NCBI GenBank assembly: GCA_026390815.1
Contig: JAPLFH010000041.1
Coordinates: forward strand, 1-64,000
Source: Ignavibacteriales bacterium
GTDB taxonomy: Bacteria > Bacteroidota > Ignavibacteria > Ignavibacteriales > SURF-24
Direction of reading: 5' to 3'
Length of the DNA: 64,000 bases
In this document: positions 1 through 64,000 of the stretch, one piece after another
Numbering within the stretch: position 1 is the first letter of the stretch
Layout of the letters: every line of letters begins with the position of its first letter
Program-made: the position numbers and the translations under genes
The notes under the pieces: generated by a model
Seen by the model: the letters and a program-made list of their open reading frames with translations, nothing else
The model's database searches: none
Told to the model about the DNA's origin: nothing

Positions 1-7
1 TAGGCAG

Positions 8-125
8 GTGTGTACGATGTTGTGCAATTAATTATTTACTAAACATCGGTAACATCCCCATGGGGATGTTCGTGCACGATCTCTTGCTTTAATAGTATCA
101 CTAAAAAGTGTGCACGATGTGGTGC
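8..125. repeat. Short repeats with a 16-bp palindrome
   Basis: An 18-bp motif GTGTGYACGATGTKGTGC occurs at 8-25 and 108-125 (16 of 18 bases equal). A third, shorter copy of its core GTGCACGAT lies at 72-80. Between the first and third copies is a perfect 16-bp palindrome at 53-68 (CATCCCC/GGGGATG arms). The spacing is irregular and there are no spacers of constant length, so this is not a CRISPR. It may be the edge of a repeat cluster that continues left of the window. No function is assigned. Confidence 0.5.
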
Positions 126-187
126 TATTTGTGAATTAATAGCTATGATGAGCTAATGATTTGCGATGTAAAATAATTTCCCAACCC

Positions 188-212
188 TGAAGCGAGCTAT
201 CCGCTCGCTTCA
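188..212 (-). terminator. Hairpin after the Lon-like gene
   Basis: A perfect 10-bp stem (TGAAGCGAGC / GCTCGCTTCA) with a 5-base loop lies immediately past the stop codon of the minus-strand gene that ends at 214. The following minus-strand sequence is only moderately T-rich, so this is a plausible but not classical intrinsic terminator. Confidence 0.5.
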
Positions 213-213
213 T

Positions 214-2313
214 TTATTTCATCTCTTCTCTCTTCACAAACTTTTTCCCATTCCAGTAAAGAATTTGGGATTTAATAATATTACAATATTCTGGTGTATC
301 GGTTAATGGTGGTTTTAATTTACCATGAACTACTAATGTATCTCGTTGTATTCTAAAACTATTTTCAATTTTTATTTCAATATCTTTTAAATTATATCCC
401 ACTAAAAAAAGAATGTCTGCGCTACCCGGTCTCTGGCTAATAGCTTGGAATATGCATTTAATATCAGGATGATTTCTTAAATGATCCTGCTCCATAGAAG
501 CCCATCTTAAATTCAGAAACTTATTATAATCACTGTTGGGATAAAGAATGTGCATTAGGGTTTTGGCTAATGGATAGTTTTTTATTAAATATTCAGGTGT
601 AGTAGGCAATACTTTTGTTCCACTCAATTCCTTTATATCAATTATTGCTAAACTTGTTTTTGCATATCCGTTATTTTGTGGTGCAAAAATAATTTCTTTA
701 GAACTATCATCATCTATATCATAAATAAAACCTTCTCTAATATGACCACTGTTCCATAATGTTCCATCTAATCTTTTTCCTGTTATTAAATCTAACTTAA
801 AAAGTGCCGCACTATATGAAAAATCATTTATTGCAATAGCTACAAGTTGTTTTTGTTTATTTACAGTTATTGTGTCAAGTAGTCTAATGAAATAGGGTGG
901 AGGTAAAAATTCCCTTTGTGAAAAAACTGTATCCTTAAAGATATATTTCCATATTTCATTTCCATATTTATCAAAACAAACAAGTCTGCCTTTTTCTCCC
1001 TTATTTTTAAGAAATTGCACTATTTCATGTGTGGCAAATAATTCATTAACACCATCCCCATTAATATCTATTAGTCTAACAAAATATTTTAGATAAGTCT
1101 GATAATTATTTTTGGAGTCAAAATTAATATTTAAATTCCACAGTACCTTACCACTCTTATTTTTCACATATACTGTTTGTCCAACACTTTCTAATATCGC
1201 AGGGTTATCATCATAATCTCTGATGGCATAATAAGAGGAGAGTAAGATTAAGAGCAAGAGTAAGACTGAAACTCCCCAATGGCGTTTTACATTCTTAGCG
1301 GTTCTAACAACCGGGTTTTGTTTTTTAATTTCAATTAAGCTTCTTCTATCTAAAAGGTCGTCAAGATCTTTCGCTGGAACAAGTTTTAGTTTTCTTTCCG
1401 GATAAACTTCATTCAATTCATTTATCTTTTGCTCTGCTGAAAGTAAATCATCATTGGGAACCACAAACGAATTAATACTTGAGAAGAAGACAACCTCAAC
1501 TTTCTTTTTAATAATTTCGTCACCTGTTCGTGTAATTTTTCCTGATGATTCCAATCCACCTGTTGATGCAATGCTGCTTTTTATATTTACAAGGTATGGG
1601 GAATTATAATACTTAAGGAGTTTTTCAATAAATCCAATTGCCAGTGTAACGCCAAGCGATTCACCAATGTAGTAACCAACCCTTTCATCAAACTGAATTA
1701 TCACTTTATGGTATTTACCTATTTTTCTAATTAGTCTCTTAACATAGTTCGTTGCAGATTGCCAGGAATTTTCAATTTGTTTTTGAAGCCGTTCCTCTAT
1801 TTCAATTTCGCTGGGAATTATTATAAATTGGTCTTTTGACGCTCTTGTTATTTCAATTGTAATGCTGTCAAGGATGCCTAAAGTAAAATTTGCACCATTG
1901 TTATTCTGAACTTCAAGCACAGGGAAAAGGAGTTTATTAGTTATTGGATTTTTGTCTTTGCCGATTAGAATATCATACAATTCATTTAACTGCTGTTGTA
2001 TTATACTGTGAGCTGATGTAAGATCGTTCCTGTAATCCGACAGAAAATCAAGCGCACTTACTTTATTAATCTGTTCAAGAACATTTTGTGTTATTTGGGG
2101 ATCGAGATAAAGAGGACTGTATTTTTTTAGAGTTTCTTTGTAGAGATCTATAAATTCCAGAATATATGACTGTGTTATAAGTGGATCATTTGAACTTAGC
2201 ACAACTTCAAAGAAGTTGTTTATTAATAACAGTTTTTTAAGGCAAGAACCCGGATGGCTAAGTGATTGAATCAGTGCTTCCCTTGCTCTTTCAATAACTA
2301 CAATGTTTGTCAT
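214..2313 (-). CDS. Membrane protein with Lon-protease-like domain and FG-GAP-like C-terminal part
   Basis: The 699-aa protein has three visible parts. Residues 1-200 are a helical cytoplasmic region. Residues about 205-320 resemble the Lon (S16) proteolytic fold: GESLGVTLA at 217-225 matches the GPSAGITMA serine loop of Lon (Ser219), followed by a TGG...GKI...VVFF...VVPNDD succession like Lon's TGEI...VLIP.EN. The catalytic Lys usually found in GLKEK is not evident, so activity is doubtful. One strong transmembrane helix lies at 346-362. The remainder (about 365-699) is predicted outside the membrane and contains an FG-GAP/EF-hand-like DINGDGVNEL at 416-425 and a second DIDDDSSKEI. There is no signal peptide. 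It is a single-gene unit with its own hairpin downstream. The role is unknown; the fold assignment is by motif only. Confidence 0.6.
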   Translation of the reverse strand: MTNIVVIERAREALIQSLSHPGSCLKKLLLINNFFEVVLSSNDPLITQSYILEFIDLYKETLKKYSPLYLDPQITQNVLEQINKVSALDFLSDYRNDLTSAHSIIQQQLNELYDILIGKDKNPITNKLLFPVLEVQNNNGANFTLGILDSITIEITRASKDQFIIIPSEIEIEERLQKQIENSWQSATNYVKRLIRKIGKYHKVIIQFDERVGYYIGESLGVTLAIGFIEKLLKYYNSPYLVNIKSSIASTGGLESSGKITRTGDEIIKKKVEVVFFSSINSFVVPNDDLLSAEQKINELNEVYPERKLKLVPAKDLDDLLDRRSLIEIKKQNPVVRTAKNVKRHWGVSVLLLLLILLSSYYAIRDYDDNPAILESVGQTVYVKNKSGKVLWNLNINFDSKNNYQTYLKYFVRLIDINGDGVNELFATHEIVQFLKNKGEKGRLVCFDKYGNEIWKYIFKDTVFSQREFLPPPYFIRLLDTITVNKQKQLVAIAINDFSYSAALFKLDLITGKRLDGTLWNSGHIREGFIYDIDDDSSKEIIFAPQNNGYAKTSLAIIDIKELSGTKVLPTTPEYLIKNYPLAKTLMHILYPNSDYNKFLNLRWASMEQDHLRNHPDIKCIFQAISQRPGSADILFLVGYNLKDIEIKIENSFRIQRDTLVVHGKLKPPLTDTPEYCNIIKSQILYWNGKKFVKREEMK

Positions 2314-2490
2314 AACCCCCGAAAGTTTTAATTCGGAGTTTAAGATACAAAATTAATAAATAGATTTGCAAGACTTCTTAATTTATAATTTAACTCTTGT
2401 TCACCAACCAAATTTAGGAAAGCCATCCCAACAAATTCTTTTATATTACTCATTCACGATACGCTAAACATTTTATGGAATAACAACGAC

Positions 2491-2626
2491 CCTGCCTTTG
2501 CCGGCAGGCTTCAGGACGTTGACGGATCAACTCGAAATATACCGGCTTTAGTCGCAAATAAACTTTTTTTATGGCTAAAGCCCACGTTATTGGGTTTATT
2601 TAAACCCCACCATGAATGACGGGGTT
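2491..2626. repeat. REP-like cluster of palindromes
   Basis: The 594-bp gap between divergent genes has no convincing ORF. This part contains consecutive hairpins: CCTGCC/GGCAGG (2491-2508), GGCTTTAG/CTAAAGCC (2544-2582), GGGTTT/AAACCC (2592-2607) and the alternative AACCCC/GGGGTT (2603-2626). The composition and alternating stems resemble the dispersed REP/BIME-like intergenic elements of Bacteroidota genomes. That identity is inferred from style. The rest of the gap (2314-2490 and 2627-2790) shows nothing I can name. Confidence 0.45.
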
Positions 2627-2796
2627 AATAAATAAAAGTCTTCGTAAGGTGCTTTGCTCATCCAAAATTTAACCCCCAGCATTCATTTACAAGTATTTTT
2701 TGTAATTTTGATTCAGCTAAATTATGGAAAAATATTTTTTAGAAAGTCACGTTACTCATCGTTAGATATTTGAGCCAAAAAACTCATCTCCTTAGT

Positions 2797-2821
2797 CCCC
2801 TTCTATTTCAAAGAGAAGGGG
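2797..2821. repeat. Isolated 8-bp-stem hairpin
   Basis: CCCCTTCT at 2797-2804 pairs perfectly with AGAAGGGG at 2814-2821. It lies about 90 bp upstream of the GH13 gene start. It could be a leader hairpin or another dispersed palindromic repeat. CGTAAGGTG occurs on both sides (about 2645 and 2847), which favours a repeat. Confidence 0.4.
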
Positions 2822-2907
2822 ATTTGGGGTAGAGTTCAAAATGCTGCGTAAGGTGACTTAGTAAGTAAGTTTTCTACTTCCTAAATACAGATAATTCCGG
2901 AGCCATT

Positions 2908-5900
2908 ATGAAAAAACTTTTTACACTTGGTTTTATTGTTAGTATTATTTCTATAGCGTCTGCACAATTGGTACCCGTCACTTTTCACTTCAAACCTGAT
3001 TACACACAATTTACAACACTAAGAATAGCAGGAACTTTTAACAACTGGAACAATGCTGACCCAGCAATGGAAATGAAAGACCCTGATGGTGATGGAGAAT
3101 ATGATTTAACAATAGACCTTGCGAAAGATCTGGATCATAATTATAAATTTGTTATGGATGCAAACTGGGGATTTGCTTATACCGATCCGGACAATCCAGT
3201 TATTAATATTTTAGATAATAACAACTCAACTTTGCATGTTAAAGATCCTCTTATAACTTATTTACTGCCAAGAGATATAAATTCGAAAAGTGAAAAATTT
3301 ATTGATGTAACACCAACCGGCTTACCAATAAGAGCAATTTTTGCTTTTACACAAGCTAATCCAATTGATCCGAACACACTCCAAGTAATTATTGATGGCG
3401 TTCCTTTGAGTAATCCATCTCAATACTACGATGCGCAAAAGAGAGAATTTAAATATCAACCTAACCCTGCGTTAACAATTGGCGACCATACAGTAATTGT
3501 TTCAATTACATCAGCTTTAGGAACAGATGAAAGAACTTCCACATTCAGAAGAGATCCAAATTACAAAGTTTACAATGTTCCGGTTGATTTTTATTTCGAT
3601 CAAAATAATACCTCAGTTGTATTTTCTCAGAAGGTTACAGATGTAGTTGTAACGGGCACCTTTAATAATTGGAACGATGTCTTTAATCCAATGCGCGATC
3701 CTGATGGAGATGGGTTATGGGAAGCAACCGCAACAATAACGCCTGATAAGTATGAATACAAATTCAAACTAAATAAAATAATATGGGTTAATGATCCTGA
3801 TGAACCTGCAATTGGAACATCTGCAGATCAAAACAGCCTGGTTGTTGTTGTGGCTGATTCAATACCAAAAATAAAATTAGTGCAGCCTTTGGAAGGAACA
3901 ATCTTTTCAGAAAATCCTGCTAATGTAAGTTTCAAAGCTTTACTGCGCCCTGGAGTTAAATCATCTGGAATAGTTGACGGAAGTATCATTACCAAATTAG
4001 ATGGAACAAATATTCCGAATAGTTTCGATACTACAACTTCAACTGTAACTTCCACTATGATTTTAAATGGTGAAGGAAGACATATTGTTGAAGTTTCTTT
4101 TACTAATAAGGAGGGTTTGTCTGCCAGCGAAATTTACTCGTATGGAATTTATACCAATCCAAAGGGAAAATACATAGTTGATGCATTGAATGATGAGCCT
4201 TACTCATATCCTGCCGGAGTACCAAATGGTTCAGCAGATATTCTTTCCGCAAAAATCACAGATACACCAACGCACGACTCTTTGAAATTTGCAATTCAAT
4301 TAAAAGATGTTACAGACAGAACAAGAATTGGATTGATCATCACAAGCCCCAGCAGCACTTTAGCAAGCGATCCGTTGGGATTAGACATCAGAACTCCGAA
4401 CTGGAATGGTCAGGGAATTTTTGCATCAATCGGTGCCCCTGGAAACCTTTTTGAAAATCCTATTACTGAAAACCGAATAATGGTAAGCAACAATCCTGTA
4501 ACATACAGCAATTATTATTTGAACATCAATAATGATGCATTAACAAAAGATGAATTTGATTTTACCATCAGTCTTTCTTTTTTAGATAGCATAATTGGAA
4601 GCTGGACAAGAGACCGGCAATTCATGGTTTTTTCATTTATTGCTGCTGATGATAAAAGCGGTAAAGGTTTTGAGGTTGGGGTAAACGAAGGCGGTACAAG
4701 TACAAGTGAAGATCCAAATATTTATGATGCAGCATTTATCAGAAGCGGTTTCTGGCAAAAACGAATGTTTAAAAATTTTATTCCTGTAGGTCAGCCTAAT
4801 GGTCCCCGGTTTGTAACGCTTGATGGAAAAGGAAGAGGAATTCTTTCTGTTACCTCAAACGAAATTTCTGACAGTCTTGCAAAATTCGGAACAGATATTT
4901 CTTTCCTTACACCTGGAGTGGAATACTGGTATCCAGATGTAACCGTTCACGGTGAATTGAGTGATCTTTCGATATCAACCATAACTTTTTATTTTAACAA
5001 TGCTCCAAGTACCCAACAAGTTACCGCCGGTAAATTTGATGTTCCATTAACATTAAAGGAAGGCGAGAATATAGTTTATGTTGTTGCTGAAGATAGTAAA
5101 GGTTTTAAATCAACTTCAAAAAATTTAATTATGAATTATAAACCGGATACAGAACCATCGATTGCTATTGATGGAACAGTAACCGGAAGACAAGTAAAAC
5201 TAACTGCAAATGTAACCTCGCCAATTGGTGCGCAATTTACTTATTTGTGGTCAGCTGATCAATTAAACCCGGCAAATGTATTTCTATCATCTACGCAAAA
5301 GGAAGTTACAATAAATATCCCGCAAACTGATGGAGAGTATTACTTCAATTTAAGAGTTAGGGATTCCAAGAATAATAGAATTTATGTTAGAAAATTAGTG
5401 CTGGCACAGGGTGATTCTATTTTATTACCGGAAATAAACCATCATCCCAAATGGGTTGATGATGCAATTGTTTATGAAATTTATCCACGATCCTTTACTC
5501 AGCAAGGAGGATTTTCCGGAGTTGTGGAAAGAATTCCTGAAATGAAAGCGTTGGGTGTTAACACAATTTGGTTTATGCCAATTTATACAGGACCAACCAC
5601 TCACGGTTATGAAATTACTGATTATTATGGTTTTGAAGAAGACTATGGAACCGAAGCTGATTTTAGAGCTATGATGACAGCGCTTAAAGCAAACGGATTT
5701 AAAGTTATTCTTGATTACGTTGTAAACCACACTTCAATTCAACACCCGTTTATGCAGAATGTTTTTCAGTATAAAGAATACTCGCCTTGGGCTAACTTCT
5801 ATATCTGGGATGGTGAACCAGGAAATTCCAATTATCAATTTTTATTTGATTGGTCTAGCTTGCCAAATTTAAATCATCAAAATCCTGATGTAAGAAAATA

Positions 5901-7032
5901 TTTTATTAAAGCTGCAAAGTATTGGGTTAGCAATTTTAATATTGATGGATTTAGATGTGATGTTGCATGGGGAGTTGAACAAAGAAATAATCTTTTTTGG
6001 CAGGAATGGAGGGAAGCATTAAAAACAATTAAGCCGGATATTTTTCTTGAAGCGGAAGCCAGTTCAGCAGAAGCAGTATTCTATCAGAATAGATTTGATT
6101 CCGCAAACGACTGGGAACTGCGTAATAAATTACTTGGTGCTTTGAATGGATCTGTTACAATACAATCTTTACATCAGGAAGCTACACGCGTTTATCCTGA
6201 GTACGCTCGTCCGTTTAGATTCCTGGAAAATCATGATGAAGTAAGAGTCGCATCATCGTTCGATACCAAGCGGTCGGTTTTACTCCACACAATTATTTTT
6301 ACACTTAACGGTGTCCCGTTGATTTATTCAGGTGGAGAAGTTGGAGAAATAACCCGGCGGGAAATGATTAACTGGAGCGATCCCGATAATGTAAAACCAT
6401 ATTTCAAAAAATTAACACAGATACGTAGCAAGTATATCCATGATCCGAAGATAGAGTTAATTGATAACACAGACAATAATAATGTTTACTCATATTCATC
6501 TATAAGCGGCAATAATGTTGTTCTTACAGCAGCAAACTTTAGAAATGAATTAAAAAATACTAATATGGATTTATCAAAACTTCCATACGATGGTTCAAGC
6601 AATTATTATTTAACAGATTTGATAGATGGCAAGGTTTACAAGGTTACTCCTGAGCAGCGGACTGCTTTTCTAATAAGTCTAAATGAATACCAGGCAAAAG
6701 TATTTTATTATGGATTAGATTCAGTAACAGTTGTTGATGTTGAGAATTTTGCAGATACAAAAATTCCATCGCAATATAAACTATTTCAGAATTATCCAAA
6801 TCCCTTTAACCCGGTATCAATGATCAAGTACCAGATAAAGGAGACTGAAAAAGTTACTTTGAAAATTTATGATATGCTTGGTGGAGAAGTTGCAACATTA
6901 GTGGATGAATTTAAAAGTCCCGGAACCTATTATGCTCAATTTAACGGAGCAAACTTAAGCAGCGGAATTTATTTCTATCAATTGAAATCTGGTAAGTACC
7001 TGGAAACGAAAAAGCTTGTTCTGTTAAAATAA
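2908..7032 (+). CDS. Secreted GH13 alpha-amylase-family enzyme with two glycogen-binding-like modules and T9SS domain
   Basis: This 1374-aa protein should hydrolyse or rearrange alpha-glucans at the cell surface. It has a signal peptide (cleavage about residue 19, ASA-Q). Two CBM48/E-set-like modules share GTFNNWN and DPDGDG (about 22-120 and 225-315). A region around 425-600 with ALNDEPYSYPAG resembles the C-terminal domain of glucodextranase. The GH13 barrel starts near 850 (VYEIYPRSF). Its conserved regions are complete: DYVVNH at 936-941, nucleophile Asp1018 in GFRCDVA, acid/base Glu in FLEAEA (Glu1050 aligns best), and Asp1110 in LENHDE. The protein ends in a T9SS type A sorting domain (about 1290-1374, NYPNPFNP to KKLVLLK). 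It is monocistronic with a hairpin terminator. Family is certain; substrate specificity (amylase, neopullulanase or cyclodextrinase type) is not resolved. Confidence 0.93.
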   Translation: MKKLFTLGFIVSIISIASAQLVPVTFHFKPDYTQFTTLRIAGTFNNWNNADPAMEMKDPDGDGEYDLTIDLAKDLDHNYKFVMDANWGFAYTDPDNPVINILDNNNSTLHVKDPLITYLLPRDINSKSEKFIDVTPTGLPIRAIFAFTQANPIDPNTLQVIIDGVPLSNPSQYYDAQKREFKYQPNPALTIGDHTVIVSITSALGTDERTSTFRRDPNYKVYNVPVDFYFDQNNTSVVFSQKVTDVVVTGTFNNWNDVFNPMRDPDGDGLWEATATITPDKYEYKFKLNKIIWVNDPDEPAIGTSADQNSLVVVVADSIPKIKLVQPLEGTIFSENPANVSFKALLRPGVKSSGIVDGSIITKLDGTNIPNSFDTTTSTVTSTMILNGEGRHIVEVSFTNKEGLSASEIYSYGIYTNPKGKYIVDALNDEPYSYPAGVPNGSADILSAKITDTPTHDSLKFAIQLKDVTDRTRIGLIITSPSSTLASDPLGLDIRTPNWNGQGIFASIGAPGNLFENPITENRIMVSNNPVTYSNYYLNINNDALTKDEFDFTISLSFLDSIIGSWTRDRQFMVFSFIAADDKSGKGFEVGVNEGGTSTSEDPNIYDAAFIRSGFWQKRMFKNFIPVGQPNGPRFVTLDGKGRGILSVTSNEISDSLAKFGTDISFLTPGVEYWYPDVTVHGELSDLSISTITFYFNNAPSTQQVTAGKFDVPLTLKEGENIVYVVAEDSKGFKSTSKNLIMNYKPDTEPSIAIDGTVTGRQVKLTANVTSPIGAQFTYLWSADQLNPANVFLSSTQKEVTINIPQTDGEYYFNLRVRDSKNNRIYVRKLVLAQGDSILLPEINHHPKWVDDAIVYEIYPRSFTQQGGFSGVVERIPEMKALGVNTIWFMPIYTGPTTHGYEITDYYGFEEDYGTEADFRAMMTALKANGFKVILDYVVNHTSIQHPFMQNVFQYKEYSPWANFYIWDGEPGNSNYQFLFDWSSLPNLNHQNPDVRKYFIKAAKYWVSNFNIDGFRCDVAWGVEQRNNLFWQEWREALKTIKPDIFLEAEASSAEAVFYQNRFDSANDWELRNKLLGALNGSVTIQSLHQEATRVYPEYARPFRFLENHDEVRVASSFDTKRSVLLHTIIFTLNGVPLIYSGGEVGEITRREMINWSDPDNVKPYFKKLTQIRSKYIHDPKIELIDNTDNNNVYSYSSISGNNVVLTAANFRNELKNTNMDLSKLPYDGSSNYYLTDLIDGKVYKVTPEQRTAFLISLNEYQAKVFYYGLDSVTVVDVENFADTKIPSQYKLFQNYPNPFNPVSMIKYQIKETEKVTLKIYDMLGGEVATLVDEFKSPGTYYAQFNGANLSSGIYFYQLKSGKYLETKKLVLLK

Positions 7033-7041
7033 ATTGTGATG

Positions 7042-7081
7042 ATTAACTCCATCTTTTGTTTAAGACGGAGTTAATTCTTTC
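7042..7081 (+). terminator. Intrinsic terminator of the GH13 gene
   Basis: ATTAACTCC and GGAGTTAAT pair around an inner ATCTT/AAGAC stem with a single mismatch and a TTGTTT loop, followed by TTCTTT. It begins ten bases after the stop codon. The remaining gap to 7334 is AT-rich and holds nothing else I can support. The next gene converges on it. Confidence 0.7.
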
Positions 7082-7334
7082 GATCATTAATTTGTGTAAA
7101 GACCAAATAAAACTTTTATACCAGCAAATATTCATTAGCGATAATACCAATTAGAAAATGCTCCAAATTAAAAAACCCCTTTAATATATTTTATAACAAT
7201 GATTAACTAAGCGGAATCGGCAAGACTTCCTGAATAATCATTCTAAACAAACTTGTGGGTAAGAGAAATTTCTTATTATTTTTTTTGTTTATTATTGTGA
7301 GCTTTTGCAAATATGGAAGCATTTACTATACGAG

Positions 7335-10300
7335 TCATTCAAGTTTACAGCTTATCTCATAACTTCCGGAACCAACCTCTAAATAAACACATCCATTTTC
7401 TTTCTTAATAACTTTATGATGTTCTTTTAATTCAAACTCAATGCTTGGAAGAACTATAATTGCCTTGGTATTAAATGGGATTGTTACCTTCATTAATAAT
7501 TTCTTCACGTTTTTCTTCCAGGCAGATTTAATAACGCCATGAATAGTTTTGAATGATGCTTTTGCAAAAATTAATTCTTCGGGAATAAATGGCTTTATCA
7601 TTACTTTTTTGAATCCTGGCTCAAGAATAATTATTCCTGCTAAGTCTGTAAACAGCCATTCTCCCACACATCCCAATGAGCAGTGATTGAATGAGTTCAT
7701 TGTTGGATCATAAAATCCCCTTTCAGGATGATAGCTATCCCAGCGTTCCCACAATGTTGTAGCTCCGTTATCAATCATAAAAAACCAAGAAGGAAATTCA
7801 TTATTTGTAAGCACTTTCCAGGCAATATCATTTCTGTTAATTGATGAAAGAACGGGCATCAAAAATGATAAGCCAAGAAATCCTGTTTTGATATGATAAC
7901 CGTTATCAATAATATTTTTGGTAAGATAATTTATTGCTTTTATTTTTTCTTCTGATTCGAGTAATTCAAAATGAATAGCGAGAACAACGGCAGTTTGAGT
8001 TAACTGACTTAAACTACCATCATCATTTAGGAATGCTTTTCTGAATGATTGTTTTATTTTGTTAAACAGATCAGCATAATATACTTCATCTTCGCTGGAC
8101 CCAATAATTGCTGCAATTCGACTCATTAAAGAACAATCATATGCAAAGTAAGCTGTGGCGATAAAACTTTTTGCGGTTTCTTCACCGATGTAAAGCCAAT
8201 CGCCATAACCATATTCCGGCAATACAAAATTATTGCTCATTTTTTTAAGAGAGAGAGTGAAAGATTTCATTCGTTCATAATATTTTTCAAGAAGGTTTAC
8301 ATCGTTATAATATTTAAAAAACAAATATGGTGTAACAATTCCTGCATCAGCCCAACCAGCGGAGTTAAAATAGACAGGACCCACACCCATATCCACAAAT
8401 GGTGCAAATGGTGGTAACGCTCCATCTTCTCGTTGTGCATCAAAAAGATCTGTTAACCATTTTGAATAAAACGAAGATACATAAAAATTGAAAGCTGCGG
8501 TCTTAAAAAAACTTACTGCATCACCAGTCCAACCTAATCTTTCATCACGCTGCGGACAATCAGTTGGAATATCAACATAGTTAGATCTTTGATTCCATAG
8601 TATGCAGTTGAATAACTTATTGAGTTTTTCATCCGAAGAAGTAAAAGTACTGGTCTGTTCTGGTAATGAATTTATTGATATTCCAGTAATAGTATTCTGT
8701 TCAATCTTATCAAGACCAGTAACTTCAACATATCTGAAACCGTGATATGTAAAAAGTGGTTGCCAGGTTTCTTCATTATCTCCTTTTGATATGTAAGTAT
8801 CCTGCGCTCTTGCCATTCTAATATTTTCGGTATAAAGAGAGCCATCGTTGTTAAGCATTTCTGCAAATCGTAAAACAATTTTTTGATTGCTTACATTTTT
8901 AAGAACTAATTTTACAAAGCCGGTAAAGTTTTGTCCAAAATCAATAATAAATTTCTGCTTATTAATTTCTTTAATTGATTGCGGTTTCAATTCACATCGG
9001 ATCTTTACTTCTTCAGCTTTATATGGCGCTAATTCTGGATTAATATCAGGTATAACTTTTACTTTTTTAAAGTTAACATTTTTTGATGGGTAAGTATCCC
9101 AACCTTCTATCATCGGTTCAAAATTGGTGTCATAGAATTCACCCATCAGAATATCAGCTTCACGGATTGGTCCTTCGGATGATGTCCAGGTTTCATCGGT
9201 AGAAATAATTTCATCACTTCCATCATCATAAGAGATCATCAACTGAAGTTTAAATGCAGGAAATTTTCCATAGTATCCTTTTCCCTTTTCCCAACCGCAA
9301 TATCCGGAATAATATCCGTCAGCAAGTATTATATTAATAACATGCTCATCTGATAAACCAAGGTTTGATGTGACATCATAAGAATTGTAATAAACACGTT
9401 TATTAAAATCACTCCAGCCTGGTGTAAGCCTATCTTCACCAACTTGTTTACTATTAATTCTTAAATGATACAACCCAAGTGCCGTGCAATAAACAAACCC
9501 ACGTGTTACATTCTTTGTCGTTCGAAAAGTTTTTCTAAAATATGCGGCTGGATTAAATTCTAATTCCGCTTTGGGCACACGCCATGGTTTCTCTCCAACA
9601 ATTGCTACTTCTTCGGCGTTCACAAGGTTTGTTTCAGATTGTTCCAATGATGACAGCCAACTCTTATCTGTTAGAATAAAAAATGTTTCCCCGGTGGTGA
9701 ATTTAATTTCTAGTCTAAGAGTAAATCCTGGTTTGTCAATGTATGAGTTTAGTCCGGTTACTTGAAAAATATTCTTGCCTTCCTTAAGAAAATCTTTTAC
9801 ATCACACAACTTCGGTCTTGCCCAGGAAAATATTTTATCATCACTTTGTGCAACAAATTTTTTATTAAGAAAGAGCTGGAATTTTTCATCTGCAGTTACA
9901 ATTAGGTAAGCAGATTCAATAATATCTATTCGTTCAAGCTGAAACGATTTGTGTAAATAAATAGTTTTAAATTTATCATCGGAATTACTGAATGGATACC
10001 AAATCCATTTGTCTTTATTTACTTGAAAACTAATTGTACGTTCTGGTTTTTCATTGTAGATATGAGAAATCCACTTTGCACCCCAATCATTTTTTTCAAA
10101 TAATCCAGTTGAAAATTTTGCGGGTTCACTCCATAATGTAGGCTCATCTTTTTCATTCCATACCATCACTTGCCAATAGTATGTTTTGGCGGAATGAAGA
10201 TGCTTACCCGCAAATGCTATTTGAGATGAATAGGAAGATTGGACTTTACAAGAGTCCCAAATGTCCACAGGTTCTATAGAAAGATTATTAGTAGTAGAAG

Positions 10301-10454
10301 CGACTATAATTCTATAAAAAGTTTGGGAGGAATCATATCCGTCATATTCGGTTATCCAACTGAAACGCGGCTGTTTTTCATCTATACCGGCTGGATCAAT
10401 TTTATATTCGCATTTTAATTCAACAGGTTTAATTGATGAAAATCTTTTTCCCAT
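7335..10454 (-). CDS. GH78 alpha-L-rhamnosidase, cytoplasmic
   Basis: The 1039-aa protein removes terminal alpha-L-rhamnosyl residues by inversion. The GH78 order is intact: an N-terminal beta domain (IDPAGIDEKQPRFSW), the lectin-like rhamnosidase N domain around 300-450, the DFGQNFTGFV segment near 505, then the (alpha/alpha)6 barrel. TDCPQRDERLGWTGDA at 631-646 carries the presumed general acid Glu638. WADAG at 701-705 and LWERWD at 901-906 (Glu903, presumed base) complete the site, followed by SFNHCSLGCVGEWL. There is no signal peptide, so it should act on imported oligosaccharides. It is the last gene of the long leftward operon, starting 2 bp after its neighbour's stop. The family call is strong; the linkage cleaved is not known. 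Confidence 0.95.
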   Translation of the reverse strand: MGKRFSSIKPVELKCEYKIDPAGIDEKQPRFSWITEYDGYDSSQTFYRIIVASTTNNLSIEPVDIWDSCKVQSSYSSQIAFAGKHLHSAKTYYWQVMVWNEKDEPTLWSEPAKFSTGLFEKNDWGAKWISHIYNEKPERTISFQVNKDKWIWYPFSNSDDKFKTIYLHKSFQLERIDIIESAYLIVTADEKFQLFLNKKFVAQSDDKIFSWARPKLCDVKDFLKEGKNIFQVTGLNSYIDKPGFTLRLEIKFTTGETFFILTDKSWLSSLEQSETNLVNAEEVAIVGEKPWRVPKAELEFNPAAYFRKTFRTTKNVTRGFVYCTALGLYHLRINSKQVGEDRLTPGWSDFNKRVYYNSYDVTSNLGLSDEHVINIILADGYYSGYCGWEKGKGYYGKFPAFKLQLMISYDDGSDEIISTDETWTSSEGPIREADILMGEFYDTNFEPMIEGWDTYPSKNVNFKKVKVIPDINPELAPYKAEEVKIRCELKPQSIKEINKQKFIIDFGQNFTGFVKLVLKNVSNQKIVLRFAEMLNNDGSLYTENIRMARAQDTYISKGDNEETWQPLFTYHGFRYVEVTGLDKIEQNTITGISINSLPEQTSTFTSSDEKLNKLFNCILWNQRSNYVDIPTDCPQRDERLGWTGDAVSFFKTAAFNFYVSSFYSKWLTDLFDAQREDGALPPFAPFVDMGVGPVYFNSAGWADAGIVTPYLFFKYYNDVNLLEKYYERMKSFTLSLKKMSNNFVLPEYGYGDWLYIGEETAKSFIATAYFAYDCSLMSRIAAIIGSSEDEVYYADLFNKIKQSFRKAFLNDDGSLSQLTQTAVVLAIHFELLESEEKIKAINYLTKNIIDNGYHIKTGFLGLSFLMPVLSSINRNDIAWKVLTNNEFPSWFFMIDNGATTLWERWDSYHPERGFYDPTMNSFNHCSLGCVGEWLFTDLAGIIILEPGFKKVMIKPFIPEELIFAKASFKTIHGVIKSAWKKNVKKLLMKVTIPFNTKAIIVLPSIEFELKEHHKVIKKENGCVYLEVGSGSYEISCKLE

Positions 10455-10456
10455 TT

Positions 10457-12310
10457 TTAATTCGGATCATTCAATGGATCAGAAATGCCAATACCGGGTT
10501 TTACGTAAACCATCACCATTTTACAGGGACTCTTGCCCTTGTTTACAATTTTTAATTCGCCAGTAGCTGCAGGAATAATCATTGTTTCTAAATATGAAAG
10601 TTTGCTAACTCTTCCGTTCTGGGAAAAAATCTCTACTCTTTCACCTTGAACTAAATTAGTTGAGTAAGCGATACCATTGGTATTCATAACAAATTCATTC
10701 TCAAACTCAATCCTGTGGATGTTATAAAAAGTAAAAGGCGCTTCATAAAGTACAACTTCCTGCCAACCCTGACCACTTTTTAATATCTTAGGTTTGGCAA
10801 TAAGATTTTCCTGAACCCATTTTTTTCTTCTTTCAAATCTAATATTTTCAAAACCACGCTGAACGTTTATTGGTCGAAGTTTTCCCTCAAGATCTTTTCT
10901 TAAATAATCATAAATTTTAAATGTAAATATGTATGGCGTAGCGCTTATTTCAAGCACCAAATTGCCTTCCCCGCTGCAGTGAATCGTCCCATTAGGAATT
11001 AAGAAAAGATCATGAGGTTCGCTTGGTTCTTGGTTAACAAATTTTTCTATATCTACCTCGCTGCCAAATTGAATTGAATCTTCAAGCGCTTTTTTAAATT
11101 CCAATGGATCGCATTCTTCAGTTAAGCCAATATAAACTTGCGAATCTGGTTTTGATGCACATATATAATATGTTTCATCCTGAGTAAAAGTTTCACCAAA
11201 TTTTTTTCTTATATAGTCTGGGCGCGGATGAACTTGTACTGATAAATTACCGCCATCGATTGTATCCAGGTAATCAAATCTTATTGGCCATTCATATTTA
11301 AATTGTTTTGAAGCATTTTCACCCAGAACATTTCTATTTTGCAAATACATTAAGCAATCGAATGAGAACTCAAGTGTAACATCATCTTTTTCAATTATGA
11401 TTCCATTTTCAGGAACGATCATTTCAAATGACCAAGCAAAATTTGGTGCTTCAGGATCAAGCCCCATATGCCCTTGCATAAACTTTCCACCCCAGGGACC
11501 AGGAAAAAACCACGGACGCAACCGGAATGGTGTAACAGAAATTTCAGTTAAAGCATTTCTAAAATCATTTCCTTTAATTGCGGTTGGTTCAACTGGATTT
11601 TGAAGATCGATAAAAAGATCGAGTGAAGGAAGTAATTGTTTTTTCAATCTGTTTAATGCAGGCCACTCAACAAAGTAAGATCGTTTATAAAACTGTCCGA
11701 AAGATAAAGGCTGAATTGAACCAAGATTGCAAACCTCACCATTACGTGCATACTCCTGAATATAATCTTTAGGAACATCAATGTACCACAGGTTATCATA
11801 CAATTCTATAATTGAAGAACCTGTACCGTAAATGATTGTAATATCTTTGGCTTTATTGCCGCGCTTTATTGATGAAGTTATACGAAGCTCTGATATTTTT
11901 TTTACATCGAAAAGATATTCAAGACCGAAGGGATAATGCATTCCAAAAATAGGGTCATCTCCGCCAAGGAATGGTTCAATTCTTTTCAGAATTTCATCAT
12001 CAGAAGCATAATAATTTCTAACATCAATAAATTCGTATTCAATTTTAAAATATTTGAGTGCGTTAGTAAGTCCCGAAATAAATTCTTCCCAATGAATACC
12101 CTGATAGCCATCAATAACAAGCACACGGAGCCCATTGTGTATTTCTGCGGAGATATTATCAGCTAATGCGTTGTATCCTTTTTCAATTACTCCACTGCTG
12201 ATTGGGAATTTAGGTAATGTATCAAATGGACCCCGCGGAAACTTCGTCATTCTTTCTGGCAGCAATGCAATGAAGGGATCTTCAATATGTTTTGAATTCT
12301 TATCAGGCAT
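10457..12310 (-). CDS. Class I mannose-6-phosphate-isomerase-like protein with N-terminal kinase-like domain
   Basis: The C-terminal half (about 255-610) is a type I phosphomannose isomerase cupin: GPWGGK at 271-276, the zinc ligands Gln359 and His361 in SVQVHP, Glu379 and His444 in GTIHCSG. This suggests mannose-6-P/fructose-6-P interconversion in the cytoplasm, fitting mannose released by the GH38 and GH2 enzymes. The first 220 residues are an extra domain whose VLVIDGYQGIHWEEF (64-78) sits where uridine-kinase-like proteins have a Walker A loop, but it lacks the GK(S/T), so ATP binding is doubtful. At 617 aa it is far longer than standalone isomerases (about 310-420 aa). AAAGGAGAA precedes the ATG. 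Substrate is inferred. Confidence 0.8.
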   Translation of the reverse strand: MPDKNSKHIEDPFIALLPERMTKFPRGPFDTLPKFPISSGVIEKGYNALADNISAEIHNGLRVLVIDGYQGIHWEEFISGLTNALKYFKIEYEFIDVRNYYASDDEILKRIEPFLGGDDPIFGMHYPFGLEYLFDVKKISELRITSSIKRGNKAKDITIIYGTGSSIIELYDNLWYIDVPKDYIQEYARNGEVCNLGSIQPLSFGQFYKRSYFVEWPALNRLKKQLLPSLDLFIDLQNPVEPTAIKGNDFRNALTEISVTPFRLRPWFFPGPWGGKFMQGHMGLDPEAPNFAWSFEMIVPENGIIIEKDDVTLEFSFDCLMYLQNRNVLGENASKQFKYEWPIRFDYLDTIDGGNLSVQVHPRPDYIRKKFGETFTQDETYYICASKPDSQVYIGLTEECDPLEFKKALEDSIQFGSEVDIEKFVNQEPSEPHDLFLIPNGTIHCSGEGNLVLEISATPYIFTFKIYDYLRKDLEGKLRPINVQRGFENIRFERRKKWVQENLIAKPKILKSGQGWQEVVLYEAPFTFYNIHRIEFENEFVMNTNGIAYSTNLVQGERVEIFSQNGRVSKLSYLETMIIPAATGELKIVNKGKSPCKMVMVYVKPGIGISDPLNDPN

Positions 12311-12331
12311 TAATTCTCCTTTATAAATTTT

Positions 12332-13234
12332 TTATCTTCCTAAAAATGCAACTCCGATTGCAGCAGCATTATTACCCAGCAATGATTTCTTTATTTCCAC
12401 TTTGTTTTTGGGGAATGTCCACGCACGTTTATGCACTAACTTAGTTAACGGTGGAAGAATTATATCGGCAGAGTTCATAACTCCTCCACCTAATACTACT
12501 GTATCCGGTCCGTACGCGTGAATTGCATTAACTATTCCGATAGAAAGATCATCTATAAATTCATTAAAAATTATAACACATTTTTCATCACCGGTTCTTA
12601 CTCTATTAAAAAATTCCGGAAGTACATCGACGGAACTGTTTAAAGATGAATGCTTTTCTTTTATCTTTTTAGTTAACGCTGTGGCAGAACAGTACAATTC
12701 TAGGCAGCCTTTATTTCCACAGGAACAATCAGGTCCATTTCTATCTATGCTTATGTGCCCTCCAAGTAGACCGCCTAATGAATCAGATCCGTAATATGGT
12801 TTTTCATCAACAACAAGCGAGCAGCCAAATCCAGTTCCTAAAGTCATGCATACCATTGCTTTGCTTCCTTTGCCCGCACCGAATTTATATTCACCCCAGG
12901 CGTAAGCGCGTGCATCATTTTCTATTGCAAATGGAAATCCAAGTTCATCAGAAAAAGCTGTTCTAAGATTTATACCTGCAAGCATTTGACCGGCGCCGAT
13001 ATCATTTTCTACTATGCCGGTTTCTGTATTGATTAAACCTTTGATAGCAAATCCACCGCTCTCGATTCTGTAATTCCCAATTACCTTCCTTGCATGTTTG
13101 ATTAAACTATAAAGGAGGTTTTCTGAAGAAGAAAAATTAGCAAGTTTTTCCTCAACAAAGTGAACAGTGCTGCCGTTGTTTTCAAAAACACCCGCTTTAA
13201 TATTTGTACCGCCAAAATCCATCCCAAATTTCAT
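12332..13234 (-). CDS. ROK-family sugar kinase
   Basis: The 300-aa protein has the ROK layout: phosphate loop DFGGTNIKAG at 6-15, catalytic Asp107 in ENDARA, and the zinc motif GGH...CSCGNKGCLE (His160, Cys170, Cys172, Cys177), ending with VVLGGGV. ROK kinases phosphorylate hexoses such as glucose, mannose, allose or N-acetyl sugars. Next to a phosphomannose-isomerase-like gene and alpha/beta-mannosidases, a mannokinase role is the most economical guess. It overlaps the upstream esterase gene by 4 bp (ATGA), so translation is probably coupled. GGAGAACC precedes the start. Confidence 0.9.
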   Translation of the reverse strand: MKFGMDFGGTNIKAGVFENNGSTVHFVEEKLANFSSSENLLYSLIKHARKVIGNYRIESGGFAIKGLINTETGIVENDIGAGQMLAGINLRTAFSDELGFPFAIENDARAYAWGEYKFGAGKGSKAMVCMTLGTGFGCSLVVDEKPYYGSDSLGGLLGGHISIDRNGPDCSCGNKGCLELYCSATALTKKIKEKHSSLNSSVDVLPEFFNRVRTGDEKCVIIFNEFIDDLSIGIVNAIHAYGPDTVVLGGGVMNSADIILPPLTKLVHKRAWTFPKNKVEIKKSLLGNNAAAIGVAFLGR

Positions 13235-14442
13235 TTCGGTTCTCCGTATACACCAAAGAAATAAATCAATCCATCAATTAGATGACGTCTCCAATTCCCC
13301 CAAGTGTGTCCTTCAAAATATTCCTTATAAATAAAATTATATCCTTTCTCGGTAAGCACTTTTTTCATTCGTCTGTTTGCATTTAAAAAATCAAGTTCTG
13401 CGACTGGCAGAAAATCGGCACCTACTTTTTTCTCATAAGTTCCAATATCCACAAATAAGTTGATAGGCTTTATTGCGGAATCTCTTATCAATTTAATTAT
13501 GCTGTCATCTTTGAACGAAAAATAACCGGATTGCGAATAAGCATTTTGAAAAATATCATTTCTCAAAAAAGAAATATAAGTGGAAATTAATCCAGCGAAA
13601 GAGTCTCCAATGATAAGCCGTTTGCCAGCGGATCTGATGGTCGAATAATTTTTATCGATAAAATTAACAAGTTCATCACAGAAAAATTTTACGTAATCAT
13701 CATTCATCCCATACTCAGTTGATCTGTTTGGCTCTGCTGGTTGATGCATATTTGGCGGAGTGACAAATACTGCAATACATGGTTCAATTTTATTTTCAAC
13801 AATTAATCTATTGATTGAATATGGCGCCAGAGCATACTTGATATAATCTGGTCCGTCATGAAAATAAACAGTTGGATAACTATTCATCTGACTGTAATTG
13901 GGTGGAAGATAAACGTGCACTTCGTGATCATAAGGTAACGCCCCGGATGGAAGAATATGTTTAATTAACCCCTGGTAACTTCCTTCTTTGCCATAAAGAT
14001 AATCTTTAAGGTATGGATGTCTTTGATACTTTGGCATTACAAATTCTGAGAGTGCACCTAAACCGTACAATGATTTAAATTTATTTGATGGATCGCAAAT
14101 ATCATTGCCGTCAACTATCAACTGGTATTGTATACTTGCTTCAGATTCGAGTTCAAGTGCAAGAAAAAATAAATTAATATCGTTTAACTTTTTAAATTGA
14201 ATTGGATCAGTCCAGCCAGTAATATCACTTAGTAATGCAACATTGTGGGCATCACCTTTATAAATCAGAATTACCTTCGAATCATTTTCATAAAACGGAT
14301 ATTTTTGCTGATCTAATGAGAGTAAAATATTCTGAAGTATTTCTGCTCTTAATTCATTGGAAATATTGTCCCAATTTTCCAGGGATTTACTCAATCCCTT
14401 TATAAGGTTCTGCTGTAATTTCTGATCGGTTTTGCTTTTCAT
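13231..14442 (-). CDS. Esterase_D/enterochelin-esterase-like hydrolase
   Basis: The 403-aa alpha/beta hydrolase of the PF00756 type has an N-terminal beta-sandwich about 55-135 (ALLSDITGWTDP, similar to the E-set domain preceding Fes-type esterases). The hydrolase part starts near 155, with HVYLPPNY, VYFHDGPDY, the nucleophile elbow GDSFAG (Ser281) and the likely catalytic His379 in EGHTWGNW. With no signal peptide it should work in the cytoplasm, where a role in removing acyl groups from imported sugars would fit. The substrate is unknown. Fes-like siderophore esterases share the fold, but nothing siderophore-related is nearby. Confidence 0.82.
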   Translation of the reverse strand: MKSKTDQKLQQNLIKGLSKSLENWDNISNELRAEILQNILLSLDQQKYPFYENDSKVILIYKGDAHNVALLSDITGWTDPIQFKKLNDINLFFLALELESEASIQYQLIVDGNDICDPSNKFKSLYGLGALSEFVMPKYQRHPYLKDYLYGKEGSYQGLIKHILPSGALPYDHEVHVYLPPNYSQMNSYPTVYFHDGPDYIKYALAPYSINRLIVENKIEPCIAVFVTPPNMHQPAEPNRSTEYGMNDDYVKFFCDELVNFIDKNYSTIRSAGKRLIIGDSFAGLISTYISFLRNDIFQNAYSQSGYFSFKDDSIIKLIRDSAIKPINLFVDIGTYEKKVGADFLPVAELDFLNANRRMKKVLTEKGYNFIYKEYFEGHTWGNWRRHLIDGLIYFFGVYGEPK

Positions 14443-14457
14443 TTATCATTCAAATAA

Positions 14458-16524
14458 TTATGCTTTCTTTATTCCATTAACATTAGCGTTATAAAGTTTT
14501 CCTTGATAAGAAATATTTTTCAATTCTGCTTTAGCATCAAAGCTGCCAAATTGTGGGGTTGCACTAATACCTTTATTCAAAGTTGCATTTATTCCAAAGA
14601 TAGATTCAATAATAATATTTGTCCAGCTTCCGCTTGATGATACTGTCCAATCAGTAATGTACGGCATATCAGGAGGAGCTTTCCTCGCGCCACCACTGTC
14701 AGGGTCAATTGCTGATTCAACAAAATGCGCCTGCCCTAACGGACCTTGATTAACGGATTTTGATAATCCTTTCATCCACTTAAGTGCTAATTCTATATTG
14801 CCAGCTTTGAATAATGCTGTAACAGCCTGCGCGGGCCAGGCAGGATAAGCGCCATTCCACTGATGATCTGGTCTAACGCTAAACATTGCATTATCATCAC
14901 CCGGGGATAGCGCACGCATCCAGGTTGGTGATTGCAGTTCCCGTATAAAAAATTCAACCATTTCATTTTTTTGTTTTGCGCTCAGATCATTTGGAATCAT
15001 ATTAAGAATTGTTATGAAATCGTAGCAATGTCTTACTTCAACTAAACTACCATCCGGAAATCTTGTTGACCAATAACCTTTTCCATCTACATATAGTTTA
15101 TTTATTTGGGGAATAAGATCATCCGCTTCTTTTAGAAAATTATCAATCATATCCTTTTTACCAGTCGGTTCACAAAGTTCTGCAGCAGTTCTAAGGTTAA
15201 ATACATTGGCCGCATTAAGTGAAGCAACTTCGTGAATGTAAGTGCTGACGCATTCTAATAAATTATTTATTCCACCATAATCAGCTAATCCATTTGGTGA
15301 TCTAAAATTTTTCCAGTTGGATGCATATTTAAGAAGCAAATCAATTACCGGAGATTTCAGCCCTTCTTTAACTTGAATTATTTTGTTAAGCCATTTGAAA
15401 TCGCCATTCCATCTAAGATAATTTTTTGAAATTTCTGTTATAGCAAAATCATTTACAGAATACCACGGACCAACAGGCTCACCAGTTAAATATTCAGTCC
15501 CAAAATGTTTATGTACATCCATAGACATCCAAAGTTCAATATACTTTTTCATAACCGTTGGATCGAGAAGTGCGTGCGTAAGTGAGCTGAGTGCATAGTC
15601 CCAAATGAATGTTACTGATTGCCAGTACTTCGGCATAAGTGTATCATATGTTCGCCCCATAACGGAAAAGGGATTATCTCTACGGAAATAAATTACACCA
15701 AGCACACCCATATAATAAAGTTTAGCAATTTCTTTATCTGTAGTTTCAAGCAGCGGCATTGAACCTGAAAATCTTGAATTGCCCGGTGTAAACGCTGCTT
15801 TTATTTCTTCGTTCCATTCATTTCTGCAAAGTTGAATCTCTTCACTAACATTTGATATAATTTTTTTATAATCAGTAAGAACGTTTGAAAGAGAATCCCC
15901 AACAACAGTTACGTAATCAATAGTTTTTGATTCACCCGGAGCTAGAGATAAATTAATTTTAATTCCATTGCGAGTAATTTTTCCATTTAAAGAAATTCCC
16001 TGCACCTGGAATGCGTTACTATTCTTGGCTGAGTAGATTAACAAATTGTTTGATTCATCAATTTCAATTTTATGATCAGTTTCAAATGGTGGCAAAGGAT
16101 CATTCCAGCTTTTAACTGCTTTAGTAACACTACCAGTAAAACCATATTTCAATTCAAGATTCTTTTCCACTCCGCTTATATTTTTAAATGATAGACGAAC
16201 AGCACAAGCCATTTTACCCATTGGAAGAATTGTAGTTGTATTAAGTTTAAGACCTTCGTACTCTGCTTCGCGCTCAATTCTATCGGCAAACCAGGTGAAT
16301 TTTATTTTTGTGCCAGTTGCAGGGAAATAAATATCATCAATGAATAAACCAGCAGTAATAATATCTGAACATCCAAAGGGTGGAAAATTCAGGCTTCTGA
16401 TTCCAGTTAAATCAAAATCTGATTGCACACAACCGATAAAGTTTGTTAATCCAGGAAGATTAAAAATATCTCCGTGTTTATGAATAAGAACATCACTTTT
16501 AAGATCTTCAACAGTTGGAATCAT
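14458..16524 (-). CDS. Six-hairpin (alpha/alpha)6 glycoside hydrolase-like protein
   Basis: The 688-aa protein has an N-terminal beta-sandwich (about 1-230) followed by an (alpha/alpha)6 barrel. Visible landmarks are FIWDYALSSLTHALLDP, GEPVGPWYSVNDF, YGGINNLLECV and the late RPDHQWNGAYPAWPAQA followed by SGSWTNIIIESIFGI. This succession recalls GH63, GH37 and related inverting families, but I cannot place it in one. There is no signal peptide, so it belongs to the intracellular set with GH78. It sits between a DUF4185-like gene and the esterase with 15-35 bp gaps. Carboxylates in the WDY and HQWNGAYP segments are candidate catalytic or binding residues (inference). Confidence 0.7.
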   Translation of the reverse strand: MIPTVEDLKSDVLIHKHGDIFNLPGLTNFIGCVQSDFDLTGIRSLNFPPFGCSDIITAGLFIDDIYFPATGTKIKFTWFADRIEREAEYEGLKLNTTTILPMGKMACAVRLSFKNISGVEKNLELKYGFTGSVTKAVKSWNDPLPPFETDHKIEIDESNNLLIYSAKNSNAFQVQGISLNGKITRNGIKINLSLAPGESKTIDYVTVVGDSLSNVLTDYKKIISNVSEEIQLCRNEWNEEIKAAFTPGNSRFSGSMPLLETTDKEIAKLYYMGVLGVIYFRRDNPFSVMGRTYDTLMPKYWQSVTFIWDYALSSLTHALLDPTVMKKYIELWMSMDVHKHFGTEYLTGEPVGPWYSVNDFAITEISKNYLRWNGDFKWLNKIIQVKEGLKSPVIDLLLKYASNWKNFRSPNGLADYGGINNLLECVSTYIHEVASLNAANVFNLRTAAELCEPTGKKDMIDNFLKEADDLIPQINKLYVDGKGYWSTRFPDGSLVEVRHCYDFITILNMIPNDLSAKQKNEMVEFFIRELQSPTWMRALSPGDDNAMFSVRPDHQWNGAYPAWPAQAVTALFKAGNIELALKWMKGLSKSVNQGPLGQAHFVESAIDPDSGGARKAPPDMPYITDWTVSSSGSWTNIIIESIFGINATLNKGISATPQFGSFDAKAELKNISYQGKLYNANVNGIKKA

Positions 16525-16560
16525 TTATTCTCCGGTATATTCTATTTTTATAATCAATAA

Positions 16561-17640
16561 TTATTCAAAGGTAATTTCAATTAAATGAGGATAATATTCC
16601 TCAAACTCTATGTAAGTAACATAAATAGTCTTCCCACCATCTTTTGCAAATGAAGGGTGTTCTTTACCAGCATAGATTAGCTCAAGCTGCGGTCCTTCTA
16701 TTTTTCTTTGAGGAACAACTTGCCAAAGAGTTGTTGGCTCGCTCCACGGACCCCATGGAGTTGGGGAAGTTCTACCAACAATTTTTCCGGATAATTCTAA
16801 TGAGTGAATAGAGAGGTAACAATCAAGATATTTATTATAGTTTACAGAGAGTTCATTTGGCATACCGGAAAATACTGGCTTGGACTGCTTTACATTTTTT
16901 GTCCAGCCGTCTTTTTCAGAAATAAAATATTCGTAAAGATCTATTTTTTCTATTTCACCAGGTTTGATTCGTGCAAGGTGAAGATTATGTATTCCGTTCC
17001 GATCATTTTTAGTACCGTACAAATAAACATATTCATTGCCTGCCTCGTAAAGAATGGCAGAAGCAAAACAAGGGTCGTCTTCCTTCCATAATATGTAAGA
17101 GTCATTATAAAAAACTCTTGAAAATTTCCAGTCTTTTTCATTCCCAACCGCAAGACCGGAACCGATAACAACAAAATTAGCCGGTGGCTCACCATCTTTA
17201 AGCATTTTAATTTTTATGAAATAAAGATAAACTTTGTCTTTAATCGCTACCCCGTGCAGGCACCATATCCTGTACCAGTTATAGTCTTCATCAGCTTCGT
17301 GCGGGATTAATTGTTTAAGCTGAATGTTATCATCAAGTATATACTTAAAATTCTTAAATCCATTTTCCCCAGTTTTATCAAAACATAATAATCCAGTATT
17401 CGTAATCATTTTTTCTAAGCCACCTATTCCGGTCATATCAACAGGACCAAGCGGAACACCACCCGGATACCATAAACTTTCGCCTTCAGTTCTTTTGCCA
17501 ATGAGTGTATCACCAAAAAAGAACAAGCATTTATCATTTAAAGGAATTGAATACGCTCCATCCTGCCCAACCATTTTATTTGGGTTGTTCTGAAATTGTG
17601 GACCAAGGTCCCTAACTTTTTGAATTTTTAATTCTTTCAT
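16561..17640 (-). CDS. DUF4185-like beta-propeller, putative glycoside hydrolase
   Basis: The 359-aa cytoplasmic protein begins with GQDGAYSIPLNDKCLFFFGDT, the first-blade signature of DUF4185-type five-bladed propellers, and continues with repeated blades ending at GKIVGRTSPTPWGPWSEP. Members of DUF4185 have been reported as endo-D-arabinanases (GH183), but this does not establish the activity here. A longer relative with a surface-export signal lies at 23311-25251 in the same operon and shares the DG-YSIPLN...F-DT signature. No Shine-Dalgarno is evident. The assignment to a propeller hydrolase is by signature; the substrate is unknown. Confidence 0.65.
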   Translation of the reverse strand: MKELKIQKVRDLGPQFQNNPNKMVGQDGAYSIPLNDKCLFFFGDTLIGKRTEGESLWYPGGVPLGPVDMTGIGGLEKMITNTGLLCFDKTGENGFKNFKYILDDNIQLKQLIPHEADEDYNWYRIWCLHGVAIKDKVYLYFIKIKMLKDGEPPANFVVIGSGLAVGNEKDWKFSRVFYNDSYILWKEDDPCFASAILYEAGNEYVYLYGTKNDRNGIHNLHLARIKPGEIEKIDLYEYFISEKDGWTKNVKQSKPVFSGMPNELSVNYNKYLDCYLSIHSLELSGKIVGRTSPTPWGPWSEPTTLWQVVPQRKIEGPQLELIYAGKEHPSFAKDGGKTIYVTYIEFEEYYPHLIEITFE

Positions 17641-17665
17641 TTTATAAAATATTTTTAATGATTAA

Positions 17666-17691
17666 CCGGCTTTAATTTTACTCAAAGCCGG
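17666..17691 (-). terminator. Intercistronic hairpin downstream of the 281-aa lipoprotein gene
   Basis: CCGGCTTT and AAAGCCGG form a perfect 8-bp stem with a 10-base loop, followed on the minus strand by an AT-rich run. It lies inside the operon between the surface-protein genes and the cytoplasmic enzyme genes, so it could be a partial terminator or an mRNA 3' stabiliser. Confidence 0.5.
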
Positions 17692-17708
17692 CACAACAAA
17701 ATTTATAA

Positions 17709-18554
17709 TTACTTAAGCAAAACCATTTTGTTCGTTTGGATAAAATCTGAAGTTATAATTCTGTAATAATAAATTCCACTTGGTAAATTCTCAGCTTCAA
17801 AATTAATTATGTAACTGCCCGCAGATCTAAATCCATTTACAAGTGATTTAACTTCCTTTCCGGATGCATTAAATATGCTGATACGTACATCACCGGATTG
17901 TTTTATGGAATATGTAAAACTGGTGGTTGGGTTAAATGGATTTGGATAATTCTGTGTTAGTTTGAATTCAGTTGGAACACCTGGGATTTTTTCTTCTACA
18001 TCTAAAGATCCGGTAACTTTTACCTTATGATTCATGGAAGTATCCGTACCTGCTAATTGTTGGTCAACATCCTGATCATTTAAAAACTTCAGCATATCAA
18101 TGGTATTTACAGTAACAAGATATCCAATATTGAAATCGCCACTTGTTATCCCGACTCTCAGATTGATTGTTGTTTCGTAAACAACATTTGCATTGTGCAG
18201 GTATCCAACATCAGAAAGCAAATTAATCCATTTCATTCCTGCTGGTCTTTGAATTACAGTATCAACATTGCCCCATACCGGTGTAGCTGAAGTATCAAAT
18301 TCCATAGTACCTGCACCCATTGGTGAGTTATAGGTACCGCTAATAAACGACCAGTCTTCCGGGACGAGTATTGCAAGTGCTCCTTTATGTGCGTTATTGT
18401 GTTCAGCATTCATATCTGAAATTGTAATAGTTGTTGTAAAAGTTTGCCCGGCATTAACCTGGCTTGGTTGATTTACATCTTCTATAAGGCATCCTGCAAA
18501 GGTAAATATTGTAATTATTCCTGCAAAAAGAATAAGTGATTTTAATAATTTCAT
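17709..18554 (-). CDS. Surface protein with lipobox, DUF4961-like module and T9SS domain
   Basis: The 281-aa protein has a lipoprotein signal (TFAGC, Cys22) and an N-terminal module about 25-165 with the landmarks QPSQVNAGQTF, PEDWSFISGTYNS, MKWINLLSD and GDFNIGYLVT. The same landmarks recur in the proteins at 18613-19746 and 23311-25251. The last 85 residues are a T9SS type A sorting domain (QNYPNPFNPTTSF to NKMVLLK). It resembles the DUF4961 family described in Bacteroidota carbohydrate loci. A glycan-binding surface role is inferred from context. Combining a lipobox with a T9SS domain is unusual. CCAGGAG precedes the start; hairpins lie on both sides of the gene. Confidence 0.75.
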   Translation of the reverse strand: MKLLKSLILFAGIITIFTFAGCLIEDVNQPSQVNAGQTFTTTITISDMNAEHNNAHKGALAILVPEDWSFISGTYNSPMGAGTMEFDTSATPVWGNVDTVIQRPAGMKWINLLSDVGYLHNANVVYETTINLRVGITSGDFNIGYLVTVNTIDMLKFLNDQDVDQQLAGTDTSMNHKVKVTGSLDVEEKIPGVPTEFKLTQNYPNPFNPTTSFTYSIKQSGDVRISIFNASGKEVKSLVNGFRSAGSYIINFEAENLPSGIYYYRIITSDFIQTNKMVLLK

Positions 18555-18573
18555 TTTTAACTCCTGGAATTAT

Positions 18574-18598
18574 GATGCCCGCCATTGTTACGGGCATC
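18574..18598 (-). terminator. Intercistronic hairpin upstream of the 281-aa lipoprotein gene
   Basis: GATGCCCG pairs with CGGGCATC around a 9-base loop, between the stop of the 377-aa gene and the Shine-Dalgarno of the next one. There is no T-run, so an mRNA-processing or stability element is as likely as a terminator. Confidence 0.45.
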
Positions 18599-18612
18599 TT
18601 AAAATACATTTT

Positions 18613-19746
18613 TTACTTTAACAATAACATCTTAGCTGTTTGATTGAATTCAAATCCATTGGAACCTTTAGCATTTAGACTATAAAAATATATTCCACTT
18701 TGCAGATTAGCTGCATTAAAATTAAAGTTTTGATTTCCTGCCTGATACATTCCTTTAGCTACAACTTTAACAAGTTCGCCAATTGAATTGTAAACTGACA
18801 ATGTAATATCTGATTCAACTGGTAAACTGATAGATAAAACAGTTGATGGGTTGAACGGATTTGGATAGTTCTGAGAGAGATTAAATTCTTCCGGAATCGA
18901 TTGATTAACTTCAACTACTTTGGAATATTCAAACGTTCCTTCAAAATCCATTTGTTTCAAGCGATAAAATAATTTTCCATTAGCCGCACCTTGATCAACA
19001 AATGAATATGAAGTTTTTTGTGTTGTAGTTCCCTTTCCGGAAACAGATCCAATTTTATTAAATACTTTGCTATCAGTGCTTCTCTCAATATCAAATCCAA
19101 GATTATTTGTTTCTGTTGCAGTCTCCCATTTAAGTTGTACTCCGTTCTTAGTTCCTGTTGCCGAAAAAGAAGTAAGTTCAACCGGAAGAACTCCGGAAAC
19201 AGTAATTGGATTATTCAAACTTACTGAGTACCAGGTTGGATCAGTAAAATCAAGTGCAGCATCTGATACAAAATAACCTAAATTGAAAGCACCTTGAGTA
19301 GCACCCGGTGTCATTTTTACATGAACAGTTACATCTAATGTAGCGGCAATTACAGCTTGTGCAGTAGATGACTGATAAACTACCCACTTCATATTTGCAC
19401 CACTGGGGAATCTGTTTTCAAGAGAGTCTGTCCAGAAATCAACTTGTCCACCAGGTTCATTATCAGCTACATTTGCCGGTAAAAACAAACAGGAACCATT
19501 ATACCCACCAGTGAACCAAACGGAATCTACCTGCCAGTCGTTAGGAAGTTTTAGACCAACTATTGCATAATGTGGATTAGCGTCGACATTACCCTCTACA
19601 CTTACTAATACTGTAGCAGTAAATTGTTCAAATCCCTGAACAGAAGATGGTTGAGTAACCGTAAGAATCACGAAGCATCCCGCAATTATTAATGCGGCAA
19701 TTGCGGAAATACCAAGAACAGAAAGTTTTGTAACTTTGCTTTTCAT
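18613..19746 (-). CDS. Surface protein with lipobox, DUF4961-like module and T9SS domain (paralogue)
   Basis: The 377-aa protein has a lipobox (IIAGC, Cys24), the module about 28-190 (QPSSVQGFEQF, LPNDWQVDSVWF, MKWVVYQSS, GAFNLGYFVS), a fibronectin-III-like/T9SS linker (LTSFSATGTKNGVQLKWETATETNNLGFDIERS) common in T9SS proteins, and a C-terminal sorting domain (QNYPNPFNPSTV to KMLLLK). The N-terminal module is shared with the proteins at 17709-18554 and 23311-25251. AAAAGGAGC precedes the ATG. Role: probable cell-surface glycan recognition, by position in the operon next to the GH38 enzyme; no catalytic motif is visible. Confidence 0.75.
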   Translation of the reverse strand: MKSKVTKLSVLGISAIAALIIAGCFVILTVTQPSSVQGFEQFTATVLVSVEGNVDANPHYAIVGLKLPNDWQVDSVWFTGGYNGSCLFLPANVADNEPGGQVDFWTDSLENRFPSGANMKWVVYQSSTAQAVIAATLDVTVHVKMTPGATQGAFNLGYFVSDAALDFTDPTWYSVSLNNPITVSGVLPVELTSFSATGTKNGVQLKWETATETNNLGFDIERSTDSKVFNKIGSVSGKGTTTQKTSYSFVDQGAANGKLFYRLKQMDFEGTFEYSKVVEVNQSIPEEFNLSQNYPNPFNPSTVLSISLPVESDITLSVYNSIGELVKVVAKGMYQAGNQNFNFNAANLQSGIYFYSLNAKGSNGFEFNQTAKMLLLK

Positions 19747-19839
19747 TTTACTTGCTCCTTTTTTTTATTTATAGGTTGTTGTTTATTAAAAAAATGAATC
19801 CCTGTAAAGAAATGACAAAAAACCTCCTTTTATAAATGA

Positions 19840-22800
19840 TTATTTATGGATCGATTTAATTAAAATATCAGAAAATTCTCCGGGTTTCAATTCCACCTTG
19901 ATAATATTATCATTAACATCTAAAAGCTGAATTTTATTCCCGAGCAGATCAATTGTCTGTGCCTGGAAATCGACAAATAATTTGCTTTTAATTCCAACCG
20001 TTTGATTATTTTGGCTATCGGAATTCAGTAGCCTGATGATGATTCCTTGTTCAACAGATTTTAGATTAATCATAACAATGTTTTTGTTATCAATAGTTAA
20101 ATATTCTTCTGATGAAGGTACAGCACGGAACCAGCTTTTTCTAATTTGCACTGGTGTGTTAAGTTCATATCCCAGCATAGATGTTTTAGCAGGATCAAAA
20201 CTTCCTTTGCCAGAAGTAAATGCATAATGGAAATCAATTTTTCCTTTCAGATTTTCGTGCCTGTTCCAATCATTTGGAAAATTAGTAACTGGATTGGAAA
20301 TGATTACAGGATCAGTTGCCTGCTCATCTTTCCTTATTCGGATAACTCTTGCATCAGCAGTCGACCAACAAATATTTTCATCATCATTAAATATGGAAGC
20401 AGATCTTCTTAGCGAAACTCCATCGTGAATAATTCCGGGAAGCCGATCTTTATCCATTTCAATATATCCGCCAAGAATTTCCGATTTTACTTTTGCATTT
20501 GGCACATTAAAGCTAAACGGCAGACCATATTCCTCAAGTATTTTTGTTGGTTTCATTGCTTCAAGATTTGCAGCTGCGCTTACAAATACTTTGTCAATTC
20601 CATCAAGTAAAGAAAATTCGATTGTTTCAATTACATCATTTTCTCTTTTAACTCTTAAAGTAATTCTAACCGGACTTTCATCAATAATTTCATAGCTAAT
20701 CTTACTCCCCAATATGGTAGAATGATTTTGCTTTAACGATGCTTTTTCAATTGTTGGATCGGCAAATCCAAAACTACTTTTTTCATTAATCAATTCTTTA
20801 CCGGATTTTTTATCAATAATGCTCGTTACTGAAAAACGCCCGATATCAAAAGTAATTTTGTAAAATTTATTCTCTATTGAATTAGCAGTCTTTTTTAGAT
20901 CACTTATAGGTTCTGTTGATGTGGATTTTGGTTTAAGCAAATACTTTTTATAACCAAATGAAGGAAGATCTCTTGCCACAAAATATTGTCGATGATCTTT
21001 TCTAAAACCTGGAATAATTTGATTTGTTTCAGCATCGATTATGTCATACTCAGGTGAAGTATCAAACGGATATTGTATTTCCACTAAATCATCTCTTTTC
21101 CAGGAAAGCGTGTTGAAAACAATTAATCCTTCAGAAGTAAGACTTTCTTCAGGTTTGGAAATTCTGTGCAAAGCTTTTAACAAAACAGATTCAGTTCCTA
21201 ACAAAGCATCTTCCACATAATTCTCACGGTAGTCCATCGTTAGTTTATTATCCTCAGGTGAACCGTACCCAAATTCCAATCCGCTTCCATGCCCGCTGAA
21301 TTGCAGCAAACTTTTATATGCTTCACTAATTTCCATATTCATTAGGCGCTTGGTGCTGTCTAAAAGATTGCTTAAAGTAGATAGCTTCTCAGCAGATAAT
21401 AATTGATGCTGGCTCCACCTGGCTTTTTTATTTCGGTTAAATTCACCCTGATAAATAATATCCCAGTTGGAAGTCCAGTCACCTTTTAAAACTGGCAGTT
21501 CATCGTACGCTTTAGAATTAATTAATTCTAAAGTGAATTTGTTTACGTCGCTGCTGATGAATTTTGGATACTCATAGTGCTCATTCCATTTCATTGCAAG
21601 AAGATATTGATGACCGGCAAGAATGCTATTATCGCTGAAAGATGTGTTAATCAAAATAATATCCGGCTGATAGTTTCGCGCTTCAAGTTTATTTATTCTT
21701 TCCCAAATCATTTGTTCAACTGTATATAAATCATTTGACTCAAGTCCATATGCTTTTCCTTCATTATAAGCTTCGTTCAAATAAGTAACCACTTTACTTC
21801 CATCTGCCGCTTCCCATTTAAACACTTTTGGTAAGTTACGCTGAATATTATAATCACTATAAAATTCATTAATTCCCTCAGCAAGAAATTTTACACCAGC
21901 TTTTGAAAGAGCCTGTGGCAAAAACCAGGATTGACCTGGAACATCATTATAAACGGCACCACTAAAAGTGATTCCGTATTTATTTTTATACTCAAGCGCT
22001 TTATCGAATGAGCGTAACATTTCTTCTTCAGAAACCCAACCGGTAAATGGATTTGTGTAAATTGGAGATAATGCAACCCTGCCCTGTTTGATTAACTCAA
22101 TCAGTTCCAGAAATTTATCTTTGCTTCTCAACTTCTCATAAGCCACAAGCTGCCAGGTTGTTTCAATAGTCCAATGAAAATCAGGATGCTCTTTACACAT
22201 TTTTAGAACATCATCAAGAGTATTACAATGAAGTTCTTCACATACCGGTTGTGGATTTGTATAACCTACATCGGTATGATTAAGAAGCATTAAGTGAAGG
22301 CTGTATTTTTTTTGCTTCTTAAGTTGAAAACTTTTTTTAATTAATTCTCCACCTAAATTAAGTTCAGACTGAACAATAATATTCTCCTTGATTTCCGGTA
22401 TGTAAAACGAGTGCCGTGTTTTTCCAAATGCAACTGTGTCTATCTTAAACTCATAGGATTTATTATTATAATCAATCTTTAAAGTCGCAGAAGTAAGTTC
22501 ATGGATTAATGAATTAATCTCAACATCAATTCTTTGTTTTAATTGGCTATCTATTTTTTTAAAATAAAAAGTAGATACAGCATTAAAATCCGGTTTATTA
22601 TTTTTTGTTCGGATAAGATATTTAACGTTAGAAATAGGGCTGCCATTTTTTTCAAGAAGTCGGGCAAAGAATCCCCATTCCCATTTAATCATTCCAAAGA
22701 AAGCTAAACCTAAATTGGTATGAGTGTTCAAAACTCTCACAATCAGATCATTTGCTCCTTTCTTTAATTTTATTTTAATTGTATCCTGATCTTTTAAAGC

Positions 22801-23298
22801 GTTACGAGCATTACTTGTTGAATAAATTTTTTCTTTGTTAAGGTAAACTTTTATTTGGGAGTTGCTGCCAAAAGTAAGAAGCGCTTCTTTATCGTAATCA
22901 CTTATAATTGTTGTAAAAGCATATCCAGCGCGCGAGTACCAAATCTTTACAGGAATTTTGGTGTTAACATTCCACTCCAGCGTACTGTTAAAATCAACAA
23001 ATCCCTTTTTATCAATTGACTGTAAAAACCATTTTGATTTTTCTTTCTCAGGTAGAATTGAAGTTGAAGAATCTCCTTCAAACGGAAAGATATCCGGTTC
23101 TCCTATTGCCGATGTATCTTTAGGATTTCCAAACCCAACAAGTGGAAATTCAATTGGACCTGTAACAAGCCAGGCAGGAATAAATCCTTGATCGTTTCCA
23201 TTTAGTACTATTTCTGCGTTCTTATTTTGGGCAAGTACAACAATGTTTGGAATCAATAGTAACCAAAATAAAAGCTGATATAACTTTGAGGTTTTCAA
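19840..23298 (-). CDS. Secreted GH38 alpha-mannosidase
   Basis: The 1152-aa protein has a signal peptide (cleavage near VLA-Q at 23-24), an N-terminal beta-rich extension of about 330 residues (carbohydrate-binding-like), and a GH38 catalytic region. The zinc-site motif HTDVG is at 341-345. ETTWQL follows near 379, and NDVPGQSWFLP at 451-461 contains the presumed nucleophile Asp452. A three-helix and large beta domain completes the usual GH38 order. It should release alpha-linked mannose outside the cytoplasm. It lacks a T9SS domain, so a periplasmic location is likely. It is preceded by a surface T9SS protein gene 12 bp away, and the intergenic stretch after it (19747-19839) holds only the next gene's leader. 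Confidence 0.93.
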   Translation of the reverse strand: MKTSKLYQLLFWLLLIPNIVVLAQNKNAEIVLNGNDQGFIPAWLVTGPIEFPLVGFGNPKDTSAIGEPDIFPFEGDSSTSILPEKEKSKWFLQSIDKKGFVDFNSTLEWNVNTKIPVKIWYSRAGYAFTTIISDYDKEALLTFGSNSQIKVYLNKEKIYSTSNARNALKDQDTIKIKLKKGANDLIVRVLNTHTNLGLAFFGMIKWEWGFFARLLEKNGSPISNVKYLIRTKNNKPDFNAVSTFYFKKIDSQLKQRIDVEINSLIHELTSATLKIDYNNKSYEFKIDTVAFGKTRHSFYIPEIKENIIVQSELNLGGELIKKSFQLKKQKKYSLHLMLLNHTDVGYTNPQPVCEELHCNTLDDVLKMCKEHPDFHWTIETTWQLVAYEKLRSKDKFLELIELIKQGRVALSPIYTNPFTGWVSEEEMLRSFDKALEYKNKYGITFSGAVYNDVPGQSWFLPQALSKAGVKFLAEGINEFYSDYNIQRNLPKVFKWEAADGSKVVTYLNEAYNEGKAYGLESNDLYTVEQMIWERINKLEARNYQPDIILINTSFSDNSILAGHQYLLAMKWNEHYEYPKFISSDVNKFTLELINSKAYDELPVLKGDWTSNWDIIYQGEFNRNKKARWSQHQLLSAEKLSTLSNLLDSTKRLMNMEISEAYKSLLQFSGHGSGLEFGYGSPEDNKLTMDYRENYVEDALLGTESVLLKALHRISKPEESLTSEGLIVFNTLSWKRDDLVEIQYPFDTSPEYDIIDAETNQIIPGFRKDHRQYFVARDLPSFGYKKYLLKPKSTSTEPISDLKKTANSIENKFYKITFDIGRFSVTSIIDKKSGKELINEKSSFGFADPTIEKASLKQNHSTILGSKISYEIIDESPVRITLRVKRENDVIETIEFSLLDGIDKVFVSAAANLEAMKPTKILEEYGLPFSFNVPNAKVKSEILGGYIEMDKDRLPGIIHDGVSLRRSASIFNDDENICWSTADARVIRIRKDEQATDPVIISNPVTNFPNDWNRHENLKGKIDFHYAFTSGKGSFDPAKTSMLGYELNTPVQIRKSWFRAVPSSEEYLTIDNKNIVMINLKSVEQGIIIRLLNSDSQNNQTVGIKSKLFVDFQAQTIDLLGNKIQLLDVNDNIIKVELKPGEFSDILIKSIHK

Positions 23299-23310
23299 AT
23301 CAAACTCACT

Positions 23311-25251
23311 TTATCTAATTAAAATCATTTTTTTTGTTTGAACAAATTCACCGGCTTCCATTCTGTAGAAATAAACTCCTGATGCCAATCCTCCCAAGAT
23401 GGATGAAGCATCGAAACTAATTTCACAATTGCCAGCACTATAATTTCTATTTAATATTTCAGAAATCATCTCACCAAGTGCATTGAATATTTTTATAGAA
23501 ATATTCGATTTCTTTGGAACACTAAAAGATATTCTTGTTGATGGATTGAAAGGATTAGGATAATTCTGATTTAGCTTAAAGTCAGCCGGTAAATTATTAT
23601 CATTATTTGTTACTGATGTAGTGGAATCATTAATTGTTAGATAAATAAATCTGGGTCTATAAATATCAGCATTGTTAAAATGATCCCAAAAACTATATGA
23701 GTTCACGTTGTAACTAATCAGCAATTCATCAAGGTTAGATAAATTTGGATGAGCTTTTGCGTTATAAACAAAAATATCAGGATCGATTAAAATTTCTGGA
23801 CAATTATAAATGGATTGGGAAATACCAAATGGACCAGTTGGGCTTTCACCAATTTTAATTGCAACGCTATTACTAGTTTGAAAAACTAATAAATAATTTC
23901 CGTCTTTAACCGGGGATACACTGAATTCCTGTGATATGCCATTGGTTATCGGAGCACAGTTTTCAATCCCACTCACCCAATTAGTTCGGTTCCAAAATTG
24001 CCATAGAGAAAAGTTTTCTATTTCTTCAGGAAGAACACGGGCAGCTACAAGTTCCTTTCCAGTTGAACCGCTTCGTGGTCCATAAATATAAATATATCCA
24101 TCAGGAAACGGATTACCGGAATTACTTGTCATTGGCATTATAGCCTGTCCCAAAACAATTTCCCAATTAGCGGCTTCATTTTTAACAAACAACGGTGTAT
24201 CAAACTGTTGAACATTGGAAATAAATTTCTGTTCATCCAAAGTAAACTTTAATAAAGCCACTCCATTTACTTCAAAACCCAAGCCCCCGATAGTACCATT
24301 TAACCGCAGAGCAAAAACATAAATGGTATCGCTTAATGAAATTCCATCCATCAACCAGTACCAATCCCCTGGTTTTGCATTTGGTGTAGCAGGAACAAAA
24401 ACCGCCTTAGGAGAATTACCAGAATCTTTCCCCCAGAAAAATTTAATTTCATTTGAATCTGGATTGTTACTTTGCAATAAAGCTAAAGTATTATTTACAA
24501 GCTTAGCATTAAGTCTGTGGTTGGAGCTATCAACTTCACCAATAAATGTATCGCTAAATAAAATTAATTGATTGCCAGCCGGATTATTTGAAGGGGCATC
24601 ATATTCATTTAATGGAATTGAGTAAATTCCATCTGCTCCTGTCCAGCCGCTTTTTCTATCAAGAAGATTATTCCATTCCACAGCAGAACGAGTTTTATAA
24701 GTAACCCGGCATAAATTTGAATCCGGAACACCAATAGGATGCGGATAAGAAATTGAAACCCAGGTTGGATTTCCTGAAGATACTAATCCCGAAGTAGCTT
24801 TTGTTGTTAAATATCCAAGATTAAAACATCCCTGTGTTTGTCCAACTTTCAATTTCAATTGAACATTAAATGAACTGATATTATTATAGGCATAACCCTG
24901 ATCAGAGATCAGAACAATCCATTTCATATTTGATCCAAACTGATTAGCCGGATAATATAGATCTATGGAATCCTTCCATTCAGAAGAAATACTTAGAGTT
25001 CCATTACCTAAAACGGAAGAATACGATGCTGATATCAATTCCCAATCGACTGGAGCAATAATACCAAGTATTCCTTTGTGCGCATTTGGTTCCGGTACTA
25101 TATTATCAGTTATTGTCAAACTAACATCAATAATTTCTCCGGGCTGTGCAGATGTTGGTTGTTTAACCGATTCAAATAAACACCCATTAAAAAAAGGCAA
25201 AACAGAAAGTGATATTGCGATTGTCAAATATTTAAATTTCTTCAAGTTCAT
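23311..25251 (-). CDS. Surface DUF4185-like propeller fused to DUF4961-like module, with T9SS domain
   Basis: The 646-aa protein has a lipobox (FFNGC, Cys24), the N-terminal module seen in two neighbours (QPTSAQPGEII, PVDWELISASYSS, MKWIVLISD, GCFNLGYLTT), then a propeller region about 200-550 that opens with GADGIYSIPLNEY...LILFSDT. This is the same signature as the cytoplasmic 359-aa protein at 16561-17640. It ends in a T9SS sorting domain (QNYPNPFNPSTR to KKMILIR). It could be the surface enzyme or binder acting first on the polymer. Activity is unproven. Its stop and the next start are separated by one base from the PorV-like gene. Confidence 0.72.
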   Translation of the reverse strand: MNLKKFKYLTIAISLSVLPFFNGCLFESVKQPTSAQPGEIIDVSLTITDNIVPEPNAHKGILGIIAPVDWELISASYSSVLGNGTLSISSEWKDSIDLYYPANQFGSNMKWIVLISDQGYAYNNISSFNVQLKLKVGQTQGCFNLGYLTTKATSGLVSSGNPTWVSISYPHPIGVPDSNLCRVTYKTRSAVEWNNLLDRKSGWTGADGIYSIPLNEYDAPSNNPAGNQLILFSDTFIGEVDSSNHRLNAKLVNNTLALLQSNNPDSNEIKFFWGKDSGNSPKAVFVPATPNAKPGDWYWLMDGISLSDTIYVFALRLNGTIGGLGFEVNGVALLKFTLDEQKFISNVQQFDTPLFVKNEAANWEIVLGQAIMPMTSNSGNPFPDGYIYIYGPRSGSTGKELVAARVLPEEIENFSLWQFWNRTNWVSGIENCAPITNGISQEFSVSPVKDGNYLLVFQTSNSVAIKIGESPTGPFGISQSIYNCPEILIDPDIFVYNAKAHPNLSNLDELLISYNVNSYSFWDHFNNADIYRPRFIYLTINDSTTSVTNNDNNLPADFKLNQNYPNPFNPSTRISFSVPKKSNISIKIFNALGEMISEILNRNYSAGNCEISFDASSILGGLASGVYFYRMEAGEFVQTKKMILIR

Positions 25252-25252
25252 C

Positions 25253-26209
25253 TTAATTAAGTCCTATCATTACTGAAAACCTGTGCACGTTATCAAAAAC
25301 ATTTTCTGAAAGAACAAAAGCGTAATCAAATCTGGTTGATATACCACCAAATACCGGTGGGGTTAATCCCAATCCTAAACTCCACTTTCCCTCATCAACA
25401 TTAATTCTATGTCCTCCTCTTACTGCAATATATTTTAATAATTGAAGTTCAGCACCGAGATTCACCCATTCATTATTATCAGTTGGGTGAACAAGTTCTG
25501 CAGCACCAGTTAAAATGAAATCTTCACTGATCTTTAATTTATCTGAAGCGCTTATTCTGAAAAGAAGCGGTGTTCTGAAGTCCTGATTTAACAAACGCAT
25601 ATCGGGTCCAAAATGTTGAAGTGAAAATCCGAGTGTTAAATCTCTGAATCCTGTAGCGTAAATGGCTCCCACATCAAAAAGGATATTATTGATTGAATAA
25701 TCATCAAGTTTCTCATGAACATATTTTACCTGCATTCCAATCGATAGCCGATCTGTAAATCTTCTTGCAGCAGCTAAACCAAACACATAATCTCCGGCGC
25801 TTACCATTCTTCCGGTTCCATCGGGTAATAGTGCTGTTGTTTCTTCAAACTCAGCTATCTGAAGAGTTGCAGCACTTATTGCAAAAACAAAAGTCGCCAT
25901 TGGAAAAGCAAACACAGCCGAATTATGTTTACTGTTTGCAATCCAACTATTATGCGAAAAAAATACTTGAAAGTTTTCTACATAAGCAATTCCTGAAGGA
26001 TTCCAGAATACTGAATTTGCATCGTTTACAAGACTTGTAACTGCTTCTCCCATTGCACTTTCTTTTGCTCCGGTACCAATTTTTAGAAATTGTAATCCAG
26101 CGGTTCCGGATTTAGAAAAATCAAAACCGTAATCAAGCTGAGCAAGATTTTCTTTAATCGGAATCAGCATCAAAATTATTGTTATTAAAATTTTAGATAA
26201 TCTTTTCAT
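25253..26209 (-). CDS. PorV/PorQ-like outer-membrane beta-barrel protein
   Basis: The 318-aa protein has a signal peptide (ENLAQ) and the PorV/PorQ (UPF0164) opening GTAGLQFLKIGTGAKESAMGEA, followed by the typical DANSVFWNPSGIA. The rest is amphipathic beta strands ending in an outer-membrane-style FSVMIGLN. PorV is the T9SS shuttle partner that receives sorting-domain cargo; family members are also used as FadL-like channels. A locus-dedicated copy next to four T9SS-exported proteins suggests a specific partner for them (inference). Confidence 0.82.
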   Translation of the reverse strand: MKRLSKILITIILMLIPIKENLAQLDYGFDFSKSGTAGLQFLKIGTGAKESAMGEAVTSLVNDANSVFWNPSGIAYVENFQVFFSHNSWIANSKHNSAVFAFPMATFVFAISAATLQIAEFEETTALLPDGTGRMVSAGDYVFGLAAARRFTDRLSIGMQVKYVHEKLDDYSINNILFDVGAIYATGFRDLTLGFSLQHFGPDMRLLNQDFRTPLLFRISASDKLKISEDFILTGAAELVHPTDNNEWVNLGAELQLLKYIAVRGGHRINVDEGKWSLGLGLTPPVFGGISTRFDYAFVLSENVFDNVHRFSVMIGLN

Positions 26210-26220
26210 CTGAAAACCTT

Positions 26221-28038
26221 TTACTTGATTATTATTAGTGTACCTTGAGCATTACCCACGGTAGATTCAACAGTATAAAAATATATTCCTGGTGAAGTTC
26301 TTTGTCGTGCATTGGTAAGCTGATCCCACACTTCCTCACCGGAATTCAAATTTTCATGGTCAAGAGTTCTTAACAGTTCACCGCTTGAAGTGTAAATTCT
26401 AATTTTACAAGCAGCCGGTAAATTTGAAAACACAATAAAATTTTCCGTGCCGGAAGTTGGAAAACCGGAAACTTCCTTAAAAGGATTTGGAAACACTTTA
26501 ACATTAAGCGCATTTGGTGTTGCACTTCTTGTAGCTGTTATTGCAGTTTCGTTTCTGTTAGTTAACCAACTCTCCTGCCCTGCACTATCAAGCGATGTAA
26601 CAGCATAAAAATATCCGGCACCAAGACTAATAGACTGATCTTCGAAAACCCATTTGTTATTTTCTGAATCATAATATCTTGTTTTGTCAGTAGTTTTTTT
26701 CGGATCTATCCTGCGTATCATTGTAAATGGACCTATGAACGATCTATCACTGCGGTAGATTCTGTATTCTTTAAAATTTGCTTTACCGGAAATTGGATTT
26801 ACCCAATTGTTTTCAACTGGTAACCAGGCAAGTGCAATGGTTTTATTTGATGGAAGTGGATAAATTTCAGTAGTTGGTGATGGTGGCGGAACTGACGCTG
26901 CGCGATAGTTATTCTGAAAAAGATTCCTTGCTCTATCCATCGTTTTCTTCAATGAGTCTAATCCATTTGGCAATAATGACTGAGAACTTAATCCCAGCAA
27001 TGCTTTTTCTAATGGAATTCCGTTCACTGCTTCGGCTGTAACAATTCTGATAGATGCACCCGGAACTAAATTGTAAGGACCTGCACTCATCAAAATAAAC
27101 GGAGTAAGATGATCCTCAGCTTTTGCCTGAAGAGTTTTATCTGTTCCATTTAAAATGTTAAACAAGCTTTGTGCAGTCGAGCTTTGAATTGAAAAAAATC
27201 TTTCGTTGTTAAGTAATTGCGCCCAAAAAATATTTGAAGGTTGAGAACGGTTATCAGATGACGGATCAGTATACAAAAATGAAAATCCTGCATATCCTGT
27301 TGTTCTCAATTCACCAGCCGATTCCAGGAAATTACCAATATCAGTTGGAATGCTAAAGTTTGGAGTGTCATCCCAGGAGTAAATCATTTTTCTTGTTGAA
27401 TCATAAGCAACAAAATCATCAGTTCTGTTAAAATCATCTCCCCATCCGTTATGCACAACAAAATCCTGATAGCTTGGTCTAATTAAATTTGGGAATCCAA
27501 CGTAAACATCATTTATAGCAGAGGTATTTTGATTAGTAATTACATATTCACAAATAACAAAATTATTTAGTAAGGGAAAACTCCAGACGCGGCTCTTTCT
27601 TTCAATAGAAATATTCTCCGTGGTTTTCCATTTAGCAATAATTATCTGCTCCGCTTCTGCGGGATTATAAGTTGTTGAACCAAGTAAGTTTTCAGTTTTT
27701 TGTATGGCTTCAAAAGTTCCATTATCTACAAAATCAAATGGACCGTTCTCAGTAAAGAAAATTGATCCATCGGATTTTTTTCCACCGATCCACATTCCGG
27801 CGCCTACTGTATAAGATCGTTGATCATCTTTATTCATTTTATTCGGACCGCCGGGCCAATCCATACTTGGGTAATATTCAAACCTGTTCGTTGGACTTGG
27901 AGCACCGATTGTTCCATTGTCCTTCATTGTTTCCCAGAGATTTCCCCTATCGTGAATTTTGAAATCAGCATTGCGAACCTGCGCCGATACCGATGTAATA
28001 AGGGCAAAACCAACTATTAAAGATTTCATTTTATTCAT
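26221..28038 (-). CDS. T9SS-exported protein, candidate partner of the TonB-dependent receptor
   Basis: The 605-aa protein has a signal peptide (SVSAQ), no catalytic motif I recognise, a fibronectin-III-like segment (about 410-500, KEYRIYRSDRSFIGPF) and a C-terminal T9SS-like sorting domain (KVFPNPFKEV to GTLIIIK). It lies between the TonB-dependent receptor and the PorV-like protein, the place where a SusD lipoprotein would be expected. It has no SusD-type TPR features or lipobox. A glycan-capture role is inferred from position only. Similar proteins are common in Ignavibacteria-type genomes. Confidence 0.6.
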   Translation of the reverse strand: MNKMKSLIVGFALITSVSAQVRNADFKIHDRGNLWETMKDNGTIGAPSPTNRFEYYPSMDWPGGPNKMNKDDQRSYTVGAGMWIGGKKSDGSIFFTENGPFDFVDNGTFEAIQKTENLLGSTTYNPAEAEQIIIAKWKTTENISIERKSRVWSFPLLNNFVICEYVITNQNTSAINDVYVGFPNLIRPSYQDFVVHNGWGDDFNRTDDFVAYDSTRKMIYSWDDTPNFSIPTDIGNFLESAGELRTTGYAGFSFLYTDPSSDNRSQPSNIFWAQLLNNERFFSIQSSTAQSLFNILNGTDKTLQAKAEDHLTPFILMSAGPYNLVPGASIRIVTAEAVNGIPLEKALLGLSSQSLLPNGLDSLKKTMDRARNLFQNNYRAASVPPPSPTTEIYPLPSNKTIALAWLPVENNWVNPISGKANFKEYRIYRSDRSFIGPFTMIRRIDPKKTTDKTRYYDSENNKWVFEDQSISLGAGYFYAVTSLDSAGQESWLTNRNETAITATRSATPNALNVKVFPNPFKEVSGFPTSGTENFIVFSNLPAACKIRIYTSSGELLRTLDHENLNSGEEVWDQLTNARQRTSPGIYFYTVESTVGNAQGTLIIIK

Positions 28039-28058
28039 TTTAATTCCACATACTTAAT

Positions 28059-31000
28059 TTAGAATGAATATTTAACGCCAAAATAAAAACGTCGTTTATC
28101 ATAATAATTCTGCCAGCTAATATCATAGCCAGAAGCATCAACTGAAGAAATTTTTCCTGATTCCACATAATCTTTGGTTGCGTTTGCATCAAAAACTACA
28201 TCCCCATACGAACGAAGGTTTTTTGTATTTAAAAGATTTGTGATTTGTAAATAAACAGTAAATTCATGCGAGCCGGATATTTTTATCAGCTTATCAATTT
28301 TCAAATCAACATTATGGCTTGCTGGATAGCGGTAATTATCATAAGTATCTGGTGGATCATTTGGCTGCAGATAAGTAAATGTCTGACCGCTTACAAATCT
28401 GTAAAGAATGCTCAAACTCATTCCGCTCATTATTGAATTTATAACTGAATTTTCTTCAGGTTCTGGATAACTTAAAAATAGATTTGCCCGAAGAATATGC
28501 GGACGGCTAAAACTTCTTTCTGTCGGAATTCTTTTGTTCACTTCAGTATCCCATTCGTAAGTGGCATTACCATTCGCATCAAACGTAACTCTTTTAGGAC
28601 TCGCTCTTCCAGTCGTTGATTTTGAAAAGCTGTAATTGAGATCGATGTTCATGTATTTGCTAAAAAGAGATCTAAGCGAAATTTCAAATCCTCTTGAATC
28701 TCCGTAGTCTCCCGGAAAAAAGGCAGCAAAAGATTGATTTGGTGAAATTTGATTTTTAAATGGATCGTATCCTTTAACCGATCTGTCAAACAATCCAACC
28801 CGCTCATCAGTCTGATCAAATACATCTTTATAAAATGCCGTAACATCCAAAACAATGAAGTCACTAAAGTTGTGCTTAATTCCAACTTCAAACATTATAG
28901 TTTTTTGAGGTTTGAGTGGTTCAACTGTATAAGCTACTACTCTTTCAGGGTCACCATCATTCGATGGAATATGATTCGGTTCCCTGCCTTGCTGTGCCGC
29001 AAGAATTCTTTCTGCAATAATTTTTTCAACAAGGTTAACAGGTTTAAAGTAAAGGAACTCAAACATTTGATCTAATGGCGGCATTTGATAGTAATGCCCG
29101 TAATTAAAATGGAGCAGCGAATTTTCTGTAATCGGGAATGACACACCAAAGCGCGGGCTTATCATATTATAGGATTTTGCAGGAATCCGTTTTTTGTTAA
29201 GCACATTTTCGTAGGAATATTTAACTCTGCCAAGAGAATCCACCTGATCAAGATCCGGATCTTTTGTTGCATCATATAAAGGATCAATAGCAAGATTAAA
29301 ATAATTTGATCTTTCAAACCACATTCTATTCGGATCAAAATAATCGTAACGTAATCCAATATTTAAAATCATACTTTCAAATTCCATTTTATTTTGAATG
29401 TAAAAAGCAAATTGAAGTGGATGATATGTTTCATTCAGTCCTCTATTTATCCAATCGTCTGGATTTTCTGTAAAAGATGGAAATCTCGAGCTTTCTTTTT
29501 CAGAATAAGTATTATAACGGAATTCAAACCCCGCTTTTAAAAGATTACTCGAATTGAATTGCCAGTTCAGATTTCCTACAAGCGAAACATCTCCCGATGA
29601 AACCTTATTTTTTAGAACCGGAGAAAATTGATCGAAAGGTTCATCCTCATAACCATCATATCTCATAAAACCAAAAAGTGTTGGATTCTTACTTCTTCCT
29701 AATTCAGTAAACTCGCTTGGACTTTCATGAAAATCTATGTTATATGAACTTAGTTTTAATTCATAAAACAGATCATTATTAACAACATGTGTAAACAAAC
29801 CTGCAAGGCTCCAGTTGTAGGTATCTATTAAAGAACCCCAACCTCGGTAATACTTTGCCTGGCTTGTAAAATCTCCATTTTCCTGAAGAGTTGAATGCGC
29901 ATCATGATTATAAGTTCCATTAAGTCTAAGTCTAATATCCTTTCCGCGTGTTGAAAGATTAAAGAATAAATTTTCAGTGTTCCGTGAAGGACGAGGGTGA
30001 GGAAGTGAATATGCCTGTCTTTTAAATTGAGTTGAGAGAAAAAATCTAACAGGTATTTCATTCAATGTTAGCAATGGTCCGCCAAAGCTTGCATAAAGTG
30101 TGTGATCCGGAATTTTCCGATAATCATATATTTGATTTTGCCTGTAAGGTGTCCACCAGGCTGGGTTAAGCGAGCCATCAGGAAGTGTATTATCAATAAA
30201 TTCTTTTTGTGTACCAGGATCGTAAAGATAATTTCCAAAATGATGCTGACCTGGAAACCCATAAATATAATCTATGGACGCATTAAATTTTTCCCCACCT
30301 TCTTTAGTTACAACGCTAATTACTCCTGATTGCGCTTCACCGTATTCTGCAGTAAACCCGCCTGTCATTATCTGAACTTCCTGAATGGAATTCATATTAA
30401 GATTAGTAAAAGAGCCACCCCAATCCGCTCTACCATTTACCAGCGATGCAGTTCTAACTCCATCAAAGAACCATTTAATTTCATCCTGGCTTCCGCCTCT
30501 TATTGAATATCTGGTTTCACCTCTTCCGGCAGAACCTAATCCACCAACAACAGGAATTGGATCTAAGAAAACTCCCGCTTGAACGAACAATCCTTCTTTT
30601 GCATCGATAACAGGTAATCTTATCATTTCTTCCGCACCAAGAAATTGAATGCTTGCAGTAACATCCTTCTGAATGACCGGTCTTTGCGCAATTACAACTA
30701 CTACACCACCAATATCCAGGGTAGTTTCCTCAAGCTCAGCATCAATTCTAGTAGTAAGCTCAGAGCTAACTTTAACATCCTGCACAATAAAATCTTTATA
30801 ACCAATTACAGAAAATTTAAGTGTGTACTCACCAGGCGGAACCTGCAGAATAAAATATTCCCCATTTAAATTTGTAGCCGATCCGTAAGTTGTTCCGATT
30901 ATTGTTACATTTGCACCGGGGAGTTTTTCACCAGTTTTTTTATCAATCACCGATCCCTGTATCTTGCCGGAGTTCCCAGCCATAATATTTGAATGAAATA

Positions 31001-31091
31001 AAAAAAACAAAATCGGAAGGATGATTTTTAGAATTGAAACAACTTTTATTCGTGATGATTTTTTCAATTTGCAAAAATTATTTAATTCCAT
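28059..31091 (-). CDS. TonB-dependent outer-membrane receptor with CarboxypepD_reg domain (SusC-like)
   Basis: The 1010-aa protein has a signal sequence (to about residue 39), a carboxypeptidase-regulatory-like domain about 43-120 (GKIQGSVIDKKTGEKLPGANV, GEYFILQVPPGEYTL), a TonB plug domain about 140-250 (RYSIRGGSQDEIKWFFDGVR, VQIMTGGFTAEYGEAQSGV) and a beta barrel ending in the aromatic FYFGVKYSF. It should import oligosaccharides across the outer membrane using TonB energy. The linked genes suggest a mannose/deoxyhexose glycan. No SusD homologue accompanies it. The gap to the upstream permease gene is only 27 bp. Confidence 0.92.
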   Translation of the reverse strand: MELNNFCKLKKSSRIKVVSILKIILPILFFLFHSNIMAGNSGKIQGSVIDKKTGEKLPGANVTIIGTTYGSATNLNGEYFILQVPPGEYTLKFSVIGYKDFIVQDVKVSSELTTRIDAELEETTLDIGGVVVVIAQRPVIQKDVTASIQFLGAEEMIRLPVIDAKEGLFVQAGVFLDPIPVVGGLGSAGRGETRYSIRGGSQDEIKWFFDGVRTASLVNGRADWGGSFTNLNMNSIQEVQIMTGGFTAEYGEAQSGVISVVTKEGGEKFNASIDYIYGFPGQHHFGNYLYDPGTQKEFIDNTLPDGSLNPAWWTPYRQNQIYDYRKIPDHTLYASFGGPLLTLNEIPVRFFLSTQFKRQAYSLPHPRPSRNTENLFFNLSTRGKDIRLRLNGTYNHDAHSTLQENGDFTSQAKYYRGWGSLIDTYNWSLAGLFTHVVNNDLFYELKLSSYNIDFHESPSEFTELGRSKNPTLFGFMRYDGYEDEPFDQFSPVLKNKVSSGDVSLVGNLNWQFNSSNLLKAGFEFRYNTYSEKESSRFPSFTENPDDWINRGLNETYHPLQFAFYIQNKMEFESMILNIGLRYDYFDPNRMWFERSNYFNLAIDPLYDATKDPDLDQVDSLGRVKYSYENVLNKKRIPAKSYNMISPRFGVSFPITENSLLHFNYGHYYQMPPLDQMFEFLYFKPVNLVEKIIAERILAAQQGREPNHIPSNDGDPERVVAYTVEPLKPQKTIMFEVGIKHNFSDFIVLDVTAFYKDVFDQTDERVGLFDRSVKGYDPFKNQISPNQSFAAFFPGDYGDSRGFEISLRSLFSKYMNIDLNYSFSKSTTGRASPKRVTFDANGNATYEWDTEVNKRIPTERSFSRPHILRANLFLSYPEPEENSVINSIMSGMSLSILYRFVSGQTFTYLQPNDPPDTYDNYRYPASHNVDLKIDKLIKISGSHEFTVYLQITNLLNTKNLRSYGDVVFDANATKDYVESGKISSVDASGYDISWQNYYDKRRFYFGVKYSF

Positions 31092-31118
31092 TTTAATACC
31101 TGAATAGATTATTGTGTA

Positions 31119-31961
31119 TCAATCTTTTAAGCCGCTCATTATAAAACCTTGAATAAAATATTTCTGGAATACGAAAAAAATTAAAAGCATCGGTAACATC
31201 ATCAACATTGATGCAGCCATTAACAAAGACCATTCCGTAACATTCTGACCAACAAACATTCCCAGACCCAGTGCGATAGTTCCTTTTGCCTGATCTGATA
31301 AATAAATTAATGGACCAAGAAAATCATTCCACGAAAACATAAAAGTTAATATTGCAACTGTAGCAAGAGCAGGTTTTGCATTGGGTAAAACAATATTCCA
31401 ATAGATTCTGAATTCTGAACAACCATCAATCCTTGCAGAATCTAAAAGATCTTTTGGGATTGAAAGGAAAAATTGTCTTAGAAGAAAAATATTAAATGCG
31501 CTTCCGCCCAGGAATGATGGAAGCGTAAGCGGTTTAAAACTATTCAACCATCCGATCTCTTTAAAAAAGACAAAGACCGGGATCATAATTACCTGGATTG
31601 GTAACATCATAGATGCAAGAACAATAATGAATAAAAAGTTTTTACCGGGCCAATTAAGACAGGCAAAAGAATATGCAACAATGGAACTGGATAATACGGT
31701 ACCGGTGATTGTTATTGCTGAAACAAAAACTGAATTTTTCACAAATAAAAGAAATGGAATCCTTTCAAAAACTTTAGAATAATTATCCCAATGAAACACC
31801 GTCGGAATCCATTGCGGAGGGATAGTAAATATTTGTGCATCTCCTTTAAGGGAGGTTGAAAGAATCCACAAGAATGGAATGATAAAGAATAAAGCAAAGG
31901 CAGACAGCAGAAGATATAGAAAAGTGCTTTTAATAATTTTTCTGCTTTGGGGAATTTTCAC
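31119..31961 (-). CDS. Carbohydrate ABC transporter permease, MalG type
   Basis: The 280-aa inner-membrane protein has six predicted helices and the CUT1 permease EAA-type loop (DGCSEFRIYWNIVLPNAKPALA). The C-terminal FQKYFIQGFIMSGLKD is typical of MalG-like subunits. It overlaps the partner permease by 4 bp. It should form a heterodimer with that partner for sugar or oligosaccharide import. No ATPase gene is present in the window. Confidence 0.92.
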   Translation of the reverse strand: MKIPQSRKIIKSTFLYLLLSAFALFFIIPFLWILSTSLKGDAQIFTIPPQWIPTVFHWDNYSKVFERIPFLLFVKNSVFVSAITITGTVLSSSIVAYSFACLNWPGKNFLFIIVLASMMLPIQVIMIPVFVFFKEIGWLNSFKPLTLPSFLGGSAFNIFLLRQFFLSIPKDLLDSARIDGCSEFRIYWNIVLPNAKPALATVAILTFMFSWNDFLGPLIYLSDQAKGTIALGLGMFVGQNVTEWSLLMAASMLMMLPMLLIFFVFQKYFIQGFIMSGLKD

Positions 31962-32878
31962 CTCGCACCTCCATCATAATGCACCCACCTTTTGCTTAGC
32001 CGGAATTGGATTACCGTTATAACAAGACTGATAACCAACAACAGCCAGGCAAGTGCAGAAGCGTAACCCATTTCAAAATCATTGAACGCCTTATTATATA
32101 AGTAAAGATTATAAAACATAGTGGAATTGAGCGGACCACCCTGAGTCATAATATAAGCCTCAACAAAAACCTGTAAGGAAAAAATAATTTCCAGAACTGA
32201 CCATAAAAATATTACCGGTGAAAGCATTGGAATTGTTATGTTTCTAAACTTTGCCAGCCATCCACCTCCGTCAATATCAACTGCCTCATAAAGATGTTTG
32301 GGGATACCTTGTAAAGCAGCAAGGAATACCAGCATTCTTCCGCCACCAATTGACCATACACTCATTAGCACCATTGATGGTTTTGACCAATTTGGATCAA
32401 GCAGCCATAGTGGTCCAGGGATTCCCATATATGCAAGGAAGGAATTTATTAATCCAAACTGGGGATTGAACATCCACAACCAAACTACTGATAGAACAAC
32501 CCCGGTAACAATTGAAGGGATGAAATAAATAGTTCTAAAAAATTTTACACCGCTAACTGCATTATTTACCAATACCGCCAGCAGTAAGGAACCGATGATG
32601 CAAAGTGGAACTCTGAGTATTGTATAAACTAAAGTGTTTGATATTGAAGTCCAGAAATATGGATCTTCAAAAATCAATTTCTGATAATTTCCTAATCCAA
32701 TAAATTGTGGAATTCTTAAAACATCATACCGGCATAAGCTATAGTAAATAGACATGATCATTGGGTAGAGCCCAAAAATAAGAAATCCAATAAACCAAGG
32801 CACCATAAAAAGGATTCCAGAGGTTGCCTGCTGTTTGTTTAACTTATTTATTTTTAAATTGATCATAAATTCTTTCAA
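31958..32878 (-). CDS. Carbohydrate ABC transporter permease, MalF/UgpA type
   Basis: The 306-aa protein has six transmembrane segments, the EAA-type loop (EAVDIDGGGWLAKFRNITIPMLSPV) and the C-terminal ALAWLLLVISLVITVIQF typical of the larger CUT1 permease. Both its start and its stop overlap neighbouring genes by 4 bp, so the three transport genes are translationally coupled. Confidence 0.92.
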   Translation of the reverse strand: MKEFMINLKINKLNKQQATSGILFMVPWFIGFLIFGLYPMIMSIYYSLCRYDVLRIPQFIGLGNYQKLIFEDPYFWTSISNTLVYTILRVPLCIIGSLLLAVLVNNAVSGVKFFRTIYFIPSIVTGVVLSVVWLWMFNPQFGLINSFLAYMGIPGPLWLLDPNWSKPSMVLMSVWSIGGGRMLVFLAALQGIPKHLYEAVDIDGGGWLAKFRNITIPMLSPVIFLWSVLEIIFSLQVFVEAYIMTQGGPLNSTMFYNLYLYNKAFNDFEMGYASALAWLLLVISLVITVIQFRLSKRWVHYDGGAR

Positions 32879-34200
32879 TTGATTGAAACTTTACTTCGAA
32901 CATAATTATCATATTCTATCGTTTCATTTAAATGCATTTGAATCGTTTTTTCTGCTTGCATCAATGCTTCCAGTGGAGATTGAATTTTGTGAATAACGCG
33001 TTCCTGCGCACCCATAAACTCTCGCCAAAATACATCGTGTGCAAGCGGTACAATTGTTGGAGTTTTACTGTGTTCAAGTAGATCGACAAAAATTTTGTTC
33101 GGATGATTAAGAGATAAAAATGCAGGATCATTTGCTGCTAATTTATTTGATGGGAACAAAAGCTCTTTCTGTCTTTCTGCTTCTGTTAGCTGGATATTTT
33201 TTTGAACAGCAAATTTCATTAACTCCCATGCTGCTTCTTTATTTTTAGCACCTCGTGGAATAGCTAACCACCAGCTGCCAGTTGAAGAAACTGGTGCATA
33301 TCCTTCAAAGGTTGGAATTTCTGCTACACCATAATCAAGATTTTTATTATATAATTTAATTTGATCCGGAAATGAATTATCCAGAACCATCATTGCAAGT
33401 TTTTCAGAAATAAAACCGTGTTGTTCTGCAAACCCAAATCCTGCTATAAAAGAAGAAACATCTTTTATATTATACTGGTTATAAAAATTAACAATCCAAT
33501 TAAAAGCATCTAAAGTAGGTTGATTTGTCAAACTAACTTTTGTCCCATTATCCGATAGCATTTGGGCACCAAGTTCCCATGCCATTAGTACTGAGGTTTG
33601 AACATTTCCATAAGTTGGTATAAATCCCATCTGAGTAAAATTCCCTTTAGAATCTTTCATAGTCAACTTTAATGAATATTCCACAACATCATTCCAAGTT
33701 TTAGGAGGTTTTTCTGGATCTAATCCGGCTTTTCTAAATAATTTTTTATTGTAGAAGAATGCATAAGAGTTTGAGTAAAGCGGTAGCGCGTAGATATTAT
33801 CTTTAAATCGCATTTCTTCCCAAAGTGCAGAAAAGAAAATAGTTGAATCAAACGAATCCCGCTTTATCAAATCATCGAGTGGTGTTAGAGCCAATCTTGT
33901 AGCCCATTTTGCTACGGGAGTAACAAGGAAAACTAAATCCGGCGGATCTTCACTTAATATTGATGTAAGAATTTTTTTTTCGTGTTCGTTCCATGGAAGA
34001 GGTGTTGACTCCACAATGATATTTGGATGAGTACGGTTAAATTCAGTTACATGAAATGGCAATTCCTTCAATGCACTAACCATCCAGTATTTTAATCTTA
34101 TTTTACCATCAACTGGAGGTTTGCTATCCGGCATAAACAAGAATAAGCCCATAGCAATTAAAGCAGCCAGACTTAGTACAATGTTAATTAAGTGTTTCAT
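32875..34200 (-). CDS. Extracellular sugar-binding protein of ABC importer
   Basis: The 441-aa CUT1-type solute-binding protein has the motifs RLKYWMVS, HPNIIVESTPLPWNEHEKKILT, PDLVFL, NIYALPLYSNSYAFFYNKKLFRKAGLDPEKPPKTWND and STGSWWLAIPRGAKNKEAAWELMKF. The N-terminus is a hydrophobic segment (about 4-24) without a lipobox cysteine. It may therefore remain membrane-anchored in the periplasm. It is the first structural gene of the long leftward operon, 108 bp after the regulator gene on the same strand. Ligand unknown, presumably a short oligosaccharide. Confidence 0.9.
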   Translation of the reverse strand: MKHLINIVLSLAALIAMGLFLFMPDSKPPVDGKIRLKYWMVSALKELPFHVTEFNRTHPNIIVESTPLPWNEHEKKILTSILSEDPPDLVFLVTPVAKWATRLALTPLDDLIKRDSFDSTIFFSALWEEMRFKDNIYALPLYSNSYAFFYNKKLFRKAGLDPEKPPKTWNDVVEYSLKLTMKDSKGNFTQMGFIPTYGNVQTSVLMAWELGAQMLSDNGTKVSLTNQPTLDAFNWIVNFYNQYNIKDVSSFIAGFGFAEQHGFISEKLAMMVLDNSFPDQIKLYNKNLDYGVAEIPTFEGYAPVSSTGSWWLAIPRGAKNKEAAWELMKFAVQKNIQLTEAERQKELLFPSNKLAANDPAFLSLNHPNKIFVDLLEHSKTPTIVPLAHDVFWREFMGAQERVIHKIQSPLEALMQAEKTIQMHLNETIEYDNYVRSKVSIN

Positions 34201-34308
34201 TCTTCTGGATTTAGTTAGTACTTAAATATTTATTTATCTTAACCTCATTTGAACCAGAGTACTGTTTTATAGAAACGTTACATCATCTTCCCGACTTTTA
34301 AATCTATT

Positions 34309-35046
34309 CTACTTTCCATTTTGAATCTCAATCAAATAAGTAAAATGTTCAGCATTATAATAACCGATATTGAATTCTACCGGTCTTCCACCGGGATCGA
34401 GTACAAATCTTTTTCTTTTAAGAACCGGAGAACCAACTTTGATCTTTAATTTTTTTGCAATCTTTTCATCGGCAAGTTTTGCACTTATCTCTTCACGGGA
34501 AGTAGCAACCACTGTGGCGTACTCTTCTTCCAGCAATTTATAAAGAGGTTTACTAAAATCCTCCTTACCGGATAAACCAACTCTTGGATGAAAATAAGAA
34601 ATAAAATAAACTATTGGTCCTTCATCTAAACCGCGCAGTCTTTCCATACAAATAACTTCTTTATCATGCGGTATAGAAAAGAATTTTGTTACTGCATCTT
34701 CCGGTATTATCCAATTAACATCAATTTCATAAGTTTTAAATGCAATCCCCTTCCCATTCATTTCCTGTGTAAAACTATGCCAGTTGTCTAACCTGGTAAC
34801 AACATTGTTGGTATTGGATACTCTTGTTCCAATCCCTTTTTTTCTAACAAGAAGTCCTTCATATACCAAATGATTAGTGGCATGTCTAACAGTATTACGG
34901 GATATTCCTAATCTTTTTGCAAGCTCAACTTCGTTAGGTAACAATTTACCTTTGCTGTATTCCGGCAGCTCAATCATTTCTCTCAGCATCCTCTCAACTT
35001 GAACATGTAGAGGAAGTGCACTTTTATGATTTATTTCTATTACCAT
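34309..35046 (-). CDS. GntR-family transcriptional regulator, HutC/UTRA type
   Basis: The 245-aa regulator has an N-terminal winged helix (about 8-75; LPNEVELAKRLGISRNTVRHATNHLVYEGLL) and a C-terminal UTRA ligand-binding domain (about 90-240; ICMERLRG, GRPVEFNIGYYNAEHFTYLIEI). Such proteins usually repress sugar operons and release DNA on binding a phosphorylated sugar or pathway intermediate. It lies between the transport/degradation operon (same strand) and the divergent sugar-acid operon. A strong inverted repeat in the shared control region is its likely operator. Confidence 0.93.
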   Translation of the reverse strand: MVIEINHKSALPLHVQVERMLREMIELPEYSKGKLLPNEVELAKRLGISRNTVRHATNHLVYEGLLVRKKGIGTRVSNTNNVVTRLDNWHSFTQEMNGKGIAFKTYEIDVNWIIPEDAVTKFFSIPHDKEVICMERLRGLDEGPIVYFISYFHPRVGLSGKEDFSKPLYKLLEEEYATVVATSREEISAKLADEKIAKKLKIKVGSPVLKRKRFVLDPGGRPVEFNIGYYNAEHFTYLIEIQNGK

Positions 35047-35106
35047 AATTCAATAAAAAATTTTAATTGTACATTTATCAATTTATTACTTATTTTCCAT
35101 GTGCAT

Positions 35107-35126
35107 ATGTCCATACATATGGACAT
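35107..35126. promoter_or_regulatory. Likely GntR operator, 9-bp inverted repeat
   Basis: ATGTCCATA and TATGGACAT form a perfect 9-bp inverted repeat with a 2-base gap, in the 243-bp divergent region between gntR (start at 35046) and the SDR gene (start at 35290). Size and symmetry fit a dimeric HutC-type site. An imperfect extra half (TCCATGTGCATATGTCCA) lies just left. Binding by the adjacent regulator is inferred. Confidence 0.65.
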
Positions 35127-35153
35127 GGACAAACTTAACTTGTAAAAATTCTT

Positions 35154-35182
35154 TTGTCAAGAAAAATTTAATAAATTATTTT
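35154..35182 (+). promoter_or_regulatory. Candidate sigma70-like promoter of the sugar-acid operon
   Basis: TTGTCA at 35154-35159 and TATTTT at 35177-35182 are separated by 17 bp, 28 bp to the right of the inverted repeat and about 110 bp before the first start codon. Promoter consensus in this lineage is uncertain. Confidence 0.35.
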
Positions 35183-35289
35183 ATTGCGTTACTTTTATAT
35201 CAATTGAAAGTAATTATTTGGTCCAGGTTTTTTAAAGCTGTTAGAATAAAAATGGTATAAAATTTTTTCTACAATAAAATTAAATCAAT

Positions 35290-36090
35290 ATGAACGACAA
35301 AACAGAATTCCAGAATAACGTAGCTTTAATTACCGGAGGAGCCATGGGCATTGGTGGCGCAGTTGCCAGGCTACTTGCTAACAGGGGCGCAAAGATACTT
35401 ATAGTTGACAGAGCCGAAGAAGCTGCACTCAAAACCATTTCGGAAATCAAAGCAGATGGAAATGATGCGGAATTCTTTAAAGCTGATGTTTCAAATATCC
35501 AGGACTGTTCTGATGCTGTTCAGAATGCAATTAATCTTTATGGCAAATTAGACATCCTCTCAAATAATGCAGGTATTCAACGTTATGGAACGGTTGAATC
35601 AACACCAGAAGATGAATGGGATGAAGTGATGAACATTAATCTAAAAAGTGTTTTTTATATGTGTAAGTTCGCCATCCCACATCTTAAGAAAACCAAAGGA
35701 AGCATAGTTAATATGACTTCCGTACAGGCATTTGCCACACAAAGAAATGTTGCAGCGTACACAACTTCCAAACATGCTTTGATTGGCTTAACAAGAAGTA
35801 TGGCTATAGATTATGCCCGCGATGGAATACGCGTAAACTGCGTTGCACCCGGCACGGTTGATACACCAATGCTGCATTATGCTGCTTCACTTGATCCTGA
35901 TCCGGAATCTGTTTATGAAAATTGCAAAAGCATGCACCCTGTTGGAAGAATTGCCAAAGCAGAAGAAGTTGCAGAAGTTGTTGCGTTTCTGGCTTCTGAA
36001 CGAGCCTCGTTTGTTACAGGTGCCTGTTATCTGGTAGATGGAGGATTGCTTCTTCCTATCGGCGGTGAACCAAAAACATCCAGGGATTAA
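35290..36090 (+). CDS. SDR-family dehydrogenase (sugar dehydrogenase candidate)
   Basis: The 266-aa classical short-chain dehydrogenase has the cofactor loop TGGAMGIG (15-22), Asp40 at the end of strand 2 (suggesting NAD preference), NNAG (92-95), and the Ser144, Tyr157, Lys161 triad (NMTSVQ, YTTSK). It is the first gene of the rightward six-gene operon. By pathway logic it would oxidise the free sugar to its lactone or oxidise a later intermediate. The second SDR at 40141-40896 presumably takes the other step. No Shine-Dalgarno is visible. Confidence 0.9.
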
Positions 36091-36092
36091 AA

Positions 36093-37325
36093 ATGAAAAT
36101 AGTAGATATTAAAGCAACCACAGTAACTGTTCCGCTTGAAGCACCTTTAAGACATGCTAATGGTGCACATTGGGGAAGATTTGTAAGAACTATTGTTGAA
36201 GTAATTGCAGATAATGGTTTGATAGGTCTGGGCGAAATGGGCGGAGGCGGCGAGTCAGCCGAAAATACTTTCCGATCATTAAAAAGTTATTTAGTGGGGC
36301 ACGATCCTCTTCAACTTGAACAGTTGAGATGGAAAATTATGAATCCTGTTGCTTCATTATATAATAACAGATATCAGATACACGCTGCAATTGAATTTGC
36401 CTGCATGGATTTAGCAGGAAAATTTCTTGCGATAAGAGCATGTGATTTATTAGGTGGCGCTGTACGAGAAGAAATACCCTTTGCCAGCTATCTTTTCTAT
36501 CGGTATAAAGACAAAAAATCTGGACTTGGTGGTGAATCTTCGGTTGAGCAAATGGTGAAACATGCAATAGACTTAACTACCAGGTATGGTTTTAAAACTC
36601 ACAAATTAAAAGGCGGTGTTTTCTCACCTGAACATGATGTAGAAGTTTATAAAGCGATTGCCTCTGAATTTCCTAAAGCTTCATTACGATTAGATCCCAA
36701 TAGTATCTGGAGTGTTGAAGAATCTATTAAAGTTGGAAAAGCAATTGAGCATTTAAACAATGATTATTTTGAAGATCCAACTTTTGGATTGGAAGGAATG
36801 CGACGGGTAAGACAATTTGTAAAGATTCCAACAGCTACAAATACTGTTGTAATTAATTTTGAACAACTTGCCTCAAACATCCGCTCAGAATCTGTTGATG
36901 TGATTTTATTAGATACAACATTTTGGGGCGGTTTACGCCAGGCGTATAAAGCAGGACAAGTTTTAGAAACATTTCAGTTTGGTACAAGTGTTCACTCATC
37001 CGGTGAGCTTGGAATCCAGCTTGCAACAATGCTTCATTTGGGAGCTTCACTCCCCAACCTTGGATTTGCTGCCGATGCACATTACCATCATTTAACTGAT
37101 GATATTATAAAAGGTGGAAAGATGAAATATGTTGATGGAAAAATTAAACTTCCAACTTTACCCGGATTAGGAGTAGAACTTGATTATGATAAAATGAAAC
37201 AATATTCTGAATTGTTCAAAGAACTTGGTGGTTACCAGTATGACAGGGACCCCGGCAGACCAAACTGGTTTACTGTTATGCCGGAAAAAAATTATGCTGA
37301 TCCAAACATAGAATTAGAGATGTAA
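36093..37325 (+). CDS. Enolase-superfamily sugar-acid dehydratase (glucarate-dehydratase-like)
   Basis: The 410-aa protein has the mandelate racemase/glucarate dehydratase layout: capping-domain opening [20 protein letters not shown], the LFYRY segment near 134, the Lys171/Lys173 pair in HKLKGG, metal ligands Asp201 (RLDPN), Glu227 (FEDPT) and Asn250 (ATNT), then Asp274 and His301 ([12 protein letters not shown]). It should dehydrate an aldonate or aldarate to a 2-keto-3-deoxy acid with Mg2+. It resembles the GlucD subgroup, but D-glucarate itself is not implied. Six-deoxy aldonates (L-rhamnonate, L-fuconate) are plausible given the GH78 enzyme. It starts 2 bp after the SDR stop. Confidence 0.87.
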
Positions 37326-37326
37326 A

Positions 37327-38220
37327 ATGAAATTAGACAACAATATTTTTTATACAACTAAGGAACTAATGCCCGGGGTTCCACTTAATATTTATGCTTT
37401 GCGGGGAAAAGAATATTCCATCCTAATTGATACCGGAATAAAAAGCATGCGCGACCAGCTTATTTCCTTATGCAACGAAACTAGAAATATCCGGAATGTA
37501 CTTATCACCCACGTTCATGCAGATCATATTGGATGCAATGTTGCCGTAAAGAAATTAACAGGCGCACAATTTTTTGCGGCTGGGGCAATCGCCTGGATTG
37601 AAAATTTGGAAACACATTATCAAGAGTTTTGCATTCCTTCAGAACATCTTCCGGATACACAAGAACAAAGGGAAGAAATTCTTGGTTTGATGGATGGTAC
37701 TGTTAATGTTGATACTTTAATAACTGAAGGTACAACATTTCGACCTGGAATTGATATCGAATTGGAGACAATTGCTTTACCAGGTCATAAACTGGAAGAA
37801 GTTGGATTCTTAAATCATTTAACAGGTGATCTTTTTACCGGTGATATTCTTCTTGCTTTGGCTGCTCCATTCTTTCATGGATTTCAGACTGCCCGCGGAT
37901 TCAAAAATAGTTTAAATAAAATGAAGCAAATGATTGCTGAAGGTAAAATAAATAGAGTACTTGCAGCACATCATTATCCGCTAAAAAAAGAAAAAGCCTT
38001 GGACGCAATTAGAACAACAGAAATATTTCTGAACGATGTTGAGCACGTAGTGATAAAAGAAGCAAATGGAATTGATTTCCCAAGTTTATGGAAAAATGTG
38101 TGCAACCGTATGAACAAGCAGCTTGAGTTCAGAGGATTTGCAATGCTCGAAGTTCAGGTGAATGAACTTATTGAAGATGGAATTCTTTACAAAGACAATG
38201 AAAAAATTTATAGAAAATGA
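37327..38220 (+). CDS. Metallo-beta-lactamase-fold hydrolase (lactonase candidate)
   Basis: The 297-aa protein has the binuclear zinc motif HVHADH (62-67), a second ligand region in ALPGHKLEEVGF and TGDILLALAAPFFHGF, and a late His pair in AAHHYPL. The C-terminal helical extension (about 225-297) resembles that of MBL proteins with an added winged-helix-like tail. In this operon it could open a sugar lactone made by the SDR enzyme. MBL folds are too diverse for a firm reaction. Its stop overlaps the next start by 4 bp. Confidence 0.72.
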   Translation: MKLDNNIFYTTKELMPGVPLNIYALRGKEYSILIDTGIKSMRDQLISLCNETRNIRNVLITHVHADHIGCNVAVKKLTGAQFFAAGAIAWIENLETHYQEFCIPSEHLPDTQEQREEILGLMDGTVNVDTLITEGTTFRPGIDIELETIALPGHKLEEVGFLNHLTGDLFTGDILLALAAPFFHGFQTARGFKNSLNKMKQMIAEGKINRVLAAHHYPLKKEKALDAIRTTEIFLNDVEHVVIKEANGIDFPSLWKNVCNRMNKQLEFRGFAMLEVQVNELIEDGILYKDNEKIYRK

Positions 38221-39305
38221 AAACTCTCCTAATTAAAAATTCTTGTGTTGAAGTAGGAATATTAAAAGAATGTGGTCATCTATTCCCTGTTCGCTTTTTC
38301 TTTGATAAAGAAATTATTGAACCAATGCACATTTCTCCCTGGACAAATGAAGAACTCGATCCATCAGTTCCACCAATGCTTCAATATTTACGTGGTGATT
38401 TTTTCTGCGCTCCTTTTGGTGATAGTGATTTACTTGTAGATGAATCCCGTGCTCACGGCACATCTGCAAATGATAAATGGGACGATATTCAAACAACCAA
38501 ATCATCAATCAAACTAAAGCTTTCCAAAAAAATTTCTGGTTCTGAATTAATAAAAGAAATTAATATTAATGACGATGAATCAGTTATATACCAAAAGCAT
38601 ACATTCGTTGGAGGTGATGGCAAAATTCCGGTCGGTCATCACGCAATGTTGAAAATACCCAACAATTGTTTTATTAGCTTTTCAGATTTCGCTTTTGGTG
38701 GAACTCCATCACAAGCAGTGGAGACAGATCCAGGACTTGGAAAATCTATCCTAAAATATCCACAGCAATTTTCTGATCTTACTTTGATTCAGAGATCTGA
38801 CGGGAATCTTATTGATGCATCTGTTTATCCTTTCGATACAAACCACGAAGATCTATTTATGATAATTTCTAAACAAGATATTCCATTCGGATGGTCAGCA
38901 GTAAGCTGCCCGGATAAACGTTGGTTATGGTATTCAATTAAGAATAAAAATATTTTGCCAAATACAGTAGTTTGGTTAAGCAATGGTGGAAGATATTATC
39001 CTCCATTTTCATCAAGACATAAAAATGTAATTGGTATAGAAGAAACAGCAAGCTTCTTCCATCTTGGGCATAAAGCATCAGTAGAAAAGAATTTCCTTAA
39101 TGAACGGGGATTTAAAACTTTTATTGAATTGTCGCCAAACAAAGTGATTACAATTCCATATTTATTTGGTGTGGTTAAAATACCCGGTAACTTTGGAAGA
39201 GTAAAATCAATTAAAGAGTTTAAAGATGGAATTGAAATAACCGATAACAATCAACTTAAAGTACAAGCTAAAGTAAACTTAAATTTTATCAAGGATAATA
39301 AATGA
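38217..39305 (+). CDS. Aldose-1-epimerase/mutarotase-like beta-sandwich protein
   Basis: This 362-aa protein has no signal peptide or membrane segment. It is beta-rich with GDFFCAPFGDSD, ESRAHGTSANDKW and PVGHHAMLKIP near the N-terminal half, reminiscent of the galactose-mutarotase superfamily, and a GGRYYPPFSSRHKNVIGIEETASFF segment. A mutarotase-like role on the sugar or lactone would fit between the MBL and FAH genes, but the match is by style only. It overlaps both neighbours by 4 bp, so it is an integral part of the pathway. Confidence 0.5.
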   Translation: MKTLLIKNSCVEVGILKECGHLFPVRFFFDKEIIEPMHISPWTNEELDPSVPPMLQYLRGDFFCAPFGDSDLLVDESRAHGTSANDKWDDIQTTKSSIKLKLSKKISGSELIKEININDDESVIYQKHTFVGGDGKIPVGHHAMLKIPNNCFISFSDFAFGGTPSQAVETDPGLGKSILKYPQQFSDLTLIQRSDGNLIDASVYPFDTNHEDLFMIISKQDIPFGWSAVSCPDKRWLWYSIKNKNILPNTVVWLSNGGRYYPPFSSRHKNVIGIEETASFFHLGHKASVEKNFLNERGFKTFIELSPNKVITIPYLFGVVKIPGNFGRVKSIKEFKDGIEITDNNQLKVQAKVNLNFIKDNK

Positions 39306-40144
39306 AACTTGGAGCAATTAAAAACAAAGGGGCGGCAGTATGTTTTGATGATGGATATGTTTTATTAAGTAAGTTAGGATTTACCGGCTCACTTGAGCAA
39401 CTCATATCTGCCGGGACTGATGTGTTAGGTGAAGTAAAAAATAAACTGGCTTTGAATAATGAGTTTATTCCATATAAGAATGAAGATCTTGATGCACCAC
39501 TTAGAAAGCCCGGTAAGATCGTAGCAATAGGACTTAATTATATTGATCACGCTTCAGAATCAAAAATGGAATTGCCAAAACATCCACTTGTATTCACAAA
39601 ATTCAATTCTTCAATTACAGGGCCATATGATCCGATAATTATTCCTTCATCAGTTACTGATAAAGTTGATTATGAAGTTGAACTTGCTGTAATAATTGGC
39701 AAGCAGGCAAAAAATGTTACAAAAGAAAATGCGCTTCAATATGTTTTTGGTTATACAATTATTAATGATGTTTCTGCACGGGATATTCAATTTGAAGATG
39801 GTCAATGGGTTAGAGGAAAATCACTGGATACTTTTTGTCCGATGGGTCCGTATTTAATCACAAAAGATGAAATCAATGATCCACAAAATCTTCAACTTAC
39901 CTGTGAAGTTAATAATAATATTTTACAGAACGCCTCAACAAAAGATATGATATTCAGCGTGGCTGAACTTATTTCGGTTTTATCAAATTCATTTACATTT
40001 GAACCTGGAGATATAATTTCTACCGGTACGCCAAGTGGCGTTGGGTTTATTCGTAAGCCGCCAATTTACCTGCAGAATGGTGATGTTATAATAACAGAAG
40101 TTCAACATATTGGAAAATTAATTAATAAGGTAAAAGTATTATGA
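39302..40144 (+). CDS. FAH-family hydrolase (2,4-diketo-3-deoxy-acid hydrolase candidate)
   Basis: The 280-aa protein has a short N-terminal domain and the FAH fold: KIVAIGLNYIDHASE, metal ligands Glu125 and Glu127 in DYEVELAVIIG, Asp156 in NDVSARD, and the terminal GDIISTGTPSGVGF. Homologues cleave 2,4-diketo-3-deoxy-aldonates (L-fuconate, L-rhamnonate) to pyruvate and a hydroxy acid. The adjacent SDR, which would make the diketo compound, supports this. It overlaps its neighbours by 4 bp on both sides. Confidence 0.88.
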   Translation: MKLGAIKNKGAAVCFDDGYVLLSKLGFTGSLEQLISAGTDVLGEVKNKLALNNEFIPYKNEDLDAPLRKPGKIVAIGLNYIDHASESKMELPKHPLVFTKFNSSITGPYDPIIIPSSVTDKVDYEVELAVIIGKQAKNVTKENALQYVFGYTIINDVSARDIQFEDGQWVRGKSLDTFCPMGPYLITKDEINDPQNLQLTCEVNNNILQNASTKDMIFSVAELISVLSNSFTFEPGDIISTGTPSGVGFIRKPPIYLQNGDVIITEVQHIGKLINKVKVL

Positions 40145-40896
40145 AACGCCTTGATGGTAAACGTGTAATTGTAACCGGCGGAGCTTCTGGTATTGGGAAA
40201 GCAATCGTTAAAATGTTTGTTAATGAAGGCGCTAAAGTGATAGTCGCTGATATCGATCTGAAGTCAGCAAAATTACTAAGTGATGAATTACTTGATCAAG
40301 CAAAACCTTTCGAACTAAATGTTACTTCAGCAGAAAATTTTTTATCTCTTATTAATTTCTGTGAAAGAGAATTTGCTGGACTTGATGTATTGGTAAACAA
40401 TGCGGGGATCGGATTGGCAAGTAAACTTCCCGACACTTTGGAAAGTGATTGGCAGCGTGTAATTGATGTTAACTTAAAAGGAACTTTTCTTGGAATGAAA
40501 TACGCAATTCCATTAATGAAAAAAACTGGGGGCGGATCAATTATAAATATTTCATCAATCGCTGCTCTGGTCGGATTAGCAGATCGTGCAGTTTACTCCG
40601 CCTCCAAAGGCGGTATAATTGCGATGAGCCGTGCCGCTGCTATTGATCATATAAATGATAACATCCGGATTAACTGCATTGCACCAGGTACAGTTGATAC
40701 ACCCTGGATTGAAAGAATAACGCAAACTTATGCAGATCCATCAGCAGCAAAAAAATCTATGATCGAAAGACAACCTCACGGAAGATTAGTTTCTCCCGAT
40801 GAAATAGCTTCAATGGCTGTATACCTTGCATCAGATGAATCTAAATCTACGATAGGTTCAGTTATGGTTGTTGATGGTGGAGTAACAGCTAAATAA
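40141..40896 (+). CDS. SDR-family dehydrogenase (2-keto-3-deoxy-aldonate dehydrogenase candidate)
   Basis: The 251-aa classical SDR has TGGASGIG (12-19), Asp37 for NAD, NNAG (86-89), Ser138/139, Tyr152 and Lys156 (YSASK), and the end VVDGGVTAK. Its sequence style is close to 2-keto-3-deoxy-L-fuconate dehydrogenases. It is the last gene of the operon. Its stop codon is followed immediately by GTTTAAC, where the attC-like region begins. No terminator hairpin is visible. Confidence 0.87.
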   Translation: MKRLDGKRVIVTGGASGIGKAIVKMFVNEGAKVIVADIDLKSAKLLSDELLDQAKPFELNVTSAENFLSLINFCEREFAGLDVLVNNAGIGLASKLPDTLESDWQRVIDVNLKGTFLGMKYAIPLMKKTGGGSIINISSIAALVGLADRAVYSASKGGIIAMSRAAAIDHINDNIRINCIAPGTVDTPWIERITQTYADPSAAKKSMIERQPHGRLVSPDEIASMAVYLASDESKSTIGSVMVVDGGVTAK

Positions 40897-41077
40897 GTTT
40901 AACTTTCCACCTTAATACATTTTCCTTGCCATAAATAATTTATCCAAATTACAAATAGTCCCATTAGTCGCTTTACGCCTGCCCACCATAGGTAAATTTG
41001 TAGTTAATCGAGGCTTATTCCAACACAAGATTATAACTCAGCAAGCTTCCTTTTAATCCTTTATAACGTTAGGTAGT
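40897..41077 (-). repeat. attC-like site, family A copy 1
   Basis: A 181-bp gap that starts with GTTTAAC directly after the SDR stop and ends with GTTAGGTAGT (41068-41077). The core shares AGTCGCTTTACGCCTGCC, GGCTTATTCCAACACAAG and TCCTTTATAACGTTA with the gaps at 44800-45000 and, partly, 55900-56083. It serves as the downstream site of the 382-aa cassette gene. Confidence 0.55.
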
Positions 41078-41105
41078 ATATTGTATTTACATATTATCTT
41101 TCTAA

Positions 41106-42254
41106 TCATTGGATTAAAATATTTCCCTTATATGTTGGCTGATTCTTGCGCTCAGGATTACTTTGTGAAAGTTCATCAAACCGTTCACAAGCTTTGATTA
41201 ATTCCAACTTTTGATTACAAGTATCAGTCTCGTTTAGATAATTACGTTGGTCAATTAATAAATTACTATCTTCTGAAAATGATAATATTTTACAAGATAA
41301 AGGAGTCTTTGGTGGACATCCTTGCGAAGCCAAAACTGATTTTATATAACTTGTAGCAAAAATACCTTCGAAATAAATAGATATACTGCAATTTCGAGAA
41401 TTAGAGTTACATATTTGCAATGAAGTATTTATTAGAGATTTAGCAACTAACGTATTCCCGCTACTATCAAAATATTGGTATGATGGTGGATTCCAATCCC
41501 TTGGAAAGTTAGAAATTAAAATTGCACTGGATTCATATAGCCTGATTTCTTTAGCTAAGTTACAAAGTTTTGATAAGCTACACACATCATTTAAAAATAT
41601 TTTCTTTTTAATGTTTTTAATTGTTTGCTCGTATTGTGTTTTATTATTTTTTAAGGTAATCTGTAAAGGAAGACCCCCAACATATAAGATTCTATTTGCT
41701 TCGGAGATATTAAAATCGTCAATAATAAATTTTGTTAATGTATCCAAACAGTCAAAGTGAAAAAATTGAAATGAATCCAAGTATAAAAATGATTTAGATA
41801 GCATTGGTTGACAAGAAATATCTGAAATAATACATCTTCGATAACTATCCTCAAAAAGAAATAGAACCAAAACAGTTTGCTGTGATTTATCATCATCCAA
41901 TGTAATTAAAGGTGCTCTAACAAAGGCTGAATGTGTTTCAGCTAAACCTAACTTCTTAAGAGTTGGGATAACAGATGAAGTAACATTATCTGTTAATATA
42001 AATGTGCTTTTAATATTTGAAGATAAATTATGCTTTTCTAAAAACTCCATCATTTCTGGATTTAAATCATTCTGTAATTCATTTAAAACTTTATATAGTT
42101 TTTCAGAATCACAATTTTTATCGTCTTCCAATACTAATATGCTATGGGTTATTTTTTGCGGATCAATTTGAAAAGGTGAATCTGAAGAAGAAATATTTAC
42201 AGTTTCCCACAAATGGTTTTCTTTTTTCTTAAAGAAACTTTTAAATAAATTCAT
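41106..42254 (-). CDS. Cassette-borne protein of unknown function
   Basis: The 382-aa protein is not recognised. It has no signal peptide or membrane helix. It is moderately cysteine-rich (about a dozen Cys spread along the chain) and alternates short beta strands and helices (ITHSILVLEDD, TVLVLFLFEDSYRRCIISD, RILYVGGLPLQI). The start is supported by a strong AAGGAGG six bases before the ATG. The unit is bounded by GTTAGGTAGT (41068-41077) and ACTACCTAAT (42269-42278), complementary at 9 of 10 positions. Its N-terminus MNLFKSFFKKKEN resembles MSLFDKIFNKKNN of the cassette protein at 56076-57059. Confidence 0.75.
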   Translation of the reverse strand: MNLFKSFFKKKENHLWETVNISSSDSPFQIDPQKITHSILVLEDDKNCDSEKLYKVLNELQNDLNPEMMEFLEKHNLSSNIKSTFILTDNVTSSVIPTLKKLGLAETHSAFVRAPLITLDDDKSQQTVLVLFLFEDSYRRCIISDISCQPMLSKSFLYLDSFQFFHFDCLDTLTKFIIDDFNISEANRILYVGGLPLQITLKNNKTQYEQTIKNIKKKIFLNDVCSLSKLCNLAKEIRLYESSAILISNFPRDWNPPSYQYFDSSGNTLVAKSLINTSLQICNSNSRNCSISIYFEGIFATSYIKSVLASQGCPPKTPLSCKILSFSEDSNLLIDQRNYLNETDTCNQKLELIKACERFDELSQSNPERKNQPTYKGNILIQ

Positions 42255-42278
42255 AGTAAACCTCCTTCACTACCTAAT

Positions 42279-42557
42279 GATGTGTTTTGTTAAAATACAA
42301 CACAGCCGAATAAATTATTTAAAGATCTCCGTAAATCTTACTTTTGTAAAATTAAAATTATTTCAAAGCTAATTTCCTCAACACCCAAAATGACGAATCT
42401 CTTATTCTCTAATAATGGGTTATCTCAAGGAATTTTATCCTTCACCTCGTTTTTGTAGCAGCGTAAAATTTTAATTAACATATTCAAACAAAAATATTTT
42501 TCTCTTTAGACTTCTCCGTACTATTGACTTTTTCCTTTTTTAAGCGGTTAGGTGTTT
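42279..42557 (-). repeat. attC-like site, family B copy 1
   Basis: About 280 bp, nearly the same as 43822-44098 and 57998-58277: GTTAAAATACAACAC near one end, AAAGATCTCC, TACTTTTGTAAAATTAAAA, and CTTCTCCGTA...TTTTTTAAGCGGTTAG at the other. It ends in GTTAGGTGTTT (42547-42557), which matches the far end of the next unit. The repeats differ only by scattered substitutions. It holds no ORF of note. Confidence 0.6.
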
Positions 42558-42610
42558 TTGAAATTGCCTATAATCTTTGCCTGTTATAATATTTCTTACT
42601 AGCATAATAA

Positions 42611-43216
42611 TTATTCTTTACTAATATTTTCAGGAGGTAAATCTTCCTTTTCGATTGGCGCGACTTTTTTACTCAACATAAACAACCTAAGTGAGGAAAC
42701 GAAACCTGCAATTGTAACTCCATAAATTATTAGCGAGTCGGAAAGCATGGCAAGAACGAATAAAAATAATGCTATTGCCAAATATCTACTTGATTGAATA
42801 ATTAATCCCGTTCGCTGATGTAGAAATAATTTCCCATGTAAACCTCTTCTACTTGCTCTGTATCCAAGCACATTTGTCAGGTGTTGTGTATCAACTATTA
42901 ATAACATTCCCCAGATAAATCCTATGAAAAATTCCTGTAGTAGGTTTGGCATGAATAATAATGCAACGGGCAGCCCAATACCTGCGATTATTGTAGCTGT
43001 AAAATGCCGGAGATTAAATATTTTTAGTTTTGCTACTGATTCCTGTATCGCCGGGTTGCCCTCAATTGTATTTACAGGGTAGCTTTTATAGTGTTTTGAA
43101 TAATGTTCTTTCCTTTCCTTTTCCTGTACAAGAGTTAGTAAATAATCGCTCCACATTAAGAGTATTGTAATCATGCCAGTAATAAGCGGATTATTCATTA
43201 AGAATTTTAATACCAT
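42611..43216 (-). CDS. Cassette-borne multi-span membrane protein
   Basis: The 201-aa protein is unknown. Predicted helices lie about 12-30, 72-90, 93-112, 140-160 and 163-180. A polar loop 33-65 (QEKERKEHYSKHYKSYP) and a TQHLTNVLGYRASRRGLHGKLFLHQRTG loop contain several His and Arg. The unit is bounded by GTTAGGTGTTT (42547-42557) and AAACACATAAC (43246-43256), complementary at 10 of 11 positions. No family assignment. Confidence 0.7.
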   Translation of the reverse strand: MVLKFLMNNPLITGMITILLMWSDYLLTLVQEKERKEHYSKHYKSYPVNTIEGNPAIQESVAKLKIFNLRHFTATIIAGIGLPVALLFMPNLLQEFFIGFIWGMLLIVDTQHLTNVLGYRASRRGLHGKLFLHQRTGLIIQSSRYLAIALFLFVLAMLSDSLIIYGVTIAGFVSSLRLFMLSKKVAPIEKEDLPPENISKE

Positions 43217-43245
43217 TTTTATGCCTTATATTTATACCATTTTAT

Positions 43246-43287
43246 AAACACATAACGTCGTCCGTCTTGTTTGGCAGGTTATATGTG
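43246..43287 (-). repeat. Short attC-like junction
   Basis: AAACACATAAC and GTTATATGTGTTT form an inverted repeat around a 21-base centre (CGTCGTCCGTC...GGCAG). The left half closes the 201-aa unit. The right half resembles, with two extra bases, the far end AGCACATAAC (43812-43821) of the next unit. It is shorter than a normal attC. The stretch 43288-43461 holds only a second GCATAAC and an ACTGCT/AGCAGT hairpin near 43426-43444, possibly a decayed, gene-less cassette. Confidence 0.4.
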
Positions 43288-43461
43288 TTTTTACACTTTA
43301 GATAAAATTCTTTTTGCTTTCTCCATTCTATTCATAAATTTTTCAAGATTTGGTAACCCATCGCTTTTTTCTGAATAAACAATATTTTTTTTACACCTTG
43401 GTTAAAAAAAAAGAATTGACGCATAACTGCTAGTTGCCAGCAGTGATTTATTTTTCTAACC

Positions 43462-43773
43462 TTAGTGCCCACTAAACGGTGTCCCGAAAATGCCAACAGC
43501 AAGTTCTGCCCAAATGAGGAGGAGTGCTGCCAGAAAAACTACACAGATGGCGATTCGGTACTTTATTTGATTTATCTTCCTCAGAATAAATTCACACATC
43601 AGACCAGTGCCGAGTAGTAGGATAGCAGCAACAACAAAATCGAGTACTGTCCAGCTTACCTCATCTGAGAACTGCATCGCTACTAGTGGTATAAATAGTA
43701 GAACCACTACAGCTAGCACAATTGCGATAAGTCTTTTGTTCTGCGTAATCATATATTTTTTGCTTTTATTCAT
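43462..43773 (-). CDS. Small three-helix membrane protein
   Basis: The 103-aa protein has predicted transmembrane segments about 12-30, 36-58 and 73-97 and a short C-terminal tail (FGTPFSGH). No family is recognised. It lies between a short attC-like junction and an AGCACATAAC terminus, so it is probably a cassette passenger. GGAAGAAA lies just before the chosen ATG. Confidence 0.6.
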   Translation of the reverse strand: MNKSKKYMITQNKRLIAIVLAVVVLLFIPLVAMQFSDEVSWTVLDFVVAAILLLGTGLMCEFILRKINQIKYRIAICVVFLAALLLIWAELAVGIFGTPFSGH

Positions 43774-43821
43774 TTTCTTCCATTCATAATTCTATATTTT
43801 TATTTTAACTAAGCACATAAC

Positions 43822-44098
43822 GACGTGTTATGTTAAAATACAACACAGCCGAATAAATTATTTAAAGATCTCCGTAAATCTTACTTTTGTAAAATTAAAA
43901 TTATTTCAAAGCTAATTTCCGCAACACCCCAATTGACGAATATTTATACTCAATTAATCGGGTTTTCTCTCGTTATTTTATTCTTCTTCCCATTTTTGTA
44001 GCAACTTAAAATTTTAATTTACCTTTGTCAAATAAAAATATTTTTCTCCTTGGACTTCTCCGTTTTATTGATTTTTTTCTTTTTTAAGCGGTTAGCTG
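43822..44098 (-). repeat. attC-like site, family B copy 2
   Basis: Same 280-bp family as 42279-42557 and 57998-58277. It begins after the AA|CG junction at 43821 and ends in GTTAGCTG (44091-44098). That octamer is the perfect complement of CAGCTAAC at 44793-44800, the other end of the M23 peptidase unit. Confidence 0.62.
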
Positions 44099-44118
44099 GT
44101 GGCTCACTTTGCCAAGAT

Positions 44119-44685
44119 TTAATATGGAAGTGCTTTGTATGATACACCTTCTATTAATCCTATCGGATGCTGTATCGTGTTCTTGAAATCAAAGGGAATC
44201 GTCTGGTCGCTTCTGCCGTTGTTGGTATTCGTAACATCGAAATGTAAATGTGGTGGACCTCCGCTCCCTGAATTGCCACTCATACCGATGGTGTCGCCCG
44301 GTATTACTGCCTGACCTATCTTCACCAAAGCTCCATTTGTTGTTAGATGAACATAGCGCGCATAGGTCGAATCCTCATGAATAACGATGACTACGTTTTC
44401 ATGACCTGCAGTCTGGTCATAGTCCGAATAACTCTCAAGAATATATACAACATGACCTCTTCGGGCGGTAGTAATAAGTGTTCCGATTGGCATCGCAAAA
44501 TCCACAGCATAGCGGAATGTACCATTGTGTGAATATGGGTCGTTGAATTCCTGCGAGCATATATATTCCCGCCCGACCGGATAAGGCAAAACATACTTAG
44601 CCTCTACCGACAGCACCTCATCGTTTTCAGGAGTGCACGATAGAAAAAGAAAAAAAAGCGCACAGAACATAACAATGGACTTCAT
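44119..44685 (-). CDS. M23-family metallopeptidase lipoprotein (copy A)
   Basis: The 188-aa protein has a lipobox (LFLSC, Cys17) and an M23/LysM-less peptidase domain covering the rest. HNGTFRYAVDF supplies the first His and Asp ligands, YARYVHL the general His, and GNSGSGGPPHLHFDV the final HxH. It would cleave peptidoglycan cross-bridges or another glycine-rich peptide in the periplasm. GAGGAAAC precedes the ATG. A near copy lies at 58298-58873 with the same flanks. The two differ mainly in the linker after the lipobox. Confidence 0.88.
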   Translation of the reverse strand: MKSIVMFCALFFLFLSCTPENDEVLSVEAKYVLPYPVGREYICSQEFNDPYSHNGTFRYAVDFAMPIGTLITTARRGHVVYILESYSDYDQTAGHENVVIVIHEDSTYARYVHLTTNGALVKIGQAVIPGDTIGMSGNSGSGGPPHLHFDVTNTNNGRSDQTIPFDFKNTIQHPIGLIEGVSYKALPY

Positions 44686-44799
44686 AGTGTTTCCTCGAGA
44701 TAAGTTGTTGAATCTGGATCAGTACTAATTACAAGCCTTCCGTGTTTAACACTGTATGAAAGGCAATATGCAATTCACTTTCTTGGCGCCAACAGCTAA

Positions 44800-45000
44800 C
44801 GCCATTGCTGATAAGCGGCGCCCAAGAATAGGGAAGCTATATAAAAAACAACTTTCTATTATAAATTAAAATTTATTTAACAGAACAACTAGTCCCATAA
44901 TACGCTTTGCGCCTGCCCACCATAGTTAGCCTTGTATCAGGAGGGGCTTATTCCAACACAAGATTATAACTCTGCAAGCTTCTTTATAACGTTATATGTA
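44800..45000 (-). repeat. attC-like site, family A copy 2
   Basis: The gap begins at the AA|CG junction after CAGCTAAC and continues with CCATTGCTGATAAGCGGCGCC, which also follows the second M23 unit at 58988. From 44900 it carries the family A core (CTTTGCGCCTGCCCACC, GGCTTATTCCAACACAAG, TTTATAACGTTA) and ends in GTTATATGTA (44991-45000). Confidence 0.52.
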
Positions 45001-45081
45001 AATTATTTCCCTTTGTTACCTGCTGTTTGATGTTTTATTTTTTATAAACTCGTATATCTACAATAAACATTAATATATTTT

Positions 45082-45744
45082 TTATTTTGATTGTAATGAA
45101 CTTTCAATTCCAAACAAATCATATGGTTTTTTACTAAAATTATCATTAAATAAAAATACTGCGAGAAAAATATATGCAATAAATCCAAAAACAATAAGTA
45201 TCTGAATCTTGGATGTTTTTTGAACATCTTGTTTTGATTTTACCTCACAAACTTCACCAGGGCAGTGTTGAGCTTTTTCTTTATAAAAAATCGAATAAAA
45301 TTTACATCCTAAACAAATTCCAAAAGCTGTTTCAAAAAATAAGAATATCAGACAAATCATACAGCCTAGACCAGTTATTGGGCTGTATGCATTCACTACC
45401 ACTAAATGAATGAATATTATGGATGCCAAAACTATACCTATTATCCAGGCGAATTTTTTTGGTTTTGCACCAACATATTCTGGAGTTTGTTTCCTAACAA
45501 TCAAACGCCCAATTATTAAGGAAGGAGAAAATTTTGGATTAATAAAAACACGTATTACAATATCTGTAAGAAATATCGTTATAGCATACTTTATCATTAA
45601 AAAATCCCCTTTTAGAGCTGCTAACATTATTGAGATAAACATAATTATAAATAGTATCCCTGCTGCAGCCCTTATTTCCCGTTCATTTAGTACAGGAATG
45701 TTATAACCTTCAACATCCTCTCCAAATTTTAAAATTTTGTTCAT
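45082..45744 (-). CDS. DUF4395-type membrane protein
   Basis: The 220-aa inner-membrane protein carries the DUF4395 pattern: NEREIRAAAG opening, DIVIRVFINPKFSPSLIIGRLIV, GAKPKKFAWIIG, and the cysteine-bearing GLGCMICLIFLFFETAFGICLGCKFYSIF. A further helix lies near the C-terminus. DUF4395 proteins often accompany thiol/sulfur-handling genes, but no such neighbour is here. The start at 45744 is preferred because GAGGAG lies six bases ahead; an upstream in-frame ATG at 45768 lacks this. Confidence 0.75.
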   Translation of the reverse strand: MNKILKFGEDVEGYNIPVLNEREIRAAAGILFIIMFISIMLAALKGDFLMIKYAITIFLTDIVIRVFINPKFSPSLIIGRLIVRKQTPEYVGAKPKKFAWIIGIVLASIIFIHLVVVNAYSPITGLGCMICLIFLFFETAFGICLGCKFYSIFYKEKAQHCPGEVCEVKSKQDVQKTSKIQILIVFGFIAYIFLAVFLFNDNFSKKPYDLFGIESSLQSK

Positions 45745-45867
45745 ACCCGACTCCTCTTTTTTGTTCATATGTATGACGTATTGATATTTATGTTAGTTAC
45801 ATTAAAGTATTGAGCTTTGAATAAGCATGCATTTTTTTTTCAAAATATATTACCAATAACTAAATGT

Positions 45868-46911
45868 CTATTTCGAATTCTGGATAATTTCAATTCCTTT
45901 TTCCAAAATTCTGTCAATTCCATTTGCTGAATCAGCGGCTGTGGTTAGTACTGGAACATCTGGAAAAATACCAACACCCTCCATTATGCGTTGTTGATCG
46001 TCTGCATAATATCTTGTTGATAACCGGTAAGTCCATCCGTTTGGTAATTCCCGATAAATAGGAGCGCCAACTCCACCGCCAGTTGTATCACCAACAATAT
46101 TAACATGCGGAAAAGTACTCATAGCCATAACAAACATTTCTGCAGAACTTGCAGTGGTACGACTTGTAAGTACAACTACTGGCTTAAGAAATTGGTAAGC
46201 TCCTTTCGGATCAATAGTAGAATTTTTCCATGGAGAAAAATCTTGTTTTCCAGGTCCAACCTTCTCGCGAAACTGTGCATACACTCGCGATTTATCTGCG
46301 AAACGTCCTGCTACCATTTCGGCATTGATGACGTTACCTCCAGGATTCCATCTAAGATCAATTATGATACCTTTCATGTCTTTCCACTTTGAAAGTATTT
46401 CATCTATTACCAAATACCGTTCATCGGTTAATGATAATCCATCTGTCCCACCGCTAAAAGTTGGAATGATCATATAGCCGATGGAAGAATTCTTACAAGT
46501 TCTGTATTCAATTATAGAATTTTGTCGGGAACCGCATTGTACATACTTACACGCATTGATTAGTCTCATGCTGGGATAAGAACTAGGAGCCAGGCTTTTC
46601 CAGTAAACATCGCCAAATGGAGTATGTAAATCAATATGCATATCGTTAATGCCGCTAACGATGTTCGAGAATAGACTAAAAAGTTGCTGTTCGGTAGTGG
46701 ATGAAGAAATCTGTGGACGGTACAGAGTATAGACTGAATCCCAATCAATGTGACGTATAGAAAATTGCGCATAATATCGATCAAAGTCATTCCAAAATAT
46801 TTGGAAATTTTGCTCAGGTGTATTTTGTGGATCTGGTTCTAAAAACATTTTTTCGCAACCGTAAAAACCGAAAAGTAAAAAGAAAATATAAATAGCATTT
46901 GTTATCTTCAT
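45868..46911 (-). CDS. S41-family (tail-specific/C-terminal processing) protease, lipoprotein
   Basis: The 347-aa protein has a lipobox (GFYGC, Cys19) and an S41 peptidase domain without a visible PDZ domain. Landmarks are the N-terminal helical part WNDFDRYYAQFSIRHIDWDSVY, DLRWNPGGN, SRTTASSAEMFVMA (nucleophile Ser in the SSAE segment), and IVGDTTGGGVGAPIYRELPNGWTYRLSTRYYADDQQ. The usual Lys position reads TTGGG, so the catalytic partner is unclear, as in tricorn-like members. It overlaps the upstream 282-aa gene by 4 bp. Confidence 0.87.
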   Translation of the reverse strand: MKITNAIYIFFLLFGFYGCEKMFLEPDPQNTPEQNFQIFWNDFDRYYAQFSIRHIDWDSVYTLYRPQISSSTTEQQLFSLFSNIVSGINDMHIDLHTPFGDVYWKSLAPSSYPSMRLINACKYVQCGSRQNSIIEYRTCKNSSIGYMIIPTFSGGTDGLSLTDERYLVIDEILSKWKDMKGIIIDLRWNPGGNVINAEMVAGRFADKSRVYAQFREKVGPGKQDFSPWKNSTIDPKGAYQFLKPVVVLTSRTTASSAEMFVMAMSTFPHVNIVGDTTGGGVGAPIYRELPNGWTYRLSTRYYADDQQRIMEGVGIFPDVPVLTTAADSANGIDRILEKGIEIIQNSK

Positions 46912-47756
46912 AGTTTCGCCGTCATACCAATTAAAAATTGATTGTTCAAAACTTTTGAACTGGATAGAGACTCATACTGTTCAAAAGAGTAATATTGAAA
47001 ACGGTACTGTATGCCAAAGCCAATATAGTTGCTTACATAAATATTATAGGAAATATCTGCCTGAATTTCGAAGAGTTTAGTAAAGCTGATAAAATTGCCT
47101 TTTTTAAAAAGCTGCCAAAGAATGCTTTGTTCAAAATTAAGATCATCAAACTTCTCGCTTACGTTTGCATTGTAGCGGTTAGATAATAGTGCATAGGAAA
47201 TACATGGAATATTAATCTCTACTCTTAAGAAATTATTTGATTCATCTTGAAAAGAAGTCTCTGTTAGAAGGTAAATACCTAGTCCAGTCATTTGCTCTGC
47301 GGACGTGTGGCTTTTGTCTTGCATAAAATAGTGGGTTCTAAGATTAAGGATGCTGGTGAGTCTTGAACCTAAAAAACAAGTGGTATTAAAATCCTCAAAT
47401 GCTTTAACTTGTGTGGCAAATGAATATTCAAAATTCAGATTTAGATTTTTAATATAATGCGATGCTTTAGTTTTGTTGGTAATTGAAGAATTCAGTTCGC
47501 TATTGTCATAATAGAATAAGAAAGTATGGCGGTTTGATAAACCACGGAAACGATATGAAAACTCTATCGGAATCTGTGTGCCTCGATAAATAAGTGGTGA
47601 CATCATCTCATCACGAACGGTATGCAAACTCATTCCAGAGGAAAGGGTAAAGAGATGCTGAGTTTCAAATAATATTTTAGTTGATACCTCTTGGGAAAAG
47701 GAATTTGTGTAACCGAAGGCGATACTGATTATTATAACACTTATTATGTTCTTCAT
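46908..47756 (-). CDS. Putative outer-membrane beta-barrel protein, unknown
   Basis: The 282-aa protein has a signal peptide (MKNIISVIIISIAFGYTNSFSQ) and alternating amphipathic strands with a terminal IGMTAKL, in the style of small outer-membrane barrels. No family is recognised. The start is placed at 47756: the open frame continues 26 codons further up, but that part is out-of-frame reading of the duplicated fragment described at 47753-47920. It is coupled (ATGA) to both that fragment and the S41 gene. Confidence 0.65.
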   Translation of the reverse strand: MKNIISVIIISIAFGYTNSFSQEVSTKILFETQHLFTLSSGMSLHTVRDEMMSPLIYRGTQIPIEFSYRFRGLSNRHTFLFYYDNSELNSSITNKTKASHYIKNLNLNFEYSFATQVKAFEDFNTTCFLGSRLTSILNLRTHYFMQDKSHTSAEQMTGLGIYLLTETSFQDESNNFLRVEINIPCISYALLSNRYNANVSEKFDDLNFEQSILWQLFKKGNFISFTKLFEIQADISYNIYVSNYIGFGIQYRFQYYSFEQYESLSSSKVLNNQFLIGMTAKL

Positions 47757-47920
47757 TTTATAGTTTTTGGTTTCCCTGTACCAAACATCCAGGCTGCAAT
47801 AGCTCCAGAAATTGTCATTGCAGTTACGCTGCAAGCATAATCAACAAATACAGTGGATTGAGAAAAAAAGTTGGATGAAGCATATAATCCTAGGTTAACG
47901 GTCTGTAGTTCAATTTTCAT
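47753..47920 (-). pseudogene. Truncated copy of the 144-aa membrane protein at 49381-49815
   Basis: A 55-codon frame whose residues from about 10 on (GLYASSNFFSQSTVFVDYAC, then SVTAMTISGAIAAWM) match the C-terminal third of the protein encoded at 49381-49815. The DNA over about 115 bp is nearly the same. The first nine residues come from the end of the neighbouring gene: its ATG lies in the last codons of the 47910-48632 gene. Its TGA overlaps the next ATG. It is a gene fragment left by a local duplication, though still open and possibly translated. Confidence 0.7.
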
Positions 47921-48632
47921 AGTTATATATCACCGGCATTTTAAATTTCCACTTGTTCCATAATTCATCATTCAGCAATAACTCAGCCATAAAACAACTA
48001 ACATTTATTCTGCTCGTTTTTCCCGCATCGAAAACAGGACTTTGTTTAGGTGATTCAAAAATTTTATAATCACTTTCTTTCTCCTCATCTATCAAAGTAT
48101 CAGGTCTTACTGCTGTCCACTCTAATTTAGAATTATTTTCACCTATAGTATTTGAAAGATACTTAGCAACTTCCACATTATCTTTTTGAGGAGGCAGTGC
48201 AAAACTTAAAAAAGAAAGAACTATTCTATCTTTCAACGAATATTTCTCATTTAATTTTCTATTTCTATTTGCAGTAGTATTCATAAGAATTACTTTTACT
48301 TTATTCTCCTTACTTGCTTCAATTGCTTCACAAATGTTTCTTATGCAATTTGTAACAAGCATCCTAGGTTTTCCAAATATTCCACGGAATGAAATATTGT
48401 GTCCAAGACAAGAAATCACAGCATCACAATCATTGATCAAATCCAAATATTTACCTCGTTTAAATTCGTAAACACTTCCAACAACACATTTCAGCAGCTT
48501 ATTATTCAGATAATTTGTTGATGCTTTATTAATATCGCGCACAACTATTTTTGTTTCAACATTTCTGTTAAGAAGTTGTTGAACAACCAATCGGCCAGTT
48601 GCCCCAGTAGCACCGAGAACTAAAACTTTCAT
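47910..48632 (-). CDS. NAD(P)-binding atypical SDR (NmrA/SDR_a5-like)
   Basis: The 240-aa protein opens with the Rossmann motif VLVLGATGATG (2-12) followed by VVRDINKAS, CDAVISCLGHN and LEWTAVRPDTLIDEE, as in NmrA-like atypical SDRs that act as NAD(P)H reductases or redox sensors. No YxxxK catalytic pair is obvious. The start at 48632 is chosen because GAGGAAA lies seven bases ahead; nine further codons upstream would be non-homologous. The function in this context is unknown. Confidence 0.82.
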   Translation of the reverse strand: MKVLVLGATGATGRLVVQQLLNRNVETKIVVRDINKASTNYLNNKLLKCVVGSVYEFKRGKYLDLINDCDAVISCLGHNISFRGIFGKPRMLVTNCIRNICEAIEASKENKVKVILMNTTANRNRKLNEKYSLKDRIVLSFLSFALPPQKDNVEVAKYLSNTIGENNSKLEWTAVRPDTLIDEEKESDYKIFESPKQSPVFDAGKTSRINVSCFMAELLLNDELWNKWKFKMPVIYNYEN

Positions 48633-48705
48633 AAATATTTCCTCAACAAGTTTCTTCAATATGTTTAACAGTGTTGCCGTTGCTGCACTGTTAATACTGA
48701 TTTTT

Positions 48706-49245
48706 CTAAAGACCTGTAATTTTGTAAGTCGCTATTACCATAAGTTCACTCAGAATACTTACTGTAAAAAAATAACCATTATGTTTTAAATCTATCTTGA
48801 GTTTATAACTCGCTCTTATAACAATTAGAAGCAAAATTATAAGGATAAATATTCCTACTGTATATGTGCCAAGTTCCATAATTGAAGATACTCTAGCTTC
48901 ATCTTGTTGACTAAATCCTCCAAAGACAAGAGAAAAAAAACGGAGTACAAATTGAAAGAATAAAACCGGATAGGCATATATTGTTGAATACTTTTCTAAT
49001 ATTAACAGAGAGACCACAGCCAACAATATCGTAAATGCAGGTCCACTAATACTTACATATAAATTATGACTCTCATTTATATAATGCCCCGCTTTGGGCC
49101 AAACATAATTTAGACTATAAATCATGTCATTCCCTAAAATCTCACCCACTATCCAGTGTCCAAATTCATGAAAGAGATATGAGAAATAAGCTATGGGAAT
49201 AAACAATACGTAAAGTCTAACTAATATGTTTTTATCAACAATCAT
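48706..49245 (-). CDS. M50-like membrane metalloprotease
   Basis: The 179-aa multi-span protein has a HEFGH zinc motif near residue 26 within its first membrane segment (YLFHEFGHWIVGE) and a SISGPAFTILLAV segment like the NPDG/NxxPxxxxD region of M50 proteases. Four to five helices are predicted. Loss of the classical Asp in the second motif makes activity uncertain. AAAGGAA lies before the start. Confidence 0.65.
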   Translation of the reverse strand: MIVDKNILVRLYVLFIPIAYFSYLFHEFGHWIVGEILGNDMIYSLNYVWPKAGHYINESHNLYVSISGPAFTILLAVVSLLILEKYSTIYAYPVLFFQFVLRFFSLVFGGFSQQDEARVSSIMELGTYTVGIFILIILLLIVIRASYKLKIDLKHNGYFFTVSILSELMVIATYKITGL

Positions 49246-49275
49246 AATTTTATTATTCCTTTATTTATAAAAATA

Positions 49276-49370
49276 TTTTTTACAACAACCTACTTTTTAA
49301 AGCTAAACCCAATACTGTAACTTAGGCCGAATCGTTAAAAAGTGCCCGTATTAAGACGCTGTTATAGGCC
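49276..49370 (-). repeat. attC-like site, family C copy 1
   Basis: TTACAACAAC...AAAGCTAAACCC at about 49278-49311 and GACGCTGTTATAGGCC at 49355-49370 parallel 57183-57214 and 57250-57275. It ends just before the stop of the 144-aa gene. I could not find the matching GGCCTATAAC on the far side, so the unit it once closed is not defined. Confidence 0.4.
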
Positions 49371-49380
49371 TTATGTCGCA

Positions 49381-49815
49381 TTAATAATTTTTTTTCCCTC
49401 TACCTAGCATCCAGGCTGCAACTGCTCCAGAAATTGTCATTGCAGTTACGCTGCAAGCATAATCAACAAATACAGTTGCTTGAGAAAAAAAGTTGGATGA
49501 AGCATATAATCCAAAGTTAACTGAACCCCAAAAGAGTAAGGCAAATACAAATCCATACTTTAAACCAGAAACAAAGGTTTTTGCACCAGACCATTTAATT
49601 ACTGTTGTTATAAGAAAGCCCATTGCCAATGATGTAACAACCATAGCCCACACTATTAACTGGTCAGGTTGTTTGTGAAGTTGCTTCATGAATTCTTCCG
49701 ATACAGCAGGATGCGACTGATAGAAGTCTTTTAAAATAAATATATAAGCAGCAGCGTTTAGCAAAAGGTTAATTAATGTGGTAATTAAACCGGATATAAG
49801 AAATTTTTTGTTCAT
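49381..49815 (-). CDS. Small membrane protein, unknown
   Basis: The 144-aa protein has four predicted helices (about 6-26, 52-72, 85-103, 112-136). No family is recognised. A fragment of its 3' end is duplicated at 47753-47920. The ATG overlaps the stop of the upstream 141-aa frame by 4 bp, so the two are coupled. Confidence 0.65.
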   Translation of the reverse strand: MNKKFLISGLITTLINLLLNAAAYIFILKDFYQSHPAVSEEFMKQLHKQPDQLIVWAMVVTSLAMGFLITTVIKWSGAKTFVSGLKYGFVFALLFWGSVNFGLYASSNFFSQATVFVDYACSVTAMTISGAVAAWMLGRGKKNY

Positions 49816-50237
49816 ATTATATTTTCATTTCCCTTTATTATAAAGAATAAACCCATCAAATAGCATGACAAAACAAAAATGAATATAGACAACATACAAT
49901 ATTGCAATATTAGGTTTTGAGAACCTTGCGGATAAATTATTTGCAGTATTACACGTGTTGCCCATAATAGTACAGATATTGAAATCAAAACTAAATATGT
50001 AAATCGATCATGTGTCGCTCTAAATACAATAATTATATTTGCTATTCCTAACAACACAAGAAGTAAAGAGAAAAATATATTTATTGCACGAACAGCAATG
50101 ATAAGTTCAGTAGCTGAAGGATCAATATAGGAGTACCAATTCCATATACTTGGTATAAAAAAGTGCCAGATTCCAAATCCTATTGAGATAAGACTGGCAA
50201 CTAATATAAAACCATTTCGAGCTAATAAATTTTTCAG
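49812..50237 (-). CDS. Small membrane protein with non-ATG start
   Basis: The frame is open from a TAA near 50248 down to 49812 and encodes about 141 residues with four hydrophobic helices (FILVASLISIGFGIWHFF, INIFFSLLLVLLGIANIII, YLVLISISVLLW, MLSIFIFVLSCYLMGLFF). No ATG, GTG or TTG occurs before codon 61, although the upstream part is clearly coding in style (WNWYSYIDPSATELI). A CTG at 50237 behind AAAGGAAA is the best start. It could otherwise be a gene that has lost its start. Confidence 0.5.
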   Translation of the reverse strand: MKNLLARNGFILVASLISIGFGIWHFFIPSIWNWYSYIDPSATELIIAVRAINIFFSLLLVLLGIANIIIVFRATHDRFTYLVLISISVLLWATRVILQIIYPQGSQNLILQYCMLSIFIFVLSCYLMGLFFIIKGNENII

Positions 50238-50250
50238 AAGTTTCCTTTAG

Positions 50251-50766
50251 TTAATCCAATTTCATCTGAATTTTTTTCATTATTAAAATATCATTTTCAA
50301 ACTTTACTTTTTGAAATTTTTTCATAAATGCAAATAATGTTCCGCATAAGCCGGAAATTAAAACTATTGGAACAAGAATTTTTATTGCGTATGGAATTCC
50401 AAAGAAATAATACATCGGAAAAACGACTTCCGTTACAAGTATAACTGCAAAAAAATATGCTATTAAACTGGCTACATATAAAAAAATTTTAATATAACTT
50501 CTTTTAAACAATAGTTTTGGTGTTAAAAAAAATAAAGACATATAAAAGATGGGAATTGAACCTAACAATGAAACAATAATTACATCACTGTTATTTTGAA
50601 CAATTTAAAAAAAACTTTCAAATTCAGAAACTGGCAGCCCGGGTAAAGATGTTGTTACTTGAACCGCCCACTTAAAGTAAAATACAAGTAATGGAATTGT
50701 TATCCAGAACAAAATATGTAATCCGATTTTTTTTAACTCTTTCATAAAGTCTCTATTCTTAACCAT
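50251..50766 (-). pseudogene. Broken LytS-like histidine-kinase sensor region (no kinase domain)
   Basis: Reading from the ATG at 50766 gives KKIGLHILFWITIPLLVFYF, then 53 codons later an in-frame TAA at 50605-50607 at the end of a run of eight T. The same frame continues for 117 codons: SLFFLTPKLLFKRSYIKIFLY, two more helices, and a coiled stretch ENDILIMKKIQMKLD. This is the membrane part of Bacteroidota LytS/YehU-type kinases, ending exactly where the NPHFLFN helix should start. No kinase domain follows. Either a nonsense-mutated, truncated gene or two short membrane peptides. Confidence 0.6.
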
Positions 50767-50794
50767 AATTATATTTTTAATTTTTCATCGAGAT

Positions 50795-52276
50795 TTATTT
50801 CAGGACAACCATCTTCTTTTGAACGCAAAAAGTGTTAGTCTTTAAAACATAAAAATAAATCCCGCATGAAAAATTATTAGCATCAAATTCAAACGAATGA
50901 TTACCCGCATTTAAGTTTCCATTAAAAACATCTTTTACCTCTCTGCCAAGTGTATCGTAAATTTTTAGAGAAACAAATTCACTTTTGGAAATTGCAAATT
51001 CGATATTTGTTGTTGGATTAAACGGGTTAGGGTAATTTTGATATAGATTCATACTTTCTGGAAGTTGTTCTCTATCCTCTTCTACACCAACAGGATCGGC
51101 AACGACAGTAATACTAAATGTAGCATAAGCGCTTGCATTGGCGGTATCTTTGGCAGTTACTGTTACTCTTTTAGGAAATCCGCCTACTATAGTTGGTATG
51201 CCTGAAAATGTTCTTGTTGTTGAATTAAAAGATAACCAATCCGGCAAGGGGTTTCCGTTGCTCAATTTTGCACTTAACGTGAGAGTATTATTCCCATCGT
51301 CATCAAAAAATGTGCTGTCTGGTAAAGTATAACTGCATAACTTACCAGCTGGAAATGATTGATCAGGAATCTGATAATTTAAATATGGGACAAAGTTTGT
51401 TGCTCTCAAGCAATCAATAATATTATCTATTTTAACCCAATAAGTATAATATGAAGGCATATTTTGTCCTCCAGAGGTGAAGAATAAATATTTTCCATCT
51501 TGGGTAACAAATTGTCCATATTCCCATTCATAACCGGGTTTATTTATTGGTGCTCCAAGATTTTTGGGATTTGTCCATCTGCCATTATCCTTTTTAAAAC
51601 TTAAATAAATATCACCGGCTCCACCTGTAACATTCTTGCTAAAAAAAATATACGATTCATCAGCAGCCATGAAAAAATCATTTTCTTGCATCGAGCTGTT
51701 TAATGGTATTCCTAAGTTTTGTAATATAGTATCCTGGTTAACTGTTATCAGCTTGCTTAAATTTCCATCTGTCGGAGAACCTTCGTAGTAAGAAGATGCA
51801 TAAGAGTTATTTAGATTTGTCCTTTGGAAATAATGTGTACGCAGGTTTTTGGAAAGAAGGCGGACAGGTACACTCCACCCCGAATCAGTTCTTATCGAGA
51901 AGTAAGTGTAAAAGACATTATTTTGCATGTATATAATACTATCATTAACTGATAATTTCGGCGCAGTATATCCTTCAAAAACGTTAAAAGGTCCTTGCCA
52001 TTTATTATCCTGGTATTTAATACATCTTACCCTATAACTAGAAGGTGGATAGGTGTTTAGTTCGCCATAATATATTTCCTTGCCATCAGAGGTGATAGCT
52101 ATTCTTTCGCAAGCACGATGCCCGCTTGTAACAGGTAAATTAAATATTTTAGGAGTATTTCCAGGAGGAGTTTGCCCTAGGTATAAACTGTCTTCTGGAA
52201 TAGCTTGAGCAAATATCGAGAATGATGATATAAACAATATTGAAATGACAAATAAAAGTTGCATAATTTTTTTCAT
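50795..52276 (-). CDS. T9SS-exported PD40-like beta-propeller protein with Ig-like domain
   Basis: The 493-aa protein has a signal peptide (SIFAQ), repeated propeller blades with ITSDGKEIYYGE, MAADESYIFFSKN, GDIYLSFKKDNGRWTNPKNLG and VTQDGKYLFFTSGG (PD40/WD40-like, about 40-290), a putative-Ig (He_PIG/cadherin-like) domain about 300-395 (LPDWLSFNSTTRTFSGIP) and a T9SS sorting domain (NYPNPFNPTTN to KMVVLK). It is probably a cell-surface binding protein. It sits downstream of the two-component pair with a 229-bp gap, and no direct link is visible. Confidence 0.82.
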   Translation of the reverse strand: MKKIMQLLFVISILFISSFSIFAQAIPEDSLYLGQTPPGNTPKIFNLPVTSGHRACERIAITSDGKEIYYGELNTYPPSSYRVRCIKYQDNKWQGPFNVFEGYTAPKLSVNDSIIYMQNNVFYTYFSIRTDSGWSVPVRLLSKNLRTHYFQRTNLNNSYASSYYEGSPTDGNLSKLITVNQDTILQNLGIPLNSSMQENDFFMAADESYIFFSKNVTGGAGDIYLSFKKDNGRWTNPKNLGAPINKPGYEWEYGQFVTQDGKYLFFTSGGQNMPSYYTYWVKIDNIIDCLRATNFVPYLNYQIPDQSFPAGKLCSYTLPDSTFFDDDGNNTLTLSAKLSNGNPLPDWLSFNSTTRTFSGIPTIVGGFPKRVTVTAKDTANASAYATFSITVVADPVGVEEDREQLPESMNLYQNYPNPFNPTTNIEFAISKSEFVSLKIYDTLGREVKDVFNGNLNAGNHSFEFDANNFSCGIYFYVLKTNTFCVQKKMVVLK

Positions 52277-52505
52277 AATAGAACTCCATTAAAATTATAT
52301 GATTTTTTTATAGATGCATTAATTTTCAGCTTACTTAAGTGATAATTAAAACCTTTGCTAAATTAATTAGTGGCAAAGTATGATGTGGTAAAAACCTTGT
52401 AAACTGCACCAGGAGTTTGTGAAATGCACTGTTGGATGCTTATGAGAGACTATTTGGAAGGTAAATGTTCTAATACAAATTAGATTTATGAATTAAATCA
52501 TAAAT

Positions 52506-53204
52506 CTAAACATCAATATTTTTTAGCGATTTAATTTTATTTCTGCTAATTGGCAGGGACTCACCACTTTTTAGAAGAGCACGGTATTTTCCTCCACCAA
52601 GCGTTTGGATTGTCTCAATCTTTTCAAGATTAATAATATAGGATTTGTGAATACGACAATAATTGGAAGGTAATAAAGGAACAAGCTGCTTTAGGGGTTT
52701 GTCGTAAATAACAATACGCTCATCTTTAAGATGCAGTTCTGCGTAAATATTTGCTGATTTAAAATAACTGACTTCTTCAATAGGGATAACCTTAATTTCA
52801 AATCCCTTTTTTACAGAAAGATATTTAATTGAATGTCCAACCAAAGCATGGCTTGATTGTAATCTTCGAAAAGCGGCTTTCAATCTTTCAATATTGTATG
52901 GCTTAGGAATAAAATCCAGTACTCCATATTCAAATGCTTCAATTGCTCTATTAGTATTAGCAGAAATAACAATTGTATGAAATGACTGACTTACAACTTG
53001 TTTTAGTAAATCAAATCCATCTTTTGCATTTAGATTCAAATCTAAAAGTAAAACATCAATGGGTTTTTCTTTCAGATAAAACATCGCACTGTCCAATGTA
53101 GTCTCGATGTGGATAGATGTAATTCCTTTATTCAGAATTTGCTCAACCAGCAATTTTATATCTTCGGCAGTAGGTCTTTCATCTTCAACGATTAATATTC
53201 GCAT
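52506..53204 (-). CDS. LytTR-family response regulator
   Basis: The 232-aa regulator has an N-terminal receiver (acidic pocket VEDER, phospho-acceptor Asp55 in LLLDLNL, Lys101 in PKPYN) and a C-terminal LytTR DNA-binding domain (about 130-232; VSYFKSANIYAELH, NYCRIHKSYIINLEKI). It overlaps the sensor kinase gene by one base (TAATG). It should control genes after phosphorylation by that kinase. Targets are not evident. Confidence 0.93.
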   Translation of the reverse strand: MRILIVEDERPTAEDIKLLVEQILNKGITSIHIETTLDSAMFYLKEKPIDVLLLDLNLNAKDGFDLLKQVVSQSFHTIVISANTNRAIEAFEYGVLDFIPKPYNIERLKAAFRRLQSSHALVGHSIKYLSVKKGFEIKVIPIEEVSYFKSANIYAELHLKDERIVIYDKPLKQLVPLLPSNYCRIHKSYIINLEKIETIQTLGGGKYRALLKSGESLPISRNKIKSLKNIDV

Positions 53205-54931
53205 TAACTGTTCCTTATTTCAATTAAAGATTCCCAACCCTGAGCTAATCTATTTGATCTGAATTTCCATCTGTTGGGATAACTTTCTTCTAATCTGCCC
53301 TTGATATATTTTGCACCAAAGCCTGTGGAACCTTTAGATTCTTCAGAATTAAATTCTCCATCATTGGTAAGAATATATTTTACACAATCCGGATTTTTTA
53401 TCGTTTGTAATTTAAAAGTACCGGCGATTTTATTTTCATATCCGTGCGTTAATCCGTTTTCAACAAGAGTATGAAATATCATTGGCGGTATAGTATCCTG
53501 TTCATCAATATCTAAAGTTTCCATCTTATAATCAGCACCTTTGCGGTAGCTCATAATTTTAAGATGCGCTCTGCATAAATCAATTTCCTGGCTAATAGGA
53601 ATTTGCTTTAAAGCAGAAATTTGATTTATCATTCTGAACTCTTCAGCCAGGGCTTCTATAAGTTTGATTGCTGAATTGGAATCTTTTCTGAGCCATACAA
53701 TTATTGAGGTCAATGTGTTTAATACAAAGTGTGGATTTATATTTTTCTTCAATAATTCATTTTCTAAGCGTGAAGATTTAAGTTGCGCTTCTTTTTCTGC
53801 TGTTTCTTTTCTTGCAAACTGCCTTGCTATAGATAAGCTTGTGCAAATAACCATAGTTGTTGCCAATCCCGCAAAAGCAAAATTTAAGAAATATGCTGCC
53901 CAGGCTGCTATAATTCCAATAAAAATAATTACGCTTTCTTCCCGCCGTTTGTACAACGCCCACATCGTTATTATGCTGCTAATAATAAGTACAGTAATAG
54001 TCATTATGTTAAAGAGGTTTCCGATGTTCGTAAAAAACAAAAAGATGAAAAGAGTTGTTACTATAATAACCACAATAATTTTTTTAGGAAAAGAAAACAG
54101 GTAAATGAAAAATGCAGGGAATAGGACAGTAAACAAAACATTAATTGCTTGATAAACATAATATTGCCAGTACACAAAAGTAGTCCGGGTATCTACGAAT
54201 ATTGGAGCCAGCATTGTTACCGAATCCAATATAACAATTAAACAAATTAAGCTAAATAACAGGTGCTCAATTTTTCGTTTCCTTGCGATGTAAAGAAAAA
54301 GATTAAAAAGAAATGGAATAAATAAAATGCCTGTTATAAAAAATGCTTGATAATTCCATTGAAATATTTTTTTTACCAAAGAATCATACTTACCAATAAT
54401 TAAATCGCCATAGAACCATTTCCAGGATGAGTAATTATTATGATTCGATATTCTAAAAACGAGAGTATGCTCACCGCGTGTTACAAGATTAGGAGATAGT
54501 GCGAGATTAAAATTGTATGCACCTGCTTTTTCATCTGTTTTAGTAACCCCAATTATTCCATTTTGTGCAATCTTAATTCCATCCCAATAAATTTCATAAG
54601 CAGTTACAAAATTTATTGGAAAGAGTCCTAAAACTTCCTTGCCGCTCAATGAATCCTTAATTACAATATTGGTTCTTAAAATCCAGTTGCCTTCAGTGTA
54701 TCTTACATCATCTATGGTGGGTTTAAATAATTGCCACAATGAATCCGGAAAACTCGGAAGAGAAAGTTTGGGATCTGCGTCTTTAACTATTTGCCAATAA
54801 TCTAAGAGGGTAGATTTCTTTAAAGATGAAATAATGTTGTGTTGTGGTTCAGTTGCTGTAATTTCAATATTTATTGCTCCAAGAAGAATAATAATAAATC
54901 GAAAAGCAGAAAGAAGCTTTATTTTTTTCAC
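53204..54931 (-). CDS. LytS/His_kinase-type sensor with 7TMR-DISM-like N-terminus
   Basis: The 575-aa sensor has a signal sequence, a periplasmic beta-sandwich (about 30-185; WILRTNIVIKD, FRISNHNNYSSWKWFYGDLIIG) like the 7TMR-DISM extracellular domain, seven to eight membrane helices (about 190-365), a coiled coil, and a His_kinase domain with INPHFVLNTL (phospho-acceptor His401). The ATPase domain has VENGLTHGYENKI and GFGAKYIKGRL. It pairs with the LytTR regulator with which it overlaps. The periplasmic domain type suggests carbohydrate or small-ligand sensing (inference). Confidence 0.9.
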   Translation of the reverse strand: MKKIKLLSAFRFIIILLGAINIEITATEPQHNIISSLKKSTLLDYWQIVKDADPKLSLPSFPDSLWQLFKPTIDDVRYTEGNWILRTNIVIKDSLSGKEVLGLFPINFVTAYEIYWDGIKIAQNGIIGVTKTDEKAGAYNFNLALSPNLVTRGEHTLVFRISNHNNYSSWKWFYGDLIIGKYDSLVKKIFQWNYQAFFITGILFIPFLFNLFLYIARKRKIEHLLFSLICLIVILDSVTMLAPIFVDTRTTFVYWQYYVYQAINVLFTVLFPAFFIYLFSFPKKIIVVIIVTTLFIFLFFTNIGNLFNIMTITVLIISSIITMWALYKRREESVIIFIGIIAAWAAYFLNFAFAGLATTMVICTSLSIARQFARKETAEKEAQLKSSRLENELLKKNINPHFVLNTLTSIIVWLRKDSNSAIKLIEALAEEFRMINQISALKQIPISQEIDLCRAHLKIMSYRKGADYKMETLDIDEQDTIPPMIFHTLVENGLTHGYENKIAGTFKLQTIKNPDCVKYILTNDGEFNSEESKGSTGFGAKYIKGRLEESYPNRWKFRSNRLAQGWESLIEIRNS

Positions 54932-55900
54932 AATACTTTATTTAATCTTGATGAAAAAAAATTTAATTACAGGCATAAAATAAGAAACAACTTTTAATTT
55001 CTGTAATAAGAGAGATTATTTATCTATGAACCGCTTTAATAACTTTCTAAAATATTAATTATCAAAGTAAAATAATTTACATTAATTAAGTACATCAAAG
55101 TTACACTAAAAAACTTTCTCCTGTGTCCCGAGTTAAGAATTGCAAATAAAACACATTTTTATGGTTTTACATTTTCATTTTTTTATTTATTTAGAAAGCT
55201 GGGTAAGAACAAAATGAATTTTTAGCCGCCGCATCGATATATATTTGGTTCCGGGTGAGCAAAAGAGCATTGGGTCACCGGGTTTGAAACATTTAATTTC
55301 ATTTTATCCAGCCACCCGATCTATAGTTGATTCATTTAATTAGAACTTTCTAAACTTATTTAGTCATTCCTTAATAAGTCATTTTTAGATTTGGAGTTGG
55401 TAAAACAGACTGCCAAGATCTAAATAATAGTTTTCAAACTCCTTTTCTATTTCCTTCCAAAGTATCTTTTCTGCCAACTGGTATTATGTGTCTTTTGGAT
55501 TCAACATTTCTTGCAATACTTGGCAACTCTTTTTTTTTGTTTTGTTCTGTTTTTCTTCTTCTATAAACTTTAAACACTTTTTATGGATTGACTAATTAAA
55601 CTCCTTTTATCTGAGACAATTATTAAAAATACTTGGATTAAAGACAACCATCTTTTTGCCAAATACAGAGACATTCTGCCGCCTCCATGCCTCTGTATTC
55701 ATCCATTTTCCTCTACACATTTCGTGTCTTATATTTTAGGAGTGCAGTATAAGCCTTTCTTAAAAACAAATCCAACTTTTCTTCCAAATCTATTCCATCA
55801 ACTTTTTATCGTAATTATTTGATGGGCTTAGGATGTCGGCATTCATTGATATATTAAATAAAAATTATCCCCACTGATTCAAAACTAAATCGGAATAACT
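54932..55900. other. Long intergenic region, mostly without identifiable features
   Basis: This AT-rich stretch lies upstream of the sensor kinase gene. It must include that gene's promoter, but I cannot point to it. A GGTGA/TCACC pair at about 55255-55280 is the only notable hairpin. The decayed frame at 55385-55594 lies within. No RNA gene or repeat is recognised. Confidence 0.5.
55385..55594 (-). pseudogene. Possible decayed short gene
   Basis: A minus-strand frame reads SIHKKCLKFIEEEK, CQVLQEMLNPKDT, then a TAA, then YQLAEKILWKEIEKEFENYY and LDLGSLFYQLQI before a stop. The amino-acid make-up is helical and coding-like on both sides of the single stop. No start codon is convincing and no family is recognised. 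Confidence 0.3.
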
Positions 55901-56083
55901 AAAAAATCACCCTCCCATTAAAAATAATTTATCTAAATTACAAATAGTCCCATAAGTCGCTTTACGCCTGCCCAACACCGGATTATCATAGTGATGCCGA
56001 TGGCAAAACTCGGCAAGTTTACCTACCGAAGCTGTTGTTTAGCGTAGGTAGGCTTCGCTTTAATCCTTTATATCGTTATGTGT
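55900..56083 (-). repeat. attC-like site, family A copy 3
   Basis: TTACAAATAGTCCCATAAGT and CGCTTTACGCCTGCCCA match 40945-40982. The centre differs: it carries two added hairpin-like stretches (GCCGATGGC...CTCGGC; TACCTACCGAAGC...GCGTAGGTAGGC). It ends with TCCTTTATATCGTTATGTGT, the last nine bases being the terminus of the following unit. Confidence 0.52.
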
Positions 56084-57059
56084 TCACTTCAAGAATTTGC
56101 CCCACTTCTTCTTTAAGTTTTATGAGATCTATTTTTGGCAAATCTATCATATATTTTTCAACTAACGATATTATTTCTTTACCCTTGTTTTCAAACTTGG
56201 CTTTTTTAATAAGTTTCTTTAAATGATTTTTGACAAAATCATTCGTTTTATATTTTTTATAATTATCACTATTCAAAGCAGTATCCATAAAAAACATATA
56301 TTGCGCTTCTGTACAATATGAAACTATATACTTATAAACTGCATCTATAGGATTCCCATCCGATAGCATCATATTGCCCATCAATTCATAAATTGCAGAA
56401 CATTCATCTAGTTTTTCAATTTTGCTTAATTGTGCATTATATAAAAACCAGATTTCATCTCTTGAAAATAACCTGTCAGAATATTGTAAGATTAATTGAT
56501 TGAGCTTTTTTCTATAATAAAATGTTTTTTGATTAGATAATTCGGTGACGATTAAATCGTGAAGTCTTTGTTTCCCTTGTTGATTATTTTCTAAGAAATA
56601 AATCCTTAGAAAAAGTTCGATTACTTGAATAGATTTGCTGCCAATTTCTAATAAATATTTGAGGCATTGATCTGCAAGCGCATACTCTTTATTTTCTACT
56701 TGTTGTAATGCAAAATGTAACAACAACTTTTCAAAATCCCAAAATTTTTGTTTGTACTTGTTTGCCTCATTGATCAATGAAGGAATTGTTTCCATTGGGA
56801 TTTTTTGGCCTAAGAATATTTCAAAAAGGTCGTCATTTGTGTTGGGACAAAGAATTTTAATACTTTCATAATTTTTTATTTCTTGAGTTAATAGATTACT
56901 TGGAATGAAAGAATGCTCCAATTTCACAAATGAAATCTCTTTGAAATAATCACTGCTGTTTTTTGTAGGGGAAGAACCAGTAACAGGAAATGATTGATTA
57001 GTTTCTAGCCTTGGGATTTCATTATTTTTTTTGTTAAATATTTTATCAAATAAAGACAT
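56076..57059 (-). CDS. Cassette-borne alpha-helical protein, unknown
   Basis: The 327-aa protein has no signal or membrane segment. From about residue 85 it is all helical with repeat-like helices (FALQQVENKEYALADQCLKY), in the style of TPR/solenoid proteins. The start at 57059 is chosen because AAGGAAG lies nine bases ahead; the longer GTG-initiated frame runs into the cassette terminus. The unit is bounded by GTTATGTGT (56075-56083) and ACACCTAAC (57080-57088), complementary at 8 of 9 positions. The stop codon TAA lies inside the left terminus. The N-terminus resembles that of the cassette protein at 41106-42254. Confidence 0.7.
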   Translation of the reverse strand: MSLFDKIFNKKNNEIPRLETNQSFPVTGSSPTKNSSDYFKEISFVKLEHSFIPSNLLTQEIKNYESIKILCPNTNDDLFEIFLGQKIPMETIPSLINEANKYKQKFWDFEKLLLHFALQQVENKEYALADQCLKYLLEIGSKSIQVIELFLRIYFLENNQQGKQRLHDLIVTELSNQKTFYYRKKLNQLILQYSDRLFSRDEIWFLYNAQLSKIEKLDECSAIYELMGNMMLSDGNPIDAVYKYIVSYCTEAQYMFFMDTALNSDNYKKYKTNDFVKNHLKKLIKKAKFENKGKEIISLVEKYMIDLPKIDLIKLKEEVGQILEVNT

Positions 57060-57088
57060 AATGGTAACTTCCTTTTTTGACACCTAAC

Positions 57089-57279
57089 GATGTTGCTTTT
57101 CACCCGTCCGCCCAGAACAAACAGCTAAGTTTTGTCAACGCAACTTTATTTTATAAATCAGTTTTCTTTTACAAATCAACCTTACACAACAAACTAATTC
57201 TGAAAAGCTAAACCCGAATGCCACTCAATATGACCGCATCGAAGACAGCGGTCGCTGTTTAGGCACTTGTTATACGGTA
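57089..57279 (-). repeat. attC-like site, family C copy 2
   Basis: The gap starts at the AA|CG junction (57088) and ends with GTTATACGGTA (57269-57279). Its centre carries ACACAACAAACTAATTCTG, AAAAGCTAAACCC and GACCGCATC...GCGGTCGCTGTTTAGGC. CGACTGC-like hairpins (GACCGC/GCGGTC) make a possible folded bottom strand. It resembles 49276-49370. Confidence 0.55.
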
Positions 57280-57293
57280 TTTCGTTTAAAAAC

Positions 57294-57980
57294 TTATTCA
57301 TACCCATATTCAGTAGAAATTATTTTTATCATACTGCATTTAGAATTGTCTAATTCAGCAAGTGTGGGGTCAAATAAAACAATATTATATGAACTAGTTA
57401 ATATATCTTTATCATAACTACTATGATACAACACTCCATCATACTTTTCTTTTTTAATAAGTTCACAGATGAATTGATAAGGTAGGTAATCGACTTCTGG
57501 TCTTGCCGATAATTGTGATTGTGAAAATGTTAATCGAATGCAATGGTTTAGACTGGTGATGTAATTATTTTCAGAAATTGGAAATGAATAAATAAAACTT
57601 ATCATATTAACATTCTTTCTAAGAGAAAATTCACCGATTGTAAGAATATCACTATGCTTTGGTAATACTTCCTTGATGCAAGTATTTACATCCGATGATA
57701 AATACAAATATGATATTCCATCAGGATTAGCTCGACCTCTCACGGCTTCCTCTGGCTTTGGATTAAACATTTTATCACTTTGGAACGGAAAATCTTTGTT
57801 GTCCTCGTATTTATGTATTCTAGCTCTATAAAAAACACTCCCTTTTATTTTTGTGGTTGAATTTAATTTTATAGCAGCTTTCATTGACTCTACAAATTTT
57901 GTATCAACAAAAAATCTATTCTTATATTTAATCTCATCTTCAAACTTGTGATAGTCTTGAAATGCTAAATCATCTATCAT
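57294..57980 (-). CDS. RES-domain protein (putative NAD+-degrading toxin/effector), cassette-borne
   Basis: The 228-aa protein carries a RES-type domain: VFYRARIH near residue 50, RGRANPDGISYLYLSSDVNTCIKEVLP (Arg, Tyr, Glu positions as in RES toxins), and a late YLPYQFICELIKKEKYDGVLYHSS with the conserved Ser segment. Known RES toxins deplete NAD+ and are paired with an Xre antitoxin. No such partner gene is adjacent here. The unit ends GTTATACGGTA (57269-57279) and TACCGTATAAC (57987-57997) are perfectly complementary over 11 bases. About 50 residues precede the domain. Toxicity here is inference. Confidence 0.78.
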   Translation of the reverse strand: MIDDLAFQDYHKFEDEIKYKNRFFVDTKFVESMKAAIKLNSTTKIKGSVFYRARIHKYEDNKDFPFQSDKMFNPKPEEAVRGRANPDGISYLYLSSDVNTCIKEVLPKHSDILTIGEFSLRKNVNMISFIYSFPISENNYITSLNHCIRLTFSQSQLSARPEVDYLPYQFICELIKKEKYDGVLYHSSYDKDILTSSYNIVLFDPTLAELDNSKCSMIKIISTEYGYE

Positions 57981-57997
57981 TTTACCTACCGTATAAC

Positions 57998-58277
57998 GCC
58001 GTGTTTAGTTAAAATACAACACCGTCGAAAAATTTATTTAAAGATCTCCTCTTAATCTTACTTTTGTAAAATTAAAAAATTAATTCAAACTAATTTCTGC
58101 AACAACTATAATTACGAATATCTTATCCTCTAATAATCGGGTTATCTCCAGGTATTTTATCCTTCACCTCGTTTTTGATGCAACTTAAAATTTTAATTTA
58201 CCTTTGTCAAACAAAAATATTTTTCTCTTTTGACTTCTCCGTATTATTGACTTTTTCCTTTTTTAAGCAGTTAGCTG
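57998..58277 (-). repeat. attC-like site, family B copy 3
   Basis: Third member of the 280-bp family (42279-42557, 43822-44098). It starts after the AA|CG junction at 57997 and ends GTTAGCTG (58270-58277), as does the copy at 44091-44098, directly before the second M23 gene. No ORF. Confidence 0.6.
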
Positions 58278-58297
58278 GTGGCTCACTTTGCCAAGAT

Positions 58298-58873
58298 TCA
58301 ATATGGAAACGCTTTGTATGATACACCTTCTGTTAATCCTATCGGATGCTGTATCGTGTTCTTAAAATCAAAGGGAATCGTCTGGTCGCTTCTGCCGTTG
58401 TTGCTATTCGTAACATCAAAATGTAAATGTGGTGGACCTCCGCTCCCTGAATTGCCACTCAAACCGATAGTGTCGCCCAGCATTACTGTCTGACCTATCT
58501 TTACAAGAGCTCCATCTGTTGTTAGATGAACATAACGCGCATAAGTCGAGTCCTCATGAATAACTATCACTACGTTTTCATTACCTGCAGTCTGGTCATA
58601 ATCCGAATAACTCTCAAGAATATATACAACATGACCGTTTCGGGCGGCAGTAATAAGTGTTCCAATTGGCATGGCAAAATCCACAGCATAGCGGAATGTA
58701 CCATTGTGTGAATATGGGTTGTTGAATCCCAGCAAGCATATATATTCCCGCCCGATTGGATAGGGCAAAACATACTTAGCCTCTACCGACAGGGCTTCAT
58801 TGATTGCAGGAGACTGATGCTTGCATGATAGAAAAAGAAAAAAAAGCATACAGAACGTAACAATGGATTTCAT
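58298..58873 (-). CDS. M23-family metallopeptidase lipoprotein (copy B)
   Basis: The 191-aa protein is a close copy of the one at 44119-44685, with the same lipobox position (FLSC, Cys17), HNGTFRYAVDF, YARYVHL and GPPHLHFDV ligands. Differences cluster after the lipobox (HQSPAINEALS) and at single positions (LLGFNN for SQEFND). Both peptidase sites look intact, so both copies may be active. The downstream 280 bp and upstream 100 bp are also shared with copy A. The far terminus ACTAAC at 58983-58988 matches its GTTAGCTG end only in part. Confidence 0.88.
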   Translation of the reverse strand: MKSIVTFCMLFFLFLSCKHQSPAINEALSVEAKYVLPYPIGREYICLLGFNNPYSHNGTFRYAVDFAMPIGTLITAARNGHVVYILESYSDYDQTAGNENVVIVIHEDSTYARYVHLTTDGALVKIGQTVMLGDTIGLSGNSGSGGPPHLHFDVTNSNNGRSDQTIPFDFKNTIQHPIGLTEGVSYKAFPY

Positions 58874-59156
58874 AGTGTTTTCTCTTTATTAGTTGTTGAA
58901 TCTGGATCAGTACTAATTACAAGCCTTCCGTGTTTAACATTGTATTAAAGGGAATATGCAATTCACTTACTTGGAGCCAACTACTAACGCCATTGCCGAT
59001 AAACAGCGCCCAACAGGGAAGCTATGTAAAAAGCAACTTTCCATTATAGATTATCACTATCAACCGACTAAAATTTAATTTTGTAAAAAATAATAAAAAT
59101 ATTCAAACAAAATCTATCATAGTTAAAAATGTATCTCCATTAAATTATGCCGGAAA

Positions 59157-59362
59157 TTAACTTGGCATCAAGGTGTCGCGCTTCTTCTTTATATACGCTC
59201 TTTCCACATTTCTTAATAACTCATAAACATCTAATAAGCTTATTAGATGTTTCCGTACCAATGTTGCTACTGTTGAAAATGCTTTCTTTACATTTGCCAT
59301 TTTCTGTAATACGGTCAATAGTAATTGTGCTATTAGAGTACACCAGACTTGGGTTCTGATCG
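59157..59362 (-). pseudogene. IS4-family transposase remnant (C-terminal end)
   Basis: A minus-strand frame reads NENAIRTQVWCTLIAQLLLT, VLQKMANVKKAFSTVATLVR, KHLISLLDVYELL and stops. This is the C-terminal end of DDE-type IS4 transposases common in Bacteroidota (ENAIKTQIWCALIA... pattern). The rest of the transposase is missing: upstream the frame runs into the sialate esterase gene, which ends at 59368. No second IS end was found. Confidence 0.72.
59225..59252. repeat. Perfect 28-bp palindrome
   Basis: AAACATCTAATAAG followed by its exact reverse complement CTTATTAGATGTTT, centred on AAGCTT, within the transposase remnant (it encodes the HLISLLDV segment). It may result from decay or rearrangement of the IS, or act as a bidirectional terminator-like structure. 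Confidence 0.7.
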
Positions 59363-59367
59363 CATTT

Positions 59368-61392
59368 TCATTCCTTCCAGTTATCTGTTCTAAATGATGA
59401 TGCCGGCAAATTCTTCTTATTGAAAAGAGTTGCTTCATCAGTGTTGCTCCATGCGTACCTTGCAGCTAATGGCTTTTTTATTTCTGCTGAACTCAGAATT
59501 ATTTTATTTCCAACTATTTTAACATTTGCTTTTTTAAATTCCATATTTTCACCGGCAATAAGAAAATTGGAATCACCATTTTTTTCCTTTAACTTTAATC
59601 CACCGTCTGCAAAATCGAACGACAAGATTATTTTGTCTTTATTTATTTTAAACGATTTATATAAAGGACCGGAATAAAAAACCTTTTTATAATAATCCTT
59701 TGCAAGTGCCCACATAGCAAGCCTTTTCCCTACTTCTTCTTTGTTTCCGGGGTGTACATTTTCAGGGTTACCAATATCCAGGGTTACAACCATTCCAGAA
59801 TTCTTTGTCGTTTGAGAAAAGAGCTGCGCTTCTCTTAACCTTTGCGATTGTGTCTTATCATCATACTTATATGGTGCAATTTGCACATAGTAAAATGGAA
59901 AATTCACCTCCTTCCAATCATCCCTCCAGTTTTTAATCATCTTTGGGAAAAGAACTTTATACATATCTGGCTTATTAGTATTCGATTCCCCCTGGTACCA
60001 TATTGCACCTTTAATTGAATACGGAATAATCGGTGCAATCATTGCATTGTATAAACTTGTTGGAGTGTAAGCTGAAAGATCAACATCAAGTTTTGGACGA
60101 GAAAAATATTTTTCTCCTTTAGCACCAAACACATAAAATTTCATGCTACTGTACTCAGCTACGGGTAAATATTTCCAATTGCCGGCAATTGATATTTCTT
60201 TGTCGCCTCCCTTTAAAAATATTTTCATTTTTTCTTTATCACCATAAAATCCACCACCACCTTGATTATCAACTACTCTTACAGCAATTGTAACAATTGT
60301 GTCTTTTACTAATTCTTTTGGAATAGTATAAATCCTTTCTGTCTGCCATTGCCCATCTGTTTCATATCCTCCAACCCTCACACCATTTACAAAAGTTACA
60401 TCCATATCATCAATAGGTCCAAGCCCAATATTTAAATCCTGATTCACAAAGGAATGAGGTATTTCAATTTTCTTTCTGAACCAGACGGCACCATCAAAAT
60501 TTCCAATCTCGGTTGCTTCCCAACCAACGGGCAAATTCATGTCTTTCCAATTATTATCATCAAATGATGGCAACGAACAAGAATCATCTTTAAAGTCAAG
60601 ATTCTCCCATTTATGAAGATCATCTTTTGTACTAATATCAATCACCGGATACTGTTCCTGCCATTTACGAAGCTCAATTAATTCTGATTCACTTTCATCT
60701 AATTTGCTAAGAAAAGATTTGTATTCTTCAACCTGTCCTAAATATTTTTTACTCATCCACGATTCTACCGCAGTTCCTCCCCAGCTTGCATTAATTAAAC
60801 CGATAGGAATTTTTAGCTCATTAGCCAACTTTTTACCAAAGAAAAATGCAGTAGCGCTAAACTTTGCTACAACTTCCGGGGAAGATGGCAACCATTCGCC
60901 GGTACAATTAAATTCAGGTTGACTTGAATAAGCTCTTACAACAGTAAAAAAATGAATGTTAAGATTTTGTGCATTCTTAATTTCATTTTGCGCTCCAATT
61001 ATTGTATCTCGAGGGGGCCAGCCTTCCATCGGCATTTCCATATTGGATTGCCCTGAACATAACCAAACTTCGCCAATCAAAACATTTTTAAATACAAAAC
61101 TTGAATCACCAATTTGAATTTTTATTTTGTATGGACCGCCGGCTTTAGGTGTTTGTATTTTTGCGTTCCAAAAACTATCCGCTTGAACTTTTGTTTTTAC
61201 AATTTGTCCCCAGCTTGCCTGGATTAAAATATTTTGGTTGGGTGTAGCTTTTCCCCAAAATGGAGCTTTTGATTTTTGCTGAAGAACCATGTTATTAGAA
61301 AAAATAGCTGGCATTTCCAAAAACAATTTGTTATCAGTTCCCTTGATATTAATTGCTGAAATTAAAACTAAAGTTAGGATAAGCATTTTCAT
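59368..61392 (-). CDS. Sialate O-acetylesterase-type SGNH esterase
   Basis: The 674-aa protein has an N-terminal hydrophobic signal, a beta-sandwich, and the SGNH esterase core split by a beta-galactosidase-like jelly-roll insertion (about 265-400; VWFRKKIEIP, DDMDVTFVNGVRVGGYE). Landmarks are GEVWLCSGQSNMEMP with nucleophile Ser116, GLINASWGGTAVESW, GAIWYQGESNTN, and the C-terminal DIGNPENVHPGNKEEVGKRLA with the Asp-x-x-His pair. This family deacetylates glycans broadly, not only sialic acid. It is secreted or periplasmic. It lies downstream of the GH2 gene and would serve the same glycan. The transposase remnant abuts its 3' end. Confidence 0.9.
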   Translation of the reverse strand: MKMLILTLVLISAINIKGTDNKLFLEMPAIFSNNMVLQQKSKAPFWGKATPNQNILIQASWGQIVKTKVQADSFWNAKIQTPKAGGPYKIKIQIGDSSFVFKNVLIGEVWLCSGQSNMEMPMEGWPPRDTIIGAQNEIKNAQNLNIHFFTVVRAYSSQPEFNCTGEWLPSSPEVVAKFSATAFFFGKKLANELKIPIGLINASWGGTAVESWMSKKYLGQVEEYKSFLSKLDESESELIELRKWQEQYPVIDISTKDDLHKWENLDFKDDSCSLPSFDDNNWKDMNLPVGWEATEIGNFDGAVWFRKKIEIPHSFVNQDLNIGLGPIDDMDVTFVNGVRVGGYETDGQWQTERIYTIPKELVKDTIVTIAVRVVDNQGGGGFYGDKEKMKIFLKGGDKEISIAGNWKYLPVAEYSSMKFYVFGAKGEKYFSRPKLDVDLSAYTPTSLYNAMIAPIIPYSIKGAIWYQGESNTNKPDMYKVLFPKMIKNWRDDWKEVNFPFYYVQIAPYKYDDKTQSQRLREAQLFSQTTKNSGMVVTLDIGNPENVHPGNKEEVGKRLAMWALAKDYYKKVFYSGPLYKSFKINKDKIILSFDFADGGLKLKEKNGDSNFLIAGENMEFKKANVKIVGNKIILSSAEIKKPLAARYAWSNTDEATLFNKKNLPASSFRTDNWKE

Positions 61393-61550
61393 AATAATTA
61401 CCTTAGATTTTTGTAAATCATTTTAGTTAGAATAAGTAAGGTCGACTATTCCAATCTTAATTCATTAAATTAAAAAATTTTTAGAAACCCTTCTCCCTTA
61501 AGCAGATTATTGAAATAGACACTTACTATTGGATAAAAACAATATTCATT

Positions 61551-61727
61551 CTACCCGAAAATAAAAACCATCTGTTCGGTTTTCAGTTCTGTTAAATTCT
61601 CATAACTATCGCCAACCAACACCTGAATTATACTGCTATCTTTTGCTTGTAGCAAATAAATTTTAATTTCTGTAGTAACCGCCGGCAATGAATCATTGTT
61701 GCCCAAAATTAAAAGTAATGTCTAAAA
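61551..61727 (-). pseudogene. Possible remnant of a coding sequence
   Basis: In the 378-bp gap between the esterase and GH2 genes, a minus-strand frame without a start codon reads LGNNDSLPAVTTEIKIYLLQ then AKDSSIIQVLVGDSYENLTE and ends at TAG (61551-61553). It looks like the C-terminal tail of a lost secreted protein. The rest of the gap holds nothing I can name. Confidence 0.35.
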
Positions 61728-61770
61728 ATCTTTAGAAAAAAGTTGGTTTGGACAGAAGCCGTTAAAACAA

Positions 61771-64000
61771 TTAATAACTATCAATCAAACTTATTATTTT
61801 TATTTTGCTTTCAAGATTATTAATTACTATTGGCGTTTTTACTTCAATTTTTTTAGGCACACCCGGGAGCAGATCAAAATAATTATCTGTAAAGAATACA
61901 TCTTCATCATCAACACTCAAATAAACATCCTTTGCAAATTTGTTAGAAGTAACCTCAACTTCATAGCCATTATCTGACTTATCAACTTTAAGTTTTATAT
62001 CAGCTTTTTCTAATGACAAATCCTTTGGTTGAGTAAAGTATAATAAATTCTCAGCAAGAATTTTAATATCAGATTTGACTGACGTGAAAACTATTGTTCT
62101 TGATTCATCATTCTTTCCCAACAATTCTTTCTTGTTAATTTTAAGATAGGATTTACTGTTATTTGCTTCTAAAGTCAAAGGAAAAGTTTTATTGAAAATT
62201 TCTATTCCGGAAAAATCCAAAACTTTCACTTGCAGTTCCGCTTGAACTGGTTCAAGTTTATCTGAAACAATATAAAAATCAACCACATCATCCTTAAGGA
62301 CAGGAGCCACAATAATTTGTTCATAAGCTTTCTTAGAAATATAATGCATTGCCTTCCAGCGTTTGTAATAATCCATACTGCTCCAGGATGCAACAGGCCA
62401 ACAGTCATCAATCTGCCAGAATAGCGTTCCCATACAATAAGGTCGGCTTCTGCGGTGTGCTTCAATAGCTTGCTTTGTTCCATATGCCTGGAGAACTTGT
62501 CCAACATATAAGAATGATTGAAAATCTTTCGGCGTTTTGTAATACATATTCAGGTAATCACGAATTCTCAAATTGCCAATCCCGCTCCGTTGATGCGACG
62601 TCATTACGTCTGATTCGATATCCCAGTCTTCCGGTAACGTGTAAGCTTTAATAGTATTAAATTCCGGGAATGACTGGAATCCATATTCACTTACAAACCT
62701 TCCAATCTTAAATTGGAAATTCTCAAAGGGTTCTTTTCCATGCCATACACCCCAGTAATGCAAGTCGCCGGATTCCTGTTTGGATGCTCTGCCATAATCA
62801 GAGCTTGGTGAAGAAGGCCAGTAGAATCTTGTTCCGTCATATTCTTTTGTAACAGATGGAATGATGTTGAAGAAAAGTTCTTTATAGGTGTCATAGATTT
62901 CCTTCTGCTGTTTTTCTGTAAACAGAGGTCTCCATCCCCAATTTGCCCAGGCATCTTCTATTTCATTATTACCAACCCAAAGAGCAATCGATGGATGGTT
63001 TCTCAACCTCTTCACATTGTCAATTGCTTCCTGTTTTACATTTTCCAAAAACATTTCATCGCCTGGATACATACTGCACGCAAACATAAAATCCTGCCAG
63101 AGTAGAATTCCATATTTGTCGCAAAGATCGTAAAAGATATCATTTTCATAAATGCCGCCTCCCCAAACACGAAGCATATTCATGTTTGCATCAACGGCTG
63201 ACTTTATAATCTTTTCATATTCAACAGGTGTTACTCGGTTTAGAAAAATATCACTTGGAATGTAATTGGCTCCTTTCATAAAAATTGGGATACCGTTTAC
63301 CTTAAAGTAGAAACTTCTGCCAATTGAATCCTGATCCTGAACAACTTGAATAGTTCTCAATCCAAATTTTGTATTCATCTCATCAATTGGTTTATCATTT
63401 TTTGATAATGAAGTATTGAATTCATAAATGTAGTGTTCGCCCAAACCATTCGGCCACCAGAATTTTGGATTTTCAATTTCGAAGGAAGCAGAAATTTTGT
63501 TAATTCCTTTTTTCAGAATTATTGATTTATGAACAAGTTCATTATTATTATTCAAAATTTTTAAGTCAAAGTAATCATCAACATCAGAATTGATTTCCAG
63601 GTACGCTGTTAAAGCAGCAACATCTTTAGTTAAACTTTTTTGAACTAACTGAATATCTTTTAAAGAAGCTGAACTCCAAGCCTTTAAAAAGATTGAGCGC
63701 CAGATTCCTGATGTAACAAATCTTGGTCCCCAGTCCCAGCCATAATGATACGGCGCCTTGCGAGCGAAAACACTTATTCGCTTACTTCCTAATCCTCCAA
63801 TTTCACTCTGATCATTAGCCGCAGGTAAATCATAGCCTAATTTTTCAAGCTTAGGCAAATCTCTTTTAATAGGTGAATGAAAATAAATCCTCAACTTATT
63901 TTCACCTTCTTTAAGATTTCTTTTACAATCAACTTTCCATTCGCGAAACATATTGTCGGCAATCAGAATTCTTTCTCCATTTAGGAAAACATCGGCATAA
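61771..64000 (-). CDS. GH2 beta-mannosidase, 5' end outside the window
   Basis: The frame continues past the first in-window ATG (63951) to the window edge with ADVFLNGERILIADNMF, a conserved part of the GH2 sugar-binding domain, so the true start lies beyond 64000. At least 742 residues are present. HYGWDWGPRFVTSGIWR, the FWWPNGLG segment and GLRTIQVVQD match beta-mannosidases. The acid/base Glu in WVGNNEIEDAW is encoded at 62962-62964 and the nucleophile Glu in VSEYGFQSFP at 62686-62688. It releases terminal beta-linked mannose. It is probably co-transcribed with the sialate esterase gene. Confidence 0.93.
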   Translation of the reverse strand, partial: YADVFLNGERILIADNMFREWKVDCKRNLKEGENKLRIYFHSPIKRDLPKLEKLGYDLPAANDQSEIGGLGSKRISVFARKAPYHYGWDWGPRFVTSGIWRSIFLKAWSSASLKDIQLVQKSLTKDVAALTAYLEINSDVDDYFDLKILNNNNELVHKSIILKKGINKISASFEIENPKFWWPNGLGEHYIYEFNTSLSKNDKPIDEMNTKFGLRTIQVVQDQDSIGRSFYFKVNGIPIFMKGANYIPSDIFLNRVTPVEYEKIIKSAVDANMNMLRVWGGGIYENDIFYDLCDKYGILLWQDFMFACSMYPGDEMFLENVKQEAIDNVKRLRNHPSIALWVGNNEIEDAWANWGWRPLFTEKQQKEIYDTYKELFFNIIPSVTKEYDGTRFYWPSSPSSDYGRASKQESGDLHYWGVWHGKEPFENFQFKIGRFVSEYGFQSFPEFNTIKAYTLPEDWDIESDVMTSHQRSGIGNLRIRDYLNMYYKTPKDFQSFLYVGQVLQAYGTKQAIEAHRRSRPYCMGTLFWQIDDCWPVASWSSMDYYKRWKAMHYISKKAYEQIIVAPVLKDDVVDFYIVSDKLEPVQAELQVKVLDFSGIEIFNKTFPLTLEANNSKSYLKINKKELLGKNDESRTIVFTSVKSDIKILAENLLYFTQPKDLSLEKADIKLKVDKSDNGYEVEVTSNKFAKDVYLSVDDEDVFFTDNYFDLLPGVPKKIEVKTPIVINNLESKIKIISLIDSY

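Follow-up and report, generated by a model that had tools for sequence, protein, structure and literature searches.

Where a sigma factor is set free by a signal at the membrane, the anti-sigma factor is commonly a membrane-spanning protein that undergoes regulated intramembrane proteolysis (PMC8999054). In the CalpL/T/S system, the Lon-SAVED protease CalpL cuts the anti-sigma factor CalpT, and CalpS is freed (PMC12751052, PMC11417357). The protein described below resembles YlbL of Bacillus subtilis in having a membrane helix and an S16 domain that carries a putative Ser-Lys dyad while lacking an AAA+ module, and differs from it in that the membrane helix of YlbL is N-terminal, YlbL has a PDZ domain, its S16 domain is thought to be extracellular and its substrate is a division inhibitor; stripped of its membrane part, YlbL was inactive in vitro (PMC6051672). 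A Ser-Lys S16 domain is likewise shared with LonC, whose representative MtaLonC has no ATPase activity, and with the archaeal LonB, which is inserted in the membrane. Unlike our protein, both carry an AAA+ or AAA-like module, and PMC3391209 describes a sensor ectodomain for neither. YlbL and LonC are examples of S16 domains that lack a working AAA+ motor.

The gene studied here lies in a 64,000-nucleotide stretch of DNA from an Ignavibacteriales bacterium, referred to as a whole as the window. It is present as a single copy in the 4.52 Mb genome, at the left edge of its contig (C41), which ends 213 bases past the stop codon. The parts of the encoded protein, with their window positions, are listed below.

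214-2313, minus strand: whole ORF, 699 amino acids plus stop, ATG start; helical N-terminus, S16 protease, membrane helix and FG-GAP-type ectodomain.
1954-2313, minus strand: N-terminal part, residues 1-120, five predicted helices in the model, no Pfam family matched.
1324-1944, minus strand: Lon/S16 proteolytic fold, residues 124-330, from VIA, Foldseek and the profile match to A. fulgidus Lon.
1657-1659, minus strand: Ser219, proposed nucleophile, kept in 29/29 aligned proteins and 76/76 S16 hits.
1561-1563, minus strand: Thr251, in the conserved TG motif past the serine helix; Thr in 66 and Ser in 4 of the 76 hits.
1501-1503, minus strand: Lys271, proposed general base, kept in 29/29 aligned proteins and 76/76 S16 hits.
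1216-1281, minus strand: single membrane helix, residues 345-366, the sole hydrophobic segment, rich in Lys and Arg on its N-terminal side.
217-1215, minus strand: ectodomain, residues 367-699, FG-GAP/propeller type, found in relatives with the head swapped for a zinc-finger (ZAS) head.
1039-1068, minus strand: calcium-loop-like motif 1, DINGDGVNEL, residues 416-425; across 29 rows D416 is almost always kept and N423 always.
691-720, minus strand: calcium-loop-like motif 2, DIDDDSSKEI, residues 532-541, the same DxNxDG-type loop.

The window protein itself matched no Pfam family above the cut-off, and its S16 and FG-GAP labels are based on its relatives, on profile hits to Lon domains of known structure and on a predicted model. 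The model, built from a 23-row alignment with relatives, has a mean pLDDT of 87.4 and a pTM of 0.52, so that the individual domains are reliable and their relative placement is unreliable. Residues 124-330 matched human Lon in VIA with a Z of 20.6 (rmsd 2.4, 176 aligned residues) and E. coli Lon with a Z of 19.1, and the best Foldseek match of the model to Lon domains had an E of 3e-9. The preliminary description had recognised a Lon-like fold from the serine loop GESLGVTLA (residues 217-225), and the structural comparison that it had itself proposed as a check thus bears it out. The family profile reached A. fulgidus Lon at E 8.7e-10, the S16 domain alone at E 1.4e-10 (the best sequence match), the S16 profile was closest to archaeal Lon, and Lon_C was matched in 6 of the 29 A1 members (Pfam, E<=0.1). 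In alignments, Ser219 corresponds to the GDS serine of A. fulgidus Lon and to the GPS serine of the Lon encoded by the same genome, and Lys271 to the lysines of QKIEA and NEKLLAA, respectively. The catalytic lysine, earlier called not obvious, can therefore be assigned to Lys271, which aligns with the catalytic Lys of solved Lon and is invariant alongside Ser219. Only six columns were invariant across the 29 aligned proteins (S219, K271, S278, P371, N423 and G523), and the equivalents of S219 and K271 in D-type proteins, which carry a different ectodomain, were also invariant (Ser285 and Lys337, n=10). That the window protein has an S16 fold with a Ser-Lys dyad is virtually certain. Since both residues are kept in all 76 S16 hits (chosen at E<=1e-6, near-duplicates among them), it looks like a true protease, with activity predicted from sequence conservation; of the proteolytic and pseudo-proteolytic readings first offered, the former is favoured and the latter was rejected on the invariance of the dyad (29/29 and 76/76). 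No AAA family was found by Pfam in the window protein or among its 29 relatives, as had been noted from the start, and only 123 residues, mostly helical in the model, lie ahead of the S16 domain.

Pfam matches of the window protein to CHU_C (E 0.049) and ACSF4-propeller (E 0.13) fell below the cut-off and were discounted, and the P14 PDB match (E 0.3) was a chance alignment across the membrane helix. Six pattern matches were examined for viral relatives of the protein and none was confirmed. Besides a canonical Lon, the genome holds a second Lon-family frame of 824 aa with a GDS-type motif (G000:C40:28739-29053, L074). The open-access papers searched, subscription papers lying outside that search, yielded no description of the protein or of the gene set to which it belongs.

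Of the 294 class genomes searched, 85 returned matches. The named relatives come from Ignavibacteria and 'Bacteroidetes' MAGs, with one labelled Melioribacter and one Caldithrix. The ORFs that were read fall into four architectures.

A type, ~700 aa: the layout of the window protein.
B type, ~490 aa: membrane helix and ectodomain as in the A type, with a zinc-finger (ZAS) head replacing S16.
C type, ~780 aa: the A-type layout with a longer N-terminus.
D type, ~1030 aa: the same S16 part, with an ASH-like and Laminin_G_3 ectodomain (62.7-74.6 bits against a cut-off of 27.6).

The B-type residues H3, H30, C34 and C37 were invariant in 11 of 11 rows. In a tree of the ectodomains made by a quick method (73 rows, two of them 'other'), the S16 label requires three changes, two of which are forced by starred branches; with its many long branches the tree fits more than one head exchange, and we claim no exact number. 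One locus (L035, G207:C24:8161-26844, the same region as L092 and L110) carries four paralogous proteases in ~14 kb, accompanied by a single SIG gene and a pair of ANTI genes (SIG and ANTI are defined below), and one B-type protein of 857 aa (L069:1549-4122) has a tandem pair of ectodomains and a head lacking HxxxCxxC.

The single membrane helix named in the preliminary description is the sole hydrophobic segment of the protein (residues 345-366). Lys and Arg were more numerous on its N-terminal than on its C-terminal side in 28 of 29 rows, the one exception being a row whose top hydrophobic peak is an N-terminal stretch arising from an early start. The anti-sigma head of the B type must be intracellular, and because B-type proteins have the helix and ectodomain in common with the window protein, the S16 part should be inside too. 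A cytoplasmic S16 part with an N-in/C-out topology is thus supported but not proved. The FG-GAP-like nature of the outer region also holds, through the relatives: FG-GAP_3 was found in 16 of the 29 A1 members (Pfam, E<=0.1) and FG-GAP exceeded the Pfam cut-off in some relatives (for example, 32.5 and 37.6 bits against 26.9), whereas the window protein itself gave no Pfam match to FG-GAP repeats. The calcium-loop-like DINGDGVNEL was confirmed in place. LamG in the D types, together with weak matches to polysaccharide-lyase propellers, points to sugars as possible ligands. We infer that the signal sensed by the ectodomain is extracellular, and the passing of an external signal to a cytoplasmic domain, as first suggested, is judged probable.

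Two genes recur around the relatives, one encoding a protein of ~335 aa, sometimes shorter (SIG), and the other a protein of ~170-290 aa (ANTI); membrane segments were found in none of 24 SIG and none of 15 ANTI proteins. A loci are ordered SIG-ANTI-protease, or protease followed by SIG-ANTI; C and D loci are ordered SIG-ANTI-protease; and in B loci SIG lies immediately ahead of the B-type protein. Among the places listed, SIG was found within 5 kb on the same strand in 27 of 50 A/C-type places, at 5-10 kb in 3 more and on the opposite strand in none, in 12 of 22 D-type places, with one additional SIG on the opposite strand, and in 56 of 59 B-type places (ZAS with the same ectodomain). The lists for A/C, B and D were hand-sorted and exclude fragments at contig edges, the second piece where a protein is in two, and the second ectodomain of tandem pairs. 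Among the listed A/C places, 20 of 50 had no SIG within 10 kb; at least five of these genomes (G090, G151, G155, G171 and G239) do carry a short SIG beside the protease, and the distance counts are undercounts in that short SIG matches are absent from the listed places.

At the genome level, SIG and the family were both present in 99 of the 294 class genomes, the family only in 2, SIG only in 10 and neither in 183. SIG thus accompanies the family in 99 of 101 genomes (Fisher p ~1e-63, with kinship ignored), a family count that includes the B type and is obtained from 133 genomes by removing 32 with a best E of only ~1e-5 to 1e-8, likely ordinary Lon. Outside the class, all 17 family-bearing genomes also had SIG, and 4 of 21 SIG-bearing genomes lacked the family at the threshold used. 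Some of the named loci coincide with whole-genome loci (for example, L078/L100, L085/L104 and L090/L108). We hold with high confidence that the protease family is linked to the SIG-ANTI pair. In the window genome, one SIG and one clear ANTI are adjacent on contig C56 and the protease is on C41. A join of the two contigs, if real, would place SIG-ANTI directly after the protease; no 15-mer is common to the final 1000 bases of C56 and the initial 400 of C41. A genome of the same family (G245) has SIG (E 7.5e-79) and no protease-family match, indicating that SIG can persist in the absence of the protease family.

ANTI is probably an anti-sigma factor, a view that has support short of proof and in which we have good confidence. 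Among the genes directly following SIG, 10 of 17 in C/D loci and 4 of 4 in readable B loci carry the motif HxxxCxxC, compared with 9 of 699 other ORFs. A profile of the zinc-finger members reached the anti-sigma factor RsiW at E 0.0011, where a collagen fusion ranked higher only through summed weak repeats, and 3hug_B, which we take to be RslA of Mtb, at E 0.26. The zf-HC2 family was matched in 9 of the 16 zinc-finger members (E<=0.1), and a mixed ANTI profile reached RsiW at E 0.013, below three designed proteins that had no individually passing stretch. Two His and two Cys were invariant in 16 of 16 zinc-finger rows, which had been preselected for the motif. The resulting His-His-Cys-Cys pattern of the B-type and zinc-finger rows equals that of the zinc ligands of RslA, given as His25, His50, Cys54 and Cys57 in PMC2877774. 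HxxxCxxC is missing from A-type ANTI, including the 177-aa ANTI of the window genome (L099). An A-type-seeded profile reaches zinc-motif C-type members (for example, L120 at E 1e-31), and A-type ANTI is therefore read, from sequence, as a degenerate relative of the zinc-motif form.

For SIG, the balance tips modestly towards a sigma factor. Across 24 members, there was no weighty Pfam, NCBIfam or PDB sequence match and no Pfam sigma family, and the SIG profile had no significant match to the 16 ECF sigma factors of the same genome (probability 0.5%); the sole alignment falls on what we take to be the usual region-2 stretch. A model of a relative from locus L090 (pLDDT 81.4, pTM 0.66) gave nothing below E 0.001 in Foldseek. 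In VIA, all eight rows spanning the N-terminal part among the first 20 were sigma chains, of RNA polymerase or sigma-28, with weak Z values of 5.0-6.2 (5.0-5.5 against sigma region 2) that fall in the caution range for helical proteins. For the C-terminal part the closest fold was the lambda Q antiterminator, with 95 residues matched at Z 7.3, a lead only at Z below 8. SIG is split into two ORFs in four loci, by an intervening stop in the same frame (L083:6968-7954 and L114:10886-11881), a frame change (L081:7628-8613) or a gap of ~300 bases (L093:2949-3941); decay, assembly error and tolerated splitting are indistinguishable here.

Upstream of the protease gene and divergent from it, a secreted alpha-amylase that carries CBM-type modules as well as a Por secretion tail is encoded on the plus strand (window 2908-7032), and the ~590-base gap between the two genes is a candidate target promoter region. 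A long run of minus-strand genes (window 7335-31091) includes several carbohydrate-acting genes; among the eight ORFs scanned, the amylase included, are an alpha-L-rhamnosidase, a ROK protein, an esterase, a GH38 and a TonB receptor.

Two features escaped the preliminary description, since they lie beyond the window or in relatives: the partner proteins, one sigma-like and one anti-sigma-like, and the swap of the S16 part for a ZAS head on the same ectodomain, which gives the pairing of protease and ectodomain a testable meaning. We propose that the window protein is a membrane receptor, with an ATP-independent Lon-type Ser-Lys protease on the inside and an FG-GAP-type sensor on the outside. 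At rest, SIG would be held by ANTI, both being soluble proteins whose genes lie at another place in the genome. Once the ectodomain encounters its signal, the S16 domains would become active, for example by oligomerising, and would cut ANTI, setting SIG free and turning its regulon on. Cleavage of ANTI by the protease has, in our estimate, an even chance of being right, the precedent of CalpL cutting an anti-sigma factor being counted in its support (PMC12751052, PMC11417357). The explanation as a whole, a single-pass receptor-protease that cuts ANTI and frees SIG, would likewise be as readily doubted as believed, with the example of YlbL, the separated contigs of SIG-ANTI and the protease, the listed A/C places that have no SIG within 10 kb, the lack of the zinc motif in A-type ANTI and the weak SIG matches counted against it.

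The S16 domain might instead be a scaffold that binds ANTI without cutting and lets go once the ectodomain is occupied. The same ectodomain sits on a non-proteolytic ZAS head in the B type, and the switch can therefore run protease-free; S16 folds used without proteolysis also exist, as in ComM, fold rows of which are among the VIA matches. A scaffold would not need Ser219 and Lys271, yet both are kept throughout the 76 S16 hits, and we regard it as unlikely. Slightly more doubtful is a role in membrane quality control, in which the protease gene would be linked to SIG-ANTI because SIG transcribes it and not through a substrate relation. The A-type protease is often distant from SIG-ANTI, like a target gene, and archaeal Lon is the closest match of the S16 profile, but the operon position in C and D types argues against this reading, and two unrelated ectodomains (FG-GAP and ASH-like plus LamG) on one S16 part, together with the S16/ZAS swap, suit sensing better.

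If the protease cut SIG, or both partners, it would turn the regulon off rather than on. The linkage is with the SIG-ANTI pair as a whole, and ECF sigma factors held low by proteolysis are known (PMC8999054); on the other side, the anti-sigma head on the same sensor in the B type points at control of ANTI, and the precedent, CalpL, cuts an anti-sigma factor. This outcome seems more improbable again. The least probable of the alternatives leaves the rest of the switch unchanged and makes SIG another client of ANTI, such as a helical transcription or antitermination factor. SIG lacks a sequence match to sigma factors and the best fold match of its C-terminal part is lambda Q (Z 7.3), but the eight rows spanning its N-terminal part are all sigma chains, and zinc-finger anti-sigma genes normally sit after a sigma gene.

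Should the receptor-protease reading, in which ANTI is cut and SIG released, prove correct, a single molecule would serve as both receptor and protease, the anti-sigma factor would be soluble, a natural Lon active site would be controlled across the membrane without ATP, and a sigma-like family that present models miss would be exposed. Compared with the membrane ZAS anti-sigma factors RsiW and RslA, the B-type relatives show the same plan, with a His-His-Cys-Cys head, a membrane helix, an outer domain and an adjoining SIG, while the window protein has a protease where the zinc-finger head would be. The likeness to CalpL/T/S lies in a Lon-type protease N-terminal of a sensor, with anti-sigma and sigma partners that are putative in the present case; the difference is that CalpL senses cyclic tetra-adenylate through SAVED (PMC12751052, PMC11417357), and the present family has an FG-GAP region, or an ASH-like plus LamG one, past a membrane helix. 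No chain named CalpL was among the S16 profile matches at E<=10, PADLOC models gave no match to the three proteins tried, and Pfam found no SAVED family in the window protein, which is thus not a CalpL and would work like one if the proposed mechanism holds, extending the CalpL logic past CRISPR. We consider it possible, somewhat short of an even chance, that these proteins of Ignavibacteria and their relatives are trans-envelope receptors of a new kind, in which an outside sensor directly controls an ATP-independent Lon in the cytoplasm, this Lon cuts a soluble anti-sigma factor, and a so far unrecognised sigma family is released. Calp would then be one branch of a general signalling module whose S16 or ZAS heads are swapped between systems, as are its FG-GAP, ASH-like plus LamG or SAVED sensors.

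Follow-up and report, generated by a model that had tools for sequence, protein, structure and literature searches.

The window analysed here, a stretch of 64,000 nucleotides forming part of one contig (C41) of a draft Ignavibacteriales genome (4.52 Mb in 59 contigs), contains genes separated by long recurring repeats, and the question is whether these repeats are integron recombination sites despite their size. An earlier note had sorted them into three families of attC-like sites, and had suggested that they could be large recombination sites of a new class or, alternatively, standard attC sites followed by a conserved 3' element such as a terminator or promoter. Published attC sites measure 57-141 or 57-142 nt (PMC5371416, PMC2727003), a described range and not a mechanistic requirement, and the repeats here are two to three times as long as such textbook sites. 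The data presented below indicate that the repeats are very probably attC sites of integron cassettes, and that the assembly holds no intact integrase gene for their array.

Family B, put at about 280 bp in the earlier note, was found in the window as three full copies of 283-287 bp with a mutual identity of 85-87%; all sites and ORFs of the array for which coordinates are given here lie on the minus strand. B1 (42272-42554, 283 bp; R'' CACCTAAC, R' ATTAGGT) is located 3' of an ORF of 201 aa (42611-43216), B2 (43815-44098, 284 bp; R'' CAGCTAAC) is 3' of a peptidase M23 cassette (ORF 44119-44685, between A2 and B2) and B3 (57991-58277, 287 bp; R' TTATACGG) is 3' of a second M23 cassette, the ORF of which (58298-58873) is a diverged copy of the first. 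Including flanking half-sites, the two M23 cassettes (44119-44825 and 58298-59013) share about 90% DNA identity, the pair being a duplication within the array. A fourth copy, B4, lies within a second array on contig C9 (C9:146702-146969), and a fifth is represented by a 62-nt 5' half on C26 (C26:5802-5863), outside any array. Among relatives, family B ranges from about 130 to 440 bp. An exact search with the B 3' motif identified 10 stretches in an 84,980-species genome collection, nine in Ignavibacteria/Ignavibacteriales MAGs and one in a Chlorobiota MAG; on this basis the order studied here is very probably Ignavibacteriales. The one-contig genome G024 has an array beside intI in which B sites (385-433 bp) and sites of the type termed D below alternate.

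Family A was also present in three window copies of 178-205 bp, in agreement with the 180-200 bp first proposed, with one more copy on C9 and one on C17. A1 (40897-41074, 178 bp; R'' ACTACCTAA) is the last site of the array and abuts a plus-strand chromosomal gene. A2 (44794-44998, 205 bp; R' GTTAGCTG) is chimeric, its 5' half being A-type and its 3' half D-type. A3 (55893-56081, 189 bp, 3' boundary placed by eye) carries a hairpin segment inserted in the loop of its 5' hairpin; these additional central hairpins, already noticed in the earlier note, are also found in the C17 copy. The third family, C, was not upheld, as alignment separates its two members into a canonical long attC of D type (C2, 57082-57275, 194 bp; R'' CCGTATAA), 3' of a RES-domain cassette, and a remnant (C1, 49276-49375), which aligns to C2 as a degenerate, partial D-like 5' half. 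A further site (58982-59035, R' TTAGTA) consists of a D-type 3' half, with its 5' half unrecognised, and a very short R''-L'' piece fused directly to an R' end was read in the sequence at 43246-43283 and is probably a deleted attC. The boundaries of some sites were placed by pattern or by eye.

Different passenger genes accompany the copies, as had been claimed. Pfam searches assigned two M23 peptidases, a RES domain (57294-57980, between B3 and C2), DUF4395 and, just under the cut-off, DUF6804, while three ORFs gave no Pfam match: the 201-aa ORF before B1, one of 382 aa between B1 and A1 (41106-42254) and one of 335 aa between C2 and A3 (56076-57083). This is an ordinary cassette mix. Two adjacent window genes have in their end regions a 134-bp stretch repeated at 92% identity (49388-49521 and 47766-47899), and a gene piece beside B4 on C9 (L024:17022-17250) resembles the genes with this repeat.

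The D-type sites, which have the motif YAAC-CA-GCNNNT-C-AANNNG-A-CNGC ... GCNG-CNNNTT-ANNNGC-AACGYC-GTTA, separate the cassettes of C9 and C17 and also occur in the intI-bearing arrays of relatives. Over 61 paired sites from the whole order their length ranged from 172 to 376 nt with a median of 207; every site exceeded 141 nt and 31 exceeded 200 nt, with one locus counted twice in this set and a possible insertion in the 376-nt site. The termini R'' (YYYAAC) and R' (GTTRRRY) are present, and in 31 aligned sites 92.4% of the cells of the R and L stems were paired, with 103 double-change cells compared with 39 after shuffling. Covariation in the same 31 sites was 0.388, against 0.105 in shuffled alignments (0/500), and was lost when the partner was slid by 1-3 columns. 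The L''/L' stem (helix 2) was 90.7% paired, with 10 pairs showing double changes, and encloses a variable terminal structure; in C2 itself the pairing of this stem is weak. The extra length of D-type sites is this terminal structure between L'' and L'. Two unpaired bases of the 5' arm, C13 and A20, were invariant in the 31 sites, of which C13 was a selection criterion (sites without the C were filtered out beforehand) and A20 was not. Read on the bottom strand, they become a G and a T at a distance of seven bases, in keeping with the conserved extrahelical G and T described for attC at a spacing of 6-8 nt (PMC2727003).

The D 3' motif, allowing up to three mismatches, was detected in 65 of the order's 116 genomes and in 41 of its 59 genera, and the reversed motif used as a control gave no match among the matches listed for these 116 genomes. 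In a phylum-wide sample it was found in 20/27 genomes of the order and in 1/269 others; the motif is nearly order-specific. A generic, insensitive stem finder picked up only the best D sites, and an Rfam scan of the window gave no match. Within the window's genome, further D-type 3' motifs were seen outside the three studied arrays, at C3:55125, C5:12719 and C32:101508, possibly marking small extra cassette clusters.

When a cassette is excised as a circle, its final G becomes linked to the TT at its own start, and R'' is therefore expected to be reverse-complementary to the sequence just after the preceding GTT. Over all site types this closure was observed at 7.05 of 8 nt in 61 cassettes, compared with 3.51 after shuffling (maximum 4.15 of 2000). 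Cassettes having at least one end of type A or B, 26 in number, gave 7.0 of 8, against 3.59 when shuffled (maximum 4.69 of 5000); one pair is counted twice in these closure data. In G030, 10 of 11 consecutive cassettes agree at all four diagnostic positions. The complementarity extends 10-11 nt from the G before falling to chance, whereas the core site is usually quoted as 7 nt. Within the window, closure is seen from A2 to B2 (R' GTTAGCTG, R'' CAGCTAAC), from B1 to A1 (R' bases TTAGGTAGT, R'' ACTACCTAA) and from B3 to C2 (R' TTATACGG, R'' CCGTATAA), and is poorer in three pairs: B2 to B1, which spans an unrecognised site, C2 to A3, and the half site at 58982 to B3. Closure between R'' and R' means that A and B sites have acted as the ends of cassettes on either side, and since these ends are cassette-specific and obey closure, the sites delimit genuine cassettes, with joining at G|TT. 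Families A and B are thus very probably attC by function as well. Both are flanked by YAAC (R'') and GTT (R') termini that close in this manner, and with the presence of B sites in the intI array of G024 the proposal of a new class of large sites is the better supported of the two made in the earlier note.

Although A and B have these R''/R' termini in common, their internal architectures differ. Long-range complementarity between L'' and L' was undetected in family B, the ends scoring 17.2 compared with 16.3 when mispaired and 17.6 when shuffled; the equivalent values for D-type sites were 33.6, 24.1 and 21.5. This comparison covered B and D ends, and in family A the local 5' hairpin was tested. 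Plain minimum-energy folds of family B gave no long-range structure common to the copies. From their sequences, sites of types A and B appear to do without the long-range hairpin that is regarded as the hallmark of attC.

Each of the two families has a local hairpin beside one terminus. In A it is GGATT-(C)-ATCTC...GAGAT-AATCC, about 8 nt past R'', and was 97.5% paired, with 20 double-change cells (5.9 shuffled) and a covariation of 0.313 (0.078 shuffled, 0/500). In B it is CGGY-(A)-GTGTTG...CATAACAC-GCCG, next to R' and ending on the G of G|TT. Across 24 copies the B hairpin was 91% paired and four pairs showed double changes; its covariation of 0.212 compared with 0.179 shuffled (17/500) gives moderate support, and the outer pairs are broken in some copies of G024, G079 and G050. 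As attC does, both hairpins carry their bulged base in the 5' arm; the identity of this base varies, and in the A hairpin it is absent from the copies of the window's own genome. Halves are also found in new combinations: A2 joins an A-type 5' half to a D-type 3' half, L114 joins an A-type 5' half to a B-type 3' half, and in the L118 hybrid the B 3' module sits between a complete D-type L stem and R'. The mixed half-sites look as if they were modular. At L118, L120 and L121, upstream of B-type 3' modules, the ends of IS110/IS1111-like insertion sequences were seen by eye to abut or interrupt B-type sites.

A profile search of the window's genome for intI gave a best score of 121 bits, in two split pieces, against a curated cut-off of 265; of the relatives, 48/116 have an intI above this cut-off. 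The 121-bit match is a tyrosine recombinase on C9 beside an IS91-type transposase. It was rejected as the missing intI, both pieces of the match being below the cut-off and the adjacent gene carrying Y2_Tnp and Zn_Tnp_IS91 domains. The recombinase gene followed by the transposase gene occupies L025:3824-5833 (C9:153.8-155.8k), within the second array, between D-type and A-type sites. The array of the window is probably an integrase-less cluster, in a draft assembly in which contigs end at arrays. In seven relatives (G020, G024, G030, G033, G038, G050 and G061) the arrays are located 3' of intI on the same strand, array order having been read at loci L128, L108/L109, L129, L133, L130, L145 and L131; the usual divergent order was seen in G047.

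Several explanations were considered for the length of the A and B sites. A usual-size attC joined to a conserved terminator or promoter would account for the hairpins inside B and A and for sites that lie just upstream of the next gene; however, the conserved stretch spans R'' to R' in every full copy, and in D-type sites the L stem encloses the entire extra length. This explanation is improbable, and the 3'-element proposal of the earlier note is the less well supported one but describes the L118 hybrid. It is less likely still that B represents a dispersed repeat of MITE type, or the end of a transposon, placed in the array by chance, and A the end of the IS91-like element on C9. Copy 4 of A does lie directly 3' of that element, and a half copy of B occurs outside the arrays on C26, but four of the five B copies are in cassette arrays, the copies being nearly confined to them, and the bases at the cassette ends are cassette-specific and inversely complementary across the gene. 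A halves, moreover, bound cassettes in genomes and places where the IS91-like element is absent. The dispersed MITE was rejected on array confinement together with closure, and the dispersal away from cassettes that the earlier note had named as a refutation is mostly not observed.

According to the main rival explanation, A and B began as ordinary attC sites, and small MITE- or REP-like insertions then overwrote or displaced their L arms, leaving decaying sites to be carried in arrays. The L118 hybrid, with its full D-type L stem lying before the B 3' module and R', would suit this explanation, as would the small palindromic pieces inserted in sites of several relatives and the lack of an L stem in B. 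Set against it are the many A and B copies that accompany different genes in several genera, R'' ends that match the start of their own cassette as well as D ends do, and an A hairpin kept through compensatory changes; overwriting is considered rather unlikely. The reading put forward here, tentatively and with somewhat less than even confidence, is that the integrons of this order may use modular sites, in which the L-box duplex would be supplied by the local hairpin of one half-site (in A by R'', in B by R') and not by long-range pairing. In the folded bottom strand an R''/R' duplex would form (in the circular cassette its length would be 10-11 bp), and the neighbouring hairpin would take the place of the L-box duplex needed by IntI, each half-site acting as an exchangeable module. 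If true, a local-hairpin L box would explain lengths of up to about 440 nt and the free exchange of halves, and a whole-site hairpin would be unneeded.

The D-type site agrees with attC in every sequence and structure feature tested except the described length. Like canonical attC (59-be; aadA, VCR) it is bounded by RYYYAAC/GTTRRRY, has R and L stems with unpaired spacers, carries a G and a T that are extrahelical on the bottom strand at a distance of seven bases, obeys closure and is oriented as the gene is; it differs in measuring 172-376 nt compared with 57-142 nt (PMC5371416, PMC2727003), a difference that the earlier note had correctly drawn for the sites as a whole. The A and B types differ from canonical attC in having no demonstrated L''/L' stem. 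The arrays on C41, C9 and C17 resemble CALIN (PMC9024848) in having attC-bounded cassettes and no intI above the curated cut-off, with the difference that here the assembly is a draft with contigs ending at arrays. The arrangement in several relatives is that of the 'reverse' integrons of Treponema (PMC3607928), with the array 3' of intI on the same strand, but G047 has the usual divergent order and the sites differ in size and type. Complete integrons were already reported in Ignavibacteriae/Chlorobi, the same broad group, by an IntegronFinder survey, whose account of this group gives neither site lengths nor A or B architectures (PMC9024848).

Sites of 170 to 440 nt across an order show how far the variable region of an attC can grow. 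The accepted anatomy of attC is based mainly on short sites from Proteobacteria, and cassette-bounding sites without a long-range L stem make the true structural need of the integrase testable. Programs that search for attC may apply a size limit of 200 bp. Models built on the canonical hairpin may overlook A and B sites, so that the number of cassettes recognised in these genomes is probably too low. How genes acquire attC sites is a question on which the mixed half-sites may shed light.
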